Source: Labilibacter sediminis (GTDB lineage: Bacteria; Bacteroidota; Bacteroidia; Bacteroidales; Marinilabiliaceae). From it: 64,000 bases of DNA. The stretch is from positions 124,001 to 188,000 of the forward strand of contig NZ_VCHY01000009.1 of the NCBI RefSeq assembly GCF_005877885.1. Reading direction: 5' to 3'. The position numbers were made by a program, and so were the translations under genes. Position 1 is the stretch's first letter, and every line of letters begins with the position of its first letter. The notes under the pieces were generated by a model. It was not told where the DNA came from, ran no database searches, and was given only the letters and a program-made list of their open reading frames with translations. Of the stretch, positions 1 through 64,000 are shown in pieces.

Positions 1-239
1 GTTAACGCTGTAAATTTGTAACCTTTTCGTTTAAGAAGTAAACCGGCAGGTAAGCCCATAAATAAATAAGCCAAAAAGTTGGCAAAGTTACCTAACTGAG
101 ACATCCAGTTAAGAATTCCGTCTTGCTGCTTAGCAATCACTCCCATCGGATTTGACAGCCCTGTAACAAACGAGATCATTGCAAATAATGCAAACATCAT
201 TGCAATAGGCAATACATTACTTTTTTTACTTGAGTTCAT
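1..239 (-). CDS. Sugar MFS transporter (FucP/GluP-like), 3' part cut by window edge
   Basis: Only the first 79 codons are present; the gene continues beyond base 1. The peptide starts MNSSKKSNVLPIAMM, has an N-terminal hydrophobic helix and carries SFVTGLSNPMGVI, a first-helix signature resembling FucP-family (fucose/glucose/galactose:H+ symporter) permeases. A second hydrophobic segment (LGNFANFLAYLFMGLPAGLL) follows. It lies downstream of galK and galM on the same strand, so import of galactose or a related hexose is the likely role (inference). Start is the ATG at 239. The specific substrate cannot be told from this fragment. Confidence 0.75.
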   Translation of the reverse strand, partial: MNSSKKSNVLPIAMMFALFAMISFVTGLSNPMGVIAKQQDGILNWMSQLGNFANFLAYLFMGLPAGLLLKRKGYKFTAL

Positions 240-435
240 TTTTAGTTTTTAAGTAGTTTTATATAAAATTTCAAATGATTGCTGAACTTAAACAGTTTCT
301 TTTTCATTTGAGCGCCTCAAAAAAGACAAAAATATTAACATATACAAAAAAAGAATGAAATTTCATTTTGATTCTAAATAAAGACACACCACAAATCGAC
401 TTTATAAAAAGAAACTCTTCTTTTTTTTACTTTTA

Positions 436-603
436 ACCCGCAATATGCATTAGCTAATCTATTACACATTGAAACCACTTTAAAACAAATCGTTTTACTC
501 ACTTGCTTCAACTCACCGTAGCGGTGCTATGCCTCGTTTCAGTAAGTGTTTGTTTTGTTGCATTTTCAATGTTCATAACGAAGACCTAATGCATAATCCG
601 GGT
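436..603 (+). repeat. Family A MITE-like palindrome, copy A1
   Basis: This 168-bp element begins ACCCGC and ends CCGGGT, and its two halves are imperfectly complementary. It is flanked by the 3-bp direct repeat TTA (433-435 and 604-606). The centre contains a tagcggtgcta hairpin. It occupies the gap between galM and the MFS gene. No ORF is seen in it. Confidence 0.9.
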
Positions 604-630
604 TTATTTTATCAACCAACTGTAATTAAA

Positions 631-661
631 TAAAATAAGTCACCTTAAAATCAAGATGACT
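631..661 (-). terminator. Probable terminator of galM
   Basis: On the minus strand the sequence forms a 9-bp stem (AGTCATCTT / AAGGTGACT, one G-T wobble) with a 6-nt loop, followed by a T-rich tract. It begins about 28 bp after the galM stop codon. The T-tract is interrupted, so termination may be leaky. Confidence 0.5.
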
Positions 662-688
662 CATTTTATATTACAGTAATTGTATATC

Positions 689-1711
689 CTATAAAAATTT
701 ATAAACACAAGTATGTTTATACTCTTTTCCCGGTTCTAAAACAGCATTCGGAAAATTTTCCTTGTTCGGAGAATCAGGGAAAATTTGTGTTTCTAAAGCA
801 ACTCCGGCCCATTTTTCAATTGGTGCACCAAGCTTACCTGTTTCAGAACCATCAAAATGACTTCCTGTATAAATCTGAACTCCCGGCTGATCAGTATACA
901 CTTCCATTTCGCGACCGCTTTCAGGATCTACTAATCTAGCAGCAATTCGTAAAGCACCATCAAAACCTGCAATAACAAAGTTATGGTCGATACCGTCTAC
1001 TAACTTAACTTGCGGATCGTTACTATTACAAGCCTCACCAATTAATTTTGGATCAACAAAATCCATCGCTGTTCCTTTTACGGGAGCAATCTCACCTGTT
1101 ACAGTTCCAATTTCACCGTCGATAGGTGTATATTTAGAAGCATTTAATTCCAATTCATGCCCTTCAATAGTTCCAGTACCAGCACCTTTTAAATTAAAAT
1201 ACGCATGACTTGTAAGGTTAATTACGGTTGCTTTTGTTGTATTGGCTGTATAATCAATTACAAATTCATTATCTTCGGTTAGGCCGTAAATTACATCAAC
1301 TGTTAATTTACCCGGATAGCCCTGATCGCCATCTTCACTTACCAAAGATAACTTGTACGCCTGCTCATATCTTTTATCCTGAACAGACTCAACCTCCCAA
1401 ACACGGTTATTAAAACCATCAACACCTCCGTGTAAATGATTAGGACCATTATTACACTCTAATTGATAAGTAGTTCCTTCCAGCTCAAACTGACCTTTAA
1501 CAATACGGTTGGCATAGCGACCACAAAGTGCGCCAAAATATCCATCTCCTGCTAAAGCATCCTCTACTGTTTGGTAACCAATTACCACATCAGCAATTTC
1601 TCCTTTAGCATCAGGCACCTTAATTCCGGTAATCTGGCCGCCACGACCTATAAAAGTAACTTCAACTTTGTTACTATTTTTTAACGTAAAAACATCTGAA
1701 GCTTTTGTCAT
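689..1711 (-). CDS. galM: Aldose 1-epimerase (mutarotase)
   Basis: A 340-residue galactose mutarotase that interconverts alpha and beta anomers of hexoses, feeding alpha-galactose to galactokinase. Family signatures are visible: NRIVKGQFELEG near residue 68, NNGPNHLHGG near 88-97, SHAYFNL (catalytic His) near 168, and ETQIFPDSPNKENFP (catalytic Glu) near 308. Length is normal for the family. No signal peptide is seen, so it is probably cytoplasmic. It follows galK on the same strand, and the gap holds a terminator and a family A repeat, so co-transcription with galK is not certain. Confidence 0.95.
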   Translation of the reverse strand: MTKASDVFTLKNSNKVEVTFIGRGGQITGIKVPDAKGEIADVVIGYQTVEDALAGDGYFGALCGRYANRIVKGQFELEGTTYQLECNNGPNHLHGGVDGFNNRVWEVESVQDKRYEQAYKLSLVSEDGDQGYPGKLTVDVIYGLTEDNEFVIDYTANTTKATVINLTSHAYFNLKGAGTGTIEGHELELNASKYTPIDGEIGTVTGEIAPVKGTAMDFVDPKLIGEACNSNDPQVKLVDGIDHNFVIAGFDGALRIAARLVDPESGREMEVYTDQPGVQIYTGSHFDGSETGKLGAPIEKWAGVALETQIFPDSPNKENFPNAVLEPGKEYKHTCVYKFL

Positions 1712-1806
1712 ATCTATATAATATTAAATTTTACACCTAATCGCAAAGATAGGTGCATGATACTTTATTAGGCTACTTTTTGAGATTTTTTTTACTCCTA
1801 TTTTAA

Positions 1807-1974
1807 ACCCGGAATATGCATTAGCTAATCTATTGCACATTGAAACTACTTTAAAACAAATCGTTTTACTCACTTGCTTCAACTCACCATAGCGGTGCTA
1901 TGCCTCGTTTCAGTAAGTGTTTGTTTTATTGCATTTTCAATGTTCATAACGAAAATCTAATGCATAATCCAGGT
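1807..1974 (+). repeat. Family A MITE-like palindrome, copy A2
   Basis: A 168-bp copy with TAA direct repeats at 1804-1806 and 1975-1977. It is almost identical to A3. It contains the perfect short palindrome catagc-ggt-gctatg. It lies between the galK terminator and the galM start. Confidence 0.92.
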
Positions 1975-2003
1975 TAAACATTGAACTACCAATAAGTAGG
2001 CGT

Positions 2004-2040
2004 AAAAAAAAAGCCAAGCAATTATTAAACTGCTTGGCTG
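2004..2040 (-). terminator. Terminator of galK
   Basis: On the minus strand a perfect 9-bp stem (AGCCAAGCA / TGCTTGGCT, 2012-2039) is followed by a run of nine T (complement of the A-run at 2004-2012). It starts about 14 bp after the galK stop codon and is a textbook intrinsic terminator. Confidence 0.88.
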
Positions 2041-2053
2041 AATTGTATTTTTA

Positions 2054-3331
2054 TTAAAGCTCTACTTTTACAGAACCTTTAGAACGTATAAATAACTTAT
2101 GACAGTTACCTTCTCCGAATACAGACTCTAAAGTAGAAATATAAGTATCTAATAAATCGTTAGGAACAAAAGCCTGAATGGTTCCGGCAAATCCACCACC
2201 GTGAACACGCCAAGCACCTTTTCCTTTAAGTACTAGATCACTTAAAGCTAATCCAAGCGCTACATTTTGCTCTTTCGTTTGTCCTCCAACAAAAATGTTT
2301 TGGTTATACATGTATGAGCTAAATCCTGACTCAACCACCAACTCAAGAAATTTGTCGAACTTTCCGTTCTCAAGACAATCTACCTGCTCCACTACACGAG
2401 CATTATCAGCCTGGAAGTGAATAGAACGTAACAATGCACGGTCTCCTACTTTTTCGCGAACCTCAGGAATACCCTTAACCACATCTTCCATTGAAAGAGG
2501 ACGAAGAACTTCCTGTCCAAGCTCCTTAGCCACAGATTTCATTTCGCCTGGTAACGCATTGTACTCTTCATCTAAACCTCCGTGGCTTCCACCTGTATTG
2601 GTAATTACCAATGAGTAACCAGTTGTTGCAAAGTCAAAATCTAAAGCTTTTACAATCGGATTAGCGGGATCTTCAAAGTCAATGGTAATAAATCCACCTA
2701 CAGCACAAGCTGTTTGATCCATAAGACCACAGAACTTCTTACAAGCATGCTCTGCTTTCTGACCAATCTTAGCGTTATCAACAGGATCTAATTTACCATC
2801 ATTAAATAAGTTACTAAAGATAGCTCCAATTAAAACTTCGAAAGAAGCTGAAGAACTTAAACCTGACCCTTCAGGTACACAACCATGAATAACAGCATCA
2901 AAACCGCCAATCTCAAGACCTAACTCTTTAATACCATTTGCGATAGATTTCACAAGGTTACCAGGAGTTACTTTGAACTCTGTCACCTCTAAATCACTTA
3001 AATCTACTTCAAAAGGATCAAATCCCACAGATGTAATACGAACTGTGTTTGTACCGTTTGGTGCCGCAACAGCAATATTATCAAGGTTAACCGCTCCTGC
3101 TAAAACTCTACCTAACTGGTGATCGGTATGGTTACCTCCAACTTCAGTACGTCCCGGAGAACTTAACAATGTAACATCGTCAGTACCATAGATGGATTTA
3201 AATTCGTTCATATATTTGATATAACGATCTGCCTGCTCTTTAAGAACAACTGCGTCATTTCCATACAAACTTTTAAAAGCAGCATTATCACCACCATTAA
3301 TCTTTTCAATTAAAGAACTTATCTGTGTCAT
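2054..3331 (-). CDS. galK: Galactokinase
   Basis: A 425-residue GHMP-family kinase that phosphorylates galactose to galactose-1-phosphate (Leloir pathway). The signature SPGRTEVGGNHTDHQLG lies near residues 58-74. This GGNHTDH form differs from the GEHTDY of the classical enzyme and resembles a longer galactokinase subgroup seen in anaerobes. The GHMP ATP-binding motif PEGSGLSSSASFE is near 153-165, and the C-terminal motif RVHGGGFAGTIQAF is near 378. The protein is longer than the roughly 380-residue E. coli enzyme, largely through an N-terminal extension of about 40 residues. Start is the ATG at 3331. It is the first gene of the galK-galM-permease group. Confidence 0.93.
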   Translation of the reverse strand: MTQISSLIEKINGGDNAAFKSLYGNDAVVLKEQADRYIKYMNEFKSIYGTDDVTLLSSPGRTEVGGNHTDHQLGRVLAGAVNLDNIAVAAPNGTNTVRITSVGFDPFEVDLSDLEVTEFKVTPGNLVKSIANGIKELGLEIGGFDAVIHGCVPEGSGLSSSASFEVLIGAIFSNLFNDGKLDPVDNAKIGQKAEHACKKFCGLMDQTACAVGGFITIDFEDPANPIVKALDFDFATTGYSLVITNTGGSHGGLDEEYNALPGEMKSVAKELGQEVLRPLSMEDVVKGIPEVREKVGDRALLRSIHFQADNARVVEQVDCLENGKFDKFLELVVESGFSSYMYNQNIFVGGQTKEQNVALGLALSDLVLKGKGAWRVHGGGFAGTIQAFVPNDLLDTYISTLESVFGEGNCHKLFIRSKGSVKVEL

Positions 3332-4188
3332 AATATTATAAATATTTTATAAAAAATTAATCTCCCTAGCATTTCTGATTCAAGGTTAGAAAGCCAAGAA
3401 TCAATGAAGCAATTACCTAATACTTAATAACTCCATTGCAATAATAAGAAAAAAAAATCAAAAAAATACCTACCAGTCCCCACTAGTTTAGTTTTTAACA
3501 CAAAGAAACTCATAACTATCTCATTATCTGTAACTTTAAAATTACCACCTTAAAATACACCCTTGTTTTTTATTAAAACACGACCCTTTTATATTATATA
3601 CAAGACAAAAATGTAGCTTAAATCCACATCCAACGATGTTGTATTTAAGTAATAATAATCTAACTATTAAAATAATAAGCTGATTCCCTATATAGTAATT
3701 GAAGCTATCTTAAAACATGAATAACTCCGAAAAAAGCTGATTATATATAAAAAAAACATGTACCAATTGTAAGAGCACATACAACACTTTTTACCCATTC
3801 TTAATATCACTAAAAAAGAATAGGTAAAATATTGGATTGCTTAAACCCGGAATATGCATTAGCTAATCTATTGCACATTGAAACTACTTTAAAACAAATC
3901 GTTTTACTCACTAGCTTCAACTCACCATAGCGGTGCTATACCTCGTTTCAGTAAGTGTTTGTTTTATTGCATTTTAAATGTTCAAAACGAAAATCTAATG
4001 CATAATCCGGGTTAAAAATATGTACAAGACGAAATAGTCGCTATTTTTATGTAACTATTTTTCGTATCACGTAGTAAAAACATACAACATAAAAAATATA
4101 AATAACCTAGTTAATTAAACCTATTAAATAGATTTATATCTAAATGGTATTAATTACCAACAAGATCTGTTTAAATGGTTTATTTTTC
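3332..4188. other. Long AT-rich intergenic region upstream of galK
   Basis: This region separates divergent galK and the wecA-like gene. It holds family A copy A3 (3845-4012). The rest is AT-rich with no ORF. No clear TAnnTTTG promoter for galK was seen on the minus strand, so regulatory sites for the galactose genes may lie here but cannot be pointed to. Confidence 0.5.
3845..4012 (+). repeat. Family A MITE-like palindrome, copy A3
   Basis: A 168-bp copy flanked by TAA direct repeats (3842-3844 and 4013-4015). It has ACCCGG / CCGGGT ends and the central catagcggtgctat hairpin. Confidence 0.92.
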
Positions 4189-4196
4189 TATTTTTG
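4189..4196 (+). promoter_or_regulatory. Bacteroidota -7 promoter element of wecA-like gene
   Basis: TATTTTTG matches the Bacteroidota -7 consensus TAnnTTTG. It overlaps an in-frame TTG at 4194, so transcription must begin downstream of that TTG and the first usable start is the ATG at 4215. The upstream -33 element is weak. Confidence 0.6.
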
Positions 4197-4214
4197 CAGC
4201 TCACAACACATAAC

Positions 4215-5324
4215 ATGGACGATTATTTAATAAAGCTTTTAATACCTTTTGCAGGAGTAATGTCATTTTCGTTAGTATTCTTATCTATACCAACGATACT
4301 AAGAGTTGCTGAATCTAAGAACCTGTACGATGAACCTAACAAAAGAACGGTTCATAAAATTAAAATCCCTACCCTTGGTGGCTTGGCTATTTTCTTAAGC
4401 TTTCTGTTTACCTATTCTCTTTTTTCGGACTGGTTTAGCTTTACCAAAATTCCATTCTTAATTCCGGCGTTGCTTATAATATTCTCCATTGGTATTAAGG
4501 ATGATATAATGATAACAGCTCCCATGGTTAAACTGTTTGGTCAAATATTAGCCGCTTTTGTTATTATAGGATGGGGTGATTTAAGAATTACTTCTTTTCA
4601 TGGTTTTTTCGGGCTGGAACCTAACTATCTGACCAGTGTTACTCTAACTCTATTTTTATTTGTTTTTATTTTAAACGGGCTCAACCTTATTGATGGTATT
4701 GACGGTCTTGCATCCCTTACCGGAATCATATCAATAACTTCATTTTCCATTTGGTTTTACATTAACGGAAACTATCATATGCCTGTATTTTCTGCAGCTT
4801 TAATAGGTGCTTTACTGGCCTTTTCATATTTCAATGTATTTTCTAAGCAGCAAAAAATATTTATGGGTGACACAGGCTCACTCCTACTTGGTTTTTTATT
4901 AGCGGTTGTCGCCATTAAGTTTTCTGAATTCAACAAACCGGGATTGACTTCTGACCTAAAATATTCGATGAATTCGGCTCCTGCTGTGGCATTAGGAGTA
5001 TTAATTGTTCCAATTGTAGATACTTTAAGGGTGTTTATTTTTAGAATATCCAGAGGTAAATCACCTTTTACTGCAGATAAGAATCATATACATCACCGAA
5101 TGTTAACTCTGGGATTTAGCCATTTACAAACCTCATTAATAATTGGCGGAATAAATATTGTCTTTGTTATTTTAGCCTTTTCATTAAGAAATATTGGGGT
5201 ATTAAAGCTTTCTCTGCTTTTACTGACCTTAGGTTTATTTATGTCGTATGTTCCTGCATGTTTTATTTACCGTAAAAAGAAAAGCTTGCTTAAACTAAAA
5301 CGAAAAGCAAACTATCCTCATTAA
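4215..5324 (+). CDS. WecA/TagO-like undecaprenyl-phosphate sugar-1-phosphate transferase (MraY family)
   Basis: A polytopic membrane enzyme of glycosyltransferase family 4, which moves HexNAc-1-phosphate from a UDP-sugar to a polyprenyl phosphate and starts a surface glycan. Visible motifs are GIKDDIMI (the DD metal/lipid-P motif, about residue 95), NGLNLIDGIDGLA (about 158), GDTGSLLLGF (about 220) and the cytoplasmic HIHHRML (about 293), the histidine motif typical of WecA-type rather than MraY enzymes. About ten or eleven hydrophobic segments are present. The ATG at 4215 is chosen because the earlier TTG at 4194 lies inside the promoter. The gene's stop overlaps the next start (TAATG), implying co-translation. 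Which glycan it initiates is unknown. Confidence 0.88.
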   Translation: MDDYLIKLLIPFAGVMSFSLVFLSIPTILRVAESKNLYDEPNKRTVHKIKIPTLGGLAIFLSFLFTYSLFSDWFSFTKIPFLIPALLIIFSIGIKDDIMITAPMVKLFGQILAAFVIIGWGDLRITSFHGFFGLEPNYLTSVTLTLFLFVFILNGLNLIDGIDGLASLTGIISITSFSIWFYINGNYHMPVFSAALIGALLAFSYFNVFSKQQKIFMGDTGSLLLGFLLAVVAIKFSEFNKPGLTSDLKYSMNSAPAVALGVLIVPIVDTLRVFIFRISRGKSPFTADKNHIHHRMLTLGFSHLQTSLIIGGINIVFVILAFSLRNIGVLKLSLLLLTLGLFMSYVPACFIYRKKKSLLKLKRKANYPH

Positions 5325-6226
5325 TGTTACAAAGCTCAATACTTGGAGAACTCGCTGCTTTGGCCACTGCAATATGCTGGACCTTAACAGCTCTTGCTTT
5401 TGAGTCTGCGGGTAAAAAAGTAGGATCACTTCCTGTTAATATTATTCGTTTGTGTTTTGCTTTTGTTATTCTCGGCCTCTTCTCATTTATTAGAAAAGGC
5501 ATGGCTTTCCCTATAGATGCATCTGTTGATGCCTGGATATGGTTGCCCATTAGTGGAATAATCGGTTTTGTTATTGGAGATTTGCTTTTATTTCAGGCTT
5601 TTGTTGTTATAGGTGCCAGAATTTCCATGCTTATTATGGCCCTCACGCCGCCTATTGCTGCTTTTTTTGGCTGGTTAATTCTTGGAGAACAAATGTCACC
5701 GGTAAATCTTATTGGCATGACAGTAACCATATTTGGTATTGCCATGGTTATTCTTGCCAAAGAATCAAAAAACAATCAAGTTAAAATACAGTATTCAATC
5801 AAAGGTGTTTTACTGGCATTTGGAGGCGCTGTTGGCCAGGGACTAGGTTTGGTCTTTTCTAAGTTAGGAATGAAGGACTATGATCCATTTTTATCTACCC
5901 AAATTAGAATATTAGCTGGTATTATTGGTTTTGCAATACTTTTTACAATACTTGGTAAATGGAAAAATGTGATTAACGCCTTTTCTCATAAAAAAGCCAT
6001 GACAGGAATTACTATTGGTTCAGTGTTTGGTCCGTTTTTAGGCGTATCTCTATCACTGTTAGCTATACAATATACTACCACCGGAATTGCAAGTACCATA
6101 ATGGCTATCGTTCCCGTATTAATTATTATACCTGCCGTATTTATATTTAAAGAAAAAATAAAAGCAAAGGAAATAATTGGAGCACTCATTGCTTTTATAG
6201 GTGTGGTTATGTTTTTTATATTTTAA
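5324..6226 (+). CDS. DMT-superfamily (EamA) transporter
   Basis: A 300-residue inner-membrane protein with ten hydrophobic helices arranged as two EamA repeats (roughly residues 5-145 and 160-300), the usual size and fold of the drug/metabolite transporter superfamily. The conserved end-of-repeat pattern (GWLILGEQMSPVNLIGM; IPAVFIFKEKIKAKEIIGA) appears in both halves. The start overlaps the stop of the wecA-like gene by one base. The substrate cannot be predicted from sequence. Confidence 0.88.
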   Translation: MLQSSILGELAALATAICWTLTALAFESAGKKVGSLPVNIIRLCFAFVILGLFSFIRKGMAFPIDASVDAWIWLPISGIIGFVIGDLLLFQAFVVIGARISMLIMALTPPIAAFFGWLILGEQMSPVNLIGMTVTIFGIAMVILAKESKNNQVKIQYSIKGVLLAFGGAVGQGLGLVFSKLGMKDYDPFLSTQIRILAGIIGFAILFTILGKWKNVINAFSHKKAMTGITIGSVFGPFLGVSLSLLAIQYTTTGIASTIMAIVPVLIIIPAVFIFKEKIKAKEIIGALIAFIGVVMFFIF

Positions 6227-6265
6227 AATCTAAGGATCTTCTAAACCCACATCCTCCACTCAAAA

Positions 6266-7111
6266 CTACTTAAATTTATAGCTTGCACTTAAACCAAGTG
6301 TACTTCCTGCATATGGCATAATACTCAAACCACTGTCTGCTTTTTTTCTTTTGTGCAAATGAGGCACTAAAATACCCACTGCAGCACCCACTACTGTTCC
6401 AGTAATAACATCAGTAGGAAAATGTTTCATTGCCCTGATTCTATAATATCCAACCAATGCCGGGGGAACCAAAGCTGCACCGTACAGCCAATATTTTTCA
6501 CTCCCACTCTCCGGGTGATAATCAAAATATACTTTTGCCGTAAAAAAAGAAGCACAAGCAGCTGTTGAAACATGACCACTAAAAAAAGAATTACGGGTTT
6601 CTTTGGCTAGTCTTTCATAATTAGGAACATCCTTGTGGTAAACAAATGGACGAGTTCTTTTAAATACACTGGCATTTAATATATATATACCACTATTTAT
6701 CCCTTGTGTTTCAGCATAAAGAATAATCAGGTCAAACCAATCTTTTCTAATTTTCTTATCCAGGCCCAATAACACCGGCAGGCCCACAGAAATATTCATA
6801 AATACATCTGAGGTATTATGTGCCTTTAAACGGTTCGAAGGATCTTGTTTGGCCGCAAAGCGATCCACAAACCAAATATCGTTAGCATCCAATGCCATTA
6901 CCTGGTCATACGTGAGTCCCGGCTTACTCGTTAAATAATCAAAACCGTAAAAATTAGCCACATGTAATCCAATTGATACAGGAATTTCAATCAACCTGTT
7001 GACAGCATATACAGAAGTACTATCGGCTTTTCTTATTTGAGCATAACTCAAAGCTGAGCTATACATCCAAAAGGCAACTATAATGAGTTTATGATATATT
7101 TTAAAATTCAT
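6266..7111 (-). CDS. PAP2-family phosphatase, exported
   Basis: A membrane-linked phosphatidic-acid-phosphatase type 2 enzyme. The three PAP2 motifs are present: KRTRPF (K...RP), SFFSGHVSTAA (SGH) and RIRAMKHFPTDVITG (R...H...D). Members of the family dephosphorylate lipid phosphates such as undecaprenyl pyrophosphate, phosphatidic acid or lipid A. An N-terminal signal sequence (MNFKIYHKLIIVAFWMYSS) suggests a start at 7111; the reading frame is open to an upstream ATG at 7144 that would add 11 residues before it. It converges on the EamA gene. Substrate is not determinable. Confidence 0.85.
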   Translation of the reverse strand: MNFKIYHKLIIVAFWMYSSALSYAQIRKADSTSVYAVNRLIEIPVSIGLHVANFYGFDYLTSKPGLTYDQVMALDANDIWFVDRFAAKQDPSNRLKAHNTSDVFMNISVGLPVLLGLDKKIRKDWFDLIILYAETQGINSGIYILNASVFKRTRPFVYHKDVPNYERLAKETRNSFFSGHVSTAACASFFTAKVYFDYHPESGSEKYWLYGAALVPPALVGYYRIRAMKHFPTDVITGTVVGAAVGILVPHLHKRKKADSGLSIMPYAGSTLGLSASYKFK

Positions 7112-7144
7112 ATATTCTGTTATTAACTTATTCAGAACGCTCAA

Positions 7145-7605
7145 TTATGGCTTCTATTACTTTACTAACGGTATATTTTTAACAAAGTTTCTATACCTCC
7201 AAATAACAGCTAACAAAAATTTTAAATTTTGATGAAATTAAGCGCTCTTTTCCCCTCAAAAAATTACCCTGTTCCATTAAAATGAAATTTTTAACGAGCA
7301 TAAATAAATTAAAAATCTGTTAATGGATGTTAATTATAGAAAGACAGTTTTCATTATCTGTTTTAAAACACAAAAATTGAAGAATTTTTTCTTCAATTTG
7401 AACAAAAACAAGATAAATATCAGGAAATTTTCGCTAATCGGGACAGTAAATACAATGGGATGGTAATATTAAAGAAATATTTCTTTATATCAAAAAAACA
7501 TGTTGTATAATACTTATAAACCTTGGAAAATAGCTATTTAATTAGATGCTGTTTATATATTTTTGTATCGAAATAATTCATTAAAAACCGTAGCAAACCA
7601 CAAAC
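7145..7605. other. Intergenic region upstream of the biotin carboxylase subunit gene
   Basis: No ORF is seen. It contains an AT-rich hairpin at 7375-7398 (AATTGAAGAA / TTCTTCAATT with a TTTT loop), of unknown role, and the promoter element at 7558-7565. Nothing else was recognised. Confidence 0.4.
7558..7565 (+). promoter_or_regulatory. Bacteroidota -7 promoter element
   Basis: TATTTTTG fits TAnnTTTG and lies 40 bp before the ATG at 7606. The -33 region is weak. Confidence 0.55.
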
Positions 7606-9744
7606 ATGTCACAAAAATTATTGATAAGAGACTTAACCCTGAGAGATGGACAACAGTCATTGTTCGCAACCAGAATGCGTCAGGAGCAAATTGATCGCGT
7701 ACTTCCTTTTTATAAAGATGCTAACTTTTATGCAATGGAAGTTTGGGGAGGTGCAGTACCTGACTCGGTAATGCGTTATCTTAATGAAAATCCATGGACA
7801 CGCCTGCAAACTATCAAAAAAGCAGTTGGTGATGTAAGTAAACTTACTGCATTATCACGTGGACGTAACTTATTTGGGTACACACCATATACTGATGAGA
7901 TCATCGATGGTTTCTGTAACAATGCTATTACTTCAGGATTAGGTATTATGCGTATTTTTGATGCGCTTAACGACATCAATAACGTTAAATCTACCATTAA
8001 GTATGTAAAACAACACGGTGGTATTGCTGATTGTGCGGTTTGTTATACTATTGATCCGGAATATAAAAAAGCTTCTTTCTTTAAAGCATTAATTAGCGGA
8101 GCAAAGCGTCCAAAGCCTGTATTTACTGACGAATATTTCGTTAACAAAGCAGTACAGCTTGAAAAAGAAGGTGCTGATATGATCACGATTAAAGATATGA
8201 GTGGTCTTATTCCTCCAATGAGGGTTGCTAAATTGGTTAGTGCGTTTAAAAAGGCTCTTAAGGTACCTGTTGATTTCCATACACACAGTACTCCAGGATA
8301 TGGTTTGGCAGCTGTATTATCTTCAATTATGGCTGGTGCTGACATTGTAGATACTAACATTTGGAACTTTGCCGGAGGTCCTGCTGCTCCTGCCGTTGAA
8401 TTGATATACCTGTTTACTAAAAAATTAGGTATTGAAATGGACGTTAATATGGAAGCTGTTGCAAAAATTAACCAGGAGCTATATACTATCCGTCAGGAAT
8501 TAGCTGATGTGGATGCAGGTAAGCATTTCCCAAAACCATTCAATCCACTTACAGATACAGTACCAGCTAATGTAGATGCCTTATTTGACAAAGCAATTGC
8601 AGCATGCAAAAAAGGTAGCGAAGCAGAATTAGTAAGTATTTGTCATGAAATAGAAGAATACTTTGGATTCCCTGCTCCTAACGAGTTGGTTAAAAACGCT
8701 CAGATTCCGGGAGGTATGTACACTAATATGGTTGCACAGCTTAAAGCTCTTAAATCTGAGGATATTCTTGAGGATGCAATGAAATTAATTCCTCAGGTAC
8801 GTATGGATGCTGGTTTACCTCCGTTGGTAACTCCTACCAGTCAGATTGTAGGTGCTCAGGCTGTTAACTGTGCCATGGACCTTAAAAAAGGCAGCGCTAT
8901 GTACACCAACGTATCTAACCAGTTTATTAGCCTGGTAAAAGGTGAGTATGGTGAAACACCAATTCCTATTAAACCTGAGTTTAGAGAGAAGATTTGTGGT
9001 CATAAAGATGAGCGCGAATTTGACACTTCAAATTACAAAATGCAACCTAATCCGGTTCTTGAAAACTTTGGTGGCGTTAAATTAGCTGAGAACGAAGAAG
9101 AAGTTTTATTATTGGAACTTTTCCCAATGGTAGCCAAAGGTTATTTAACCGGTATTAAAAAAGCAGCATGGGAAGCTAAAAAAGCCAGTGAACCTAAAAC
9201 AGAGAAAAAGGTAGAAGCTGCTCCTAAAGCTGAGAAAAAAGTAGTTGGAAAGAAAATTACTGTTCCAATGCCTGGTAAAGTATTACAATACCTGGTACAA
9301 CCTGGCGATAAAGTAGAAAAAGATCAGCCTGTGGCTATTCTGGAAGCCATGAAAATGGAGAATAGCATTACATCAAGCCATGCAGGATATGTGAACAACT
9401 TATTTGCAGAAGAAGGTGATACCGTTGCGGCAGATGCCACTTTACTGGATATTGTTGACGCTCCTTTAAGTGCTCCTAAAGCTGAGGCAGGTGATTCAAA
9501 AAGTGCTGCTCCAAAAGCTGATGTAAAAACAAAAGCCGTTACAGTACCGATGCCTGGTAAAATCCTTGACATTCAAGTAAGTACCGGTGATAAAGTTTCT
9601 AAAGGACAGGTAGTAATTATACTAGAAGCCATGAAAATGGAGAATAGTATTACCTGTGACTTTGCAGGAACGGTAAATGATATTTTTGTAAATGTAGGTG
9701 ATACGGTTGCTGCAGATGCTAAAGTATTAGATCTTATTCAATAA
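7606..9744 (+). CDS. Pyruvate carboxylase subunit B / oxaloacetate decarboxylase alpha subunit with two biotinyl domains
   Basis: A 712-residue biotin-dependent carboxyltransferase. The N-terminal domain has the family motif LTLRDGQQSLFATRM (residues about 11-25), with VDFHTHSTPGYG near 224 and the conserved AGGPAAPAVE. A carboxylase domain follows to about residue 520. An Ala/Lys/Pro-rich linker then leads to two consecutive biotinyl domains, each with the biotinylation motif EAMKMEN; the target lysines are K583 and K677. Family members normally carry one such domain. The protein transfers CO2 between biotin and pyruvate/oxaloacetate; partner subunits (biotin carboxylase or the membrane beta/gamma subunits) are not in this window, so direction and complex are unknown. 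It is monocistronic, with its own promoter and terminator. Confidence 0.9.
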   Translation: MSQKLLIRDLTLRDGQQSLFATRMRQEQIDRVLPFYKDANFYAMEVWGGAVPDSVMRYLNENPWTRLQTIKKAVGDVSKLTALSRGRNLFGYTPYTDEIIDGFCNNAITSGLGIMRIFDALNDINNVKSTIKYVKQHGGIADCAVCYTIDPEYKKASFFKALISGAKRPKPVFTDEYFVNKAVQLEKEGADMITIKDMSGLIPPMRVAKLVSAFKKALKVPVDFHTHSTPGYGLAAVLSSIMAGADIVDTNIWNFAGGPAAPAVELIYLFTKKLGIEMDVNMEAVAKINQELYTIRQELADVDAGKHFPKPFNPLTDTVPANVDALFDKAIAACKKGSEAELVSICHEIEEYFGFPAPNELVKNAQIPGGMYTNMVAQLKALKSEDILEDAMKLIPQVRMDAGLPPLVTPTSQIVGAQAVNCAMDLKKGSAMYTNVSNQFISLVKGEYGETPIPIKPEFREKICGHKDEREFDTSNYKMQPNPVLENFGGVKLAENEEEVLLLELFPMVAKGYLTGIKKAAWEAKKASEPKTEKKVEAAPKAEKKVVGKKITVPMPGKVLQYLVQPGDKVEKDQPVAILEAMKMENSITSSHAGYVNNLFAEEGDTVAADATLLDIVDAPLSAPKAEAGDSKSAAPKADVKTKAVTVPMPGKILDIQVSTGDKVSKGQVVIILEAMKMENSITCDFAGTVNDIFVNVGDTVAADAKVLDLIQ

Positions 9745-9770
9745 GACTAGATAAAATTATATAATAAATT

Positions 9771-9805
9771 GGCCTCTATCATTTTTTGATAGGGGCTTTT
9801 TTTTT
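9771..9805 (+). terminator. Terminator of the biotin carboxyltransferase gene
   Basis: A stem of GCCTCTATCA against TGATAGGGGC with a T loop is followed by nine T. It lies about 27 bp after the stop codon at 9744. Confidence 0.9.
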
Positions 9806-9906
9806 GCCAATCCTCCCCCTCCTTATAATATTGTAATGTTTATTTAAGATTAGGTTAATCTACATACTAAAGCATACCTATAGTTTTACAACTAATTCAT
9901 AGTTAA

Positions 9907-10074
9907 ACCCGCTTTATGCATTAGAAAATCTATTACACATTGAAATCAATTCAAAACAAGACACTTTGTTGCTTCACTTCAGCTCACCAGAACGATGCTA
10001 TGCCTCATTTCAGTAAAGCCTTGTTTTATCGTGCTTTCAATGTTCATGACGAAGTTCTAATACATAATGCGGGT
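9907..10074 (+). repeat. Family A MITE-like palindrome, copy A4
   Basis: A 168-bp copy with TAA direct repeats at 9904-9906 and 10075-10077. Its termini are ACCCGC and GCGGGT. It is a diverged subtype whose inner sequence matches A6 more closely than A1-A3. It ends about 30 bp before the start of the chemoreceptor gene, so it may sit in its promoter region. Confidence 0.9.
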
Positions 10075-10104
10075 TAAAAATTATATTTACTCACTACCTC
10101 TTGT

Positions 10105-11627
10105 ATGCATTGGAAAAAACTTAAAATAGCCCATAAGCTCATAGCTAGTTTCTCATTTTTTTTGCGGTTTTCATTCTTTTTGGAGCCTTAGCCATATTAA
10201 GAATGAACGGAATCAAAGAATCTGCGAACACTGTTTCTGCAGAACAACTTCCTACAGTAACGAAAGTGGCTGAACTAGAACGAAATTGGCAACAAGCAAT
10301 ATTTTATTTGAGAAGTTATGGCTATAGTAAAAAACAACAGTTTTTATATGATGGGCTTACTCACCTTCAGTTTACCAAGAATATTCTTGATGAAATTAAA
10401 GCATTATTGGTTAACGATGCTTCTTTAAATGGACAATTAAAAATTCTATCATCTAAACTGGAATCTTTCGAAACTGTTGTTAAAAAGGCTCAGGAAGAAA
10501 ATAGCACTGGTAAGTCCAACGATTTACTTATAAATGATCAAATGGATAATGGCATTTTACTTACACAATTATTATCGGAATCATTATTCAAAAAAGCAGA
10601 AATGGCAGTCAACAGTAACATCAACCTGGCTTCAAATTCTAAAATCATTTTATCATGGGGTGTGATTATACTGGCCATAATTAGCATAGTGGCTTCACGA
10701 TTTCTTACCAAGTCATTTACTGCTCCTATTTACGACCTCATGACTTTTGTCCAGCAACAGGCCAAAGGAGAGTTAAATAATGAGTTTGATCTAGATCAAA
10801 AAGATGAAATTGGAAAATTGGCGAATTTAATCCACCAAAGTAACCAAAAGCTAAAAGATATGGTGATTAAATTATCCAATGTATCTGAAAGTATTAAATC
10901 TATGAGTGACCGATTTAACAACAAAGCCAACAAGTTGAATAATCATTCAACCTCACAGGCTTCTTCATCGGAAGAATTAACTGCTGCTATGGAAGAAATG
11001 GCTTCTTTAATAACGCAAAATGCAAGTGATGCCAAACAAATCTCAAGCTTAACTAAACAGTCATCGCAAACACTGGAAAATGAAGTCAGCCAAACACAAC
11101 AAGCCATGCATATTATGGATGAGCTAATAGATAAGTCTGTAAGCATAAAAGAAATTGCCATGCAAACCAATATACTTGCCCTTAACGCCGGAATTGAAGC
11201 AGCAAAAGCAGGAGAGCATGGCAGAGGATTTGGGGTGGTTGCCAAGGGTATTAGAGAACTAGCGGAGCGAGCTCAGGAAATTTCCAGTTCTATGAACGAG
11301 ATTTCGGAAGAAGGAAAAGAATATTCAAACTTGGCAACCAACAGCTTAAAAAAAATTCATACTGAAAGTTTGCAAACAGCAAAATACATTCAAAAAATAT
11401 CTGACTCAGCACTGGAACAACAAACCGAAGCTACACAAATTTCAAATGCGGTTAATGAGTTTAACGGCCATACACAAAGAATTGCAATAATGTCTGAAGA
11501 TATTTCTGCTGAAGCAGAAGTTCTAAGAAAAGAGTCGGTTGACATGCAGGAAATGCTTAGCTTTTTTGCTGTTGAAGGCACGGTAAAAATTAAACCCGCA
11601 ATATGCGTTAGAAATCCTATTATGTAA
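10105..11627 (+). pseudogene. Methyl-accepting chemotaxis protein, frameshifted at the 5' end and truncated at the 3' end
   Basis: The long open frame (10203-11627) encodes a periplasmic sensor region, a second transmembrane helix (about 10650-10710), a HAMP domain and a signalling domain with the hairpin tip [20 protein letters not shown]. The expected N-terminus lies just upstream in another frame: ATG at 10105 encodes [19 protein letters not shown], then a run of eight T (10156-10163) shifts the frame. One extra T would continue as [20 protein letters not shown], a typical first membrane helix. At the 3' end family A copy A5 begins at 11594, so the last 11 residues ([11 protein letters not shown]) and the stop codon are mostly repeat-encoded. 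As read, it lacks TM1 and its native tail. The T-run could instead be a phase-variable tract or a sequencing error. Confidence 0.8.
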
Positions 11628-12099
11628 TGAAACTACTGCCAATCAAACCGTAAACTAACTTGTTTCAACTCACCATAGCGGTGCTATGAGTCGTCTCAAC
11701 AAGTCCTTGATTGTTTGCACTTTCATTCCTCATTACGATGTTCTAACACATAATCCGGGCAATGTCGTTTAGTTAAGAAATTCATTTCATGAATTTCTTA
11801 AGAATGGGACTTTGTCCCATACCCTACTTCCTTTTTGTCATTGCCACAAAAAGGAAGCAAAAAAGTCTAGTCGAGGAGAATGCCAACCCGCTCTTCCCGA
11901 TTGTTTATAATTCTATAGAAGTAAGTGTTCTTTCAAACACAAGGACAAGCCCCTTCTATGAATTATATAACAATCGGAAATACACTGCCTCCATTGGCCT
12001 TCAACTCCTCGACGGGCCTGCGCGCCCCTTTACTATCGTGAGTTAAAATGTTTTAAACAGCTATGATATTCTTAACTAAACTACATTGATAATCCGGGT
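11594..12099 (+). mobile_element. Composite insertion: family A copy A5 interrupted by element C
   Basis: Family A sequence runs from 11594 (ACCCGC) to 11759 and resumes only for its last base at 12099 once the internal element and one duplication are removed. The outer ends are flanked by TAA (11591-11593 and 12100-12102), the family A duplication. The inner element C lies at 11760-12088. Removing both gives an A copy of about 167 bp, matching the others. Confidence 0.88.
11760..12088 (+). mobile_element. Element C, 329-bp inverted-repeat element nested in copy A5
   Basis: It has 20-bp terminal inverted repeats with one mismatch (11760-11779 and 12069-12088; core GTTTAGTTAAGAA). An exact 10-bp direct repeat, ATAATCCGGG, flanks it (11750-11759 and 12089-12098). 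Internally it has hairpins AAGAAATTCA/TGAATTTCTT, TGGGAC/GTCCCA and CTTCCTTTTTGT/ACAAAAAGGAAG. No transposase is encoded, so it would need a helper enzyme. An 85-codon frame inside it is probably not a gene. Confidence 0.85.
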
Positions 12100-12102
12100 T
12101 AA

Positions 12103-12300
12103 AAGAAAGAAAAAGAAGAAAAAAAGAATTGATAACAAAGGAAAAGAGACCAACTCTTTTGGTGAAGTAAACAGCCAGCTTTCACAACTTCACCTTCCTC
12201 CTATTGTTCCTTCCCATATTAAAGAAAAGGAGCAAAAACAAGCAAAACGAAGAGTATATTTCATTTTAAATAATCAACTTTTATTCTTTGCAATTATTGG
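12103..12300 (+). pseudogene. Displaced 3' tail of the chemotaxis receptor gene
   Basis: After excision of the composite element, the receptor codons ending VKI join this segment in frame. The joined tail begins with a lysine/arginine-rich stretch and continues KGKETNSFGEVNSQLSQ, LHLPPIVPSHIKEKEQKQ and AKRRVYF. The segment ends just before a terminator at 12302, which would fit as the receptor's own. No stop codon remains in this frame, so a further indel near 12270 (stops are present in both other frames there) is inferred. The frame now runs into mnmE. Confidence 0.6.
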
Positions 12301-12301
12301 A

Positions 12302-12334
12302 AAGCAGAAATCTATGAGGTTTCTGCTTTTTTGT
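12302..12334 (+). terminator. Intrinsic terminator between receptor remnant and mnmE
   Basis: The stem AGCAGAAA / TTTCTGCT has a loop of about 9 nt and is followed by TTTTTTG. It precedes the mnmE promoter and probably ended the chemoreceptor transcript. Confidence 0.75.
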
Positions 12335-12347
12335 TTAAACGTTTCTG

Positions 12348-12355
12348 TATTTTTG
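12348..12355 (+). promoter_or_regulatory. mnmE promoter (-7 element)
   Basis: TATTTTTG fits TAnnTTTG. It lies 19 bp before the ATG at 12374, so any start upstream of it is untranscribed from this promoter. A TTGTTT about 17 bp upstream could be the -33 element. Confidence 0.6.
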
Positions 12356-12373
12356 CATCAAATTATACCAAGA

Positions 12374-13786
12374 ATGATTAATCTTAAGGATACCATAGTA
12401 GCTGTTTCTACAGCTCAGGGCGCAGGAGCCATTGCTGTAATTCGTTTAACAGGACCAGAAAGTATTTCTATTTGCGACAAAGTTTTCAAATCCATTAAAA
12501 AAGATAAAAAGCTTATGGACCAAAAAGCAAATACCATTCATTTTGGTTCATTAATGGATGATGGAAAAGAATTGGATGAAGTGCTGGTGAGTATCTTTAA
12601 AGGCCCTAACTCTTTTACAGGTGAAGACACCATCGAGGTATCCTGTCACGGAGCTCCTTTTATACAACAAAAAGTACTGGAATTATTCATAAAAAGTGGT
12701 GCTAATTTGGCTGCTCCGGGCGAATTTACGCAAAGAGCGTTTTTAAATGGTAAAATGGACCTTTCACAAGCGGAAGCCGTAGCTGACCTGATTTCTTCAA
12801 GATCTGAAGCAGCGCGAAGAGTAGCTCTCCAACAAATGAAAGGGGGCTTCTCAAATGAATTAATTCATTTACGCGAACGCTTACTCAATTTTATTTCCTT
12901 GATTGAGTTAGAGCTTGATTTTAGCGAGGAAGATGTGGAATTTGCCGATAGAAAACAGCTCATTGACCTTGTGAATGAAATTGAAAAATTACTAACAAAA
13001 CTGATTGGTTCCTTCTCTCTGGGTAATGCCATTAAAAATGGTATTCCCGTTGCTATTGTTGGGCACACCAATGCCGGTAAATCTACCCTGCTCAATGCCA
13101 TTTTACAGGAAGACAGAGCTATTGTTTCAGATATTCATGGAACCACACGCGATGTGATTGAAGATACGATAAACATTGAAGGAATAACTTTTCGTTTTAT
13201 TGATACTGCAGGCATAAGAAAAACAACAGATACCATAGAAAACATAGGTATTGACAGAACTTTTAGTAAAATTGAGTCTGCTTCTATTGTAATTTTAATG
13301 CTCGACATCAACGATCCGGATAACAAGATTCACGAAGCCATTGCTGATGTTAAAGAAAAGATGAACGAAAGTCAACAGTTGGTAGTAGCCATAAATAAAA
13401 TTGACTTACTTAGCAAAGATGAAATAGCTCAGCGATATAACAATGAAAAATTCAAGGAGTTATCTGGTTCTGATGCTATCGTTCCTATGTCGGCCAAAAA
13501 ACAAAATGGTATAGAACAACTATCCAAAGAGTTAATCAAAACCATTAACCTACAGGCAGTAGATAATGATGAAGTCATTGTAACCAATGCCCGCCATTAC
13601 GAGGCGTTACAGCGCTCCCATGAATCTATACTTCGTGTTTTAAATGGATTACATGATGGTATCTCAGGAGATTTCCTTGCCCAGGATATTCGTGAGGTTC
13701 TTCACTTTTTAGGCGAAATTACAGGTCACATTAATACTGACGAAGTTTTAGGTAATATCTTTAAGAACTTTTGTATCGGTAAATAA
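12374..13786 (+). CDS. mnmE: tRNA uridine-5-carboxymethylaminomethyl modification GTPase MnmE
   Basis: A 470-residue GTPase that, with MnmG, modifies U34 of certain tRNAs. The N-terminal formyl-THF-binding domain starts INLKDTIVAVSTAQGAGAIA. The G domain shows GHTNAGKSTLLNA (G1), GTTRDV (G2), DTAGIR (G3), NKID (G4) and a SAKK-type G5. The C-terminus is the conserved FKNFCIGK that carries the catalytic cysteine. The frame stays open 96 codons upstream, but that stretch is repeat-derived and receptor-tail sequence, and the promoter at 12348-12355 lies inside it. The ATG at 12374 gives normal family length. Confidence 0.96.
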   Translation: MINLKDTIVAVSTAQGAGAIAVIRLTGPESISICDKVFKSIKKDKKLMDQKANTIHFGSLMDDGKELDEVLVSIFKGPNSFTGEDTIEVSCHGAPFIQQKVLELFIKSGANLAAPGEFTQRAFLNGKMDLSQAEAVADLISSRSEAARRVALQQMKGGFSNELIHLRERLLNFISLIELELDFSEEDVEFADRKQLIDLVNEIEKLLTKLIGSFSLGNAIKNGIPVAIVGHTNAGKSTLLNAILQEDRAIVSDIHGTTRDVIEDTINIEGITFRFIDTAGIRKTTDTIENIGIDRTFSKIESASIVILMLDINDPDNKIHEAIADVKEKMNESQQLVVAINKIDLLSKDEIAQRYNNEKFKELSGSDAIVPMSAKKQNGIEQLSKELIKTINLQAVDNDEVIVTNARHYEALQRSHESILRVLNGLHDGISGDFLAQDIREVLHFLGEITGHINTDEVLGNIFKNFCIGK

Positions 13787-13878
13787 GCTATATTTTCAAA
13801 ATATTTACAAAAAAAGGGATGACTCATTAAACTCTTCCCTCCCTTTATACAATTTATAATTTCTGATATTAAACAACA

Positions 13879-14037
13879 TTAAGAACGAATAATTACACCT
13901 AGTTTTTCGAGATACTGTGCTTCTTCGTCCTGAAAAATAAGGCGTGCCAGACGTATCATTTCTGAAACGCTCTCTTCTAGTTTATCAAGCTTAGCATTGC
14001 ACTCTTTGATGGTAAATTGGGCATCTCCGCTTTCTTA
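13879..14037 (-). pseudogene. Remnant of a small unknown protein gene
   Basis: On the minus strand about 50 codons read with protein-like composition, including AQFTIKECNAKLDKLEESV and LARLIFQDEEAQYLEKLGV, ending IIRS and a TAA. An in-frame stop lies just upstream and no good start codon is present, so this looks like the 3' end of a decayed gene. The family is not recognised. Confidence 0.35.
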
Positions 14038-14223
14038 TTCGCGTTTATTTTTGAGTTCATCGAGAGAAATAATTTAATCGTATTGAGTATATGACAGGCT
14101 GCTGCTTACAATTTACACATTGGTTTTCTATTTTTAGAGATTGCTTGTAAGCATTTATACATTGCTTGCTTACAATTTAAAAGGTAATTGTGTCAAACAT
14201 CTTCAAAGTTTTTTGTTTATTGC

Positions 14224-14313
14224 AGGATTAATGGAAAAGAAAAGATCCCTAAATATCGGATTACCGCTAAATTAGGTAAAGTGGCTGATGAACATGAGGC
14301 TTTAAAAGAGTAA
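14224..14313 (+). pseudogene. Remnant of an unknown gene (3' end)
   Basis: Roughly 29 codons read RINGKEKIPKYRITAKLG and KVADEHEALKE before TAA. The composition is protein-like but there is no start. It precedes the SWIM gene by about 90 bp. It may be a fragment left by a deletion; the family is unknown. Confidence 0.3.
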
Positions 14314-14400
14314 AAGCAGAAATTTAAACTTATAAAAGAGGATTAGTGTTTTACATATTGATAACAAGTAAAACATAGAGGAACAAAACTGTGGAATAAA

Positions 14401-16119
14401 ATGAAAATACAAGAGTTAATCAATATTATCCCCTTCGAAATTTTGCAGCGAGGGCAAAATTATTTCGACAATGGAAATATTTTGCAACTCAATCAAAGTA
14501 GCGATGGAATCTGGTATGCCGAAGTTGAGGGCAACTATGGTAATTATGAGGTAGAGGTTAAAGCAGATAATAACAGTGAGTCGGCTGATTACTATTGTGA
14601 TTGTCCCTATGATGGTGCTATCTGTAAGCATGTTGCTGCGGTTGCTCTGGCTATAAATGAAGAAAAGACCATTGCTATTTCATCAAATGATGGAGAAGCT
14701 GATGAAGAAAGTTGGGAACAATTAATCAAGAATGCCAAGCCCAAAGATTTGAGAAATTTCATGCTAGACTTTGGCGTTAAGAACCAGGATTTCAGGCATC
14801 AAATTAAGCTTACCTTTTCAAAGCCTGTTTCTGTGGAGAATGCTGATAATATACCTTACTACCAGAACCAGATAAACGGCATCTTTGATAATTACGATTA
14901 CCGGGGTTTTATTGACTATCGAAGCAGTCATAAAGCCATGATTGATATTAACAAATTCCTGATAATGGTTGATGATTATTATTCAAAAGGAAATCTGAAC
15001 GAAGCTTTTTGCATTTCGGCTGCCATTGCAATGGAGGGTGTAAAAGCAATCCAATATATGGATGATTCATCGGGCGAATGCGGTGGCGCAATCTATGAAG
15101 CATTCCAGGTTATTGAAAACATCCTCAATAACAGCAAACCATCAGACGAATTAAAGGAACGCATTTTCAACTGGCTTTATGAGCAGGTGCAAAACTCTGA
15201 TTACAGAAATTATGGCGTTGGAGACAGCCTAGAACCATTATTTTTTGATACAGCTGCATCATTAAAGCAAATGGATATTGCCTATAAATTTATTGATGAG
15301 AAAATAATTGAGCTGGACAAGGAAGATGGCTGGAGCAAAAAGTATTATTTAGAAAGCTACCTGGGGCAAAAGATAAACCTGTTGCAGTCTGAAGGTCGTA
15401 CAGCTGAAGCTGATAATATCATTGATTCCTATCTGCATTTTGAGAAATTCAGACAAATCAGGGTGGAACAGGCTTTATCTGCAAATAATCCGGAAGAAGC
15501 AGAACAACTTATACTAGATGGAATAAAAATAGCACAACAAGATGATGCGCCCAGTACTGTTCATCAATGGAAAGACCGATTGCTTGAACTTTATAAGCAA
15601 CAAAAACAAGCCTTTAAGTACAATAAACTGGCAAGAGAACTCTTTATTGAAAATACTTCCGATATAAAATACTTTAAAATTTATAAGCAGACGAGCTCAA
15701 AGGATAGCTGGGAAGAGAAAAGAGATAAATTGATTGCTGAATTGAACAACAAAAAACGTGGCTATTACAGCGGAATATCCTTAGATGATTTGGCAAAGAT
15801 TTATATTGAAGAACAAATGATTGATGAACTCTTTGCAATTGTATGTTCTTCAAACAGTATTGATACCATTATTAAATATACCAATCACCTAAAGTTGAAA
15901 TTTCCCGCTGAATTGTTAGATTATTACAAAGCAGCCATTGAAATACAGGCAGAGCAAACCGGACGGAATGTATACGTATCGTTAGTACATTATTTAAAAC
16001 AAATGGCTAAACTTAAGGGTGGATTACCTGCAGCAAAAGCATTAAAAGTTTCATTATTAAATAAATACAAAAAACGCCCGGCAATGAAAGAAGAATTCAG
16101 GAAATTAAACTGGGATTAA
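14401..16119 (+). CDS. SWIM zinc-finger domain protein
   Basis: A 572-residue protein with an N-terminal SWIM zinc finger: C66, C68, C75 and H77 in the pattern CxCx6CxH (YYCDCPYDGAICKH). SWIM domains bind nucleic acid or protein. The rest (from about residue 100) is a long alpha-helical region resembling TPR-like helical repeats, with no helicase or nuclease motif seen. It is probably cytoplasmic. The next gene starts 13 bp downstream, so the two are likely an operon. Function is unknown; the two-gene pairing with a UPF0158 protein suggests a joint role (inference). Confidence 0.8.
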   Translation: MKIQELINIIPFEILQRGQNYFDNGNILQLNQSSDGIWYAEVEGNYGNYEVEVKADNNSESADYYCDCPYDGAICKHVAAVALAINEEKTIAISSNDGEADEESWEQLIKNAKPKDLRNFMLDFGVKNQDFRHQIKLTFSKPVSVENADNIPYYQNQINGIFDNYDYRGFIDYRSSHKAMIDINKFLIMVDDYYSKGNLNEAFCISAAIAMEGVKAIQYMDDSSGECGGAIYEAFQVIENILNNSKPSDELKERIFNWLYEQVQNSDYRNYGVGDSLEPLFFDTAASLKQMDIAYKFIDEKIIELDKEDGWSKKYYLESYLGQKINLLQSEGRTAEADNIIDSYLHFEKFRQIRVEQALSANNPEEAEQLILDGIKIAQQDDAPSTVHQWKDRLLELYKQQKQAFKYNKLARELFIENTSDIKYFKIYKQTSSKDSWEEKRDKLIAELNNKKRGYYSGISLDDLAKIYIEEQMIDELFAIVCSSNSIDTIIKYTNHLKLKFPAELLDYYKAAIEIQAEQTGRNVYVSLVHYLKQMAKLKGGLPAAKALKVSLLNKYKKRPAMKEEFRKLNWD

Positions 16120-16132
16120 AAAATGTTTTCGT

Positions 16133-16705
16133 ATGAACACAAATCAACTACAGAATGAAATATTGGCTATAATCAGAACAGTTTATGACGATAAAAGGGC
16201 TTTAGAAAAAATACATTCATTTCTAATGGAAGAAATTTACCAAGAGCCTGAGCCAGAGGAAATACCTGATAAATATAAGGAGATTGTAATGAATATTGCA
16301 GACAGCTTATTGGCAGGATCAATATGCTTTTTAAATCTTGATACTTTGGAGGTAGAGGACATACCTAAGGATCTTGCTTATGACCCGGAAGAATTTCAGA
16401 TGGTTACAGGTGAAAGTTTCGAAAACGCAGGTTTGAAACATGAAAGCTGGCAAGACTGTATTACTATTGAACCAATGGAATCAAGTGAACCGTTTCGAAT
16501 AATGGAAAACTTTGTTGATGAAGTGAATGATACCTCATTACAAAAGCAGTTAGTCAATGCCTTAAACCGAAGAAGGCCTTTTGCGAATTTTAAGTATATA
16601 GTAGAAAGTTCTGATTACAGACAACAGTGGTTTGATTTCAGACAAAAACAATGGGAATATTATACCTGGAGGATTATTACAGAAAGTGAGGATTTTAAAT
16701 CTTGA
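16133..16705 (+). CDS. UPF0158 family protein
   Basis: A 190-residue soluble acidic protein resembling UPF0158. Typical features are a short beta-strand segment around SICFLNLDTLEVEDIP (residues about 65-80), a central PEEFQMV, and the C-terminal pattern NALNRRRPFANFKYIVES followed by RQQWFDFRQKQWEYY. The biochemical function of the family is not known to me. It is 13 bp downstream of the SWIM protein gene. No promoter or terminator is evident between them. Confidence 0.75.
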   Translation: MNTNQLQNEILAIIRTVYDDKRALEKIHSFLMEEIYQEPEPEEIPDKYKEIVMNIADSLLAGSICFLNLDTLEVEDIPKDLAYDPEEFQMVTGESFENAGLKHESWQDCITIEPMESSEPFRIMENFVDEVNDTSLQKQLVNALNRRRPFANFKYIVESSDYRQQWFDFRQKQWEYYTWRIITESEDFKS

Positions 16706-16970
16706 ATCATAGATAACTATAGTTCCTTCCTGTGTTATTATCACAAAACATAGTTGTATGATTATGGTGATAAGAAGTTTAATCTTCAATACCAATTTAT
16801 GACTAATTATAACGATGAGACAGTATTCAACATTGAGAACTGATATCTTATAAAACATCTTGACCAAATTGCATCACAGCCATAAATTTGTTATAAGAGA
16901 TCCTGTTTTAAGAGCCGTCAACTTATAGATCTGAACACACCAATGATGTAAAACGGTAATATTTAATACA

Positions 16971-17321
16971 ATGAAAACTTTTCGAAACATACTACGAATA
17001 CTCACTACATTAGCTGCTATATTATATATAGTTGTCTTCGTTGACGAAGCACTTCCTCCCTATTCTACAGATATGAGAGAATCAAACTTTGGCATAGCAA
17101 TGGTATTTGTACTTTTTATTTGGTTTTTAATCGGTTACAACTACTTATGGTGGAATGAAAAAATTGCAGGCATCTTCCTGACTACATGGTGGATCGGACT
17201 TTTCCTTACGGCGTGGCTTGTATGGCTTTATGGTAACGTAACTGTTGTTTTAGGATTTCCTATTTTCATCTTAGGCCTGCTTCTTTTGCTTTATGCAAGA
17301 AAGATGAAGTCTTATCATTAA
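16971..17321 (+). CDS. Small four-helix membrane protein of unknown function
   Basis: A 116-residue protein with four predicted hydrophobic helices (roughly residues 8-25, 42-60, 66-88 and 90-110) and a short basic C-terminus (ARKMKSYH). A DEALPPYS segment lies between helices 1 and 2. It resembles small DUF-type membrane proteins of Bacteroidota. No function is assigned. The 265 bp upstream contain nothing recognisable. Confidence 0.65.
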   Translation: MKTFRNILRILTTLAAILYIVVFVDEALPPYSTDMRESNFGIAMVFVLFIWFLIGYNYLWWNEKIAGIFLTTWWIGLFLTAWLVWLYGNVTVVLGFPIFILGLLLLLYARKMKSYH

Positions 17322-17395
17322 ACCATAGTTAACCTGGAACTCTCGGCCAATGGTCATTTGATTTGAAAATGAGGACATTCCTCAATACTTATTTT

Positions 17396-18382
17396 TCATT
17401 GTTTTACTTCTTCTTTAGATTGCTTTTTATTCTTATCCTTAAAATAACCTCTAAACAAAACGTGGTGTTTTAAGGCTTCCATGTTTTCATCGAATTTCTG
17501 ACTTCCGGAATTAATATTCTGCAATGTCTCTTTTAAATCTTTTTTTAACAATGAGTCTTTGGCCAGGGCATTAACCAAACTATTATCTCCCTCTGCAAAA
17601 TCTGAGATTAAACCATTTAGTGAAAGCGTCATTTCTTTTATCTTATACCCTGATGAATTTAAATCACTTATTAATGTTTTGACTTCCTGTGCCATTACAG
17701 TATCATACAACAATACACCCATCAGGCTTTTATCGCTTTTAATTAGTTCGGATACACCTTGCAAATTCTTCATCATTATGGCAGATCTTCTGGTTGTCTC
17801 CTTCACATTTTTAATAATCTGTCTGATATCATTTGCTGTTTCTGCATCATTCACAAGCATACCTAGTGTTCCTTTCCCTTCATTGATTGAATTGGTAATT
17901 TGCAATATTCCAGCTGTTAACATTGCTGCATTTTTATTTGTTTCGCTTAAAGTACTTAACATTTCAGCGGTGCCTATAGGGTCAAAGGCTTGTATCTCAT
18001 CCTTGTCTTCAATCATCTTGCTTGAACCAATGCCAGGTTCAATGTTAACCACCATATCTCCAACCAATCCATCTGTACTTATTTTGGCAACCGCGCTCTT
18101 TTTTATATACTTCTTTGTTTTCACATCCAGTTTCATTATAATCCTTATGGATGTATCATTAATCATTTCAATGTCCTTCACATTTCCGGCATCAATCCCT
18201 AAATACCTGACATTGTCACCCAACCGAAGCCCTCTAACGCTTTTAAAAACGGAACTTATCTCAATATTCTTTTGAAATAAACTTTGTCTGTCGCCAATTA
18301 AATAAACTGCCAGGGTAAAAAGCAGCACTCCGCTAATCACCATAATTCCAAGTTTTATTTTTTGAGATGTTGTTTTTTGCAT
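17396..18382 (-). CDS. MCE-family lipid-binding protein (MlaD-like)
   Basis: A 328-residue protein anchored by one N-terminal helix (residues about 10-28), followed by a periplasmic MCE domain (about 38-118; VRGLRLGDNVRYLGIDAG is the family pattern). A long helical tail with coiled-coil character follows to the C-terminus. MCE proteins form hexameric rings that carry phospholipids between inner and outer membranes. It is the last gene of an mlaE-mlaF-mlaD-like operon, about 115 bp after the ATPase gene. Confidence 0.88.
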   Translation of the reverse strand: MQKTTSQKIKLGIMVISGVLLFTLAVYLIGDRQSLFQKNIEISSVFKSVRGLRLGDNVRYLGIDAGNVKDIEMINDTSIRIIMKLDVKTKKYIKKSAVAKISTDGLVGDMVVNIEPGIGSSKMIEDKDEIQAFDPIGTAEMLSTLSETNKNAAMLTAGILQITNSINEGKGTLGMLVNDAETANDIRQIIKNVKETTRRSAIMMKNLQGVSELIKSDKSLMGVLLYDTVMAQEVKTLISDLNSSGYKIKEMTLSLNGLISDFAEGDNSLVNALAKDSLLKKDLKETLQNINSGSQKFDENMEALKHHVLFRGYFKDKNKKQSKEEVKQ

Positions 18383-18497
18383 ATGACTATTGTTTTCATG
18401 TGTTTATATTATGCTTTTTATTGCCACATGGAACTCGCCAAATTAATCATACTTCTGTGTGAAAAATAATTCTCATGGCTCGTTTCAACTAATGACT

Positions 18498-19262
18498 TTA
18501 GAAAAAAGCTTTTATCACATCATCATTAGATGCTTTTAAATCCTGATAAGTGCCTTCGGCATAATTTTTTCCATCAACCAAAATAACCACCCGGTTCGAT
18601 ATTAATTTTGCAATATTCAAATCATGAGTGATGATTAACGAAGAGGTTTTGTATTTTTTTTGAATTACTCCGATTAAATTAATAATTTCTCTTGCCGTAA
18701 TAGGGTCTAACCCTGTTGTAGGTTCATCATAGAAAATAATTTGAGGCCTTAAAATCAACGTTCTGGCTAATGCAATTCTTCGCTTCATCCCTCCGGATAA
18801 TTCTTCCGGCATCAGATCAATAGCATGCTCCAATCCCACACTAGCCAATACTTCTCTGATTAATTTCTCCAACGCATCCTTATTAGTAACAATTTTCTTT
18901 TGTCGCCTTAAAGGGAACGCCAAATTTTCGCGAACCGACATAGAATCGTACAAAGCACTCCCCTGAAATAAGAAACCTATATGCATTCGCAATTCATCCA
19001 ACTCCTTTTGATTTAAATCCGGAATGCTTTTACCTAAGATATTGACCTTTCCGGATTCTCCCGTCATTAAGCCTACCAAACAACGAATTAATACCGTTTT
19101 TCCCGCACCTGATTTTCCAATAACCACCAAACACTCTCCGTCATATAGGTCCAAATCAAAACCCTTTAACACATGCTTTCCCGTAAGTGTTTTAAACAAC
19201 TGAATAACTTCAATTATCTTTTGTTGATCTTTTCCCATATATAGTTCCTCTGACTTCATCAT
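18498..19262 (-). CDS. ABC transporter ATP-binding protein (MlaF-like)
   Basis: The cytoplasmic ATPase of a lipid ABC transporter. Walker A is GKSGAGKT, the signature is LSGGMKRRIALART, Walker B is IIFYDEPTTGLDP and the H-loop is IITHD. The signature form LSGGMKRR is typical of MlaF. The frame opens at a TTG (19274) directly abutting the mlaE-like stop; the ATG at 19262 (MMKSEELYM) is preferred, and another in-frame ATG lies shortly downstream. It works with the permease just upstream and the MCE protein downstream. Confidence 0.9.
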   Translation of the reverse strand: MMKSEELYMGKDQQKIIEVIQLFKTLTGKHVLKGFDLDLYDGECLVVIGKSGAGKTVLIRCLVGLMTGESGKVNILGKSIPDLNQKELDELRMHIGFLFQGSALYDSMSVRENLAFPLRRQKKIVTNKDALEKLIREVLASVGLEHAIDLMPEELSGGMKRRIALARTLILRPQIIFYDEPTTGLDPITAREIINLIGVIQKKYKTSSLIITHDLNIAKLISNRVVILVDGKNYAEGTYQDLKASNDDVIKAFF

Positions 19263-19274
19263 ATCTTTAAACAA

Positions 19275-20057
19275 TTATAGTTCATAAAAGATATCTGCCA
19301 CCAAAACAGCCAAAAAATCAATAAAAAACAGCAGCATGGAAGTAATAACAACAGCTGCATTGGCAGCCAGGCCTACCCCGGCTGTACCTCTCTCGGCATA
19401 ATAACCTTTGTAACACCCTATCAAACCAATGGCAAAGCCAAAAAAGAAAGACTTAATGATTGAAGGAATCAGATCGCCATATGTTAAGTAATCAAACACT
19501 AAATTAAAAAACAGGGTAAAAGAAACCGAACCTTTTACATTCTCCACCAGAAAAGAACCCCATAGTCCTACAGCATCTCCCAATATTACCAAAACAGGCA
19601 GTGTTACTGTTGTGGCCTGAATGCGTGTTACTACAAGAAATTTAAAGGGATTGGTTCCGGATACTTCCATGGCATCAATTTGCTCGGTAACCCGCATAGA
19701 ACCTAATTCGGCCCCTATTCCGGAACTTACCTTTCCTGCACAAATAAGTGCTGTAATCACCGGTCCGATTTCTCGCACAATAGAAATACCAACCATACTG
19801 GGCATTAACGAAACCGCTCCAAAATCAACCAATGTTGGCCGGGTTTGCAAGGTAAGCACCATACCCATGATAAGACTGGTAATAGCCACCAATGGAAGAG
19901 ATTTGTATCCCACCATATAGCATTGCTTAAGAAACTCCTGAAACTCAACAGGAGGACTTAGAGCTTCTTTAAAAAAGCGACCGGTAAAAAAGGAAACATC
20001 GCCGACCGTTAAAACAAATTGCTTCAACTGCCCTCTTAAATATGACCAATAGTTCAT
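19275..20057 (-). CDS. MlaE-family ABC permease
   Basis: A 260-residue inner-membrane permease with about five hydrophobic segments. It shows the family motifs VREIGPVITALICAGKVSSG and GAELGSMRVTEQIDAMEV followed by NPFKFLVVTR. With the following ATPase and MCE genes it forms an Mla-type phospholipid transport system maintaining outer membrane lipid asymmetry. It is the first gene of the operon. Confidence 0.92.
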   Translation of the reverse strand: MNYWSYLRGQLKQFVLTVGDVSFFTGRFFKEALSPPVEFQEFLKQCYMVGYKSLPLVAITSLIMGMVLTLQTRPTLVDFGAVSLMPSMVGISIVREIGPVITALICAGKVSSGIGAELGSMRVTEQIDAMEVSGTNPFKFLVVTRIQATTVTLPVLVILGDAVGLWGSFLVENVKGSVSFTLFFNLVFDYLTYGDLIPSIIKSFFFGFAIGLIGCYKGYYAERGTAGVGLAANAAVVITSMLLFFIDFLAVLVADIFYEL

Positions 20058-20316
20058 ATTTTCCTTGTTTAGTACATATAGATTAAGCTATTCATTAAAA
20101 AGATAGTGTTTAATAAAATTAAAATCCACTTTTTAAACAGCAAATCAATGGTTTGTTGCAGATCGTATGTATAACGAACACTAAAACAGATTACGAAGAC
20201 ATCACTCACAAGGAAATGCTTAACTTAGTAAGAGACAGTTATTACATTACCTTTTCCTGCATTAAAAAGAGAAGACAAACTGCCTTCTTTCCTACATATT
20301 ACCTGGAAATTGTAAA

Positions 20317-21480
20317 CTACCCCTTCACCACCGCCAAAGGTTCCAGCTCTACTTTTATTTTTACCAGGTCGGCCTGATTAGCCATAACCGTATTAATATC
20401 CTTATAGGCACCTGCCGCTTCATCCAAATCTTTTTGGTGACGAATACCATGAATAATGCCTTTATCATTCAATTTCTTTATTTCTGTTTTGAGGTCCAAC
20501 TCTCTTTGTGCCTGTCTACGACCCATCACACGACCGGCACCATGAGAGCAGGATTCAAAACTTTCCGGATTTCCCAAACCTTCAACGATATAAGATCTGG
20601 TACCCTGCGAACCTGGAATAATCCCCAGTTCTCCCAATCGGGCACGCGTAGCACCTTTTCTGTGCACCAACACATTTTCCTTAAAATGATTTTCCCATGC
20701 CGCATAGTTATGCGCAATATTGATTAGTGCATCAAATGCCACCTCACCCCTGAAAACCTCCAGAAAAGCTTCCTTCATCCGTTCCATCATAAATTTACGA
20801 TTGGCAAAAGCAAAGTCCACACAGTAATTCATCTCTTTTATATAGGCCTGTGCATCATCTGTTTCAACGGGCAGAAAGGCCAAATCATACGAAGCAGGTA
20901 CGGCCGAATGCCAGCGTTCGTTCAACTGCTTTGCTTTCTTATTGTAATAATCGGCTACCTGTTTACCTAGATTTCGGCTACCCGAATGAATCATTGCCCA
21001 AAGGTAACCGTCGGAACCCTGCTGAATTTCAATAAAGTGATTACCTCCACCTAATGAGCCAAGCTGTTTAGTTGCTTTCTCGTAATGACGCTCAACAACA
21101 GAGGGTAACGCTTCAATCTGTGGCATGCACTTTTCATCCTGAGCCTCTTTATGCCAGTTAAATCCTACAGGTATGGTCTTTCGAATTCGCGACATAATTT
21201 GTTTCAAGCTCTCCGTATCAGCATCTTTCAGGTTGATACGCATGGCACACATACCACAGCCAATATCCACGCCAACAGCATTTGGAATAATAACTCCCCT
21301 GGTGGCTAAAACACCACCAATAGGCATACCATATCCCGAATGAGCATCAGGCATCAAGGCCACATGTTTATGCACAAATGGTAAGTTGGCTAAGTTTTTT
21401 GCCTGCAACAAAGCATTTTCTTCAATATCGTCCAACCACATTTTAATGGGTCGGTTTTCAGATGATATGACTTGTTTCAT
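20317..21480 (-). CDS. rtcB: RtcB-family RNA ligase-like protein
   Basis: A 387-residue RtcB family protein. Metal and guanylylation motifs are visible: VGVDIGCGMCAMR (Cys/Asp ligands), GGGNHFIEIQ, HNYAAWE, GSQGTRSYIVEG and SCSHGAGRVMGR (the histidine that accepts GMP in characterised members lies in SHGAGR). Characterised RtcB joins 2',3'-cyclic phosphate or 3'-phosphate RNA ends to 5'-OH ends using GTP. The protein is shorter than the E. coli and archaeal enzymes. No RtcA or RtcR neighbour is present, so the physiological substrate is open. It appears monocistronic. Confidence 0.88.
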   Translation of the reverse strand: MKQVISSENRPIKMWLDDIEENALLQAKNLANLPFVHKHVALMPDAHSGYGMPIGGVLATRGVIIPNAVGVDIGCGMCAMRINLKDADTESLKQIMSRIRKTIPVGFNWHKEAQDEKCMPQIEALPSVVERHYEKATKQLGSLGGGNHFIEIQQGSDGYLWAMIHSGSRNLGKQVADYYNKKAKQLNERWHSAVPASYDLAFLPVETDDAQAYIKEMNYCVDFAFANRKFMMERMKEAFLEVFRGEVAFDALINIAHNYAAWENHFKENVLVHRKGATRARLGELGIIPGSQGTRSYIVEGLGNPESFESCSHGAGRVMGRRQAQRELDLKTEIKKLNDKGIIHGIRHQKDLDEAAGAYKDINTVMANQADLVKIKVELEPLAVVKG

Positions 21481-21837
21481 ATTTTTTTACTTCTTTGTAA
21501 TAATGCAGGATACAAAGGAAGCACATAGCCCAAATATTTAATTATTAGTTTAATTCCTTTAATTGATCTGCAACCTGATTAGCCTGAGGTAAAGATATGG
21601 TATTATTTTTTCCCAATCTATGACTCTAAATTACATATAACATTTAATTCGAATAAAGATTAAAACTTCGATAATAAAAGCATTATTTTCAGGGATTTTA
21701 CGACATAAAGATCAAATTATTATTTGAATGTCATATATTTTCATCTCTTCCCTAACCTTTTCTAAATTAGCATATAATAAACTCGAAAGCTTATAATCTT
21801 CTATCGGCTTTAACCTTACACATATAATTTAAACCAG
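21481..21837. other. Intergenic region between rtcB and the EFR1 ferredoxin gene
   Basis: An AT-rich divergent promoter region of about 360 bp. Apart from the -7 element at 21838-21845, just downstream, no ORF, hairpin or repeat was recognised. Confidence 0.4.
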
Positions 21838-21845
21838 TATATTTG
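21838..21845 (+). promoter_or_regulatory. Bacteroidota -7 promoter element of EFR1 gene
   Basis: TATATTTG fits TAnnTTTG and lies 19 bp before the ATG at 21865. It makes the in-frame GTG at 21847 an unlikely start because it would fall at or before the transcription start. Confidence 0.6.
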
Positions 21846-21864
21846 CGTGCTAATTTTTTGTGGT

Positions 21865-22641
21865 ATGAATACGGCATTGTATTATTTCTCTGGTACTGGT
21901 AATAGTTTAAGCGTGGCGCAAACTATTAAAGACCAGATAAAGGAATGTGAAATATTTCCGATAATTGGGTGTTTAAAGCAAAAACCTGTAGAGATTACCG
22001 CCCAAAGGATTGGCATTATCTTCCCGATGCATTATATGACAGTGCCTCGTATTGTCCACGAATTTTTAATGGAAGTAAGATTTCAAAAGCCCAAATACAT
22101 TTTTGTTGTCATTACAGGTGCCAATCCAAAATTAGGGAATGCTCTTTCTGTAGTTGAACAATACCTGAGTAAAGCTAATCTAAAACTTAACGCCGGTTAT
22201 TTTATCCCAATGGTGGCGGCACATTTTCCTTACCTAAAACTGTCAAAAAACAAACAACCCCAAAAACAATATCAAGAGGCAAAAGAAAAGGTGTTGGAAA
22301 TCAGCGAAAAAGTGAGCCATTTAAAAAATGAGTTTGATAAAGAATTTACTGTAATTGGAAAGCTTAAACAGCTGGTTTCAAAGGAAACAAAGGGAAAGGA
22401 AAAGTTTTTTACAATAGATAGTGGCTGCATACGCTGTGGATACTGTATGCAGGTTTGTCCTTTTCAGAATATCAGACTGCATGGTAAACAAATTCAATGG
22501 CTGGATAACTGCCACAGTTGCTTTGCCTGCCTCCACTTTTGCTCTAAATCGGTTATTCAGTATAAAAAATTATCAGTAGGTAAAGCACGCCAACACCATC
22601 CTTCTGTTACACTTAATGATATTGCTTTACAGAGAGATTAG
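21865..22641 (+). CDS. EFR1-family flavodoxin/ferredoxin fusion
   Basis: A 258-residue cytoplasmic redox protein. The N-terminal half is flavodoxin-like with the FMN phosphate loop FSGTGNSLSVAQ (residues about 8-19). The C-terminal quarter carries two 4Fe-4S motifs: CIRCGYCMQVCP and CHSCFACLHFC. Such proteins are thought to mediate electron transfer in anaerobes, but no substrate is known for this one. It is a single-gene unit. The upstream GTG (21847) would add only six residues. Confidence 0.88.
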   Translation: MNTALYYFSGTGNSLSVAQTIKDQIKECEIFPIIGCLKQKPVEITAQRIGIIFPMHYMTVPRIVHEFLMEVRFQKPKYIFVVITGANPKLGNALSVVEQYLSKANLKLNAGYFIPMVAAHFPYLKLSKNKQPQKQYQEAKEKVLEISEKVSHLKNEFDKEFTVIGKLKQLVSKETKGKEKFFTIDSGCIRCGYCMQVCPFQNIRLHGKQIQWLDNCHSCFACLHFCSKSVIQYKKLSVGKARQHHPSVTLNDIALQRD

Positions 22642-22782
22642 TATTACCACAACCACTAATAACTAATACCCATATCGACGCATCTTGCCAAAAGAAAACT
22701 ATATAATATAGTTAAGACTTACACCATAAAGTATTTACACCTATACATACTCTCCAGATAACTTATTTACCACGTCTTTAAA

Positions 22783-23034
22783 CCATCTAACGAAGGAATG
22801 AAACCATCTAGTATGGTTTTTAAACCATCTAGAGGCGTCAGAAAGCCATCTAGAGACGTCAGAGAACCATCTAGAGGTGGCAAAAGTCCATCTAGTGTCG
22901 TCGTAAAGGCATCTAGTGAGGTCGATAAACCATCTAGAGGTGTCAGAGAGTCATCTAGTGAGGTAGGTAAACCATCTAAAGACGTCAGAGGGTTATCTAG
23001 TGAGTTGGGCAATCCACCTAAAAATAAACTGATA
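22783..23034. repeat. 21-bp tandem repeat array (about 12 units)
   Basis: Eleven units begin with ccatcta or a close variant (gcatcta, tcatcta, ttatcta) and a twelfth is degenerate; every unit is exactly 21 bp (unit starts 22783, 22804, 22825 and so on to 23014). Because 21 is a multiple of three the array is open on both strands: read on the minus strand it encodes a 7-residue repeat of the type SLDGLPT, on the plus strand KPSRGVR-like. It sits just past the terminator of the DUF3078 gene. Whether any frame is translated is unknown. Confidence 0.9.
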
Positions 23035-23073
23035 CAAAAAAGAGGATATCTACTTACTGAAGATACCCTCTCT
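23035..23073 (-). terminator. Terminator of the DUF3078 gene
   Basis: On the minus strand, stem AGAGGGTATCT against AGATATCCTCT with a 9-nt loop is followed by six T. It starts about 25 bp past the DUF3078 stop codon. Confidence 0.85.
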
Positions 23074-23097
23074 AATATATTTAGTTTATAGCTACTC

Positions 23098-23982
23098 CTA
23101 AAAGGTATAGGATAAACCTGCTCCAAATAACTGTTTCACTTGTAGGCGAGCGCCTTTAATATCTCCATTATCATTTACATATTTAATATCATCATCATAC
23201 ACCAGGTTAGTTGTAAATAATGCGTTTAAATATTTATTGATTTTCATTTCAAATCCAAATTCCCAGTCAACATCTACGTTTTGTGGTTTATCGGTATAGC
23301 TCGAAAAGAGATCTAGACGTGTATATACATTAACATTAGTGACCACATCCTTTTTCTTAGCCAAAAGCTTAACAGAGGCACCATACTCTTCCCTCACATT
23401 TTCTCCCTGCTTAACACCATAAGCGCCTTCCCGAGAAAGTGAATCATTCATCACAAACGTTAACTTAGAAGTGATAGGCGACATATATAAAGAAAAGTTA
23501 TCCGAAGGTTTATAATCCATACCAAACGAAAACTGAAGATAACCCGGAGCCATAAAGTCAGAAATTTTCACATCCTGAACCAAAGGATCCTTATATCCTA
23601 CAGCAAATTGGGTTCTAAAATCAACCATAGCAGAATAAAACCAATGTTTTCCGGCATTGTACCCTAATTTGGTTGTCACCTGAATTCTATCTTCCGATTT
23701 AGCTAATTTATAGTCTCCTTGTTTAGTTAATCCATATCCAAAATCAAGGGTATTATCCCATGCAAAATTGTTTTTGGTATGATTCAAGTATCCTTTAAAT
23801 AAGAATGTTCCAGCCACAGAGTTATTTCCTCCACCCGACCAGTTTGTTAATGATACCTGAGAGAAATTAATAGAAGTAGTACCTCCGCTTTTCCAATATT
23901 TAATTGTATCATTTTCCTGTTGCTGAGCGCTAACAGCTATAGTACATAAGCAAATGATTGCTATCAGTCCGGTTCTAATCAT
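23098..23982 (-). CDS. DUF3078 outer-membrane protein
   Basis: A 294-residue exported protein: signal peptide MIRTGLIAIICLCTIAVSAQ, then a beta-rich body typical of DUF3078 (YWKSGGTTSINFSQVSLTNW near residues 29-48, WSGGGNNS following, and FGYGLTKQGDYKLAKSEDR near 101). It ends in an aromatic residue (LSYTF), as outer membrane beta-barrels do. Function is not known. It lies 22 bp downstream of the mscS-like gene, so co-transcription is likely. Confidence 0.88.
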   Translation of the reverse strand: MIRTGLIAIICLCTIAVSAQQQENDTIKYWKSGGTTSINFSQVSLTNWSGGGNNSVAGTFLFKGYLNHTKNNFAWDNTLDFGYGLTKQGDYKLAKSEDRIQVTTKLGYNAGKHWFYSAMVDFRTQFAVGYKDPLVQDVKISDFMAPGYLQFSFGMDYKPSDNFSLYMSPITSKLTFVMNDSLSREGAYGVKQGENVREEYGASVKLLAKKKDVVTNVNVYTRLDLFSSYTDKPQNVDVDWEFGFEMKINKYLNALFTTNLVYDDDIKYVNDNGDIKGARLQVKQLFGAGLSYTF

Positions 23983-24003
23983 TATTTAATATTTGAGTTT
24001 AAA

Positions 24004-24822
24004 TTATTTTACTTTGTGTAAATGAACATCTGTTTGAGGAAATGGTATAGATATTCCCTGTTTGTCGAATTCTTTTTTTACCATCTCATTCATATAAAAG
24101 AAAACATCCCAATAATCAGGTGCATTAACCCATACGCGTGTAGTAAGGTTAACCGAACTGTCCGCCAACTCTCCCACAGCAATAAAAACCTCCGGGTCTT
24201 TGAGTATTTTCTCATTTCTATCAATAACTTCCTGAATGGTTGCTTTAGCTTTATCAATATCATCACCGTAACCAATACCAAACGAAAAATCAACCCTGCG
24301 CGTGGACTCTCGGGAATAATTAACTAAACTAGAGGTAGACAGGCCTCCGTTAGGAATAAAGATAACTCTGTTATCTACTGTTTTTAAAATAGTACTAAAA
24401 ATCTGTATCTCTTCAACTACACCCTTATACCCCTGGGCTTCAATAAAATCACCTTTTTTAAATGGCTTAAGAAGCAATAACATTACGCCTCCCGCAAAAT
24501 TCTGCAAGGTTCCGGAAAGGGCCATACCCACAGCCAAACCTGCCGCACCCATAATGGCAATAAACGAGGTCATTTTAATGCCTACCATGGTCATTACACT
24601 AATTATTAGAAGGATTTTAAGGGTATACCCCAAAATACCGACTAAAAACGGTTGCAATGTTTCATCCACACTCTTCTTTAAAAATCTCTTTTTAAGGGCT
24701 CCTGTAATTCTGGCAATTATCCAAAAACCAACGATCAGGGTTATTAAGGCAAGTACCAACTGACCTCCATAAGCAATTAAATACTGCTTCGATGCATTAA
24801 ATAGTTCAATAATCTGTTCCAT
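24004..24822 (-). CDS. Small-conductance mechanosensitive channel (MscS family)
   Basis: A 272-residue inner-membrane channel protecting against osmotic downshock. Three N-terminal hydrophobic helices end with the glycine/alanine-rich pore helix AAGLAVGMALSGTLQNFAGG, followed by the conserved LLLKPFKKGDFIE and IFSTIL segments of the beta domain. The length and architecture are those of minimal MscS. It precedes the DUF3078 gene on the same strand. Confidence 0.93.
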   Translation of the reverse strand: MEQIIELFNASKQYLIAYGGQLVLALITLIVGFWIIARITGALKKRFLKKSVDETLQPFLVGILGYTLKILLIISVMTMVGIKMTSFIAIMGAAGLAVGMALSGTLQNFAGGVMLLLLKPFKKGDFIEAQGYKGVVEEIQIFSTILKTVDNRVIFIPNGGLSTSSLVNYSRESTRRVDFSFGIGYGDDIDKAKATIQEVIDRNEKILKDPEVFIAVGELADSSVNLTTRVWVNAPDYWDVFFYMNEMVKKEFDKQGISIPFPQTDVHLHKVK

Positions 24823-25032
24823 TAGATCTTTTGTTTAGGTTAAAAATAAGATGTTTGACCGGGTACAAACATACATTGTTGTAGCACTTATTTAATAAAT
24901 AAATGTACAAACAACTATTATTATAAAATAGTAAATTAATTGGATTATAACGAAAATGTCAACAGCATACATCCTTTAATATACTCCTAAAACAGAAACA
25001 CAAACGAACTAATGTGCAGAAATGTTTATTGT

Positions 25033-26127
25033 TTACTCCTTTGTTTTTTTTCGGGCTTCATTTATGGGAATACGCTGGCCATTTTCAAAGGCAATAACAA
25101 AGCAGTCTTTTACCACCTTACGAACAGAACTTACCTGCTTGCTAATATCATTAAATGAAGAAGCCTCGCCAACAGCATATTTGTATACCTGACCATCCTT
25201 GTATTCTGTAATATCATCAAACTTCTTATAAACAGAAGTTCCCGGCTTTAGCTTTCTTTTACTGCTGGCAACCTGAATCCTGTATATTATTTCTGATTCC
25301 TTAGAGCCGGATGCCACTTCAGGAATATCCATATTATTCTTTGCCTCAAAACTATTTTTGTAATCTCTAAAAGCTCTAAATATTCCTGAAGCCAATAAAG
25401 ATTGCCCCTCATTTGACGTTAAATATTTTTCTTCACTTGAGTTACTTAAAAAACCCAACTCAACCAATATTCCGGGCATTGCGGTTTCTCTCAACACCAA
25501 AAAACCTGCCTGTTTAACTCCCCTATTCTTGCGGCCGACTCTTTGTCCGAATTGATTTTGCACCAAATCAGCCATCTCTACACTTTGATTGAGGTAAATA
25601 TTTTGATACAATTCGAATATAATATATGATTCGGCTGAATTTGGATCAAAATTTTCATAGGTAGTACTGTAATCTTCTTCCAAAACAATTACAGAGTTTT
25701 CTTTTTTTGCCACTTCAAGGTTATCCTGAGTACGGTGTAACCCTAAAGCAAAAGTTTCTGTTCCCGTAATTCTTGGGTTACTGATATAGTTAGCATGAAT
25801 AGAAATAAAAAGATTGGCATCTGCTTTATTCGCAATCTCAGCTCTTTTTTTCAAGGGAACAAAAACATCCTTTTTACGCGTATAAACAACCTCAACTTCA
25901 GGCAAATACTTTTCAATATAATTGCCCAGCTTAAGAGCAACAGCAAGTACAATATCTTTTTCGTTAGCAAACTTACCATGCGCACCCGGATCTTTACCTC
26001 CATGGCCGGCATCAATAACTACTCTTTTGAATTTTCCTGTTGATTGAGCCTGAACACCCTGTGCCATAAATACACAGAACAACAGGTATATGGTAATTTT
26101 TAATGTAAATTTAAATGTATGTTCCAT
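25033..26127 (-). CDS. N-acetylmuramoyl-L-alanine amidase with C-terminal SPOR-like region
   Basis: An exported peptidoglycan hydrolase (Amidase_3, zinc-dependent) cleaving the MurNAc-L-Ala bond during cell separation. Signal peptide MEHTFKFTLKITIYLLFCVF; catalytic domain with zinc ligands in VVIDAGHGGKDPG (His), NEKD (Glu) and SIHANY (His), and the terminal VELGFLSN (Glu). The last 90 residues (from about 275) look like a SPOR-type domain (IYRIQVASS ... YKYAVGEASSFNDI). The ATG at 26127 is preferred to the preceding TTG. It is divergent from lptD. Confidence 0.9.
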   Translation of the reverse strand: MEHTFKFTLKITIYLLFCVFMAQGVQAQSTGKFKRVVIDAGHGGKDPGAHGKFANEKDIVLAVALKLGNYIEKYLPEVEVVYTRKKDVFVPLKKRAEIANKADANLFISIHANYISNPRITGTETFALGLHRTQDNLEVAKKENSVIVLEEDYSTTYENFDPNSAESYIIFELYQNIYLNQSVEMADLVQNQFGQRVGRKNRGVKQAGFLVLRETAMPGILVELGFLSNSSEEKYLTSNEGQSLLASGIFRAFRDYKNSFEAKNNMDIPEVASGSKESEIIYRIQVASSKRKLKPGTSVYKKFDDITEYKDGQVYKYAVGEASSFNDISKQVSSVRKVVKDCFVIAFENGQRIPINEARKKTKE

Positions 26128-26334
26128 CAAAAATGTTTTACACTAATACTTTAATATGATCGTAATAAGAGCAAATTAATGCCAATAAAAGCTCAAAAAT
26201 AGGGTTTATTAAGTTATTTCTCTAACATCAACGTTAAAAATATAAATCTGATCCTTTAACCTAAAATCCCTATCTATTCTATAATCAACAAATTAAAAAA
26301 AATAATATTGATTTTTAACTCAATTACAATTGAC

Positions 26335-26657
26335 TAATTATGCGAATCAATGGTTGAATTTTGTAATTATAATGTGCGAACCGTCTTGTTTAGCTCCTGA
26401 CCTTGTCTGGTGAGCATAAAAACAAGGTTGTTTTATCGTGAAATTGCTTTTGTTTGAGTGCCCGACGATAGGAGGGTGCGAGTTTAAGCGATTTAGATAA
26501 AAGAACCGTAGTTTTTTATAGCTAAGCAGGCACAGTCTTGATCTTCTTTGCTTACTTTCTTAGATCAAGCTAAGAAAGTAAGTCAGGGTTTTAGGGGTGA
26601 AACCCTTGATATTTAGGAGTGTGAACAATTAAAGTTAACACTTGATTATAATTAATT
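26335..26657 (+). repeat. Family B inverted-repeat element, copy B1
   Basis: About 320 bp matching copy B2 at 30138-30453 over most of its length. Its imperfect terminal inverted repeats contain aattatgcgaatca on the left and tgattataattaatt on the right. Internally a 13-bp perfect stem, CTTACTTTCTTAG/CTAAGAAAGTAAG (26551-26563 / 26570-26582), can alternatively be replaced by CTTGATCT/AGATCAAG (26537-26544 / 26562-26569). A third hairpin AGGGTTT/AAACCCT follows. It lies in the amidase-lptD divergent gap. No ORF is seen. Confidence 0.85.
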
Positions 26658-26722
26658 ACGAATTGTTATAAATCAAGGCACTTATTTTATAGAATAAACA
26701 GGTGCTATGATCAATTTTTACT

Positions 26723-26730
26723 TATTTTTG
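26723..26730 (+). promoter_or_regulatory. Bacteroidota -7 promoter element of lptD
   Basis: TATTTTTG fits TAnnTTTG and lies 32 bp before the TTG start at 26762. No good -33 element is visible. Confidence 0.5.
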
Positions 26731-26761
26731 TCAAAACTTGAAAATATAAAGCTCACAAGCA

Positions 26762-29554
26762 TTGGCCCCTATTGATTTCAAAACATATAGCCTGAATACA
26801 AAAAGCATTATCTTAATGCTAAATGTATTGATAATAAATCTGTTACCAAACACAGTTTTTTCACAAGAATTAAACACAGACTCAATTGGTTTAATACTAC
26901 CTCAAGATACTCTGTATTCACCCATAGATTCAACTTCGCTGGTTCCGGATAGTTTACTGGCTAAACCAAAACCATCGCAAGGAATTGGCATAGAAGCTGA
27001 AGTTTTATACGATGCATCCGATTCCATTATTATGACCATGGATGGATCGCGAAAGGTATATTTGTACGGAGATGCTGAAGTAAAGTATTTAGATATTACG
27101 CTTACTGCTGCCTGCATAGAACTTGATCTGGATAGTTCTTTAACCTATGCATACGGAGTTGAAGATTCTGCCGGAGTAGCTACCGGTTTACCGGTTTTTA
27201 CCGACAGTCAGGGTTCCTACGAAATGAGAACCATTAAATACAATTTTAAAAGTAAAAAAGCATTAATTGAGCATGTAGTAACAGAACAGGGAGAAGGATA
27301 TGTTGTAAGTAAAGTAGCCAAAAAAGCACCCGACGATTCTTTTTGTTTAAAGAACGGACACTACAGTACTTGTGATAATCATGATCACCCTCATTTTTAC
27401 CTCAACCTAACAAAAGCAAAAGTAATTCCCGGTAAAAAAACAATTACTGGGCCTGCCTATCTGGTGGTTGAAGATGTTCCAATATATCCTTTAATGATTC
27501 CTTTTGGTTTTGTTCCGGCAACTTCAAGTTACAGCTCCGGTATTATCATGCCTTCCTATGGTGAGGAAAGCAACCGTGGTATATTTTTAAGGGATGGTGG
27601 TTATTACTGGGCTGCCAGCGATTATTTCGATTTAGCTGTTACCGGTGATATTTACGCCAACTCTTCATGGGGATTAAGAGGTGCTTCTAAATATAAATAC
27701 AGATATAAATTCAGTGGTAACGTTAATATTCAATATATAGAAAACGTTTATAGCGAAAAGGATCTTCCGGATTATCGTAAAACAAAGGATTTTTCTGTAA
27801 ACTGGTCGCACCGACAAGACAGTAAAGCAAATCCATACCAAACTTTTTCGGCCAGCGTAAACTTCTCTACCAGCTCGTTTGACCAAAACAACGTAGGTAG
27901 TGTTGTGGATCCAAACCGAATAGCCACCAATACCAAACGATCAAGTATTTCATATAGTCGCAGGTTTGCTGATTTACCTTTTAACTTTTCTGCCAACCTA
28001 TTGGCATCTCAAAATACAAGAGATACCACGGTTAGTTTTACGGCTCCCGATTTAACACTTACCATGAATCGTATTTTTCCGTTTAAAAGAAAAAACCGAA
28101 TAGGAAGTAAAGAAGCCTGGTATGAAAAACTAAGTTTATCGTATACCGGTAATATGAAAAACTACATCAATGCCAAAGAATATGAGTTGAGCGATGCTCA
28201 ATTTCCCCAGGATTGGCAAAATGGTGTAAAACATAGTGTTCCTGTATCTTTAAACTTAAAGATGCTGAAATATTTTACGCTGACTCCCTCTTTTAACTAT
28301 ACTGAAAGATGGTATGCACGCTCCATAACCAAGGAATGGGATGAAGAAAACAACCAAATTGCAATTGCTGATACCACCAACGGTTTTAACCGGGTATATG
28401 ATTATAGCTACTCTGTAAGTACCTCAACCAAGTTTTATACTTTTTATAAACCTTGGGAAAAACTATTTGGAGATAAAGTAAATGCCATTCGCCATGTCAT
28501 GACACCATCGGCAAGTTTATCATACCGTCCGGATTTTGGTGATGAGAAATATGGTTATTACGACTATTTTGAATATTACGATCCCAATCAGGATTCTATT
28601 ATCCGCCATGACTATTCAATATATGAAGGAGCTATTTATGGATCTCCAGGTAGTGGTAAATCCGGATCACTTGGTCTTTCCGTGGGCAACACCCTTGAAA
28701 TGAAGATTAAAAGCGACAGAGACACAACCGGTTTTAAAAAGATAACCATCCTTGAAGGATTAAATTTTTCTACTTCTCATAACTTCCTGGCAGACTCATT
28801 AAAGTGGTCGCGCATTAGCATGAATGGTAGAACTAAAATATTAGGTACCAGCATTAACTTTGGAGCCACCTTTGATCCCTATGCTTTGGATACAACCGCC
28901 ACAGGACAGCCGATACGAATAAATACTTCGCATTTAAAAGCCAATGGTAAACTGGTGCGCCTTGAATCTGCGAACCTTAACTTTGGAATTTCCATCGGTT
29001 CGGAGAAAATTAAAAAGTGGCTTGAAAAACGAAGTGCAGGCGAAAGTTCAGAGGAAGATGAAGAAGAGGATCCTTTAGAAGATGATTACCAGAATCCGTT
29101 GGACAGAATGGACAGGATAGAAGATGAATTTGCCAATACGCGCGGAACAGATCAAACCAAAGCCAGTTTTGATGATGACGGGTATACTAAATTTGAGTTT
29201 CCCTGGAATTTATCATTAAACTATAGCTTTAGGCTAATTAACGGTGACTTTGACAAGGATAAACTTGAGTTTAAAAAGAAGATAACCTCAGATATCAATT
29301 TAAACGGAGATTTTTCGCTTACACCTAAATGGAAATTTTCATTTTCTACGGGTTATAACTTTGATTTAAAAGAAATATCTCATACAAACCTTAGAATATC
29401 AAGGGATCTTCACTGTTGGGGCATGAGCTTTAACCTGGTTCCTGTTGGCAGATATAAGTCTTACTTTTTCTCAATTAGGGTAAACTCATCTCTTCTTCAG
29501 GATTTAAAATATGAAAAGAGAAGCAGTCCGAGAGATAATCCAAACTTTTTTTAA
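26762..29554 (+). CDS. lptD: LptD-like LPS transport outer-membrane protein
   Basis: A large (930-residue) outer-membrane protein of the Bacteroidota LptD/OstA type, which inserts LPS into the outer leaflet. An N-terminal signal sequence is followed by an OstA-like periplasmic beta-jellyroll region (residues about 80-200: YLYGDAEVKYLDITLTAACI; YNFKSKKALIEHVVTEQGEG) and then a long beta-barrel with many aromatic-alternating strands; an acidic EDEEEEDPLEDD loop occurs near 770. The start is uncertain: TTG at 26762 gives a basic plus hydrophobic signal peptide (KTYSLNTKSIILMLN), while the first in-frame ATG (26816) would remove its charged part. Confidence 0.85.
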   Translation: MAPIDFKTYSLNTKSIILMLNVLIINLLPNTVFSQELNTDSIGLILPQDTLYSPIDSTSLVPDSLLAKPKPSQGIGIEAEVLYDASDSIIMTMDGSRKVYLYGDAEVKYLDITLTAACIELDLDSSLTYAYGVEDSAGVATGLPVFTDSQGSYEMRTIKYNFKSKKALIEHVVTEQGEGYVVSKVAKKAPDDSFCLKNGHYSTCDNHDHPHFYLNLTKAKVIPGKKTITGPAYLVVEDVPIYPLMIPFGFVPATSSYSSGIIMPSYGEESNRGIFLRDGGYYWAASDYFDLAVTGDIYANSSWGLRGASKYKYRYKFSGNVNIQYIENVYSEKDLPDYRKTKDFSVNWSHRQDSKANPYQTFSASVNFSTSSFDQNNVGSVVDPNRIATNTKRSSISYSRRFADLPFNFSANLLASQNTRDTTVSFTAPDLTLTMNRIFPFKRKNRIGSKEAWYEKLSLSYTGNMKNYINAKEYELSDAQFPQDWQNGVKHSVPVSLNLKMLKYFTLTPSFNYTERWYARSITKEWDEENNQIAIADTTNGFNRVYDYSYSVSTSTKFYTFYKPWEKLFGDKVNAIRHVMTPSASLSYRPDFGDEKYGYYDYFEYYDPNQDSIIRHDYSIYEGAIYGSPGSGKSGSLGLSVGNTLEMKIKSDRDTTGFKKITILEGLNFSTSHNFLADSLKWSRISMNGRTKILGTSINFGATFDPYALDTTATGQPIRINTSHLKANGKLVRLESANLNFGISIGSEKIKKWLEKRSAGESSEEDEEEDPLEDDYQNPLDRMDRIEDEFANTRGTDQTKASFDDDGYTKFEFPWNLSLNYSFRLINGDFDKDKLEFKKKITSDINLNGDFSLTPKWKFSFSTGYNFDLKEISHTNLRISRDLHCWGMSFNLVPVGRYKSYFFSIRVNSSLLQDLKYEKRSSPRDNPNFF

Positions 29555-29724
29555 CCTGAACGGTTAACTACAAGACAAGCTCGTACTTAAAATATCATTA
29601 TCATGAAACGAACATGTAAATTCAATTATTCAAATTACACACAAGAGAATCGAGAGATCGACGAAGTCAATGATTGAATTTATTTGAGAGTTCCATCTGA
29701 CCATTAAAAAATAAATTTAAACAG

Positions 29725-30102
29725 ATGAAAAAAATTATTAATACAGAAAATGCACCTGCAGCCATAGGTCCGTATAGTCAAGCCATTGAAGCCAACGGCA
29801 CCTTGTACATCTCAGGACAAATTCCTATCAACCCTGAAACAGGTAAAATTGTTGAAGGTGGAATAATTGAGCAAACGGAACAGGTTATGCGTAATATCGA
29901 AGCCATCTTAAAAGAAGCAGGTTATAGTTTTTCAGATGTAGTTAAATCTACCTGTTTACTATCGGACATGAGCAATTTTAAAGACATGAATGAAGTATAT
30001 GGAAAATATTACAGCGAGAATCCTCCTGCCAGAGCTGCATTTGCGGTGAAAGAACTTCCTTTAGGTGTTATGGTAGAAATAGAAACCATCGCTACCAAAT
30101 AA
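29725..30102 (+). CDS. ridA: RidA-family enamine/imine deaminase
   Basis: A 125-residue protein that hydrolyses reactive 2-aminoacrylate-type enamines. Family motifs are APAAIGPYSQAIEANGTLYISGQIP, partly visible as IGPYSQA and SGQIP, the catalytic-site segment NPPARAAFAVKELP (arginine that binds the carboxylate), and the C-terminal GVMVEIETIA. Length is standard for the trimeric RidA. The 170 bp upstream contain a possible hairpin (aaattcaat / attgaattt) in the leader, significance unknown. Confidence 0.95.
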   Translation: MKKIINTENAPAAIGPYSQAIEANGTLYISGQIPINPETGKIVEGGIIEQTEQVMRNIEAILKEAGYSFSDVVKSTCLLSDMSNFKDMNEVYGKYYSENPPARAAFAVKELPLGVMVEIETIATK

Positions 30103-30137
30103 CTTCCCTACAAGAATAAAATTAAAATAAACAATAC

Positions 30138-30453
30138 TAATTTATTCGAATCAAGGGTTAAAAATCGGTATACCGTCTTGTTTTAGCTTCGACCTCGTCT
30201 GGTGAGCATAAAAACAAGGTTGTTTTGTCGTAAAATCGCGACCTGTTTGAGTGCTCGACGAAGGAGAGGACGAGTTTTAGCGATTTAGGCAAGAGAACCG
30301 TAGTTTTTTTTTAGGGAAGCAGGCGCAGTCTTGATCTTCTTTGCTTACTTTCTTAGATCAAGCTAAGAAAGTAAGTCAGGGTTTTAGGGATGAAATCCCT
30401 GAGTGTTTTAGGAATTTACTTTAAGTATTTCAACCCTTGATTCGCATAATTTA
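30138..30453 (+). repeat. Family B inverted-repeat element, copy B2
   Basis: This copy has good terminal inverted repeats (cgaatcaagggtta on the left, caacccttgattcg on the right). It shares with B1 the 13-bp stem CTTACTTTCTTAG/CTAAGAAAGTAAG (30344-30356 / 30363-30375) and the overlapping CTTGATCT/AGATCAAG pairing. Its right end coincides with the TAA stop codon of the SLC13 gene on the minus strand, so the element may have supplied that stop. Confidence 0.88.
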
Positions 30454-32229
30454 TAAATACATATAAGTTAGTATTGTTACCGTTACTATCATATAAATTA
30501 CAGTTAACGGCCACCCTATCTTAAAGAAATCCTTAAAATTATATCCTCCCGGACCATATACCATTAGGTTGGTTTGATATCCTATTGGTGTAAGAAAGTT
30601 TGCCGCAGCAGCAAATGAAACAACCAATGCAAATGGTAAAGGATTTAAGCCTAATGTATGTGCAGCTGTTAATGATATTGGAAACACAATGGCTACTGCT
30701 GCCTTATTGGTAATATATGCTGCCAGCACTGTTGTAACCAGATAAATCCCAAACAAAATAGCCACATTGCCAAACGGAAAAAAGATCGAAATCATCAGGT
30801 CTGCAATCATATCTGCTACACCTGTTTTTATCATCGCTGTTCCCAAAGCCAACGACAAGGCAATAATGACTGCCAGGTTGTAATCAATACTTTTGGGCAG
30901 ATCCTTGGCACTTACCACTTTTAAAATATTAATGACCACCAGCACTACCAATAAGCCCATAAATAACGGGATAATATTAAGTGCCGCCAGAAAAATAGCC
31001 ATTAAGGTTCCACCAAACAGTGTCCATATTTTATAACGTTCAGGCTTACGAACCTCTTTTACCTTTGATATAAGATAAAAATCAAGGTCATCTTGTGAGC
31101 GTGATGAAAAATCATCACCGGCCAATAGCAATAATACATCACCTGCTTTTAATTTAATCTCTTCTATCTTGCCGTTTATTCTTTCTCCATTACGGTGAAT
31201 GGCCAAAAGAACCGAGTCATACTTCCCTCTAAACGGAATATCTTTTACCATTTTTGAGATGAGAGACGAATTATGCGAAATCACAATTTCAACAACATCA
31301 GCGCGCTTTAACTTGCTCATCATACCAACAGATGGAAGCGTTAAACCACTACCATCTGATAATAAATTGGCAATATCTTCTGATTCTCCTGCAAAACGTA
31401 ATAAGTCACCTGCTTCCAGAATAAAATCTTTATCAAATACCTGAAAGGTAAACTTGCCTCGCACCACCTCTGCTAAAAACAAACCTTTGGAATTTCCTAG
31501 TCCGGACTCATCAATGGTTTTACCGGCAAGCTTTGAGCTTTTTCTTATAATGGCTTCAACAACATATTTTCGTTCACTGCCTGGAATATCTTTTGTAATA
31601 GGATTTCGACTAGGCAATAATTTATTCCCAAAGAAAAACAGATACAGAAAACCTATAATAAGCATTGGAAAACCTACCCAAAAGAAATCGAACATATGCA
31701 AAGGTTCCATATCCGGAAAAATCGTTTGATCGATCACCATACCATTTACAATCAGGTTTGTGGATGTTCCAATTAAAGTTACACATCCCCCTAAAATGGC
31801 AGCATACGACAAAGGCAGCAATAGCTTGGATGGTGAAACATTATTACGCTTACTCCAGTTGTGCACATAAGGCATCATTACCGCAACCAGTGGTGTATTA
31901 TTTAAAAAGGCTGAAAAACCACCAATCCATAACATGATCCGCGACAAAAAACCCCGATAACCACTCGTTCGGGGGAATATTCTACTGAAAAATATTTCGA
32001 TAACCGATATCTGTCGTATGGCATCTCCCAATAGCAACAGCATAATAATTACAGCTATTTGCTCATTGGCAAATCCTGCCAATATTTCACTGGGCGTAAG
32101 CACACCAAAGAATCCCAGCACCATTACTGCTACAAAAAAGGTAAAGGCAGCCCCCAACAACTCCTTATATAAAGAGATGAGAATAAAAGCTAAAACAATA
32201 AATACAATGATTACATCAAATTGCTGCAT
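30451..32229 (-). CDS. SLC13-type (DASS) sodium/anion symporter with two RCK_C domains
   Basis: A 592-residue inner-membrane transporter. Two membrane halves (residues about 1-190 and 395-592) flank two cytoplasmic TrkA-C-type domains (about 210-290 and 300-380; EAGDLLRFAGESEDI, LKAGDVLLLLAGDD). Signature loops are NNTPLVAVMMPYV and SYAAILGGCVTLIGTSTNLI in the first half, with FLTPIGYQTNLMVYGPGGY in the second. Related proteins import sulfate, dicarboxylates or other anions with sodium; substrate not resolvable. It appears to be a single-gene unit. Confidence 0.88.
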   Translation of the reverse strand: MQQFDVIIVFIVLAFILISLYKELLGAAFTFFVAVMVLGFFGVLTPSEILAGFANEQIAVIIMLLLLGDAIRQISVIEIFFSRIFPRTSGYRGFLSRIMLWIGGFSAFLNNTPLVAVMMPYVHNWSKRNNVSPSKLLLPLSYAAILGGCVTLIGTSTNLIVNGMVIDQTIFPDMEPLHMFDFFWVGFPMLIIGFLYLFFFGNKLLPSRNPITKDIPGSERKYVVEAIIRKSSKLAGKTIDESGLGNSKGLFLAEVVRGKFTFQVFDKDFILEAGDLLRFAGESEDIANLLSDGSGLTLPSVGMMSKLKRADVVEIVISHNSSLISKMVKDIPFRGKYDSVLLAIHRNGERINGKIEEIKLKAGDVLLLLAGDDFSSRSQDDLDFYLISKVKEVRKPERYKIWTLFGGTLMAIFLAALNIIPLFMGLLVVLVVINILKVVSAKDLPKSIDYNLAVIIALSLALGTAMIKTGVADMIADLMISIFFPFGNVAILFGIYLVTTVLAAYITNKAAVAIVFPISLTAAHTLGLNPLPFALVVSFAAAANFLTPIGYQTNLMVYGPGGYNFKDFFKIGWPLTVIYMIVTVTILTYMYL

Positions 32230-32332
32230 AAAGATTTTTCTGGGTTACTTTGCAAAACAAAAGTAAAAAAATCCTAATAAAAACAGCTTACCACAAGAAA
32301 CGAATTCACATAAAGCTGGTGTGAAAATGAAA

Positions 32333-32372
32333 AAAGCCTGTCTGAATAAATTCAAACAGGCTCTCAATTTTA
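32333..32372 (-). terminator. Terminator of the TonB receptor gene
   Basis: Minus-strand stem AGCCTGTTTGAA against TTCAGACAGGCT with a short loop (about 4 nt), followed by six T. It is about 30 bp past the receptor's stop codon. Confidence 0.9.
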
Positions 32373-32400
32373 TTGCAAAGTAGACTAATGTTTCGGTTGG

Positions 32401-34455
32401 TTAAAAATCCATATTGACTTTAACGCCTGCCCTAACCCACCTTCCGGGTTGTGCAATATGTCCAAAATCGACGTATGTTTTATCCAATAAATTAGATGCT
32501 TCCACATATATGGTGTATTTTGGTTTGGTCCAGTGCAAACGTAAATCAGCCAACCAAAATGGTTCATATTCTTTGTATTCGCTACTCACAGCATCTGTAA
32601 ATCCACCTTCTCTATCCTGATAAAGAAAATTCCATGTTGCTCCAAGATGACTATAAATCTTGTGATCAACCGAAACATTCAGTTTATTTTTTAAGTAATT
32701 AAATACATAAACCGATGTGTAACCCGGAATAGATTCCTTATCCTGATTTAACCAGGCATAATTAATACCTACACGCTGTACAAATAATTCATTGCCTATT
32801 ATTTTTTTAAAGTTTAATACAACACTAGCCTCAACTCCTAATGTATTTATTTTATTAATATTTGATGTAGTATACTTTCCTCCTTCATCAGATTCCAATC
32901 GCCCCCAGTCAATCATATTTTTTCCTTGTCGGTAAAAACCAATCAAGGTTACATTTACACCCTGGTCCAAATACTTCAAACCTGTCTCATAAGTGTATGC
33001 CTCTTCTGGTTTTAAATTAGGATTTCCATCATTAGTACGTCCTTCGTAAAATAAATCGGTAAACGTTGGCATACGGAGCGATTGATTATAGCTTGCTATC
33101 ATTTTTAATTTGTCTGTAAACCAATAGCTCACATCAACACCCGGGAAATACTCTATTCCAAAGCCTAATCCTGAATTGTAGTTCGCCATTACACCAGCTG
33201 AAACAGTAAGGCGCTCATAACTATAAGTATGCTCTAAAAAGAAAGAAGCATTTGAACGAGAGTAAGTTTTCGTAAACATTCCATCCGGCTCACCTGGAAC
33301 ATCAATAGATTTGCTCATATCATACCCTAAAACATTACTCCAAACATGCTCCGAACGAAGATCTCCACCTACTGCAGTTTTACCCAAAGACCATGGAATT
33401 ACCGTATTTATATTGGTACCAAAAACATCGGTTAAATGATAGTTGTGCCCTCCATACCAGGAAGCTGCGTCTTCATAATCACGAAACAACTCAAAGCGAT
33501 CCTGATGACCGCGCCAATACACGGATGGTTTAATTTTTATTTTTCCTTTAGAGGCAAATGCCAAACTGGCAAAAGTGGTTTTATTTTGCTCAAACTGATT
33601 TGGATAAGCAGCAGTATAAAAGGAATTGGCTCCAAATTCTTTATCTGTATAACCTACTTGCAGATCAAGTTTGTTTCCTTGCAAATTTAAACTTCCATGA
33701 TAAAAAATATTGTAGGTAAAAAAATCGGTATTTTCCATGTAACCATCGCTGGAACTAACATTGGCAGCAACATAGTTTTTCATGTCTCCTGAAATAAAGG
33801 TTGTATTCACTCCTACATCATCCAAACCATACTGGCCGGCCATTGCATTAGCTGTTACATTATTATTGTTTTTTGTTCCCGTAATAAAATTAATGGCCCC
33901 GCTAAAGGCATTTGGTCCATGCACTCTGGAACCTGGTCCTTCCAATATTTCAATACGTTCAATACTCTGAATATTTACCGGAAGATTAAGGCTTAAATGC
34001 CCGGTTTGAGGGTCGGTAATATTAATGCCATTGAGCAAAATCATCACCTGATCAAAAGATCCACCCCGGATACTAATATCAGCCTGAACTCCCAATGGTC
34101 CTCTTTGTCGCACATCAACACCCATGGCGTATTTTAGCAAATCCTGTACACTTTGTACCGGCAGTTTCTCAATTTCTTTACGTGATATTACATTCACTAC
34201 CCTTCCTATCTCTGAATACAAAGCTGGTGATCTTTGAGCCGTCACTTCAATTTCGGACAGGTTAACCTCATTTTTAAATTTAGTAGTATCGTTTTGTGCC
34301 AAGACTTCTGTATTACCAATACAACACAAGTATATAACACCTAAAATTGCTATTCTAACTACCTTATTCATCGATACAAAGGCATTGTAACCTTTACCGC
34401 CCCATTGTTTAAACCAGCATGTTTGGTTTAATTGATATACTAATTGTTTCTTCAT
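32401..34455 (-). CDS. TonB-dependent outer-membrane receptor
   Basis: A 684-residue receptor for energised uptake of a siderophore, cobalamin-like or other nutrient. The N-terminal plug begins after the exported region: EVTAQRSPALYSEIGRVV (TonB-box area) and VQDLLKYAMGVDVRQRGPLG, then DISIRGGSFDQVMILLNG, then a 22-strand-type barrel ending NMDF. The 28 residues before the hydrophobic signal (KKQLVYQLNQTCWFKQWGGK) resemble the long W/F-R/K-rich leader on some Bacteroidota TonB receptors, so the ATG at 34455 is kept instead of the internal MNKVVRIAILG. No cobalamin riboswitch was recognised upstream. No SusD partner adjoins it. Confidence 0.85.
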   Translation of the reverse strand: MKKQLVYQLNQTCWFKQWGGKGYNAFVSMNKVVRIAILGVIYLCCIGNTEVLAQNDTTKFKNEVNLSEIEVTAQRSPALYSEIGRVVNVISRKEIEKLPVQSVQDLLKYAMGVDVRQRGPLGVQADISIRGGSFDQVMILLNGINITDPQTGHLSLNLPVNIQSIERIEILEGPGSRVHGPNAFSGAINFITGTKNNNNVTANAMAGQYGLDDVGVNTTFISGDMKNYVAANVSSSDGYMENTDFFTYNIFYHGSLNLQGNKLDLQVGYTDKEFGANSFYTAAYPNQFEQNKTTFASLAFASKGKIKIKPSVYWRGHQDRFELFRDYEDAASWYGGHNYHLTDVFGTNINTVIPWSLGKTAVGGDLRSEHVWSNVLGYDMSKSIDVPGEPDGMFTKTYSRSNASFFLEHTYSYERLTVSAGVMANYNSGLGFGIEYFPGVDVSYWFTDKLKMIASYNQSLRMPTFTDLFYEGRTNDGNPNLKPEEAYTYETGLKYLDQGVNVTLIGFYRQGKNMIDWGRLESDEGGKYTTSNINKINTLGVEASVVLNFKKIIGNELFVQRVGINYAWLNQDKESIPGYTSVYVFNYLKNKLNVSVDHKIYSHLGATWNFLYQDREGGFTDAVSSEYKEYEPFWLADLRLHWTKPKYTIYVEASNLLDKTYVDFGHIAQPGRWVRAGVKVNMDF

Positions 34456-34552
34456 TTTAGTTCTTAAGTTAATTTGGCCGCAAAATTATAAAATATTTAG
34501 CAATAAAAGACCTTTTTGTATTTTATAACTTAATATGGACTTTAGTTGTTCA

Positions 34553-34740
34553 ACCCGCATTATGTATTAGAACTTCGTCATGAGCATTGAATGCACGACC
34601 TGCCAGCCGGCAGGCTGGTAAAACAAGGCTTTACTGAGACGAGGCATAGCATCGTTCTGGTGAGTTGAAGTGAAGCAACAAAGTGTCTTGATTTGAAGTG
34701 ATATCAATGTGTAATAGATTTTCTAATGCATAAAGCGGGT
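34553..34740 (-). repeat. Family A copy A6, inverted, with a 20-bp GC-rich insert
   Basis: It is oriented opposite to the other copies and flanked by TCA (34550-34552 and 34741-34743). Compared with copy A4 (168 bp) it has 188 bp; the exact 20-bp difference is the GC-rich palindrome CCTGCCAGCCGGCAGGCTGG inserted after gcacga. It lies between the divergent TonB receptor and LytS genes. Confidence 0.9.
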
Positions 34741-34899
34741 TCAATGGTTTTGCAGTTGGTTTCATCGAAGAAAAACAGCTCTTTGTCGACAAATTTGTAA
34801 GGATTAAATTCTTTATTGAAGTAACGATAGTTTTATTGGTAGTTTTGTACCTTAAAACGAGTCTAACAAACAGACCTAAGATATATTAGCACTAAAACA

Positions 34900-35979
34900 A
34901 TGACTGAAACGCGCAGCAGTAAATTCAACTTATACATCGTACTAATACATGTACTTTTTTGGACTCTTCTAATTTCGAGTCCCTTGTTTTTTTATTTCAA
35001 TTTTAACTTTAGGTTGATACCAACCCAACAATTTATATTACTTAATGGTCTCATCATCATCATTTTTTACATCAACTATTCTCTTTTTATTCCGCTCTTT
35101 TTTTTCCGAAAACGGTTTATTCTTTACTTTATATCGATAGTTGCTTTACTTGCTGGTGTTATCTTTTTAACCAAAGAATTAGAAGGAACCTTATTACATT
35201 CCATGAGAAAAGAATTTATTGAGGATATGATTAAATTATATCCGAGAGAAAACTTGTTGCAGGATTTTGCTGCGCCTAAAAAACCCCGCTTATTCATGCT
35301 ATTTACTTTGGTATTAATAACCATTGGTTCGAGTATAAAAATAACAAGCAGGTGGTTAAGTGATGAAAAAGAAAAAATTGCCATAAAAAAGGAAAAGATT
35401 AATGCCGAATTATCTTATCTTAAATCACAAATTGATCCTCATTTCTTTTTTAACACACTCAATAACATTTATTCCTTAACCCAGTTAAAATCGGATAAAG
35501 CACCTCAAACAATTCTTAAACTATCGGAACTGATGCGATATAACATTTATGAGGCTGATAAGGAATATGTATTTTTAAAAGAAGAGATTAACTATATTCA
35601 GAATTTTATAGATTTACAGCGTATCCGACTGGCCAAAAGTGTTGATATTGATTTTTACGTAAGAGGAAATATTGGCGAAAAGAAAATTGAACCTTTGCTT
35701 TTTCTTCCTTTTATTGAAAATGCCTTTAAACATGGTATTGACTATGCCAATAACTGCTCTATTGATATTGAAATTACGGTAGAAGATACTGAAATAACCT
35801 TACTTGTTATAAATAGTATTTCTGATGGTAATAAGAAAATATCTAAACAATCGGGTGTTGGACTAAGTAATATTTATAAACGATTAGAATTGCTCTATAA
35901 GGATAAGCATACCTTAACTATCAATGAAAATGACAAAAGGTTTATGGTTAAACTAATTCTTGAAATAAATGATCATTAA
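34900..35979 (+). CDS. LytS-type sensor histidine kinase
   Basis: A 359-residue membrane kinase. Four N-terminal hydrophobic helices (to about residue 145) are followed by a His_kinase (LytS/YehU) domain: LKSQIDPHFFFNTLNNIYSL contains the phosphoacceptor His, FLPFIENAFKHGID is the N box, and GVGLSNIYKRLELLY the G box. It overlaps the downstream response regulator gene by 11 bp, a clear two-component pair. The signal sensed is not known. Confidence 0.92.
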   Translation: MTETRSSKFNLYIVLIHVLFWTLLISSPLFFYFNFNFRLIPTQQFILLNGLIIIIFYINYSLFIPLFFFRKRFILYFISIVALLAGVIFLTKELEGTLLHSMRKEFIEDMIKLYPRENLLQDFAAPKKPRLFMLFTLVLITIGSSIKITSRWLSDEKEKIAIKKEKINAELSYLKSQIDPHFFFNTLNNIYSLTQLKSDKAPQTILKLSELMRYNIYEADKEYVFLKEEINYIQNFIDLQRIRLAKSVDIDFYVRGNIGEKKIEPLLFLPFIENAFKHGIDYANNCSIDIEITVEDTEITLLVINSISDGNKKISKQSGVGLSNIYKRLELLYKDKHTLTINENDKRFMVKLILEINDH

Positions 35980-36691
35980 TTGCATAATTGTTGACGATGA
36001 GCCATTGGCTCAGGATTTAATTGAGGATTACATCAGTAAAATTCCATTTCTGAATTTAATAAAGAAGTGTAGTTCCGCATTTGAGGCTTTTGAATGTTTA
36101 CGAAACCACACTATTGATTTGGTTTTTTTAGATATTCACATGCCTAATGTTTCAGGATTAGATTTCATAAAAAGTCTGGAAACCAAACCCTTGTTTATAT
36201 TTACCACGGCTTATTCGGAATATGCCATTGAAGCTTTTGATTTAAATGCTGTAGATTATTTGGTCAAGCCCATTCCTTTTGATCGTTTTTTAAAGGCAAC
36301 CAACAAAGTGGTAGACTATTACAGTATTAAAAATCAACCGAAACAAACTATTCCTCAGGAGCCTGCAAAAAAAGCAAAACCTGATTATTTATTTATAAAA
36401 GCCGACTACAAAGAGAAAAAAGTAAACTTTGATGACATCCTGTACATTGAAGGATTAAAGGACTATATTAAAATTCACCTTAAAAGTAATCCTAAACCAC
36501 TCATTACGCACAACTCACTAAAAAAAATCCTTTTAAGTATTCAGGATCATGGATTTGCCCGAATCCATAAATCTTATATCGTTTCCATAAATCAAATTAA
36601 ATCTATCACCAAAAACAGGGTAATTATTAATGATAAATGGATTCCTATTGGAGATAATTATAAAGAAGCATTTTTAAAAATGATTAAATAA
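35969..36691 (+). CDS. LytTR-family response regulator
   Basis: A 240-residue regulator: REC domain at residues 1-120 with acidic pocket VDDEP near residue 8, phosphoacceptor Asp in DLVFLDIHMP (about 54) and TAYSEYAIEAFDLNAVDYLVKP (about 80-100; the Lys is conserved). A LytTR DNA-binding domain lies at about 140-240 (FIKADYKEKKVNFDDILYIE). It overlaps the kinase gene and forms a pair with it. Its targets may include the nearby envelope genes (inference from position). Confidence 0.93.
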   Translation: MIINCIIVDDEPLAQDLIEDYISKIPFLNLIKKCSSAFEAFECLRNHTIDLVFLDIHMPNVSGLDFIKSLETKPLFIFTTAYSEYAIEAFDLNAVDYLVKPIPFDRFLKATNKVVDYYSIKNQPKQTIPQEPAKKAKPDYLFIKADYKEKKVNFDDILYIEGLKDYIKIHLKSNPKPLITHNSLKKILLSIQDHGFARIHKSYIVSINQIKSITKNRVIINDKWIPIGDNYKEAFLKMIK

Positions 36692-36714
36692 TTTTTCACT
36701 GACCTGTTTAGCTT

Positions 36715-36760
36715 AAAAAAGAATTCCCTATGACCAGCTATTTCAGCCATGAGGGAATTC
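36715..36760 (-). terminator. Terminator of the DUF4270 operon
   Basis: On the minus strand GAATTCCCT / AGGGAATTC form a 9-bp stem around a structured loop, followed by TTTTTT. It lies 20 bp beyond the stop codon of the outer-membrane protein gene at 36781. Confidence 0.8.
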
Positions 36761-36780
36761 GGTACTAACAACGGTTTATC

Positions 36781-38019
36781 TTAATCAAACTGCCTTTTCT
36801 TAAACCAGTTTTCTACCATCGACATACTTAAGCTAAAGCCATAGTAGTTTTCAGTAATGAGTGCATTATTTCTGGTTCCGCGCGTTCCGTAATTAAAACT
36901 CAAATTTAAATACGATCTGTAATTTCTGACAGGTATGCCTACTCCCAAAGTAATTCCTTTATCTATTAGTGCATTACCTTGCACTTTTAAATACGAATCT
37001 TCATGGTACGCACCTACTTGCCATAAAAAAGGAGCTGCTTTCCTTGTATTACTGTTTCTATACTCAAATCCTCCTGAAAACCTGTGCAAATCCTGATAAG
37101 CAGCCACCGGATGGATATATGAAATACCTGCCCAGTTTTGATAACGGTAGTCAAATACAGACTTGAAACCACTAATATTCATCCAGGCAACTCCCACAGC
37201 AAAATCCGTTGGTAACGCATAATCTTCGGCTTCCAACTCCTCTGCAATACCTGCTCCTCCAGAACTGGCTGTAAGTACTTCACGCAAAGTATTAAACTTG
37301 GTGTGATGAGCATACACTGCCCCCAGACTAAAAGTATTTTTTTCAACCTGAAAATGATATTGAATACCTGTTTCGAACTGAACCTGCTGCAGGTAATCTG
37401 AATAGTCTAAACGTAAGCCACCTCCTATTTCCTCTGAAGTATAAATCTCACTCTTACTTATTTTACCAAACAAATACGACATTTTTAGTCCCAAGGATAA
37501 ATTTTTACTTATGGAGATTGCATTTGCCAGGTATACCTGATCAATACCTCCTGATCCTTCATAGGTTTTGGGTATTTCTATTAAAGTCCCATCGATATAA
37601 GCTGTAGAACTAATGTTATAGCCTACCTGCGAGTATTGAGATATGCCAAAACTAGTGCCTAATATGGGCGTTAGCCTAAAGGCCATGGTAATATTATTTA
37701 AACCTCCGGATACAGCATTACCTTGCCCGTCTTTAGATTCGTAATGCGTTAGGTTGACATTTAATCCCATATCAATCAGCATTTTTAAACTATCAACACC
37801 CGTTAAAGATGCAGGATTTAATACATTTACAAAATTGTCTGTTGGCAGGGCTAATCCTGCTCCTCCCATCCCCTGGTTTTTAACCAGTCCATATTTTTCA
37901 ATTCTGCCAATTCCCAATGATGTATATGCTGATGGAGATTGGTTTTGTGCGTACAATGAAGTTTTCAATAGTAACAATATCACTATACACACATGGTAAA
38001 CCTTTATTTTTTTGATCAT
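36781..38019 (-). CDS. Outer-membrane beta-barrel protein (FadL/OmpP1-like)
   Basis: A 412-residue exported protein. The signal peptide is followed by a mature protein starting QNQSPSAYTSLGIGRIEKYG and a GGAGLALPTDNFVNVLNPAS segment, the N-terminal hatch typical of FadL/TodX-like Bacteroidota proteins. The remainder is rich in alternating aromatic strands and closes with FSLSMSMVENWF. Hydrophobic small molecules are transported by characterised FadL; the substrate here is unknown. It lies 10 bp downstream of the DUF4270 gene, and the pair ends at a terminator. Confidence 0.75.
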   Translation of the reverse strand: MIKKIKVYHVCIVILLLLKTSLYAQNQSPSAYTSLGIGRIEKYGLVKNQGMGGAGLALPTDNFVNVLNPASLTGVDSLKMLIDMGLNVNLTHYESKDGQGNAVSGGLNNITMAFRLTPILGTSFGISQYSQVGYNISSTAYIDGTLIEIPKTYEGSGGIDQVYLANAISISKNLSLGLKMSYLFGKISKSEIYTSEEIGGGLRLDYSDYLQQVQFETGIQYHFQVEKNTFSLGAVYAHHTKFNTLREVLTASSGGAGIAEELEAEDYALPTDFAVGVAWMNISGFKSVFDYRYQNWAGISYIHPVAAYQDLHRFSGGFEYRNSNTRKAAPFLWQVGAYHEDSYLKVQGNALIDKGITLGVGIPVRNYRSYLNLSFNYGTRGTRNNALITENYYGFSLSMSMVENWFKKRQFD

Positions 38020-38029
38020 AGTAAATCTC

Positions 38030-39352
38030 TTAATAGTAATATGTATAAAGCTTTAGTTTAGGCACAAAGTCCGCATCCTTCTCACCTCCAATAATCAGGC
38101 TGGTCATGGTACTGTGTTCATCTTCGTTACTTAGTCCTATTAAAAATGAATAATCAGGATCAAAATAACCATCAAGCAACTCTGCGATAATATATTGTGT
38201 AACATCAATGCTGTAATATTCATCTTCTTCATAAGAAAATAGGTTATCTATTAAATTCATAGAAAGTATAGCACTACCATCTGAGGTTGTTAGAATGTTA
38301 TTAATGGCATTGATATTATTTGATTCATACACCAATAAATTAGTGGGTAAATCATTAATATCTTCGGTTTGCCTGGTAGGAACTAAAATCAGCTCAGCCT
38401 TAATTATCTGATCTAGTAATACCAACTGAAAAACATCAGCCAGGCCGGGAAATTTAACTTTAGTCATCAACCCACTTCCTCCCTGAATAAAAGCCTTATT
38501 ATCGGTGTCTTCCGATAATATTTTCTCGGATTGTTCCACAAGAGGAGCTAAATTTGTTCCTGCTCTGTCAGCCTCGATACAGTTAAATTGATAGTTTGAA
38601 CTTTCTAAATTAAATACAAGCTCCAACTCTTCTTTATAATCACTTAATCGATGATAATACATCTTTAAATACAAACTGGTATCTACCGCACTATACCCTA
38701 TTACAGATTGATTTTCGAAAGTACTGCGGCCTAAAACAACGCCCTTAAAATATTCCTGAAACGCACTTTCGCTGGAAATTTCATCGGCATCATTCATAAA
38801 TAAACCAAAGAGTTCCTGCCCAAAATCATCTCTTATTCTCACCTCAATCTCTTCAGAATCTGATGGTTTTGGATAATAACTTAACTCTCCCAGGCTCTGA
38901 TCTTTAACACTTACCCGAGAAGTATTATAAAAAGTATATTGATCTAACTCTTCAAAATTGGTATTGAGTTCATTAATCTTTAAATGGAATAACTGGCTGG
39001 TATCACCAATAGCGTAGTTATTATGCCTTAAACAAATGGTAATTGAATCAAATACATCATCATCTTTAAATTCTACATTACCTGGTAACCCAATTCTAAA
39101 AACCGACTCAGTCTGCACATTTCCAAACACTTCATCTTTATAAGTGCCCACCAGCGCTACACCTGTATTTGAGGTTTCAATGGAATCAATTAATACTGTA
39201 CTCAGTTCTATGGCTAAAGAATCAATTAAAACAATACCTGATTCTCCATCTACGAACTCCTCACCCATGTTTAAAGCATCATAATTTTGGTCTGTGCACG
39301 AAAAGTATATTCCTGCAATTAATATGCACACTAGTATAAGTCTGTAATTCAT
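38030..39352 (-). CDS. DUF4270 lipoprotein
   Basis: A 440-residue secreted lipoprotein. The lipobox is IAGIYFSC with the cysteine at residue 19, followed by TDQNYDALNMGEEFVDG. The body shows DUF4270 traits: N-terminal acidic stretch, a jelly-roll-like domain with paired beta strands, and a C-terminal DVTQYIIAELLDG and FLIGLSNEDEHSTMTSLII region. Function unknown. It is divergent from the Kelch lipoprotein and is followed by a FadL-like barrel, suggesting a surface complex (inference). Confidence 0.8.
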   Translation of the reverse strand: MNYRLILVCILIAGIYFSCTDQNYDALNMGEEFVDGESGIVLIDSLAIELSTVLIDSIETSNTGVALVGTYKDEVFGNVQTESVFRIGLPGNVEFKDDDVFDSITICLRHNNYAIGDTSQLFHLKINELNTNFEELDQYTFYNTSRVSVKDQSLGELSYYPKPSDSEEIEVRIRDDFGQELFGLFMNDADEISSESAFQEYFKGVVLGRSTFENQSVIGYSAVDTSLYLKMYYHRLSDYKEELELVFNLESSNYQFNCIEADRAGTNLAPLVEQSEKILSEDTDNKAFIQGGSGLMTKVKFPGLADVFQLVLLDQIIKAELILVPTRQTEDINDLPTNLLVYESNNINAINNILTTSDGSAILSMNLIDNLFSYEEDEYYSIDVTQYIIAELLDGYFDPDYSFLIGLSNEDEHSTMTSLIIGGEKDADFVPKLKLYTYYY

Positions 39353-39705
39353 TTTAATAACGATTTACAGGCAAAGTAAAACACATTTAAAATCGCATGT
39401 ATTATATATTCGTTTATCGCCTTGCAAACTTCGACAACTAACTCTTTTTACTCGTTTTTGAATATCAATGGTAATTGAATCAAATCAACAACCACACTAC
39501 AACGGATTGATTTTATGCACATTAACAATCTATTCTCACCTGACAGAAATGATTTCATATAAGCCTAAAAGCTTTTAACGAACAATTTATGGTTTACGTC
39601 GAAGAAATTATTCTCTATATCTAAGTCATAGAAATCTATAGTTTCAGAACCCATATGTTTGTACCAGAAATTTATGAAACGTCAATGACATAATCTCAAA
39701 AACAC
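39353..39705. other. Divergent intergenic region between DUF4270 and Kelch genes
   Basis: About 350 bp, AT-rich, with no ORF and no clear TAnnTTTG element on the plus strand. It must contain promoters for both divergent genes but none could be located with confidence. Confidence 0.35.
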
Positions 39706-40716
39706 ATGATAAAACAATCTATATTAATTACGATCTTCCTGCTTTCTTTTAGTGCTTTATTTATTAGTTGCAGCGACGATGATGATGAAGATTTTTTAGG
39801 AAACTGGATCAGCAAATCTGATTTCGATGGAATCCCCAGAACTGAGGCCATATGTTTTACCATAAACAATAAAGCCTATATCGGAACAGGCTATGATATT
39901 GATAATAAAAAACGACTAAAAGATTTTTGGGTATACGATTCAAACAAAGATTATTGGACACAAATAGCTGATTTACCCGGCGTAGAAAGAAATGGAGCCA
40001 TCTCCTTTGCTTCGAGTACGAAAGGCTATTGTGGAACCGGATATGATGGAGACAATAAGCTCAAAGATTTTTATGAATACGATCCCACCAGTAATACCTG
40101 GACTACCAAAGGTGATTTTGGGGGAACTGCAAGATATGGAGCCGTGTCGTTTTATACTAACGGGAAAGGATATGTTGGAACCGGTTATGACGACAACTAT
40201 TTAAAGGATTTTTGGGAGTATGATGTTGACATGGATTTATGGACACAAAAAGCAAGTGTCGGGGGATCAAAAAGAAGGGATGCCATGAGTTTTGTGCTTA
40301 ACGGAGAAGCGTATGTTTTTAGCGGTTTAGATAATGGCGCCTATCTGGATGACCTTTATAAATATGATGCAATTGATGATAGATGGTTAGAATTAAACAG
40401 AATATCCGATTATTCTGACGATAGTTACGATGATGATTATACAGTTCCCAGATACAAAGGCTGTACATTTACTATGAACGGGAAAGCATATGTAACAACT
40501 GGTATTCAAAGTAGCAATAGCGCTGAAACCTGGGAGTATAATGCCTCAACAGACAGGTGGGTTCAAAAAACAGACTTTGAAGGTGCTCCAAGATCAGGAG
40601 CGGTAGGTTTTACCATAGAAGATCAGGGTTATGTTGCCACAGGAGGTAATGGAGGTTACTCTTTTGATGATGTATGGATCTTTAATCCTACGCAAGAATA
40701 TGAAAGCAAAGACTAA
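39706..40716 (+). CDS. Kelch-repeat lipoprotein
   Basis: A 336-residue lipoprotein: signal and lipobox FISC (Cys about residue 22), then SDDDDEDF, and six Kelch-type blades. Blade markers recur roughly every 45-55 residues: KAYIGTGYD, KGYCGTGYD, KGYVGTGYD, EAYVFSGLD, KAYVTTGIQ and QGYVATGGN. The beta-propeller probably binds a ligand or partner on the cell surface. Its stop lies 17 bp past the start of the DUF4907 gene, so the two are co-expressed. Start ATG at 39706. Confidence 0.9.
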   Translation: MIKQSILITIFLLSFSALFISCSDDDDEDFLGNWISKSDFDGIPRTEAICFTINNKAYIGTGYDIDNKKRLKDFWVYDSNKDYWTQIADLPGVERNGAISFASSTKGYCGTGYDGDNKLKDFYEYDPTSNTWTTKGDFGGTARYGAVSFYTNGKGYVGTGYDDNYLKDFWEYDVDMDLWTQKASVGGSKRRDAMSFVLNGEAYVFSGLDNGAYLDDLYKYDAIDDRWLELNRISDYSDDSYDDDYTVPRYKGCTFTMNGKAYVTTGIQSSNSAETWEYNASTDRWVQKTDFEGAPRSGAVGFTIEDQGYVATGGNGGYSFDDVWIFNPTQEYESKD

Positions 40717-41017
40717 AACATTATTCACCCTTATAGTTGCCTTTGCACTATTATCGTGCAGTAGCAAAACTAAAAGCAATGACATTTCTTTGGTAACATT
40801 TGTAAATGGTAATAACTGGGTATACGAAATATATATAAACGACAAATGCATTATTCATCAGGATTATATTCCTTCAATACCGGGAAAAATCGCATTTAAA
40901 AGCAAAAAAGATGCAGAACTGGTTGGAAATCTGGTGATGAAAAAAATAATGCTTAAAGAAACTCCAACTGTGAATACTGGGGAGTTAAAACAGTTGGGTA
41001 TTAAAGGTACTTCTTAA
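40700..41017 (+). CDS. DUF4907 small lipoprotein
   Basis: A 105-residue lipoprotein with signal and lipobox FALLSC (cysteine about residue 20). The mature part SSKTKSNDISLVTFVNGNNW resembles DUF4907, continuing YEIYINDKCIIHQDYIP and KKIMLKETPTVNTGELKQ. The start at 40700 is inside the upstream Kelch gene (17-bp overlap). An earlier TTG in the same frame would add 23 residues that lack a signal peptide. Function unknown; partner of the Kelch lipoprotein by position. Confidence 0.8.
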   Translation: MKAKTKTLFTLIVAFALLSCSSKTKSNDISLVTFVNGNNWVYEIYINDKCIIHQDYIPSIPGKIAFKSKKDAELVGNLVMKKIMLKETPTVNTGELKQLGIKGTS

Positions 41018-41037
41018 TAGAAGTGTGGGATATGGTT

Positions 41038-41079
41038 AGGGCCGGCGTGTATAAGATACATAGCCGGCCCTATTTTTTT
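41038..41079 (+). terminator. Terminator of the Kelch/DUF4907 operon
   Basis: Strong stem AGGGCCGGC against GCCGGCCCT with further pairing in the inner loop, followed by ATTTTTTT. It starts about 20 bp after the DUF4907 stop. Confidence 0.9.
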
Positions 41080-41126
41080 ATCAAACTATTATGGATGTTT
41101 TGTGTTTAAGGTATATTTAACATTAA

Positions 41127-41167
41127 ACCCGTAATATGCATTAGAAAATCTATTACATATTCCGGGA
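41127..41167 (+). repeat. Family A deletion derivative, copy A7
   Basis: Only 41 bp remain: a left end ACCCGTAATATGCATTAG and a right end TTCCGGGA, still flanked by TAA (41124-41126 and 41168-41170). About 127 internal bases have been lost. It ends 19 bp before the AraC gene start. Confidence 0.78.
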
Positions 41168-41186
41168 TAAACGAACAACTACCTTA

Positions 41187-42074
41187 ATGCACAACCAAAT
41201 AAAAACATACGAGCTGAATAATCAATCAAACGAAAAAATTGATTTCGTATTAAAAAAGATTGAAGATTTATACGACAAATTTAATGGCATTAAAGATGCT
41301 GCACACAGACACGATTACTACACCATTGTATTGGTGAAAAATGGCACAGGCACACATACCATTGATTTTAAAGAATTTCCGATTAAAGATTACTCCTTAC
41401 ACTTTGTATATCCCGGTCAGGTTCATCAATTTATAACAACCGAACGTCCGCTTGGCTGGGTACTTAACTTTAGTCCCGTTTTTTTAGTTCAAAACAATAT
41501 ATCCCAAGATATTATCAATAGAGTATACCTGTATAATGTATCAGGCGACTCCCCTCCTCTTAATATCTCTAAAAATGAGTTCGAACCATTTGAAAACTTT
41601 GTTAAACAAATTGAAACCTACAATACGAAAAACATCACTTATAAATATGAAGCTGCCGGAGCTTTATTAAAACTGCTATTTATTCAAACCACAACCATTT
41701 GTAGTCTTCAAATAAACAACACCATTAGTGCCGGTACCGGAGTAAATAACCTGCTTATCAACTTTAAGACTAAAATCGAAAAACAGTTCCAATCATCACA
41801 TAAAGTTTCGGAATATGCGGCAGACCTGGCCGTATCAAGCGATTATCTCAATAAATATATTAAAGCCCAAACCGGTAAATCAGCCAAAGAGTTTATTCAG
41901 GAACGCATTATTTTGGAGGCTAAGCGTTTATTATTATTTACAGACAAGAGCAATAAAGAACTTGCTTATCAATTAGGATTTGAAGAACCTGCTCATTTTA
42001 GCAACTTTTTTAAGAAAATAACCGATACTACACCTGGTAAGTTTCGTCAGAATCATCATACAATAACAGAATAA
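41187..42074 (+). CDS. AraC-family transcriptional regulator
   Basis: A 295-residue regulator. An N-terminal cupin-like sensor domain (HRHDYYTIVLVKNGTGTHTI near residues 42-61) is followed by a C-terminal AraC DNA-binding domain (about 195-290) with two HTH motifs: ADLAVSSDYLNKYIKAQTG, then ELAYQLGFEEPAHFSNFFKK near 255. The last hallmark (PGKFRQ) is present. It is upstream of pirin and YceI genes on the same strand and may control them (inference). Start ATG at 41187. Confidence 0.9.
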   Translation: MHNQIKTYELNNQSNEKIDFVLKKIEDLYDKFNGIKDAAHRHDYYTIVLVKNGTGTHTIDFKEFPIKDYSLHFVYPGQVHQFITTERPLGWVLNFSPVFLVQNNISQDIINRVYLYNVSGDSPPLNISKNEFEPFENFVKQIETYNTKNITYKYEAAGALLKLLFIQTTTICSLQINNTISAGTGVNNLLINFKTKIEKQFQSSHKVSEYAADLAVSSDYLNKYIKAQTGKSAKEFIQERIILEAKRLLLFTDKSNKELAYQLGFEEPAHFSNFFKKITDTTPGKFRQNHHTITE

Positions 42075-42178
42075 GAAGTCCTTTTTTCTGATTTTTACAA
42101 TTCCTCACCTGTTTTTTGCAATCCCATAACCATGCAAAGGCTGTATGTTTGTATTAAAGTAAAATATAAACATAAGCT

Positions 42179-42892
42179 ATGCAAACGGTTATACACAGAT
42201 CAGAATCGAGAGGACACGCCAACCATGGCTGGCTTGACGCAAAGCATTCTTTTAGCTTCGCGAACTATTACCACCCCGAAAAAATTCAATTTGGGGCTTT
42301 AAGAGTTTTAAATGATGATACCATTGCTCCAGGTGCAGGTTTTCCTGAACATCCGCATGATAACATGGAAATAATTACCATTCCTTTGTCAGGAAAGATT
42401 GCACACAAAGACAGTATGGGTAACTCATCTGTTATTAGTGCCGGTGAAGTGCAGGTAATGAGTGCAGGTAAAGGTATTTTTCATAGCGAATATAATTATA
42501 ATAAAGATGAAGAATTAAAGCTTTTTCAGATATGGCTATTTCCAAATAAAAAGAATGTTGAGCCACGCTACGATCAAATCACATTAAAAGATTTGGCACA
42601 AGAAAATGAATTTTATCAAATTCTTAGTCCTGACAAAGAAGATCAGGGTGTTTGGATTCATCAGGATGCCTGGTTTTACCTGGGTGATTTTAAATCCGGT
42701 TTAATGAAAAGCTACCATTTAAACAATCCCAAAAACGGAATTTACCTGATGGTGATAGATGGTAGTATAACCATCAATAATACAGAACTAAACCAAAGAG
42801 ATGCCATTGGAATAACAGAAACAGAACAGCTTGATATAGAAACCATTTCAAACGCTAAGTTGTTATTAATGGAAATACCTATGAACTTATAA
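42179..42892 (+). CDS. Pirin-family protein
   Basis: A 237-residue bicupin. The N-terminal cupin has metal ligands in FPEHPHDNMEIITIPL (two His, one Glu) plus another His in KGIFHSEYN. Pirins are iron-containing; some act as quercetinases, others as redox regulators. The motif HRSESRGHANHGWLDAKHSF near the N-terminus is typical. It stands between an AraC regulator and yceI-like gene. Confidence 0.92.
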   Translation: MQTVIHRSESRGHANHGWLDAKHSFSFANYYHPEKIQFGALRVLNDDTIAPGAGFPEHPHDNMEIITIPLSGKIAHKDSMGNSSVISAGEVQVMSAGKGIFHSEYNYNKDEELKLFQIWLFPNKKNVEPRYDQITLKDLAQENEFYQILSPDKEDQGVWIHQDAWFYLGDFKSGLMKSYHLNNPKNGIYLMVIDGSITINNTELNQRDAIGITETEQLDIETISNAKLLLMEIPMNL

Positions 42893-42920
42893 TATGAATA
42901 TTAAATAAAATCCAATTATT

Positions 42921-43490
42921 ATGAAAACCATTAGTTTATTAATTGCAGTAGTCGCCATAATTTTTGCGACACCAGGTAACGCTCAAGAATTTAAAGCCAA
43001 TACAGCTAAGAGTACCATTAAATGGGAAGGTAAAAAAATTGGCGGAGCTCATGATGGTCACATTTCTTTAAAAGAAGGCACATTTACCGTTAAGAATAAC
43101 CAAATTACATCAGGTACTTTTGTAATTGATATGAACAGTATGACCAACGATGATATAGAAAGCGATGAGTATAGAGGCAAGTTAATTGGTCATCTAAAGT
43201 CAGATGATTTTTTTGGAGTTAACAAATACCCAACAGCCAAACTTGTTATTACGAAAAGCGGAAAATTTAAAAATAATGCTGCTACAGTTACTGGTGATTT
43301 AACGATTAAAGGTAAAACATTACCCATTGAATTTGAGGTTAAAAGAAGTAACAAAACTTACATAAGCATGTTAACTATTGACAGAGCTAAATACGATATC
43401 AGGTATGGTTCAAAATCATTTTTCGATAACCTGGGTGATAAGGTAATTTACGATGACTTTACCCTGGAAATTAACCTTGTGGTGCAATAA
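42921..43490 (+). CDS. YceI-family exported protein
   Basis: A 189-residue periplasmic lipocalin-like protein. Signal peptide (MKTISLLIAVVAIIFATPGN), then the YceI body: KSTIKWEGKKIGGAHDGHIS, FVIDMNSMTNDDIES, HLKSDDFFGVNKYPTAKLVI and LTIKGKTLPIEFEV. Members bind isoprenoid-like lipids. It lies 29 bp after the pirin gene, then a terminator, so the two may form one transcript. Confidence 0.93.
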   Translation: MKTISLLIAVVAIIFATPGNAQEFKANTAKSTIKWEGKKIGGAHDGHISLKEGTFTVKNNQITSGTFVIDMNSMTNDDIESDEYRGKLIGHLKSDDFFGVNKYPTAKLVITKSGKFKNNAATVTGDLTIKGKTLPIEFEVKRSNKTYISMLTIDRAKYDIRYGSKSFFDNLGDKVIYDDFTLEINLVVQ

Positions 43491-43496
43491 AACCAA

Positions 43497-43528
43497 AGGG
43501 GGAATGAACAAATCATTCCCCCTTTTTT
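43497..43528 (+). terminator. Terminator after the yceI gene
   Basis: Stem GGGGGAATGA against TCATTCCCCC with a 5-nt loop, followed by TTTTTT. Confidence 0.92.
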
Positions 43529-43557
43529 ATGCCTTTAAATTTATACTTGTAAATAAG

Positions 43558-45042
43558 CTATTTATAGTTTCTTAAAACAAAATTAACGGCATTATCATAC
43601 ATCACCCTGTCTAATATTTCATCAATCATTAAACCCTGCGCCAAGTTATCAAACTGAGGCATCTCAGGCATATATTTTTTTAATGACATACGCAGATTCT
43701 TAAACTCATCCGCCACGATAAAAGCATCTACAGGATTAATCATACCATCAAAATCTGTTCCCAGTGAGATATGATTCCACACTTTACTTTTCTTATCCTC
43801 AGATACATCATTTGAACTCATTACCGCATTTACCACAGCCATTAAATTGCGCGCAAACTGGCGTGTCCAAAACTCCACTACCTTAGGTCTGTTCTTTCTA
43901 ATATCGGCCTTGGTAAATTCTTTGGATACATCAATTACTTCATCACCCGACAAAATTCTTTGATCTAAATTTAATCCGATAATACCATTTGAATTATATA
44001 TGGTTACAATTTCTTCATCCGAAAGATTTATACTCCAGGGGTTAAATATCTTAGACTCTTTATACTTGTCTTTATCGTTATCCGGAAGTTCAATGGATTC
44101 CAACAAGGATTTATGATTTCCATACCCCATATGGCTCGCAATTATCGGAATCCTTTCTTCCTCAGGCTTACCTTCATTATACCTCTTTAATTTTTCGTAG
44201 TACCAAACTCTGGCAGAAACGCTCATATGCTTAGTATCAATTAAGATACGTCGCCCATTACCTTCAAACTTATTAATTCCCAGCAAACAGTCAATTACCT
44301 CTTCTCCCCTTGGGTTAACCGGTTCATTTAAACCAACCTGCTGATGCAATAAAAAGGAAGCTGCCCCGTCAGGAATACTTCTGGCCTGACCAACCATACC
44401 ATTGTAAAAATGATGCGATAATGTCACATACAAAGGAGGATATTTCCATTTTTTTACTTCAGTTATATTATCGATTGTGCTATTATGCACAATGGGATCG
44501 TTTATTAACTGTTGTGCATTTCCTGAAACCAATGAATGTGCTCCCTCAATGGCCGGAACAAAAACAACCGTATGCGGATCATCTTTATATTGATTTACTT
44601 CATCAGCATTTGACACCAACTGGTATTTCCAGTTAACCCCGTTTACTTTTTTTGCTTTTCCATTATCCAGTTTTAAAAACTCATACTCCTTTGTTAAGAA
44701 TTCGTAATAATTAAAATTAGAGCTCTGTACTGTATTGATGTAACGAACGGGCAGGTGACTAACAATTTGTTTCGCTATAATATCTGAAACAGCTCCGGTG
44801 CCTAATAAATTGGGATCGAGCCATGCTTGTTCCAAAGGATATAAAGCTGCAATAACCAAGCGTACATTACCTCTGGCTAAAGCAGGCATACTTGTTTGAA
44901 AGTACTCCGGAAAACTACTTTTACGTTGGCATTTTCTTGGTGGATTATCCCACCACATGTTATTTTTTCTTCTTTTTCCTGCTTGTTTAAATGCAAAGGG
45001 ATGCATGGTTGGGTGACAGTGAATATCTGCAAATGGTTTCAT
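43558..45042 (-). CDS. Membrane-dipeptidase-like metallohydrolase (M19-related)
   Basis: A 494-residue protein of the amidohydrolase fold. Metal-binding candidates are ADIHCHPTMHPF near the N-terminus, VPAIEGAHS (Glu), TLSHH, IDTKHMS, IIASHMGYG and ISLGTDFDGM, which match the order of M19 peptidase ligands. Characterised relatives cleave dipeptides. No signal peptide is visible, so a cytoplasmic location is likely. It is longer than typical M19 enzymes (about 350-400 residues) and appears to stand alone. Confidence 0.72.
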   Translation of the reverse strand: MKPFADIHCHPTMHPFAFKQAGKRRKNNMWWDNPPRKCQRKSSFPEYFQTSMPALARGNVRLVIAALYPLEQAWLDPNLLGTGAVSDIIAKQIVSHLPVRYINTVQSSNFNYYEFLTKEYEFLKLDNGKAKKVNGVNWKYQLVSNADEVNQYKDDPHTVVFVPAIEGAHSLVSGNAQQLINDPIVHNSTIDNITEVKKWKYPPLYVTLSHHFYNGMVGQARSIPDGAASFLLHQQVGLNEPVNPRGEEVIDCLLGINKFEGNGRRILIDTKHMSVSARVWYYEKLKRYNEGKPEEERIPIIASHMGYGNHKSLLESIELPDNDKDKYKESKIFNPWSINLSDEEIVTIYNSNGIIGLNLDQRILSGDEVIDVSKEFTKADIRKNRPKVVEFWTRQFARNLMAVVNAVMSSNDVSEDKKSKVWNHISLGTDFDGMINPVDAFIVADEFKNLRMSLKKYMPEMPQFDNLAQGLMIDEILDRVMYDNAVNFVLRNYK

Positions 45043-45145
45043 TTATTTTCTGAATAGATTAGTTTTTAAGGTCATTCTTAATGAAACATAAAAAAACGCA
45101 CAAAAATCGATAACTAAAAATTATTTCTTAATAATCTGAAGCACC

Positions 45146-45177
45146 AAAAAAGGGTGACCAAATAAATTAGTCACCCT
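45146..45177 (-). terminator. Terminator of the pagL-like/DUF4251/DUF4136/OMP gene group
   Basis: Minus-strand stem AGGGTGAC / GTCACCCT with an 11-nt loop, followed by T6. It follows the stop of the small outer-membrane protein gene by about 22 bp. Confidence 0.88.
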
Positions 45178-45199
45178 CTCGATATTATAAATGATATCT

Positions 45200-45802
45200 C
45201 TAATAAATATATTTAAAGCCAAAGGAAAGAGTCAGCCAATTTTCGGCATCATGATTCTTGGTTTTAACGGCTGTATTGTACTGCGCATTAACATTAAAAT
45301 TTGTTTTATAATTTAATGGTACGCTAAAGCCTACTTGAGGTGCAATACCGAAATGCCAGGTTTTAGACTGATCTCTAAACAATCCCATGTCAGTCTTCCT
45401 GTCGATATAATATGTACCCAAACCTAAACCTACATGCGGAACAATAACAGTCTCCTGTCCTAAAGGATAATATAACCCATTGGCTAACAAAGGAACACTT
45501 GTCATATAACGATATTGTTTACCTGTGATGGCTCCGTTATTAATAGGATATGTATCCTTAGGTAGTTCCTTATAAAAAGTTTGAAAATTAGTCTGGAATC
45601 CGATGCTTACTTTATCATCGGCCAAAAACTTACCATACTCAAGGCCAAACCCTCTAAAACTAGTTTCATCAATAAATGTTTTGGTATCGCCTGTTCCAAA
45701 ACCTATTGGGTAGTTTATAATAGTATACTTTTCCTGTGCAAAACCGGATACTCCAAGCATTAATAACAATCCGGCAATATATAAAGCTTTCATATTCTTC
45801 AT
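45200..45802 (-). CDS. Small outer-membrane beta-barrel protein
   Basis: A 200-residue exported protein: signal peptide MKALYIAGLLLMLGVSGFAQ, then an eight-strand-like barrel (alternating aromatic strands, GLEYGKFLADDKVSIGFQTN; ending LSFGFKYIY). It resembles the porin_family/OmpW-like small barrels of Bacteroidota. Ligand unknown. It is the last gene of the group leading to the terminator at 45146-45177. Confidence 0.7.
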   Translation of the reverse strand: MKNMKALYIAGLLLMLGVSGFAQEKYTIINYPIGFGTGDTKTFIDETSFRGFGLEYGKFLADDKVSIGFQTNFQTFYKELPKDTYPINNGAITGKQYRYMTSVPLLANGLYYPLGQETVIVPHVGLGLGTYYIDRKTDMGLFRDQSKTWHFGIAPQVGFSVPLNYKTNFNVNAQYNTAVKTKNHDAENWLTLSFGFKYIY

Positions 45803-45819
45803 GTTTAATATTTTATCTA

Positions 45820-46497
45820 TTAATTATTAAAAGGAGCCTGATTAAACATATCTTCAATACCAGTTTCCAGCCTGCTTTCAATATAAGCATCTGATCCTTG
45901 CATTAATCCGTTTACTATACCTATAAAAAACACAGGATAAATATCTTCTTCATCTTCTTTAGGGTTTTCAACAGGATTATTCATATCTCCATATTCAACA
46001 AGTAAACTTCCAACTTTATAACTATAACCAACAGGATAGCCCCAACCAGGATACCCCGGGTATCCCGGATAGCCCCAGCCCGGGTAACCCCAACCAGGAT
46101 AATAACCCCAGCCAGGATAACCCCACCAGTAATATCCATAGTTTTCATCAACAATAATTGAAACAGCTACCATAAAATCAGGTTTATCCTCTGGATTATT
46201 AGGATCAACTTCCACTCTGACATATCCTTGTGCTGCCATATTAGCCTCTATTTGTGCTATGATTTCTTTATCCCAGTCCCTGTCAATATCATCCTCTTCT
46301 TCACCATCAATAATGTGAACAATAGTATCAGACATCGTATACTCCAATGGTTGGTCAAAATCATATTCAGGATCAAAACGCGTGATGGTTACATCCAGCT
46401 CATCTACATATTCTGCACCCAGTTTTTTGCAACTTGATGATATGGCCAAAACAACAACAAGGCCAATTAATACAATGGTATTCTTCATTATTCTCAT
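45820..46497 (-). CDS. DUF4136 lipoprotein with Gly/Tyr/Trp/Pro-rich repeats
   Basis: A 225-residue lipoprotein (lipobox SSSC, cysteine near residue 23) of DUF4136 type: DVTITRFDPEYDFDQ near residue 35 and VAVSIIVDENYGYYWWGYPG near 130. A central low-complexity block repeats WGYPG/YPG units for about 35 residues, which may contribute to surface interaction. The preferred start may be the second ATG (MKNTIVLIGL, three codons in). It lies 17 bp upstream of the small OMP gene. Confidence 0.75.
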   Translation of the reverse strand: MRIMKNTIVLIGLVVVLAISSSCKKLGAEYVDELDVTITRFDPEYDFDQPLEYTMSDTIVHIIDGEEEDDIDRDWDKEIIAQIEANMAAQGYVRVEVDPNNPEDKPDFMVAVSIIVDENYGYYWWGYPGWGYYPGWGYPGWGYPGYPGYPGWGYPVGYSYKVGSLLVEYGDMNNPVENPKEDEEDIYPVFFIGIVNGLMQGSDAYIESRLETGIEDMFNQAPFNN

Positions 46498-46505
46498 TTT
46501 TAAAG

Positions 46506-47087
46506 TTATATTATTGGAGTTCCTTTATAAACTTTTGAGTGTTGAACCGGAACCAAAACTCCACTATATCTTACACTACTTGCACTATTTCCTTTAACGG
46601 TAGCATCAACCATTTCTCCTGTGCCATTACAATTCATTCGAATATCAAATGAACCCAAGGCACTGGTAACCATTACAACAATATAATAGCTTTCCTTTTT
46701 CTCATTGTAATCTACCTCATACTTCGATACTTTTCCTCTAACAGAAACACCGCCTACTCCGTTGGCACCAAGTCCTGAATTTGAACCTAGCTGCACAAAA
46801 GCATTTTCGCCTTCAATAGCTATAAAATTAATATTAGAAGGTACATTTACCGAGCCTCCTCGGCGACCAAAAAGTCTATCAGCCTCCAGAACCCAGCTGG
46901 AACTGTCAATAGCATTTTTAGTTAAAATCGTCAAATGCTTATTTATTAAAGCTTTTTCTTTTTCCTTTTTCTCACGCTCAATAGCACGTCTTTCTTTACG
47001 AGTCAATTCCTTTGTTGATTCCTGTGCCTCTACAATGGAAAAGCTAAACACGACTACTAAAGCAAATAATACTAGTCTCATAATCAT
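46506..47087 (-). CDS. DUF4251 exported protein
   Basis: A 193-residue exported protein with signal peptide (MRLVLFALVVVFSFSIVEAQ). A basic coiled segment (KELTRKERRAIEREKKEKEK) is followed by a compact beta domain typical of DUF4251 (FGRRGGSVNVPSNINFIAI; GANGVGGVSVRGKVSKYEV; MNCNGTGEMVDATVKGN). Function unknown. It is 8 bp upstream of the DUF4136 gene on the same strand and forms an operon with it. Confidence 0.82.
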   Translation of the reverse strand: MIMRLVLFALVVVFSFSIVEAQESTKELTRKERRAIEREKKEKEKALINKHLTILTKNAIDSSSWVLEADRLFGRRGGSVNVPSNINFIAIEGENAFVQLGSNSGLGANGVGGVSVRGKVSKYEVDYNEKKESYYIVVMVTSALGSFDIRMNCNGTGEMVDATVKGNSASSVRYSGVLVPVQHSKVYKGTPII

Positions 47088-47243
47088 TTATTTAATTAAC
47101 ACTTTGGTTTGTTTAGTTTCAGGGTATTTTCATTAAACAACTTATTATGCAAAAAGTTGAACAATAGATTTCCTTTCTCGAAAGATAATCCCATTTTTTT
47201 GAACAATTACAATAATTGTTTGAATTTTCTGCAACAACCATGC

Positions 47244-48443
47244 CTAATACCATTTCAAACGGTATCCAATATTCCACTCAATAAAATCGGCAACAGAAAA
47301 ATCGTGCGCCCGCACTAAAATACCAGAGTACATATCATTCTTAAAGTGGTACTTAAATCCAAACTTTTGATATAAACGAGGTAATTGATTTGGAACTTCT
47401 TTTCTAAACACAAAAGCTCCTAAATAAGAGCTTATAGACAGCCTGTCGATTGTAAACTCATAAGTACCGTAAACACCTAGCGTAATTTTATCACTCAATG
47501 ATCCTTCTTTTGTTTTTTCTGCTGTGCCATCTTCTTTTACCCTTATCTCAGCATTTCTGGATCCATCGTATGAGATATCAACTCCGGCACCAAACTTATT
47601 TTTCCACGAAATTTGCTTCAGATAAGCAGCTGATATATTTACCAACGGATACGCAATATCCTGATATTGATCCTTTAAACCTTCATATTTAGTAGTATCA
47701 TATTTCAGCTGTCGCGCTCCCAAGCCTATATGCATGGCCAACTCAGCATTTTGCTCATACTTTTCAATACTTTTTCGAATAAAGTCGGGTTGTTCCCTAA
47801 ACTTATAGTTCACCTGTATGTAGGGTGAAATTAAATTAATACCGCTATTAGGTTGCCGAGTACTACCGTTTGAAAAATGAGTAAAACCAAAACCACCCTT
47901 TAAGTCGAAATGTTTAGATAACTGGTATTGATAATATAAGGTAGCATCAATATATACAGTACGATATGATCCTACGGCAAAATTCAAAGGATTTTCATAA
48001 GTATCGTAAGGTTCCCAGTTGTAAGTTAGTCCAAAACCTAATTCATAACCAAAGCTGGACCTGTTCCACCTTTTCAATGGTAAACCAATAAAACCGTATA
48101 GAGCATTGGGGTATCCCAATTCATCACTATTAAAAAAGTCAGCAGTATAAAAACCGATACCATAATAGGGAAAATTAAAGATATGATGCCATTTCTGACT
48201 ACCATCCGTTTGCCGCCCATACTCCAGTGCAAAAGCCTGATAATAATCTATGGGTTCACCTTTGGCATTATCACCGGCTAAAAATTCATTGGTAGGAAGT
48301 ACTGTTCCCCACCTATACCTAAAATTTATAAAGTTGTGCTTTTTTTTCTTCTTAATGGAGTCGTTTTGAGTTTCCTGTGCATTTATATTTCCCACAAGAG
48401 TAACCAGAAATAATGAGATTAATACCCATCTTATTTTCATCAT
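47244..48443 (-). CDS. PagL-like acyloxyacyl hydrolase (lipid A deacylase)
   Basis: A 399-residue exported outer-membrane protein (signal peptide MMKIRWVLISLFLVTLVGNI). The PagL-type active-site pattern FTHFSNGSTRQPNSGIN contains the catalytic His and Ser, and a Gly/Asp-rich beta-barrel surrounds it. PagL removes the 3-O acyl chain of lipid A in Gram-negatives. At 399 residues it is more than twice the size of classical PagL (about 185), with a long C-terminal region of further strands. It is the first gene of a group ending at 45200 and is divergent from an LpxR-like gene. Confidence 0.78.
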   Translation of the reverse strand: MMKIRWVLISLFLVTLVGNINAQETQNDSIKKKKKHNFINFRYRWGTVLPTNEFLAGDNAKGEPIDYYQAFALEYGRQTDGSQKWHHIFNFPYYGIGFYTADFFNSDELGYPNALYGFIGLPLKRWNRSSFGYELGFGLTYNWEPYDTYENPLNFAVGSYRTVYIDATLYYQYQLSKHFDLKGGFGFTHFSNGSTRQPNSGINLISPYIQVNYKFREQPDFIRKSIEKYEQNAELAMHIGLGARQLKYDTTKYEGLKDQYQDIAYPLVNISAAYLKQISWKNKFGAGVDISYDGSRNAEIRVKEDGTAEKTKEGSLSDKITLGVYGTYEFTIDRLSISSYLGAFVFRKEVPNQLPRLYQKFGFKYHFKNDMYSGILVRAHDFSVADFIEWNIGYRLKWY

Positions 48444-48633
48444 TTGCTAATAGTTTAGTTAAATATTAAAAATAATAAAGTTGCAATTTACAGTAAAGCA
48501 TTTACTGCTCAAAATATAAACCTGAATGAAATTTGTCTGTCTGTTATCATCAATCAGCCTGTTTTAAACAATTTAAAAGCTATTTACAAAAATTGGCAGA
48601 TTTTTTGATGTCATCATTTCAAATCCAATTTAC

Positions 48634-49605
48634 ATGATGAGACAATTTTCAATCGTACTCCTGTTTTTATTTCAAATAAGTATTGTTGCTCAGCAAACTA
48701 ACGGCTTACTTAATTATAAAGACTTTACATCTTACAAGCTTATTTGGGAGAACGATGTCATGTTTCAAACAGACTATTACTATACCCAGGGGTTAGCCAT
48801 GGAACTAATCCATTCACATTTCCAAAAAAATCCGGTCAATCACCTTTTCTTTTTTAATAAGTTTAACACCAACAAACAGGTTTATGGAATATCCCTGCAT
48901 CAACAAATGTTTACTCCATTAGATATTAAAAAGGAAAATATATTATACGGCGACAGACCTTATGCAGGCTTGCTATACCTGAAATCTTTCTCAAAATCTG
49001 CGAATACAGAGAAAAAATACCTGATAAAAAGTGAATTGGATATTGGATTAATAGGCCCAAGTAGTCTGGCGGATATTACCCAATACAAATTCCATGAAAT
49101 ATCTGATAACCATCTGCCCAACGGATGGATCAATCAAATAAAACAGGTGCCAATTATTAATTACAATGTTTCATATTATAAAGGGATTTACGAAACTAAT
49201 TCATCAACCTTCATGGCATATGGAAGAGGGCGCATTGGTAGTTTATATGATGATATTCAACTTGGAATAGAATACAGGTTTGGGTATTTGAATTCTTTTT
49301 TTGAAACGATAGGTGAGGACACGTATTTGAAAAGTAATAAATGGCAAGCCTACTTAACTTTATCTCCGAACTTAACTTTTGTAGGTTACAACGCGACTTT
49401 ACAAGGAAATGTATTCAAAAAAAATCACCAGACCTATATAATAAGACCTGATGACATTGAACGTGTTGTTTATGGTTTTGATGGATCTGCATCCATTATA
49501 TTTAAAGGGGTTGGCATTTCATACCAGCTCAACTTTCAATCTCCTGAATTTAGAGATGGTTTGCACCACCTTTTTCATTCAACCTCGTTTATTTTTAGAT
49601 TTTAA
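48634..49605 (+). CDS. LpxR-like lipid A 3'-O-deacylase (DUF2219)
   Basis: A 323-residue outer-membrane barrel. The LpxR pattern is present near the N-terminus: ENDVMFQTDYYYTQGL (Asn-Asp and Thr-Asp of the Ca-dependent site) and GDRPYAGLLYL near residue 110, followed by QVPIINYNVSYYKG. LpxR removes the 3'-acyloxyacyl group of lipid A. Signal peptide MRQFSIVLLFLFQISIVAQQ. The C-terminal strand ends SFIFRF. It is divergent from the PagL-like gene, so two lipid A deacylase genes share one promoter region (48444-48633). Confidence 0.8.
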   Translation: MMRQFSIVLLFLFQISIVAQQTNGLLNYKDFTSYKLIWENDVMFQTDYYYTQGLAMELIHSHFQKNPVNHLFFFNKFNTNKQVYGISLHQQMFTPLDIKKENILYGDRPYAGLLYLKSFSKSANTEKKYLIKSELDIGLIGPSSLADITQYKFHEISDNHLPNGWINQIKQVPIINYNVSYYKGIYETNSSTFMAYGRGRIGSLYDDIQLGIEYRFGYLNSFFETIGEDTYLKSNKWQAYLTLSPNLTFVGYNATLQGNVFKKNHQTYIIRPDDIERVVYGFDGSASIIFKGVGISYQLNFQSPEFRDGLHHLFHSTSFIFRF

Positions 49606-49612
49606 CCTGAGT

Positions 49613-50179
49613 TTACTTACTCATATAAGTAAGCTCTAATTCATACATTCTGGAAACATAATCACCAGGGCCAATCGGCGAAGGAATTATAACAGTACTC
49701 TTACCAAACAAACGCATATTGGTAATGGCTTCAACAATGCCCGGGTATATTCCTCTGTAGCTTAAACTTGAAGCATCATCTCCAATGGTAAAATACTCTG
49801 GATTTGCTTGATAATAATTACTTCCGCTGGCAAATGCTCGGGCAATACCTGCAGTATCTTCTAAAATTCGGTAAGAAACATATCTATAACCTACTTCTGT
49901 GCCTGCTTTTGGCAGATCACCAGAACCTGTTTTCATTTCAAAATAAATCATACCCGACTCTAAAGAATGGTCAATAGTATCAACAGCCATATCCGTTAAC
50001 AACTCTTTTGTTGTAAATCCTTCCGGATTATCATCTTCCTCAACATACTCCAAAAACTCATCCAACAATTCCATTTCGGCAGCAACAAGCTGATTGTGCG
50101 ATTGGTACTTTGTTGTTTCACAGCTTACAAATATGATGATTGCTAATAGGGAAAATAATTTTGCTAAGAACTTAACCAT
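49613..50179 (-). CDS. FKBP-like lipoprotein, degenerate
   Basis: A 188-residue lipoprotein (lipobox FVSC, Cys near residue 20). The region after residue 75 follows the FKBP fold pattern (ESGMIYFEMKTGSGDLPKAG, then GYRYVSYRI, SLSYRGIYPGIVEAITNMRL, VIIPSPIGPGDYV), but several of the aromatic pocket residues are changed, so prolyl isomerase activity is doubtful. It may be a chaperone-like envelope protein. Next on the same strand upstream is a clearer FKBP lipoprotein. Confidence 0.65.
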   Translation of the reverse strand: MVKFLAKLFSLLAIIIFVSCETTKYQSHNQLVAAEMELLDEFLEYVEEDDNPEGFTTKELLTDMAVDTIDHSLESGMIYFEMKTGSGDLPKAGTEVGYRYVSYRILEDTAGIARAFASGSNYYQANPEYFTIGDDASSLSYRGIYPGIVEAITNMRLFGKSTVIIPSPIGPGDYVSRMYELELTYMSK

Positions 50180-50326
50180 TTCTTTAATGTTGATATATTA
50201 TTAATATTAAACCGCAAAGAAAGCCTTTTATTATTTTCAATCAAAAAAAACTGAATTAAATATAAATCCCTAATTCAAATTTGACTGACAATCCACGCTT
50301 CATTTACATTTACTATAAAAAACCTT

Positions 50327-50860
50327 TTACTTTTTTTCTAACTCCTTTACTTCAACTGTATACACTAATATTGACCTTCCGGGTATTTTATCATCATCTC
50401 CAACCAATCCATAGGCTCTATGCGGAGGCATAATAAATGTAGCTTTGGACCCTTTTCGCAATAACAATATTCCTTCTTCCAATCCGGATTCTACTCCTCC
50501 CTGCCCTATTAAAAAAGATTTTAATCCTAATGAATCAGATGAATAACACATTTCTCCATCCAATAAGGAAACATCATACGCAATTTTTACCACATCTCCT
50601 TTTTTGGCCAGCGCTCCTTCTCCCTTTTCAATAATCTGATACCACAAGCCGGTTTTAGTTTCCTTCATTTGCAGTTCATTGCGCTCAATATACTCTTTTA
50701 TAATAGCGGCGTCCTTTTCAACCAAATACCTGTTGGCCGAAATCAGATCTTCAGAAGTAATATTCCTCTTTTGCTGTTTCTCGCTGCTTTGCATTTTGCA
50801 ACCAACAACAAACATTAATATCGTACATATGAAAACGAGTGAGTATTTGTTATAGTTCAT
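50327..50860 (-). CDS. FKBP-type peptidyl-prolyl isomerase lipoprotein
   Basis: A 177-residue lipoprotein: MNYNKYSLVFICTILMF with lipobox VVGC (Cys near residue 21), followed by a linker and a FKBP domain (KTGLWYQIIEKGEGALAKKG; GVESGLEEGILLLRKGSK; IMPPHRAYGL). It probably helps fold exported proteins. In Bacteroidota the gliding-motility protein GldI is of this type and often sits by a DHH phosphoesterase; this is a possible name, not an assignment. The start at 50860 overlaps the nrnA stop by 11 bp; an upstream start would run into nrnA. Confidence 0.85.
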   Translation of the reverse strand: MNYNKYSLVFICTILMFVVGCKMQSSEKQQKRNITSEDLISANRYLVEKDAAIIKEYIERNELQMKETKTGLWYQIIEKGEGALAKKGDVVKIAYDVSLLDGEMCYSSDSLGLKSFLIGQGGVESGLEEGILLLRKGSKATFIMPPHRAYGLVGDDDKIPGRSILVYTVEVKELEKK

Positions 50861-51875
50861 TGTTAGCATATTTATTGAAGAATAAAGGAAGTTCAGTCTT
50901 AAATTTCTCAACGGTTTCATCTAAAGATAATTTAGACTCTCCTCCTGCTGCGTTTCTGTGACCTCCACCATTAAAGTTTTGCTCAGAAAATTGATTTACC
51001 GGAAAATCACCTCTCGACCTGAATGAGCATTTTACTTTATCATCTTTAACCATAAAAAATGCCGAAATATTTATTCCTTCAATACCTAAAGGATAATTCA
51101 CAAATCCCTCGGTATCTCCAGGCTGAAAACAGTGTTCTTTTAGCTCTTGTTCATCCAGCCACATATAAGCAGCTCCCTGTTCCGGCATCAGTATTAATTT
51201 TTTTCCCAATACATGCCCCAGTAATTTCATCCTGTAAAAAGAGTTACTATGAAAAACCAGCTGATGAATGTTATCCTTATCAATCTCTTTTTCAAGCAAA
51301 CCTGCCACAATTCTGTATGTTTCCGGATTCGAAGAATTATAGCTAAGTGAGCCTGTATCAGTCATAATACCTGTATAAAAACATTCTGCAGCATTTTTAT
51401 CCACAAACTGATTCCACTCCAATAATGTCATCACACGACAAGCTAACTCACATGTTGATGAAGATTGTGGGACCGAAATCATGATATCAGCAATTTCTTC
51501 AGGGTATGGGTGATGATCAATCATTACCTTGATTGCTGAACTTTTTCCTAATATATCGCCTAAATCACCAGCTCTTTTCAGTGCATTAAAATCAACAAAT
51601 ATCAACAATTGGGCTTTCTCAATTTCAGTTATTGCACTATCTGCTGAAGCCTCAAAATCAATGGACTGATCAATACCCGGCATCCAATCTAAAAATCGCG
51701 GAAAAGCCGATGCCGTAACTACCTTTACATCTTTACCCAAATTAGTTAAGGTATGATAGAGCCCTAACGAAGAACCCATGGCATCCCCATCGGGATTAAG
51801 GTGAGGAATTATGACAATATGGTTGGCATTCTGTATATTTAACTTTAACCTTTCCAGGTCTGAATTGTTTATCAT
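50850..51875 (-). CDS. nrnA: DHH-family bifunctional oligoribonuclease/PAP phosphatase NrnA
   Basis: A 341-residue phosphodiesterase of the DHH/DHHA1 family that degrades short RNA and pAp. Motifs: HLNPDGDAMGSSLG (residues about 24-37), IFVDFNALKRAG (the metal Asp), IDHHPYPEEIAD (DHH), MTDTGSLSY, and the C-terminal DHHA1 GGGHRNAAGG. Cytoplasmic. It is the first gene of a pair with the FKBP lipoprotein (11-bp overlap). Confidence 0.93.
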   Translation of the reverse strand: MINNSDLERLKLNIQNANHIVIIPHLNPDGDAMGSSLGLYHTLTNLGKDVKVVTASAFPRFLDWMPGIDQSIDFEASADSAITEIEKAQLLIFVDFNALKRAGDLGDILGKSSAIKVMIDHHPYPEEIADIMISVPQSSSTCELACRVMTLLEWNQFVDKNAAECFYTGIMTDTGSLSYNSSNPETYRIVAGLLEKEIDKDNIHQLVFHSNSFYRMKLLGHVLGKKLILMPEQGAAYMWLDEQELKEHCFQPGDTEGFVNYPLGIEGINISAFFMVKDDKVKCSFRSRGDFPVNQFSEQNFNGGGHRNAAGGESKLSLDETVEKFKTELPLFFNKYANNEL

Positions 51876-52082
51876 ATCTGTATTTTAAAAACCCAAAGAT
51901 AGTTATTTATAAAAACAGAATTTTGCCATGATAGAAAATATTCCTATTATTAATAAATGATCCATTGGAAATAAGATTATTGCATGAAATATTCTTTTTA
52001 AAGGAATATTTTACCAAAAATACTTAAACTATCAATGGATATTTTCTTATTATCTTAAGTTTTAATCTTTAAACAAAATACT

Positions 52083-52502
52083 ATGAATGGAGACAAAACA
52101 CTTACTATTATAAAGCCATTTGCTGTAAAGAATGGAAAACTAGGAGCCATTCTTGCCAAAATAGAGGAATCTGGATATCGTTTTTGTGCTATCAAAACAT
52201 TGAAATTAGATAAATATGAAGCAGAAAGCTTTTACGAGGAACACAAAGGAAAACCTTTTTTTGATGAATTAACTGACTTTATGTCTTCAGGGCCAATAAC
52301 AGCCGCAATACTTGAGAAAGAAAATGCGGTAACTGATTTTAGGTTTTTAATTGGCGCTACTGATCCATCGGAAGCTAAGGAAGGAACCATCCGCAAAATG
52401 TTTGCTACAGATAAAACACACAATGCTATTCACGGCTCAGATAGTGATCAAAGCGCTGAGCGAGAATGTGATTTCTTTTTTAGTAAAAGAGAAAGATTAT
52501 AG
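52083..52502 (+). CDS. ndk: Nucleoside diphosphate kinase
   Basis: A 139-residue kinase exchanging gamma-phosphates among nucleotides. It has the expected TLTIIKPFAVKNGKLGAIL, the conserved KTLKLDKYEAESFYEEHKGK, GATDPSEAKEGTIRKMF and NAIHGSDSDQSAERECDFF, where the first His is the phosphohistidine. Length is typical for bacterial Ndk. It converges with the dciA-like gene and is 3 bp from its stop. Confidence 0.96.
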   Translation: MNGDKTLTIIKPFAVKNGKLGAILAKIEESGYRFCAIKTLKLDKYEAESFYEEHKGKPFFDELTDFMSSGPITAAILEKENAVTDFRFLIGATDPSEAKEGTIRKMFATDKTHNAIHGSDSDQSAERECDFFFSKRERL

Positions 52503-52504
52503 TA

Positions 52505-52795
52505 TTAGCGAATTACAATATCCATAACTATTTGATGCCCTACTTCATTGTTTAGGGCATCTTTTATTTTATCCTTCAGCATCAACAGCTCATTGCGCAT
52601 AACACTTGAGTTTATGCGAAGATACAAAGTACCGTTATGCATAAATATTTCGGTAGTGGCTTTTGCAACCGTTTTACCGATAACACCTTCCCACGAACGA
52701 ACAACCCTATTTTCCAACATCTTATGATCTAAATGTTGTCTTTTAAGAATTTCTGAAATAATTGCTTTTATTGGCTGTGCCTCTTTTTTTTCCAT
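52505..52795 (-). CDS. DUF721/DciA-family protein
   Basis: A 96-residue protein of the DUF721 family, to which DciA (a replicative helicase loader) belongs. Core motif: VVRSWEGVIGKTVAKATTEI and LYLRINSSVMRNELLMLKD. It lies one base downstream of recF on the same strand, a neighbourhood of replication/repair genes. Whether it acts as a helicase loader here is inference. Confidence 0.85.
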   Translation of the reverse strand: MEKKEAQPIKAIISEILKRQHLDHKMLENRVVRSWEGVIGKTVAKATTEIFMHNGTLYLRINSSVMRNELLMLKDKIKDALNNEVGHQIVMDIVIR

Positions 52796-52796
52796 C

Positions 52797-53912
52797 TTAT
52801 TCGTTCATTTGATATGAAACAAACTCTCCATTTTTAACTTCAAAAATAGAGTTTTGCTTATTTATGCGTTTCAAAATGGGTTCTATCCTGTTTATTTGGG
52901 TGTCAGTAATAAAAATCTGATTAAAGTTGTCTCCACCAACAAGCTCAATCAACCTATCTCCCCTTTGCCTGTCAAGCTTATCAAAAATATCGTCTAACAG
53001 CAGAATTGGCTTTACTTTTTTATGCCGGGCTAAAAAAATGAATTGCCCCAGCTTAAGCGATATTAAAAAGGTTTTTTTCTGACCTTGAGAACCCATTTTT
53101 TTTATCGGATATCCACCAATCTTAAATTCAACATCATCTTTATGAATTCCTTTAGTGCTATAACCTAAAACAACATCTCGTTGTCTGGCCTCTTTAAGAT
53201 CCTCTGCAAAATCATCAGCATTAAGCTGCGATTTATACTCAAACTCAACCACTTCATTGTTATCTGAAATAAAATTGTACATTTCATGAAAAACAAGCTT
53301 TAATTCAGCTAAGAACTGTCGGCGTGCAGAAGCTATTTTTTCACCTAATGCAATAATTTGAATATCCCATACATCAAGCATATTGTGTACTTCTGCATTA
53401 AGCACACTGTTATTTTTAAGAAATACGTTGCGCTGCGAAATAACCTTATTATACTTAATTAATTGATCAAGGTAAGTTTTATCATATTGAGAAATAACGC
53501 TATCTACATACTTACGCCTTAACTCGCTTCCTTCTACAATCAATGCATCATCCTGAGGTGAAATCATAACCAATGGCAGCAGACCGATATGATTAGAGAG
53601 CTTGTCGTATTCTTTTTTATTGCGTTTAAACTGTTTTTTTTGCCCTTTTTTTAAACCACAGTATATATGCTCTTCCTGATCATTTAAATCATATGTCCCC
53701 TGAATCACAAAAAAATCATTGTCATGATTTACATTTTGGCTGTCGACAGGATTAAAAAAACTTTTGCAAAAAGACATGTAATATATAGCATCCAGCATAT
53801 TGGTTTTTCCGGCACCATTAGAACCCACAAAACAATTAATCCCCTCTCTTAATTGAAGTTGAGCAAGTTTAATATTTTTAAAATTAATAAGGTGTAATTG
53901 TTTCAAAAACAT
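52797..53912 (-). CDS. recF: DNA replication and repair protein RecF
   Basis: A 371-residue SMC-like ATPase that helps load RecA at gaps. Walker A is FVGSNGAGKTNMLDAIYYMS, the signature region is KMGSQGQKKTFLISLKLGQ and Walker B is PILLLDDIFDKLD. The ATG at 53912 (MFLKQLHLINFKNI) matches the family start; an open frame extends upstream to 53966 but adds no recognisable sequence. The dciA-like gene follows immediately. Confidence 0.95.
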   Translation of the reverse strand: MFLKQLHLINFKNIKLAQLQLREGINCFVGSNGAGKTNMLDAIYYMSFCKSFFNPVDSQNVNHDNDFFVIQGTYDLNDQEEHIYCGLKKGQKKQFKRNKKEYDKLSNHIGLLPLVMISPQDDALIVEGSELRRKYVDSVISQYDKTYLDQLIKYNKVISQRNVFLKNNSVLNAEVHNMLDVWDIQIIALGEKIASARRQFLAELKLVFHEMYNFISDNNEVVEFEYKSQLNADDFAEDLKEARQRDVVLGYSTKGIHKDDVEFKIGGYPIKKMGSQGQKKTFLISLKLGQFIFLARHKKVKPILLLDDIFDKLDRQRGDRLIELVGGDNFNQIFITDTQINRIEPILKRINKQNSIFEVKNGEFVSYQMNE

Positions 53913-54191
53913 ATCAGTTCTTCTTTTCAGGCACAAATGTAAGTATTCCATAATAAATGAAAGCATCCATTTTTATCTACACCAATCGCAATACTTAAAA
54001 CACACCTCCCTTAAGCAACTGAATGAGTGGACCATTAATCAGGAAACACCAACCATTAAATACGAGTAAAAATATTTTAAAACTTTTGGATTATTATGAA
54101 CTCTGTTAATTATTATCTTTCAATATACAACCTGCTACTTCCATTACTATTAATTATTTTCAAAAAAACAGGAAAGATTTTCGACCACATA
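53913..54191. other. Intergenic region between recF and the TPR gene
   Basis: No ORF, repeat or terminator was recognised. It must hold the recF promoter, which was not identified, and it ends at the TPR promoter. Confidence 0.35.
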
Positions 54192-54222
54192 TTTTGATTT
54201 TTTCACAAAAGAACTACATTTG
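54192..54222 (+). promoter_or_regulatory. Promoter of TPR protein gene (TTTG-N19-TACATTTG)
   Basis: TTTG at 54192-54195 is separated by 19 bp from TACATTTG at 54215-54222. This is a near-ideal Bacteroidota promoter, 24 bp before the ATG at 54247. Confidence 0.75.
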
Positions 54223-54246
54223 CGTATCTATAAAAATAAATGATTC

Positions 54247-54939
54247 ATGTCGAATAAGGAAAAAGAATATGCTACGGAAACTAGCATGGAAAACGTTGAA
54301 CATGCGTTAAGCAAATCGGAACAATTTATTGAAGATAACCAAAAGCTACTTACAATTATAATGTTTGCTGTTATTATATTGGTAGGTGGATATTGGGGAA
54401 TTAAGAAGTTATATTTACTTCCTCAGGCAACCAAGGCTCAGGAAAATATATTCTTTGCTCAAAATTACTTTGAGAAAGACAGTTTTAACCTTGCCCTTAA
54501 CGGTGACGGAATCAACGATGGTTTCTTGGCAATTGCCGATGAGTACGGAATGACTAAACCGGGAAAACTTGCTAAATATTATGCTGGTGTTTCTTATTTA
54601 CGTTTAGGAAACTTTGATGATGCAATTGAATACTTAAGCGATTTCTCTTGTGATGATGATATCGTTAACGCAACTGCCAGCGGTGCTCTTGGTGATGCTT
54701 ACCTTGAAAAAGGAGATGTAGATGCTGCTATTAGCAACTATATTAAAGCAGGTGATGTAGAAAATGAAATTATTGCTGCTACATATCTTTTAAAACTAGG
54801 TTTAGTATACGAAGACCAAAAAGAATATGGTAATGCAATTGAAGCTTATACTACTATTAAAGAGGATTATAAAAATAGTGCTGAAGCCCGAAGCATTGAT
54901 AAATATATTACTCGCGCAAAGTTATTAGCTGCTAAGTAA
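54247..54939 (+). CDS. Membrane-anchored tetratricopeptide repeat protein
   Basis: A 230-residue protein with an N-terminal cytoplasmic helix, one transmembrane segment (residues about 38-58, [20 protein letters not shown]) and a C-terminal region of TPRs (about 100-220: [40 protein letters not shown]). The topology resembles YfgM/Sec-associated TPR proteins. Role unknown. It has its own promoter and terminator and precedes ribH. Confidence 0.75.
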
Positions 54940-54962
54940 AAAAAATATAAAATTAATGGTAA

Positions 54963-54998
54963 AAGAGGTTGTCAAAATTGACAACCTCTTTTATTTTT
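54963..54998 (+). terminator. Terminator between TPR gene and ribH
   Basis: A 13-bp perfect stem AAGAGGTTGTCAA/TTGACAACCTCTT (tight loop) followed by a T-rich tract. The ribH promoter element overlaps the T tract. Confidence 0.88.
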
Positions 54999-54999
54999 G
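54992..54999 (+). promoter_or_regulatory. ribH promoter (-7 element)
   Basis: TATTTTTG, 16 bp before the ATG at 55016, directly after the terminator hairpin. It rules out the upstream ATG at 54956 as ribH start. Confidence 0.6.
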
Positions 55000-55015
55000 C
55001 AAAAAATTAAATGAT

Positions 55016-55510
55016 ATGGCAACGAGTTTAAAAAACCTGTCGGATTACGACAAAAGCAAAATGCCTTCGGCAGCAAATATGAAATTTGGTATTGTAGTTG
55101 CTGAGTGGAACGAGGAAATTACTGAAGCTCTATACGAAGGTGCATATAAAACTTTAATTGAAAATGGTGCTAATCCGGATAATATAATTAAGAAATATAT
55201 TCCTGGTAGCTTTGAGCTAACAAAAGGATGCAAATACCTGGCTGATTATTCAGATGTGGATGCTGTTATTGGTCTTGGTTGTGTTATTCAGGGAGACACT
55301 CCTCACTTTGATTTTGTATGTAATGGCGTAACTCAGGGAATGACTCAATTAAATTTAGATTATTCTATACCATTTATTTTCGGATTGCTTACAACACTTA
55401 ACTTACAGCAAGCCAAGGACAGAGCAGGTGGAAAGCACGGAAACAAAGGTGATGAAGCTGCAATTACTGCAATAAAAATGGTGCAAATGGGTTGGAGTTT
55501 AAAAAAATAA
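55016..55510 (+). CDS. ribH: 6,7-dimethyl-8-ribityllumazine synthase
   Basis: A 164-residue riboflavin synthesis enzyme that condenses 5-amino-6-ribitylamino-uracil with 3,4-dihydroxy-2-butanone 4-phosphate. Motifs: [44 protein letters not shown] (catalytic His region) and PFIFGLLTT. Length matches the usual 150-165. The start at 55016 is chosen because the earlier ATG lies before the terminator/promoter. Confidence 0.96.
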
Positions 55511-55521
55511 AACTACATTTG
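55491..55521 (+). promoter_or_regulatory. Promoter of tRNA cluster (GTTG-N19-TACATTTG)
   Basis: GTTG (55491-55494) and TACATTTG (55514-55521) with 19-bp spacing, starting in the last ribH codons and 12 bp before the first tRNA. Confidence 0.65.
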
Positions 55522-55532
55522 CATCCGCAATC

Positions 55533-55618
55533 GGGGAGATACCAAAGCGGCCAACTGGGACGGACTGTAACTCCGTTGTCTTACGACTTCGCAGGTTCGA
55601 ATCCTGCTCTCCCCACCA
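55533..55618 (+). tRNA. tRNA-Tyr (GTA)
   Basis: Class II tRNA with a long variable arm. Acceptor GGGGAGA/TCTCCCC, anticodon GTA in ctGTAactc, T-loop GGTTCGAATCC. CCA is encoded. Confidence 0.97.
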
Positions 55619-55651
55619 AAGATTAACAACGGTTAATTGTAAACAAATTTT

Positions 55652-55725
55652 GCCAATGTAGCTCAGCTGGCTAGAGCAGCTGATTTGTAATCAGCAGGTC
55701 GTGGGTTCGAGTCCCTCCATTGGCT
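55652..55725 (+). tRNA. tRNA-Thr (TGT)
   Basis: Acceptor GCCAATG/CATTGGC; anticodon stem GCTGA/TCAGC with loop TTTGTAA, anticodon TGT; T-loop GGTTCGAGTCC. CCA is not encoded. Confidence 0.96.
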
Positions 55726-55742
55726 CAAAAAAAACATTTATT

Positions 55743-55818
55743 GCGAAAGTAGCTCAGCTGATAGAGCATTAGCCTTCCAAGCTAAGGGTCGCGGGTTTGA
55801 TCCCCGTCTTTCGCTCCA
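55743..55818 (+). tRNA. tRNA-Gly (TCC)
   Basis: Acceptor GCGAAAG/CTTTCGC; anticodon stem TTAGC/GCTAA with loop CTTCCAA, anticodon TCC; T-loop GGTTTGATCCC. CCA is encoded. Confidence 0.96.
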
Positions 55819-55824
55819 CTAAAA

Positions 55825-55858
55825 AGCCGATTGATATTTTTTATCAGTCGGCTTTTTT
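55825..55858 (+). terminator. Terminator of the tRNA cluster
   Basis: Stem AGCCGATTGATA against TATCAGTCGGCT with a T loop, followed by TTTTTTAT. Confidence 0.92.
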
Positions 55859-56075
55859 ATTTCTAACCAACAAACACATCCTTCCTACAAACTCTCATCT
55901 AAAAGAAGATATTTTTAATCCTTTTATGACATTTTGTTGTTAACTTATAAGGAGAACCAAAACAAACCTAATTTAGGTCGCTTAAGAACATATTTAAAGA
56001 TTAAAGAGCAAATCCAGTCATGAAGCTTAATATCCTAAAATCATCACCAACCAAAGCTTAATTAATTTTAAACTC

Positions 56076-56522
56076 ATGAATCAGCTATTTAAAGACTACA
56101 ATAAAACAAAGAAACTACATACTCAGTTTAAAAAAGCTTTTACAGCAAGTATTATTGATGTGGTGCTCGATTTTCATCCACACTATAATCAGATTGACAT
56201 ACTAAATGAGTTAATTTTGCTTTATGCCAGTGAAATATTAAATGCAACCGAAGAAGTGTTAGATAAAGATTCAAAGTATTCTGAAGACAGAAAAATAGAG
56301 GAATTAGATTGCATGAACAGGGTTATTAATAAAGAATCGCTAATGGTTGATGAAAATGATTTTTCCGAGCAGGTTCATTTAAAGGCCAAGGCACTAGTGG
56401 TTAATTTTTTCCCTCAGGTAATACATTTATCTAATTATGGATTTCGACTTTTAGAGCTCAACACAAAAATGTACTTATACAGCTTTATTGCTCAGTTTAA
56501 TTCATTTGTGAACAATCAGTAA
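56076..56522 (+). CDS. Hypothetical protein
   Basis: A 148-residue soluble protein, largely alpha-helical and with no recognised domain. It starts MNQLFKDYNKTKKLHTQFKK and contains the stretch FSEQVHLKAKALVVNFFPQV. No signal peptide or membrane segment. The 250 bp upstream hold only the tRNA terminator. The protein is not recognised. Confidence 0.55.
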   Translation: MNQLFKDYNKTKKLHTQFKKAFTASIIDVVLDFHPHYNQIDILNELILLYASEILNATEEVLDKDSKYSEDRKIEELDCMNRVINKESLMVDENDFSEQVHLKAKALVVNFFPQVIHLSNYGFRLLELNTKMYLYSFIAQFNSFVNNQ

Positions 56523-56807
56523 ACATGTCACGTACATATATACCAATACTACTTTAAAATGGGCCTTATTCTTTCGTTCTATTTTACTTATACTTTGTTG
56601 AAAAATATCGCCGTAGCTATGGCTATGTCTCAATTTTTATTTTATGATTATTGCTGCTTTCGGCATTATTCAAGCAAGCTTGATACTGCACTCATTTATC
56701 GCAATAATTCGCTATCTCTAAGCTAAAAATATTCAAAATAATTTAAAACTCATCTTAAAATAGAATTGGTATTACTTATAAAATTAAACTACTGAGTTAT
56801 ATTTTAT
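56523..56807. other. Intergenic region with a locally GC-richer segment
   Basis: A stretch around 56605-56745 contains gccgtagctatggctatg, gctttcggcattattcaagc and tcgctatctctaagct blocks and looks like a repeat remnant, but no second copy in this window and no convincing inverted repeat. The -7 element for the next gene lies just downstream at 56808. Confidence 0.3.
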
Positions 56808-56815
56808 TACTTTTG
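56808..56815 (+). promoter_or_regulatory. Promoter of single-domain DEAD protein gene (-7 element)
   Basis: TACTTTTG overlaps the in-frame TTG at 56813, so translation should start at the ATG at 56831. Confidence 0.6.
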
Positions 56816-56830
56816 CGCGTTCAGTACCGT

Positions 56831-57538
56831 ATGTATCATGAATTGACGGATAAAATTAATTCTTCAAGCCATAATACATCTGACATTAAACAAATAAGTA
56901 AAAAAGTACACGAAATGAAACTCAAAAAATTAACTCCCGAACTGGCATCCGGAATTATTAATGCCGGATTCGATACTGAACCAAGAGAAATTCAAAGCCT
57001 TTCTGTACCTAAAATTAAATCTGGAACCGATTTAATACTTATTTCTCCCGAAGGATCAGGTAAGACCACTGCTCTGGTAATTGGAACCATACAACAGCTT
57101 AAAAAACCTTTTGAAGAAGCACCCAGAGCTATCATCATTACCTCATCAAAAGAAAAGGCTTTTGAGATGGAAGAGCAATTTGCCATACTCGGAAAAGAAA
57201 CCAAGCTAAGAACATTTGTTGCTTTTGACCAGGGTATTATTCAATACCAAAAAGACGAGATATATGATGGATTAGATGTGTTAATATGCACGCCCAAGCG
57301 TCTAACCGAACTGGTTAACATCAACGGGGTTCCCATGACCAAAATTAGCTTAATTGTTATGGATGAAGCTGACACACTAATCACCAACAGATACCACTCT
57401 ATCATTTACAGAATTGGTGACGGGGTAAAAAAAGCGCAAATGCTGATTGCAGCCAATAAGTGGCACAACAAGTTCGAAGATCTATCTGATAGGATTCTCA
57501 AGAACCCAATGATCATTGAAACAGAAGAAGAGAACTAA
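56831..57538 (+). CDS. Single-domain DEAD-box protein (RecA-like domain 1 only)
   Basis: A 235-residue protein carrying just the N-terminal helicase core: Q-motif-like PREIQSLSVPKIKSG, motif I PEGSGKTTA (instead of AQTGSGKT), Ib TPKRLTEL and motif II VMDEAD. Motif III (SAT) is replaced by AANKW. No motif IV-VI domain follows; the protein ends IETEEEN at a normal stop with a terminator. It cannot be a classical helicase; ATP-binding or regulatory function is possible. Alternative ATG at 56918 (MKLKKLTPEL). Confidence 0.72.
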   Translation: MYHELTDKINSSSHNTSDIKQISKKVHEMKLKKLTPELASGIINAGFDTEPREIQSLSVPKIKSGTDLILISPEGSGKTTALVIGTIQQLKKPFEEAPRAIIITSSKEKAFEMEEQFAILGKETKLRTFVAFDQGIIQYQKDEIYDGLDVLICTPKRLTELVNINGVPMTKISLIVMDEADTLITNRYHSIIYRIGDGVKKAQMLIAANKWHNKFEDLSDRILKNPMIIETEEEN

Positions 57539-57549
57539 CAAATACAACA

Positions 57550-57575
57550 AACCCTGAGCTATAACTCAGGGTTTC
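57550..57575 (+). terminator. Terminator of the single-domain DEAD protein gene
   Basis: Stem ACCCTGAG/CTCAGGGT with a short loop, followed by TT. The T tract is short. Confidence 0.65.
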
Positions 57576-57698
57576 CTATTATAAAAACAGTTCTCATCGT
57601 TTGTGAGTTTTTGAAGCAGCATAATCCGCGCAATCTGAAAAAACGAAGATTAAAAACCACCTCCCGATTCATTCTTCACCGTACTCCTCCTTAAAAAA

Positions 57699-59132
57699 CT
57701 ACTCTTTTAACTTATTATTGTTCAATTGGCTCATAGCCAATAAATACCCTTCATATTTTATTTTAAAAATATCTAGTCCCCGCTTAAAGGAGATATATCC
57801 AGGGCGGGGTTGAGATGCATAACCACTCCATCCACTAAGGCGTCCCAATACCCAGGAACAGTAAGCTATTGTGCCTATATCAAAGGGATTCTTTTGCTTT
57901 TGGGTATCACCTTCCACAGTTTTGTTTAGTACCTGTATAAATTCAATTTCCGGTAGGGAAAATAATATATTAGCTTTCGCTACATGATTTTTATCGTACG
58001 CCATTTTAAGCGTCATTGTAGTTAGTGCAACTTGTAAGGCCAGGATTAACTGCTTCTTTAATGCAGATCCAGTTTCAAGTTGGGAACTCTCTACCTGCAT
58101 CCCTTTGCTTTTTAGTACCCGAAACAACTCTTCAATAACCCACCTTGTACTATACCATTCGATACATTGCAACGCATCATGTGAATTTGATATTTGATGG
58201 GTGGTTAACAGGCGCCATAGTATGGGATCTTCTTTTTCCGGCACAGTTTCCGGAAACTCCCTTGCCTCAATTGCCCACATCTCAACCCACTTGGGGTCGT
58301 CACTAGGTTTTCCTGTTTTATCTTTAGGTTTAGCTATTTTTACCTTTGCGTACTTTAAGCTCATTTTAGCAAGCCTTTTCTTTCTTTTCTTGTTGTGTTG
58401 TATGGGCAACTCATATTCCTGTTCAATAGGTTGAGATGCTAAAAGGTCAAATAATTTAATGTCTTGTCCGTACAGTTTCCTGTTGACGCTTGAACGTATC
58501 AACAAATGGGTTCGCTCATTGGGGACACGTGCCAATTCTTCATAAATATCCGCTTCTCTGTCTCCTATTATGGTTAACTGTGAACTTTGTGGCAACAACT
58601 CCTGGCTTTGTTGGGCTGACTTAATCCAACGGTAAGACTCCTTGTCTTCTATATTAAGCTTTTGGTACTCCCTTTCGTGCCTGTTTTTCTTGTCCCATGA
58701 CCGGTTCCATAATTGTATCGAAGATAAACCTATTGGTAAACGCTGCCTGGCATCAATAACCAACATGGGGTGGCAAAAGTACCCTGCGTTATCGTCTTTG
58801 GTTACAGGCCCTATGTCGGCATCTTCTTTGCCTATACGACCAATGTGCTTTGTATAATTTATTTCGGTTGTATCTTGTATACACAACAAGTGTCCTGTTC
58901 TTTGGTCAGGTTTACATTTGGCGGTAATTGCATCAATTAATTCCATCTCTGTAAATGAAGGGTTTCTAAATAGCTCGTATGCTGCTTTCTTGTCCCTAAA
59001 GGTAGAACAATACTTATTTACTACTGTATTTCCTATTTTTTGCATATCTTTTAATACTTTCTCCGCTCTTTTTTCAATCCTAAAATCAGATAAAAATCCT
59101 TTGAAATAATTATTGTATCCCCTGTGTTTCAC
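57699..59132 (-). CDS. IS4-family (Tn5/IS50-type) transposase
   Basis: A 477-residue DDE transposase related to the Tn5 type. N-terminal DNA-binding region (STFRDKKAAYELFRNPSFTE), then the three catalytic segments: CIQDTTEINY (Asp), IGDREADIYEE (Asp) and WVIEELFRVLKSKG (Glu, in the YREK-like setting). It appears full length and intact. Terminal inverted repeats could not be located in the flanks, so element boundaries are unknown. Confidence 0.88.
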   Translation of the reverse strand: MKHRGYNNYFKGFLSDFRIEKRAEKVLKDMQKIGNTVVNKYCSTFRDKKAAYELFRNPSFTEMELIDAITAKCKPDQRTGHLLCIQDTTEINYTKHIGRIGKEDADIGPVTKDDNAGYFCHPMLVIDARQRLPIGLSSIQLWNRSWDKKNRHEREYQKLNIEDKESYRWIKSAQQSQELLPQSSQLTIIGDREADIYEELARVPNERTHLLIRSSVNRKLYGQDIKLFDLLASQPIEQEYELPIQHNKKRKKRLAKMSLKYAKVKIAKPKDKTGKPSDDPKWVEMWAIEAREFPETVPEKEDPILWRLLTTHQISNSHDALQCIEWYSTRWVIEELFRVLKSKGMQVESSQLETGSALKKQLILALQVALTTMTLKMAYDKNHVAKANILFSLPEIEFIQVLNKTVEGDTQKQKNPFDIGTIAYCSWVLGRLSGWSGYASQPRPGYISFKRGLDIFKIKYEGYLLAMSQLNNNKLKE

Positions 59133-59301
59133 GTACTTAAAATACGAAATATAATTATATTTATGAAATATTTACCTAACCTACAAGACTGAAATTCAAT
59201 ATTTTACAAACTCAATCCTTTATTTGTTTGCTACTTAGTTAATCCTTAACAACAACATAAGTCATTAATTATCAACAATAAATGTGAATAACTAATGGCT
59301 T

Positions 59302-60690
59302 TTGGACATTCTTAATTGCAAGGTTATTAGTAAATTAGGGGAAAACCTTGCAGAAATAATGAAAGGAAAACTACCTAATCAGAATCAGAGAAATTTGTTC
59401 CGTCCCATTTTAAAGGATATCATCAATCCTAAGCATGAACTGGCAATATTATCAGGTCGTATCAACTGGCAGGATTTCGAAGACAGCTTTAGTCCGCTTT
59501 ATTCACATACTGGCCAGCCGGGCACTCCCATTCGCACGATGGTTGGCTTATTGCTATTGAAAAGGATCTACAACTTGGGAGATGAAACAGTTATGGAGCA
59601 ATGGGTTCAAAACCCCTATTTTCAATACTTCTGTGGAGAAGCTGAGTTTCAGTGGATGCCTCCGTGTGATCCTTCAGATATGGTACATTTTAGAAATCGC
59701 ATTGGCGAACAAGGAGCTGAAAAAATACTTGAAGTTTCCATTGACACCAGAAGGGATGAGATTAAAACTACCAATGATGTACTGGTCGATACCACTGCAC
59801 AAGAGAAAAACATTACCTACCCCACAGACAGCAAGCTGCTGATAAAAGTGATTAAGTGCTGTAATAAAATAGCTAAACAAGAAGGCGTTGAACAAAGGCA
59901 AACCTATCAGCGAACCATGAAAAAACTCCTGTTAAAGCAGCGCTTTGCACACCATCCCAAACGAAAGAAAAAGGCCAAAGCTGCATTGCGTAAGTTAAGA
60001 ACTATAGCCGGAAGACTAGTTCGAGAACTGGAACGCAAACTTGACCAGGAAACTTTTGCGCGATATGAACAGGTATTAAAGAATTGCTTATGTGTTGTCG
60101 AGCAAAAGAAAAGCGACAGCAATAAAATTTATAGTTTACACGAACCCGATACAGCCTGTATTGCAAAAGGAAAAGCTCATAAGAAATTTGAATTTGGTTC
60201 AAAGGTATCTTTTGCAGTTGTCCCTAAAGTAAATATCATAGTCGGCATTAAAAATTTTAATGGTAATCCTAATGATACATCAACCTTAGAGCCAGCACTG
60301 GAAAATGTTGAAAAGGTGAGCAAGATTAAATTCAAAAATGCTATCGTTGACAGAGGTTACAAAGGAAAGAAAAAAGTACACGACACAATAATCGTTACCC
60401 CTAAGCCTCCATCCTCCAGACAGCCTTATAGCAAAAACACAATGCGAAAGAAATGTAAGTCAAGAGCAGCAGTTGAACCGGTTATCGGACATACAAAACA
60501 CAGGTGTCGTATGATTAAAAACTACTTAAAAGGCAATGTTGGTAACACAATTAATGCAAATTTGGCTGCAGCAGGGTTTAATTTCAAAGGATTACTTCGT
60601 AAAATCAAGGAAGAAGTTCTTTGGCTAAAAATACTACTGGAAATATACTTCAAAACTTATTGTATATCTCCAGTAATTTTTAGTTCGTAA
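59302..60690 (+). CDS. IS5/IS1182-like DDE transposase
   Basis: A 462-residue transposase with an N-terminal DUF772-type domain (TPIRTMVGLLLLKRIYNLGD) and a DDE core: DVLVDTTAQEKNITYPTD (Asp), AIVDRGYKGKKKV (Asp) and RAAVEPVIGHTKHRCRM (Glu). It seems intact. The start is a TTG at 59302; the first ATG (59359) would cut 19 residues. A basic linker of about 60 residues (KRKKKAKAALRKLR) lies in the middle. It lies 169 bp from the IS4-type transposase gene and diverges from it. No inverted repeats were found. Confidence 0.82.
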   Translation: MDILNCKVISKLGENLAEIMKGKLPNQNQRNLFRPILKDIINPKHELAILSGRINWQDFEDSFSPLYSHTGQPGTPIRTMVGLLLLKRIYNLGDETVMEQWVQNPYFQYFCGEAEFQWMPPCDPSDMVHFRNRIGEQGAEKILEVSIDTRRDEIKTTNDVLVDTTAQEKNITYPTDSKLLIKVIKCCNKIAKQEGVEQRQTYQRTMKKLLLKQRFAHHPKRKKKAKAALRKLRTIAGRLVRELERKLDQETFARYEQVLKNCLCVVEQKKSDSNKIYSLHEPDTACIAKGKAHKKFEFGSKVSFAVVPKVNIIVGIKNFNGNPNDTSTLEPALENVEKVSKIKFKNAIVDRGYKGKKKVHDTIIVTPKPPSSRQPYSKNTMRKKCKSRAAVEPVIGHTKHRCRMIKNYLKGNVGNTINANLAAAGFNFKGLLRKIKEEVLWLKILLEIYFKTYCISPVIFSS

Positions 60691-60790
60691 GGAATAACTA
60701 CTTAACAATAAAGCGTATAAAGGGTAGCTTCAAAAAGGGAGGAGAATTGACTTACGGCTTTCAGAGTATTACTCTATAACCTGCTAAAGC

Positions 60791-60848
60791 AATCTACTAA
60801 TAGCCAAAAGCTAACAACCAACGGCTAAAAACTAACAACTAAAAGCTA
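60791..60848. repeat. Short degenerate AGCTAA-type repeat
   Basis: About four imperfect units resembling aaaagctaacaac are packed into 58 bp upstream of the SNF2 stop. Too short and degenerate to say more. Confidence 0.3.
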
Positions 60849-60855
60849 AATCTAT

Positions 60856-63800
60856 TTATGAAAACAATTGCCTGATATCATCAGCCTGTAATGTTTTCAT
60901 GATGCTTTCATCGGTTTGTACAATATCCCCCGCTATCTTTTTCTTTTTGTTCTGAAGATTCAGAATCTTTTCTTCCACTGTATCTTTACAAATCATTCTG
61001 TAAGCAAATACCTTTTTATCTTGCCCTATTCGATAACATCGGTCAATGGCTTGGTTTTCCACTGCAGGATTCCACCATGGATCAAGAATATACACATAGT
61101 CGGCCGCTGTAAGATTTAGCCCGGTACCACCTGCTTTTAAACTGATCAGAAACACTCTTAACTTATCATTCTCCTGAAAATTACTTACCGATCTTTCTCT
61201 TTGTACAGGCGTACTTTGTCCATCGAGATATTCAAACTCAATATTACGCTTTATGAGCTCCGATTTCACCAAGCCAAGCATTTTTACAAACTGAGAGAAT
61301 ATTAAAATTTTATGATTGGCTGTTTTATCAGTGATATGCTGAATAATCTCTTTAATCTTAACCGAATCCGTAGTACCAATATTATCATCATTTAACAGCA
61401 CAGGAGAATCACAGATTTGTCTTAATCGCGTTAAGGCTTCCAGCACCATTAATTTGGACTTGCCTATCCCCTGCTCTTCTACCTGACCCAACAACTGATT
61501 CTTAAAATTATTGCGATATGCATCATAAACCCTTCGTTGCTCTGTATCCATTTCGCAATAGATTACATCTTCCGTTTTTGAAGGAAGCTCACTAGCCACT
61601 CTTTCTTTTGTTCTTCGAAGAATAAAAGGATTTATCAGGCGCTGTAATTCTGCGGCAATATTCTCATTACCATCTTTATCAATGGCATTTGAAAATCCTT
61701 CGCGAAAGGCTGTAGCACCTCCAAAAAAGCCCTTATTCACAAAGCTCATCTGTGCATACAAATCAAAAGTACTGTTTTCAATTGGAGTACCCGATAAAGC
61801 AATTCTATTGTTAGAATTAATCAGAGATGCCGCCTTAAATCGTCGTGAAGCAGGATTTTTAATGGCCTGCGATTCATCCAGAATTACATAGTTAAACTTA
61901 AACTGACATAACATCTCAATGTCTCGTAAGAGTATCCCATAGGTTGAAAATACAAGCTGATAATCCTTAAAATCATCTACCTCCTTGGTTCTGTTTACGC
62001 CATAATGGTAATAGGCAGACAACTCAGGTGCAAATTTGGCTATTTCTCTTTCCCAGTTAAAAAGCAAAGTAGTAGGCACAATAATTAAATTGGGCGTATC
62101 ATTTTCCTTCACAACATGCTGTAAAAAGGTCAAAATCTGCAGTGTTTTACCCAATCCCATGTCATCGGCTAAAATACCTCCCCAGCCCATTTCATCTAAA
62201 AAGTTAAGCCAGTTTAAACCCTCTTTTTGATAGCTACGTAACTCTGCATTAATTTCCTTTGGTACGTTTGTTTCCGAAATCTCTTTAAAATCTTGCAAAC
62301 GCTTTCTTTTTTGCGCGATATCGGTTAAAATATTGGCATCATCAATATCGTCAAACAACTCATCTATTATTGAGAAACGAAGATTTGATACCGTTAACTT
62401 ATCATCTTTAATCTCGCCATGCCTAAAGAATTTCTCAAGTTTATGCAACCATTCTGTGGGCAACATACCTACCGTACCATCCTTTAACTGTATATATTTT
62501 TGCTGATTTAATACTGCCTTTCTAATATCTTTTAATGCTACTTTATTATCGCCAAAACTAACTTGAATATCTACCTCAAACCAATCCTGACCGCTGGTAA
62601 CATTTGTAGTGACCTTACCTGCATATGGAGAATACTTAAAGTTTTTAAGATCCTTTAAGCCAAACACCTCCACCTCCATGTTTTGCATTTGCTCAAAAAA
62701 ATCGTAAAACCACATATCCTTTGTAAAAGAATCGTAGTGCAAATAAAAAACCTTGTCTTCAACCTGCTCTTCAAAGTATGGATGTAAAGCAGAAATAGAT
62801 TCGATAAACTCATCCTCTAATTCTAAATTACGCTTATACTCAGTTATTGTGCCATCATCCTTCACCAATACATTACCTGCATGGTTTAATACCACCGAAA
62901 CACCATGATGATACTCCACCTGTGGGGTAATAATTAAAAAGTCGTGAAGCTCTGATAAGTAAACCTGCTTTTTACGAAAATCCAGTTCAATGGAATCAAT
63001 GCCGTATCCATCATTGGTAAAGTCTATTTCAAAATTTTTAGACAAAGGAAGCACAATCTCATTAAAGAAATGCTCCTTATGCGACTTCACCATTTTAAGC
63101 TCCTGGTTCCAATTTTCGATATGGCGGGCCACGTTATAGTTGCTTGGAACATACAGCTTATTGTTTAGATTAAAAAGATGTATTTTACGATAGCCCGGAT
63201 CTATATCTTCAGGTTGTATCACCTCATCTTCAATAAAAACCTGAAGTTTTAAACCCACAAAGTTATCATCCTCAAAAGTTTCATACTTTGCCGTTACAGG
63301 TTTTGCGCTGATTTCAACTTTTTGCAGATCCGATTTCTTTATTTTATAATCAACCTCGTTTCTTACATATACCAAAGGCTCTTTGGATAAGAGATGAAGC
63401 AAGTGTCGCTTTACGGCAAAAACAGCCTTGGGCGAATTGGTATTGTATAATCTTTCAATATTATTGATAATCTCTTTGGCATTGGCCGATATGGATATAT
63501 GATCGGTATTGGTTAACTCGTCAAACTGATCAATATGACTATTGATTAGAGTCCTGTTTTTATTGGGTTTACCCACAATGGTTGAAACCCGAAACTCAGT
63601 ATTGTCATAGTTTGATTCCTCATCTCCCAAATCAAAATCAAGTACAAAAGCCAATAATCTTTCTTCCCCTTTTTTAGGGATATGATCAAGCTTTAATGCA
63701 TCCTCATTGAGTTCATCCACAAAATTTCGGAAAGGCTTCTCAATACCTGAACTTACCGGTAGCAATCCTTTTTGATCTGGTCGAGGCGCAAAGGTCAATC

Positions 63801-64000
63801 CTCCTTGTTCAGGGTAAAAAGTAATGCTAAAGAACTTTCCGAAATCCTCATCCGGGCTTAATCCAAATTTGCTTAAGTGCTCCTTTTTCATATCCTCTAT
63901 TTTTGGACTAAAAAGAACCTCAAGTAAATCGGGACTCTCAGATTGAGCAATCAACAAAAGAGTTTTTGCCTCTACCTTGTTTAGTTTTGGAATGGAATTT
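60856..64000 (-). CDS. SNF2-family DEAD/DEAH helicase, 5' end beyond the window
   Basis: At least 1,048 residues; the frame is open through base 64000, so the N-terminus is missing. A long helical/beta N-terminal region (to about residue 560 of the visible part) is followed by a Swi2/Snf2 ATPase: motif I GGILADDMGLGKTLQILTF, motif II LDESQAIKN, motif III ALSGTPIENS, and C-terminal motifs FLISLKAGGTGLNL and WWNPAVENQAIDRCYRIGQ. It probably remodels DNA-protein complexes or RNA polymerase. A SWIM domain often precedes such proteins but would be outside the window. Confidence 0.9.
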   Translation of the reverse strand, partial: NSIPKLNKVEAKTLLLIAQSESPDLLEVLFSPKIEDMKKEHLSKFGLSPDEDFGKFFSITFYPEQGGLTFAPRPDQKGLLPVSSGIEKPFRNFVDELNEDALKLDHIPKKGEERLLAFVLDFDLGDEESNYDNTEFRVSTIVGKPNKNRTLINSHIDQFDELTNTDHISISANAKEIINNIERLYNTNSPKAVFAVKRHLLHLLSKEPLVYVRNEVDYKIKKSDLQKVEISAKPVTAKYETFEDDNFVGLKLQVFIEDEVIQPEDIDPGYRKIHLFNLNNKLYVPSNYNVARHIENWNQELKMVKSHKEHFFNEIVLPLSKNFEIDFTNDGYGIDSIELDFRKKQVYLSELHDFLIITPQVEYHHGVSVVLNHAGNVLVKDDGTITEYKRNLELEDEFIESISALHPYFEEQVEDKVFYLHYDSFTKDMWFYDFFEQMQNMEVEVFGLKDLKNFKYSPYAGKVTTNVTSGQDWFEVDIQVSFGDNKVALKDIRKAVLNQQKYIQLKDGTVGMLPTEWLHKLEKFFRHGEIKDDKLTVSNLRFSIIDELFDDIDDANILTDIAQKRKRLQDFKEISETNVPKEINAELRSYQKEGLNWLNFLDEMGWGGILADDMGLGKTLQILTFLQHVVKENDTPNLIIVPTTLLFNWEREIAKFAPELSAYYHYGVNRTKEVDDFKDYQLVFSTYGILLRDIEMLCQFKFNYVILDESQAIKNPASRRFKAASLINSNNRIALSGTPIENSTFDLYAQMSFVNKGFFGGATAFREGFSNAIDKDGNENIAAELQRLINPFILRRTKERVASELPSKTEDVIYCEMDTEQRRVYDAYRNNFKNQLLGQVEEQGIGKSKLMVLEALTRLRQICDSPVLLNDDNIGTTDSVKIKEIIQHITDKTANHKILIFSQFVKMLGLVKSELIKRNIEFEYLDGQSTPVQRERSVSNFQENDKLRVFLISLKAGGTGLNLTAADYVYILDPWWNPAVENQAIDRCYRIGQDKKVFAYRMICKDTVEEKILNLQNKKKKIAGDIVQTDESIMKTLQADDIRQLFS

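Follow-up and report, generated by a model that had tools for sequence, protein, structure and literature searches.

Mobile elements that occupy one position of a repeat, elements that insert in transposon ends and small elements that lie inside other small elements are already known. IS231A is linked to the ends of Tn4430 and, unlike the element described below, is an autonomous Bacillus element. It belongs to the IS4 family and is described as having insertion specificity, a property that invites comparison with the present case (PMC2266710). ISRm22, another IS4-family member, lies at one position of the REP sequence of Sinorhizobium meliloti in 10 of 10 copies (Table 2 of the paper), some of them with imperfect duplications (PMC1525189). 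IS4321 and IS5075 are reported to target the inverted repeats of Tn21-family transposons (PMC5517477), and in the archaeon Haloquadratum walsbyi SMR-A elements and MITEs are described within PATEs (PMC3119063).

A nested pair of small elements, in which a 329-bp element (C) is inserted in a copy (A5) of a 165-bp element (A), was found in the window, the 64,000-nucleotide stretch of Labilibacter sediminis DNA that was analysed. Like ISRm22, C is linked to the IS4 family, occupies, in every copy, a single position of an abundant repeat (28 of 28 flanked ends) and shows some imperfect duplications; as described in PMC1525189, however, ISRm22 is an autonomous IS that makes 6-bp duplications and inserts on the axis of the REP palindrome, whereas C is a MITE with 10-bp duplications whose target is the end of another mobile element and has no such dyad. 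With the type 1 association of REP-targeting ISs, C shares the single insertion position but not the REP palindrome, since A is a 165-bp element with a 5-bp duplication of its own. The likeness to IS4321 and IS5075 is that a mobile element has as its target the terminal inverted repeat of a different one; those elements belong to the IS1111 family, whose inverted repeats are subterminal and whose enzyme is of the DEDD type, in contrast to the terminal repeats and 10-bp duplication of C. C also resembles SMR-A in being a small transposase-free element found recurrently inside another small mobile repeat family, although SMRs are archaeal, are described as making no target duplication, and have a mobilisation that their report calls enigmatic (PMC3119063). 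The ends given in a report on Porphyromonas gingivalis MITEs differ from those of C (PMC4596501). In the open-licence PMC literature, no report was seen in which an IS4-type MITE was restricted to another MITE's ends. The new combination is that of an IS4-type MITE with 10-bp duplications that, wherever its flanks could be read, lies only at the termini of a second family of MITEs. The case records, for a bacterium and with well-marked 10-bp duplications, a small element that lives on the ends of a different mobile family, and a single nested insertion becomes a natural experiment on target choice.

An earlier, sequence-only reading of the locus had placed C between exact 10-bp repeats inside A5 and had proposed that A inserted first and C later. 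Both points were confirmed: the two copies of the 10-bp duplication are identical, the duplications of both elements are intact (Table 1), and the terminal arms of C, each of 26 nt, are 88% complementary. The 10-bp duplication of C is exactly the last 10 bp of A5, so that C sits at the very edge of A and leaves A whole. The same reading had assigned A5 a TAA duplication; the duplication is in fact the 5-bp TTAAA, and TAA is part of its TTNAA form. Within the window, the pattern of the C end was matched twice (0.13 expected by chance) and that of the A end 13 times (0.52 expected). At this locus, then, A5 entered a chemoreceptor gene close to its 3' end, with duplication of TTAAA, and C entered the right end of A5 afterwards.

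Table 1. Positions in the window of the nested elements, their duplications and the neighbouring genes
Feature	Position	Strand	Basis or remark
Element C, probable IS4-type MITE, 329 bp	11760..12088	+	inverted ends 11760-11785 and 12063-12088
A5, complete 165-bp A element, CCCG...CGGG	11595..11759	+	24 genome copies at 93-100% identity, A5 counted in
10-bp duplication of C, left copy, also the last 10 bp of A5	11750..11759	+	sequence
10-bp duplication of C, right copy, ATAATCCGGG	12089..12098	+	sequence; left copy exact
5-bp target duplication of A5, left copy, TTAAA	11590..11594	+	sequence; exact TTNAA in 19 of the 23 other A copies scored
5-bp target duplication of A5, right copy, TTAAA	12099..12103	+	sequence
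Structured core of C	11824..12021	+	stretch aligned with core relatives; counted helices begin with the stem that follows TCTAG and end with its partner ahead of GGGCC
Interrupted chemoreceptor ORF	10203..11627	+	MCPsignal domain at residues 278-437; last 11 codons (11595-11627, stop included) derived from A5
N-terminal coding remnant, first membrane helix	10105..10202	+	out of frame with 10203 across the T run 10156-10163; compared with the N-termini of L134 and L135
Former 3' end of the receptor gene, severed by A5 and C	12104..12300	+	aligns with the tails of L134 and L135
Terminator-like inverted repeat in the receptor-mnmE gap	12301..12329	+	inverted-repeat search of the window
Presumed mnmE, downstream neighbour	12374..13786	+	same gene order in L134 and L135

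The interrupted gene lies upstream of an ORF that we presume to be mnmE. Orthologs of the receptor are found directly upstream of mnmE in two genomes of the same genus (L134, 71% identity; L135, 64%), and both are free of A and of C at this place. As had been proposed, removal of 509 bp restores the receptor frame into the downstream sequence on the joined flanks, and the present C terminus of the receptor is repeat-derived. The joined tail also resembles the tails of the two orthologs, with which it aligns through a lysine run followed by LPxIVPS or IPxIVPS. The receptor had been regarded as otherwise intact, a view that has to be revised, as further frame breaks were found near both ends of the gene. 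The first membrane helix, in frame in both orthologs, is out of frame in the window at its T run; no stop closes the joined receptor frame, which continues into mnmE, whereas both orthologs terminate ahead of that gene; and an ending EEYISF-stop, as in L134, is found in another frame of the window. From the breaks near both ends we conclude that the receptor gene is decaying, unless these breaks are sequencing errors. The locus thus gives an ordered series, A and then C, inside what appears to be a decaying gene. Besides the insertion of A5 and C, a break in the receptor frame near the tail was observed at about 12230-12265.

The ends of A matched at 345 places in the genome, compared with a single match for a control pattern, and these 22-bp ends make up about 0.12% of the genome. 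Duplications were scored in the 23 copies, from 30 A loci, in which both ends were readable and C was absent. Nineteen were exact 5-bp duplications, all of the form TTNAA (10 TTAAA, 7 TTTAA and 2 TTGAA), and four were inexact; thus, the duplication made by A is not TAA. With its inverted ends CCCG...CGGG and its target duplication, A has the features by which MITEs are recognised. No autonomous transposon related to A was noticed at the A-end places listed (100 of 345). Miniature forms of A, about 39 bp long and consisting of little more than the two inverted ends, were observed in the window (41123-41171) and at L073 and L078; the one in the window is flanked by TTAAA on one side, with a single mismatch in the opposite flank, and the other two carry C.

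A genome search with C returned 41 matches, among them nine full copies that were 97-100% identical to the copy in the window, and a search with the C end at up to 3 mismatches returned 31 places. Wherever the flank had been sequenced, the C end abutted an A end at the identical base (28 of 28), a few of these A ends being degenerate (for example at C351:214377). The remaining three of the 31 comprised one C-type end at a contig edge and two of another subfamily lying away from A ends, one of them at C332:250668 (read in L023). The sequence-only reading was right that C lies inside A5 but missed that this nesting recurs at every flanked C end. The assembly consists of 372 contigs and has breaks inside C copies; pairing of outer and inner flanks gave about 15 copies of C, a figure that is an estimate because several copies are split by contig ends. 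Given the abundance of A ends, C might simply have hit A5 by accident, without any targeting. The 28 flanked ends at one base of A refute this explanation, to which we attach practically no probability: 15 random hits in 0.12% of the genome would have a probability of about 1e-44. Thus, the position of all readable C copies at the same point of the A end indicates that the nesting is targeted and not accidental. C itself has the features of a MITE, being 329 bp long and multi-copy (nine full copies and contig-edge pieces), with inverted ends and a target duplication, and its 85-aa ORF matched no Pfam family at E 0.001.

Recurrence at A ends could also have arisen by the copying of a single A::C composite, either through transposition of A or through gene conversion among the A repeats. 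In favour of this, the full set of A ends that is kept beside C could allow A::C to move as one, the C copies are nearly identical, and the C-bearing A bodies include two pairs with 96-97% similarity. Duplications like that of the window copy were found at other C copies, as the sequence-only reading had anticipated: among nine fully flanked copies, six have exact 10-bp duplications, two have one mismatch and one, at C351:214377, differs at 5 of 10 positions. With reverse complements counted as one, the six exact duplications fall into four sequence variants, of which one is common to three copies, as copying would allow, and three are private to single copies among the nine. The exact duplications in four variants argue for separate insertions of C and against copying, as does the occurrence of C in either orientation, at the left as well as the right end of A, and in several A subfamilies. 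The 13 inner flanks represent different A subfamilies with widely differing bodies, including two of the 39-bp A elements, which consist almost wholly of inverted repeat. Differing A bodies, together with full C copies 97-100% identical to the one in the window, point to recent, separate insertions, and we consider copying of a composite very improbable.

The IS4 subgroup is described as having ends of the form -AATR--------WTW---- and direct repeats of 10-13 bp (PMC2266710, Table 1). The ends of C, CAATGTCGTTTAGTTAAG, fit this consensus as well as the looser IS4Sa consensus, and its 10-bp duplication falls inside the range given there (PMC2266710). Exact matches to the first 22 bases of C were found in two genomes, G077 and G106, which belong to other families of the order. 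A 1498-bp element at L126 has nearly the ends of C, is flanked by exact ATACTTGAAT duplications and encodes an IS4-family transposase; the duplications of the element at L129 are AATTATCAAT, and those of an element with slightly different ends at L132 are AGGTAAGAGG. The L126, L319 and L129 transposases scored above the cut-off of NF033592 (153 bits for L126, cut-off 115), and those of L126 and L319 matched PF01609. A DDE transposase with Y(2)R(3)E(6)K is a mark of the IS4 subgroup, and the YREK residues were invariant in six aligned transposase relatives from other genomes. A PDB sequence search with the IS4 transposase returned one weak, unrelated hit.

A close transposase for C was not found in the assembly of the window, where the best hits were at about 1e-12 and a second query gave none at 1e-20. 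The 1.5-kb surroundings of the 10 PF01609 hits of the assembly contained no C-type end at up to 5 of 20 mismatches; at 6 of 20 mismatches several chance matches appeared. With only weak transposase hits in this genome, the enzyme may be absent, lost or unassembled. Two divergent ORFs of the window with DDE transposase matches (PF01609), at 57699-59132 on the minus strand and 59302-60690 on the plus strand, have no C-type end nearby at up to 5 of 20 mismatches.

It is highly probable that C is an IS4-type MITE that uses a transposase in trans and targets the A terminus, TTTAA followed by CCCGNNWTAT. C would be a non-autonomous element, moved by an IS4-type DDE transposase through what may be a cut-and-paste reaction with a 10-bp staggered cut. 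The target in this genome would consist of TTTAA outside A together with the first 10 bp of A (CCCGNNWTAT), and the A end would be recognised by its sequence. Of the two points at which C is joined, one coincides exactly with the boundary of A, so that A stays whole and its terminal 10 bp are present a second time beyond C. The outer five bases were TTTAA in 14 of 15 C copies, compared with 47 of the 100 A ends listed (of 345), an enrichment with p about 0.0002 in a test made after the pattern was seen.

Elements with C-type ends form a wider group. The end pattern was found in at least 112 stretches of the genome collection, with Bacteroidota names on all but 6 of the 80 listed, and an inverted partner end with at least 8 of 10 matching flanking bases was present at 25 of these 80 loci (of at least 112; best pair per locus). 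Outside the window's genome, most elements with such ends lie away from A ends, which speaks against the A terminus as a general target: in Carboxylicivirga marina (L205, G365), four of the 16 loci examined lay at A ends (L351, L353, L354 and L364) and 12 did not. In two Saprospiraceae genomes, palindromes of the CCAATGG-GTCATGACC-type were clear targets at L319, L323, L328 and L334 among 18 loci fetched, lying at L319 and L328 around 1413-bp elements with a transposase; other loci had altered or different targets (for example L321 and L332). The palindrome pattern had 38 and 71 matches in these two genomes, in many places on both strands. IS4 elements of the same genus as the window's lay in sequences that, judged by eye, were hairpin-like (L375 and L377). 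For 51 elements outside the window's genome, the target arms were 0.478 complementary compared with 0.325 after shuffling, and 0 of 2000 shuffles were as high, in a test where related targets from the same genome may have been counted repeatedly. A dyad like that of these other members was not found in the target of C, whose arms were 0.30 complementary over 8 copies, the shuffled value of 0.59 being one that mixes both target orientations. Thus, the specificity of C differs from that of these other members of the group.

The use of other targets, often palindromes, by elements with such ends means that no single sequence is common across the group. This is one reason to consider that C might be drawn by the transposase of A or by nicked A ends, through a protein or structural mark, and not by the sequence of the A end; another is that one joining point of C is the exact boundary of A, where A's own transposase would cut. 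The preference of C extends outside A to the TTTAA side, however, which suits recognition of sequence, and C is also found on degenerate A ends such as that at C351:214377. We regard attraction by a mark as rather unlikely, and recognition of the A-end sequence by an IS4-type transposase as the better account of C.

C is strongly structured, with a predicted fold of -112.7 kcal/mol (z -13.5). Its core is a conserved multi-hairpin unit that occurs in several genomes with and without IS4-type ends (L091, L092, L095, L098, L100, L026, L368 and L369), including places where no C-type end was found (L367-L373). Nine core sequences, seven of them from five other genomes, were aligned; these were the candidates with the motif among thirteen, L101, L102, L103 and L371 having dropped out. 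In this alignment 93% of cells were paired, and two-sided changes were seen in 20 of 37 pairs compared with 7.0 after shuffling, where the shuffles ignore relatedness. Sliding the partners abolished the covariation signal. Changes on both sides were counted in 33 cells and on one side only in 5, and such paired changes with few one-sided (G-U) intermediates hint that selection may act on DNA rather than RNA hairpins. At the gathering score no Rfam family was found over C, and the window yielded three tRNAs only, elsewhere. Six weak Rfam matches appeared in 11500-12350 at a permissive threshold and were treated as chance, including the best, to RefA1 (E 0.015, 22.7 bits against 94), and one to the Bacteroides sRNA BTnc231 (E 0.054, 21.8 bits against 80.4). 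A 398-bp variant of C, 69 bases longer and with the extra sequence in one hairpin loop, was observed at L020 (G000:C155:7522-7919); the longer form was also seen at contig edges (L015, L016 and L018), and a similar loop without C ends at L370.

A broader reading, which we offer tentatively and think somewhat less probable than its opposite, is that IS4 elements and MITEs over the Bacteroidota keep near-constant ends while retargeting to locally common repeats as hyperparasites, and that the core hairpins of C are under selection at the DNA level. Under retargeting, the targets would be A termini in the present genome and partly in Carboxylicivirga, palindromes in Saprospiraceae and other hairpins elsewhere. 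Since the ends are near-constant and the repeat targets apparently differ from genome to genome, a comparison of the transposases could show which residues set the target.

Two further arrangements were observed. In the Saprospiraceae genome G363, copies of the palindromic target of IS4-type elements are grouped in short tandem-like arrays, spaced by some 65-115 bases (C72:20214-20637, C28:10046-10267 and C57:3258-3706). At L326, L327 and L329 (G362), two IS4-type ends face outward across only 10 bp, an arrangement of adjacent elements that have one target copy in common.
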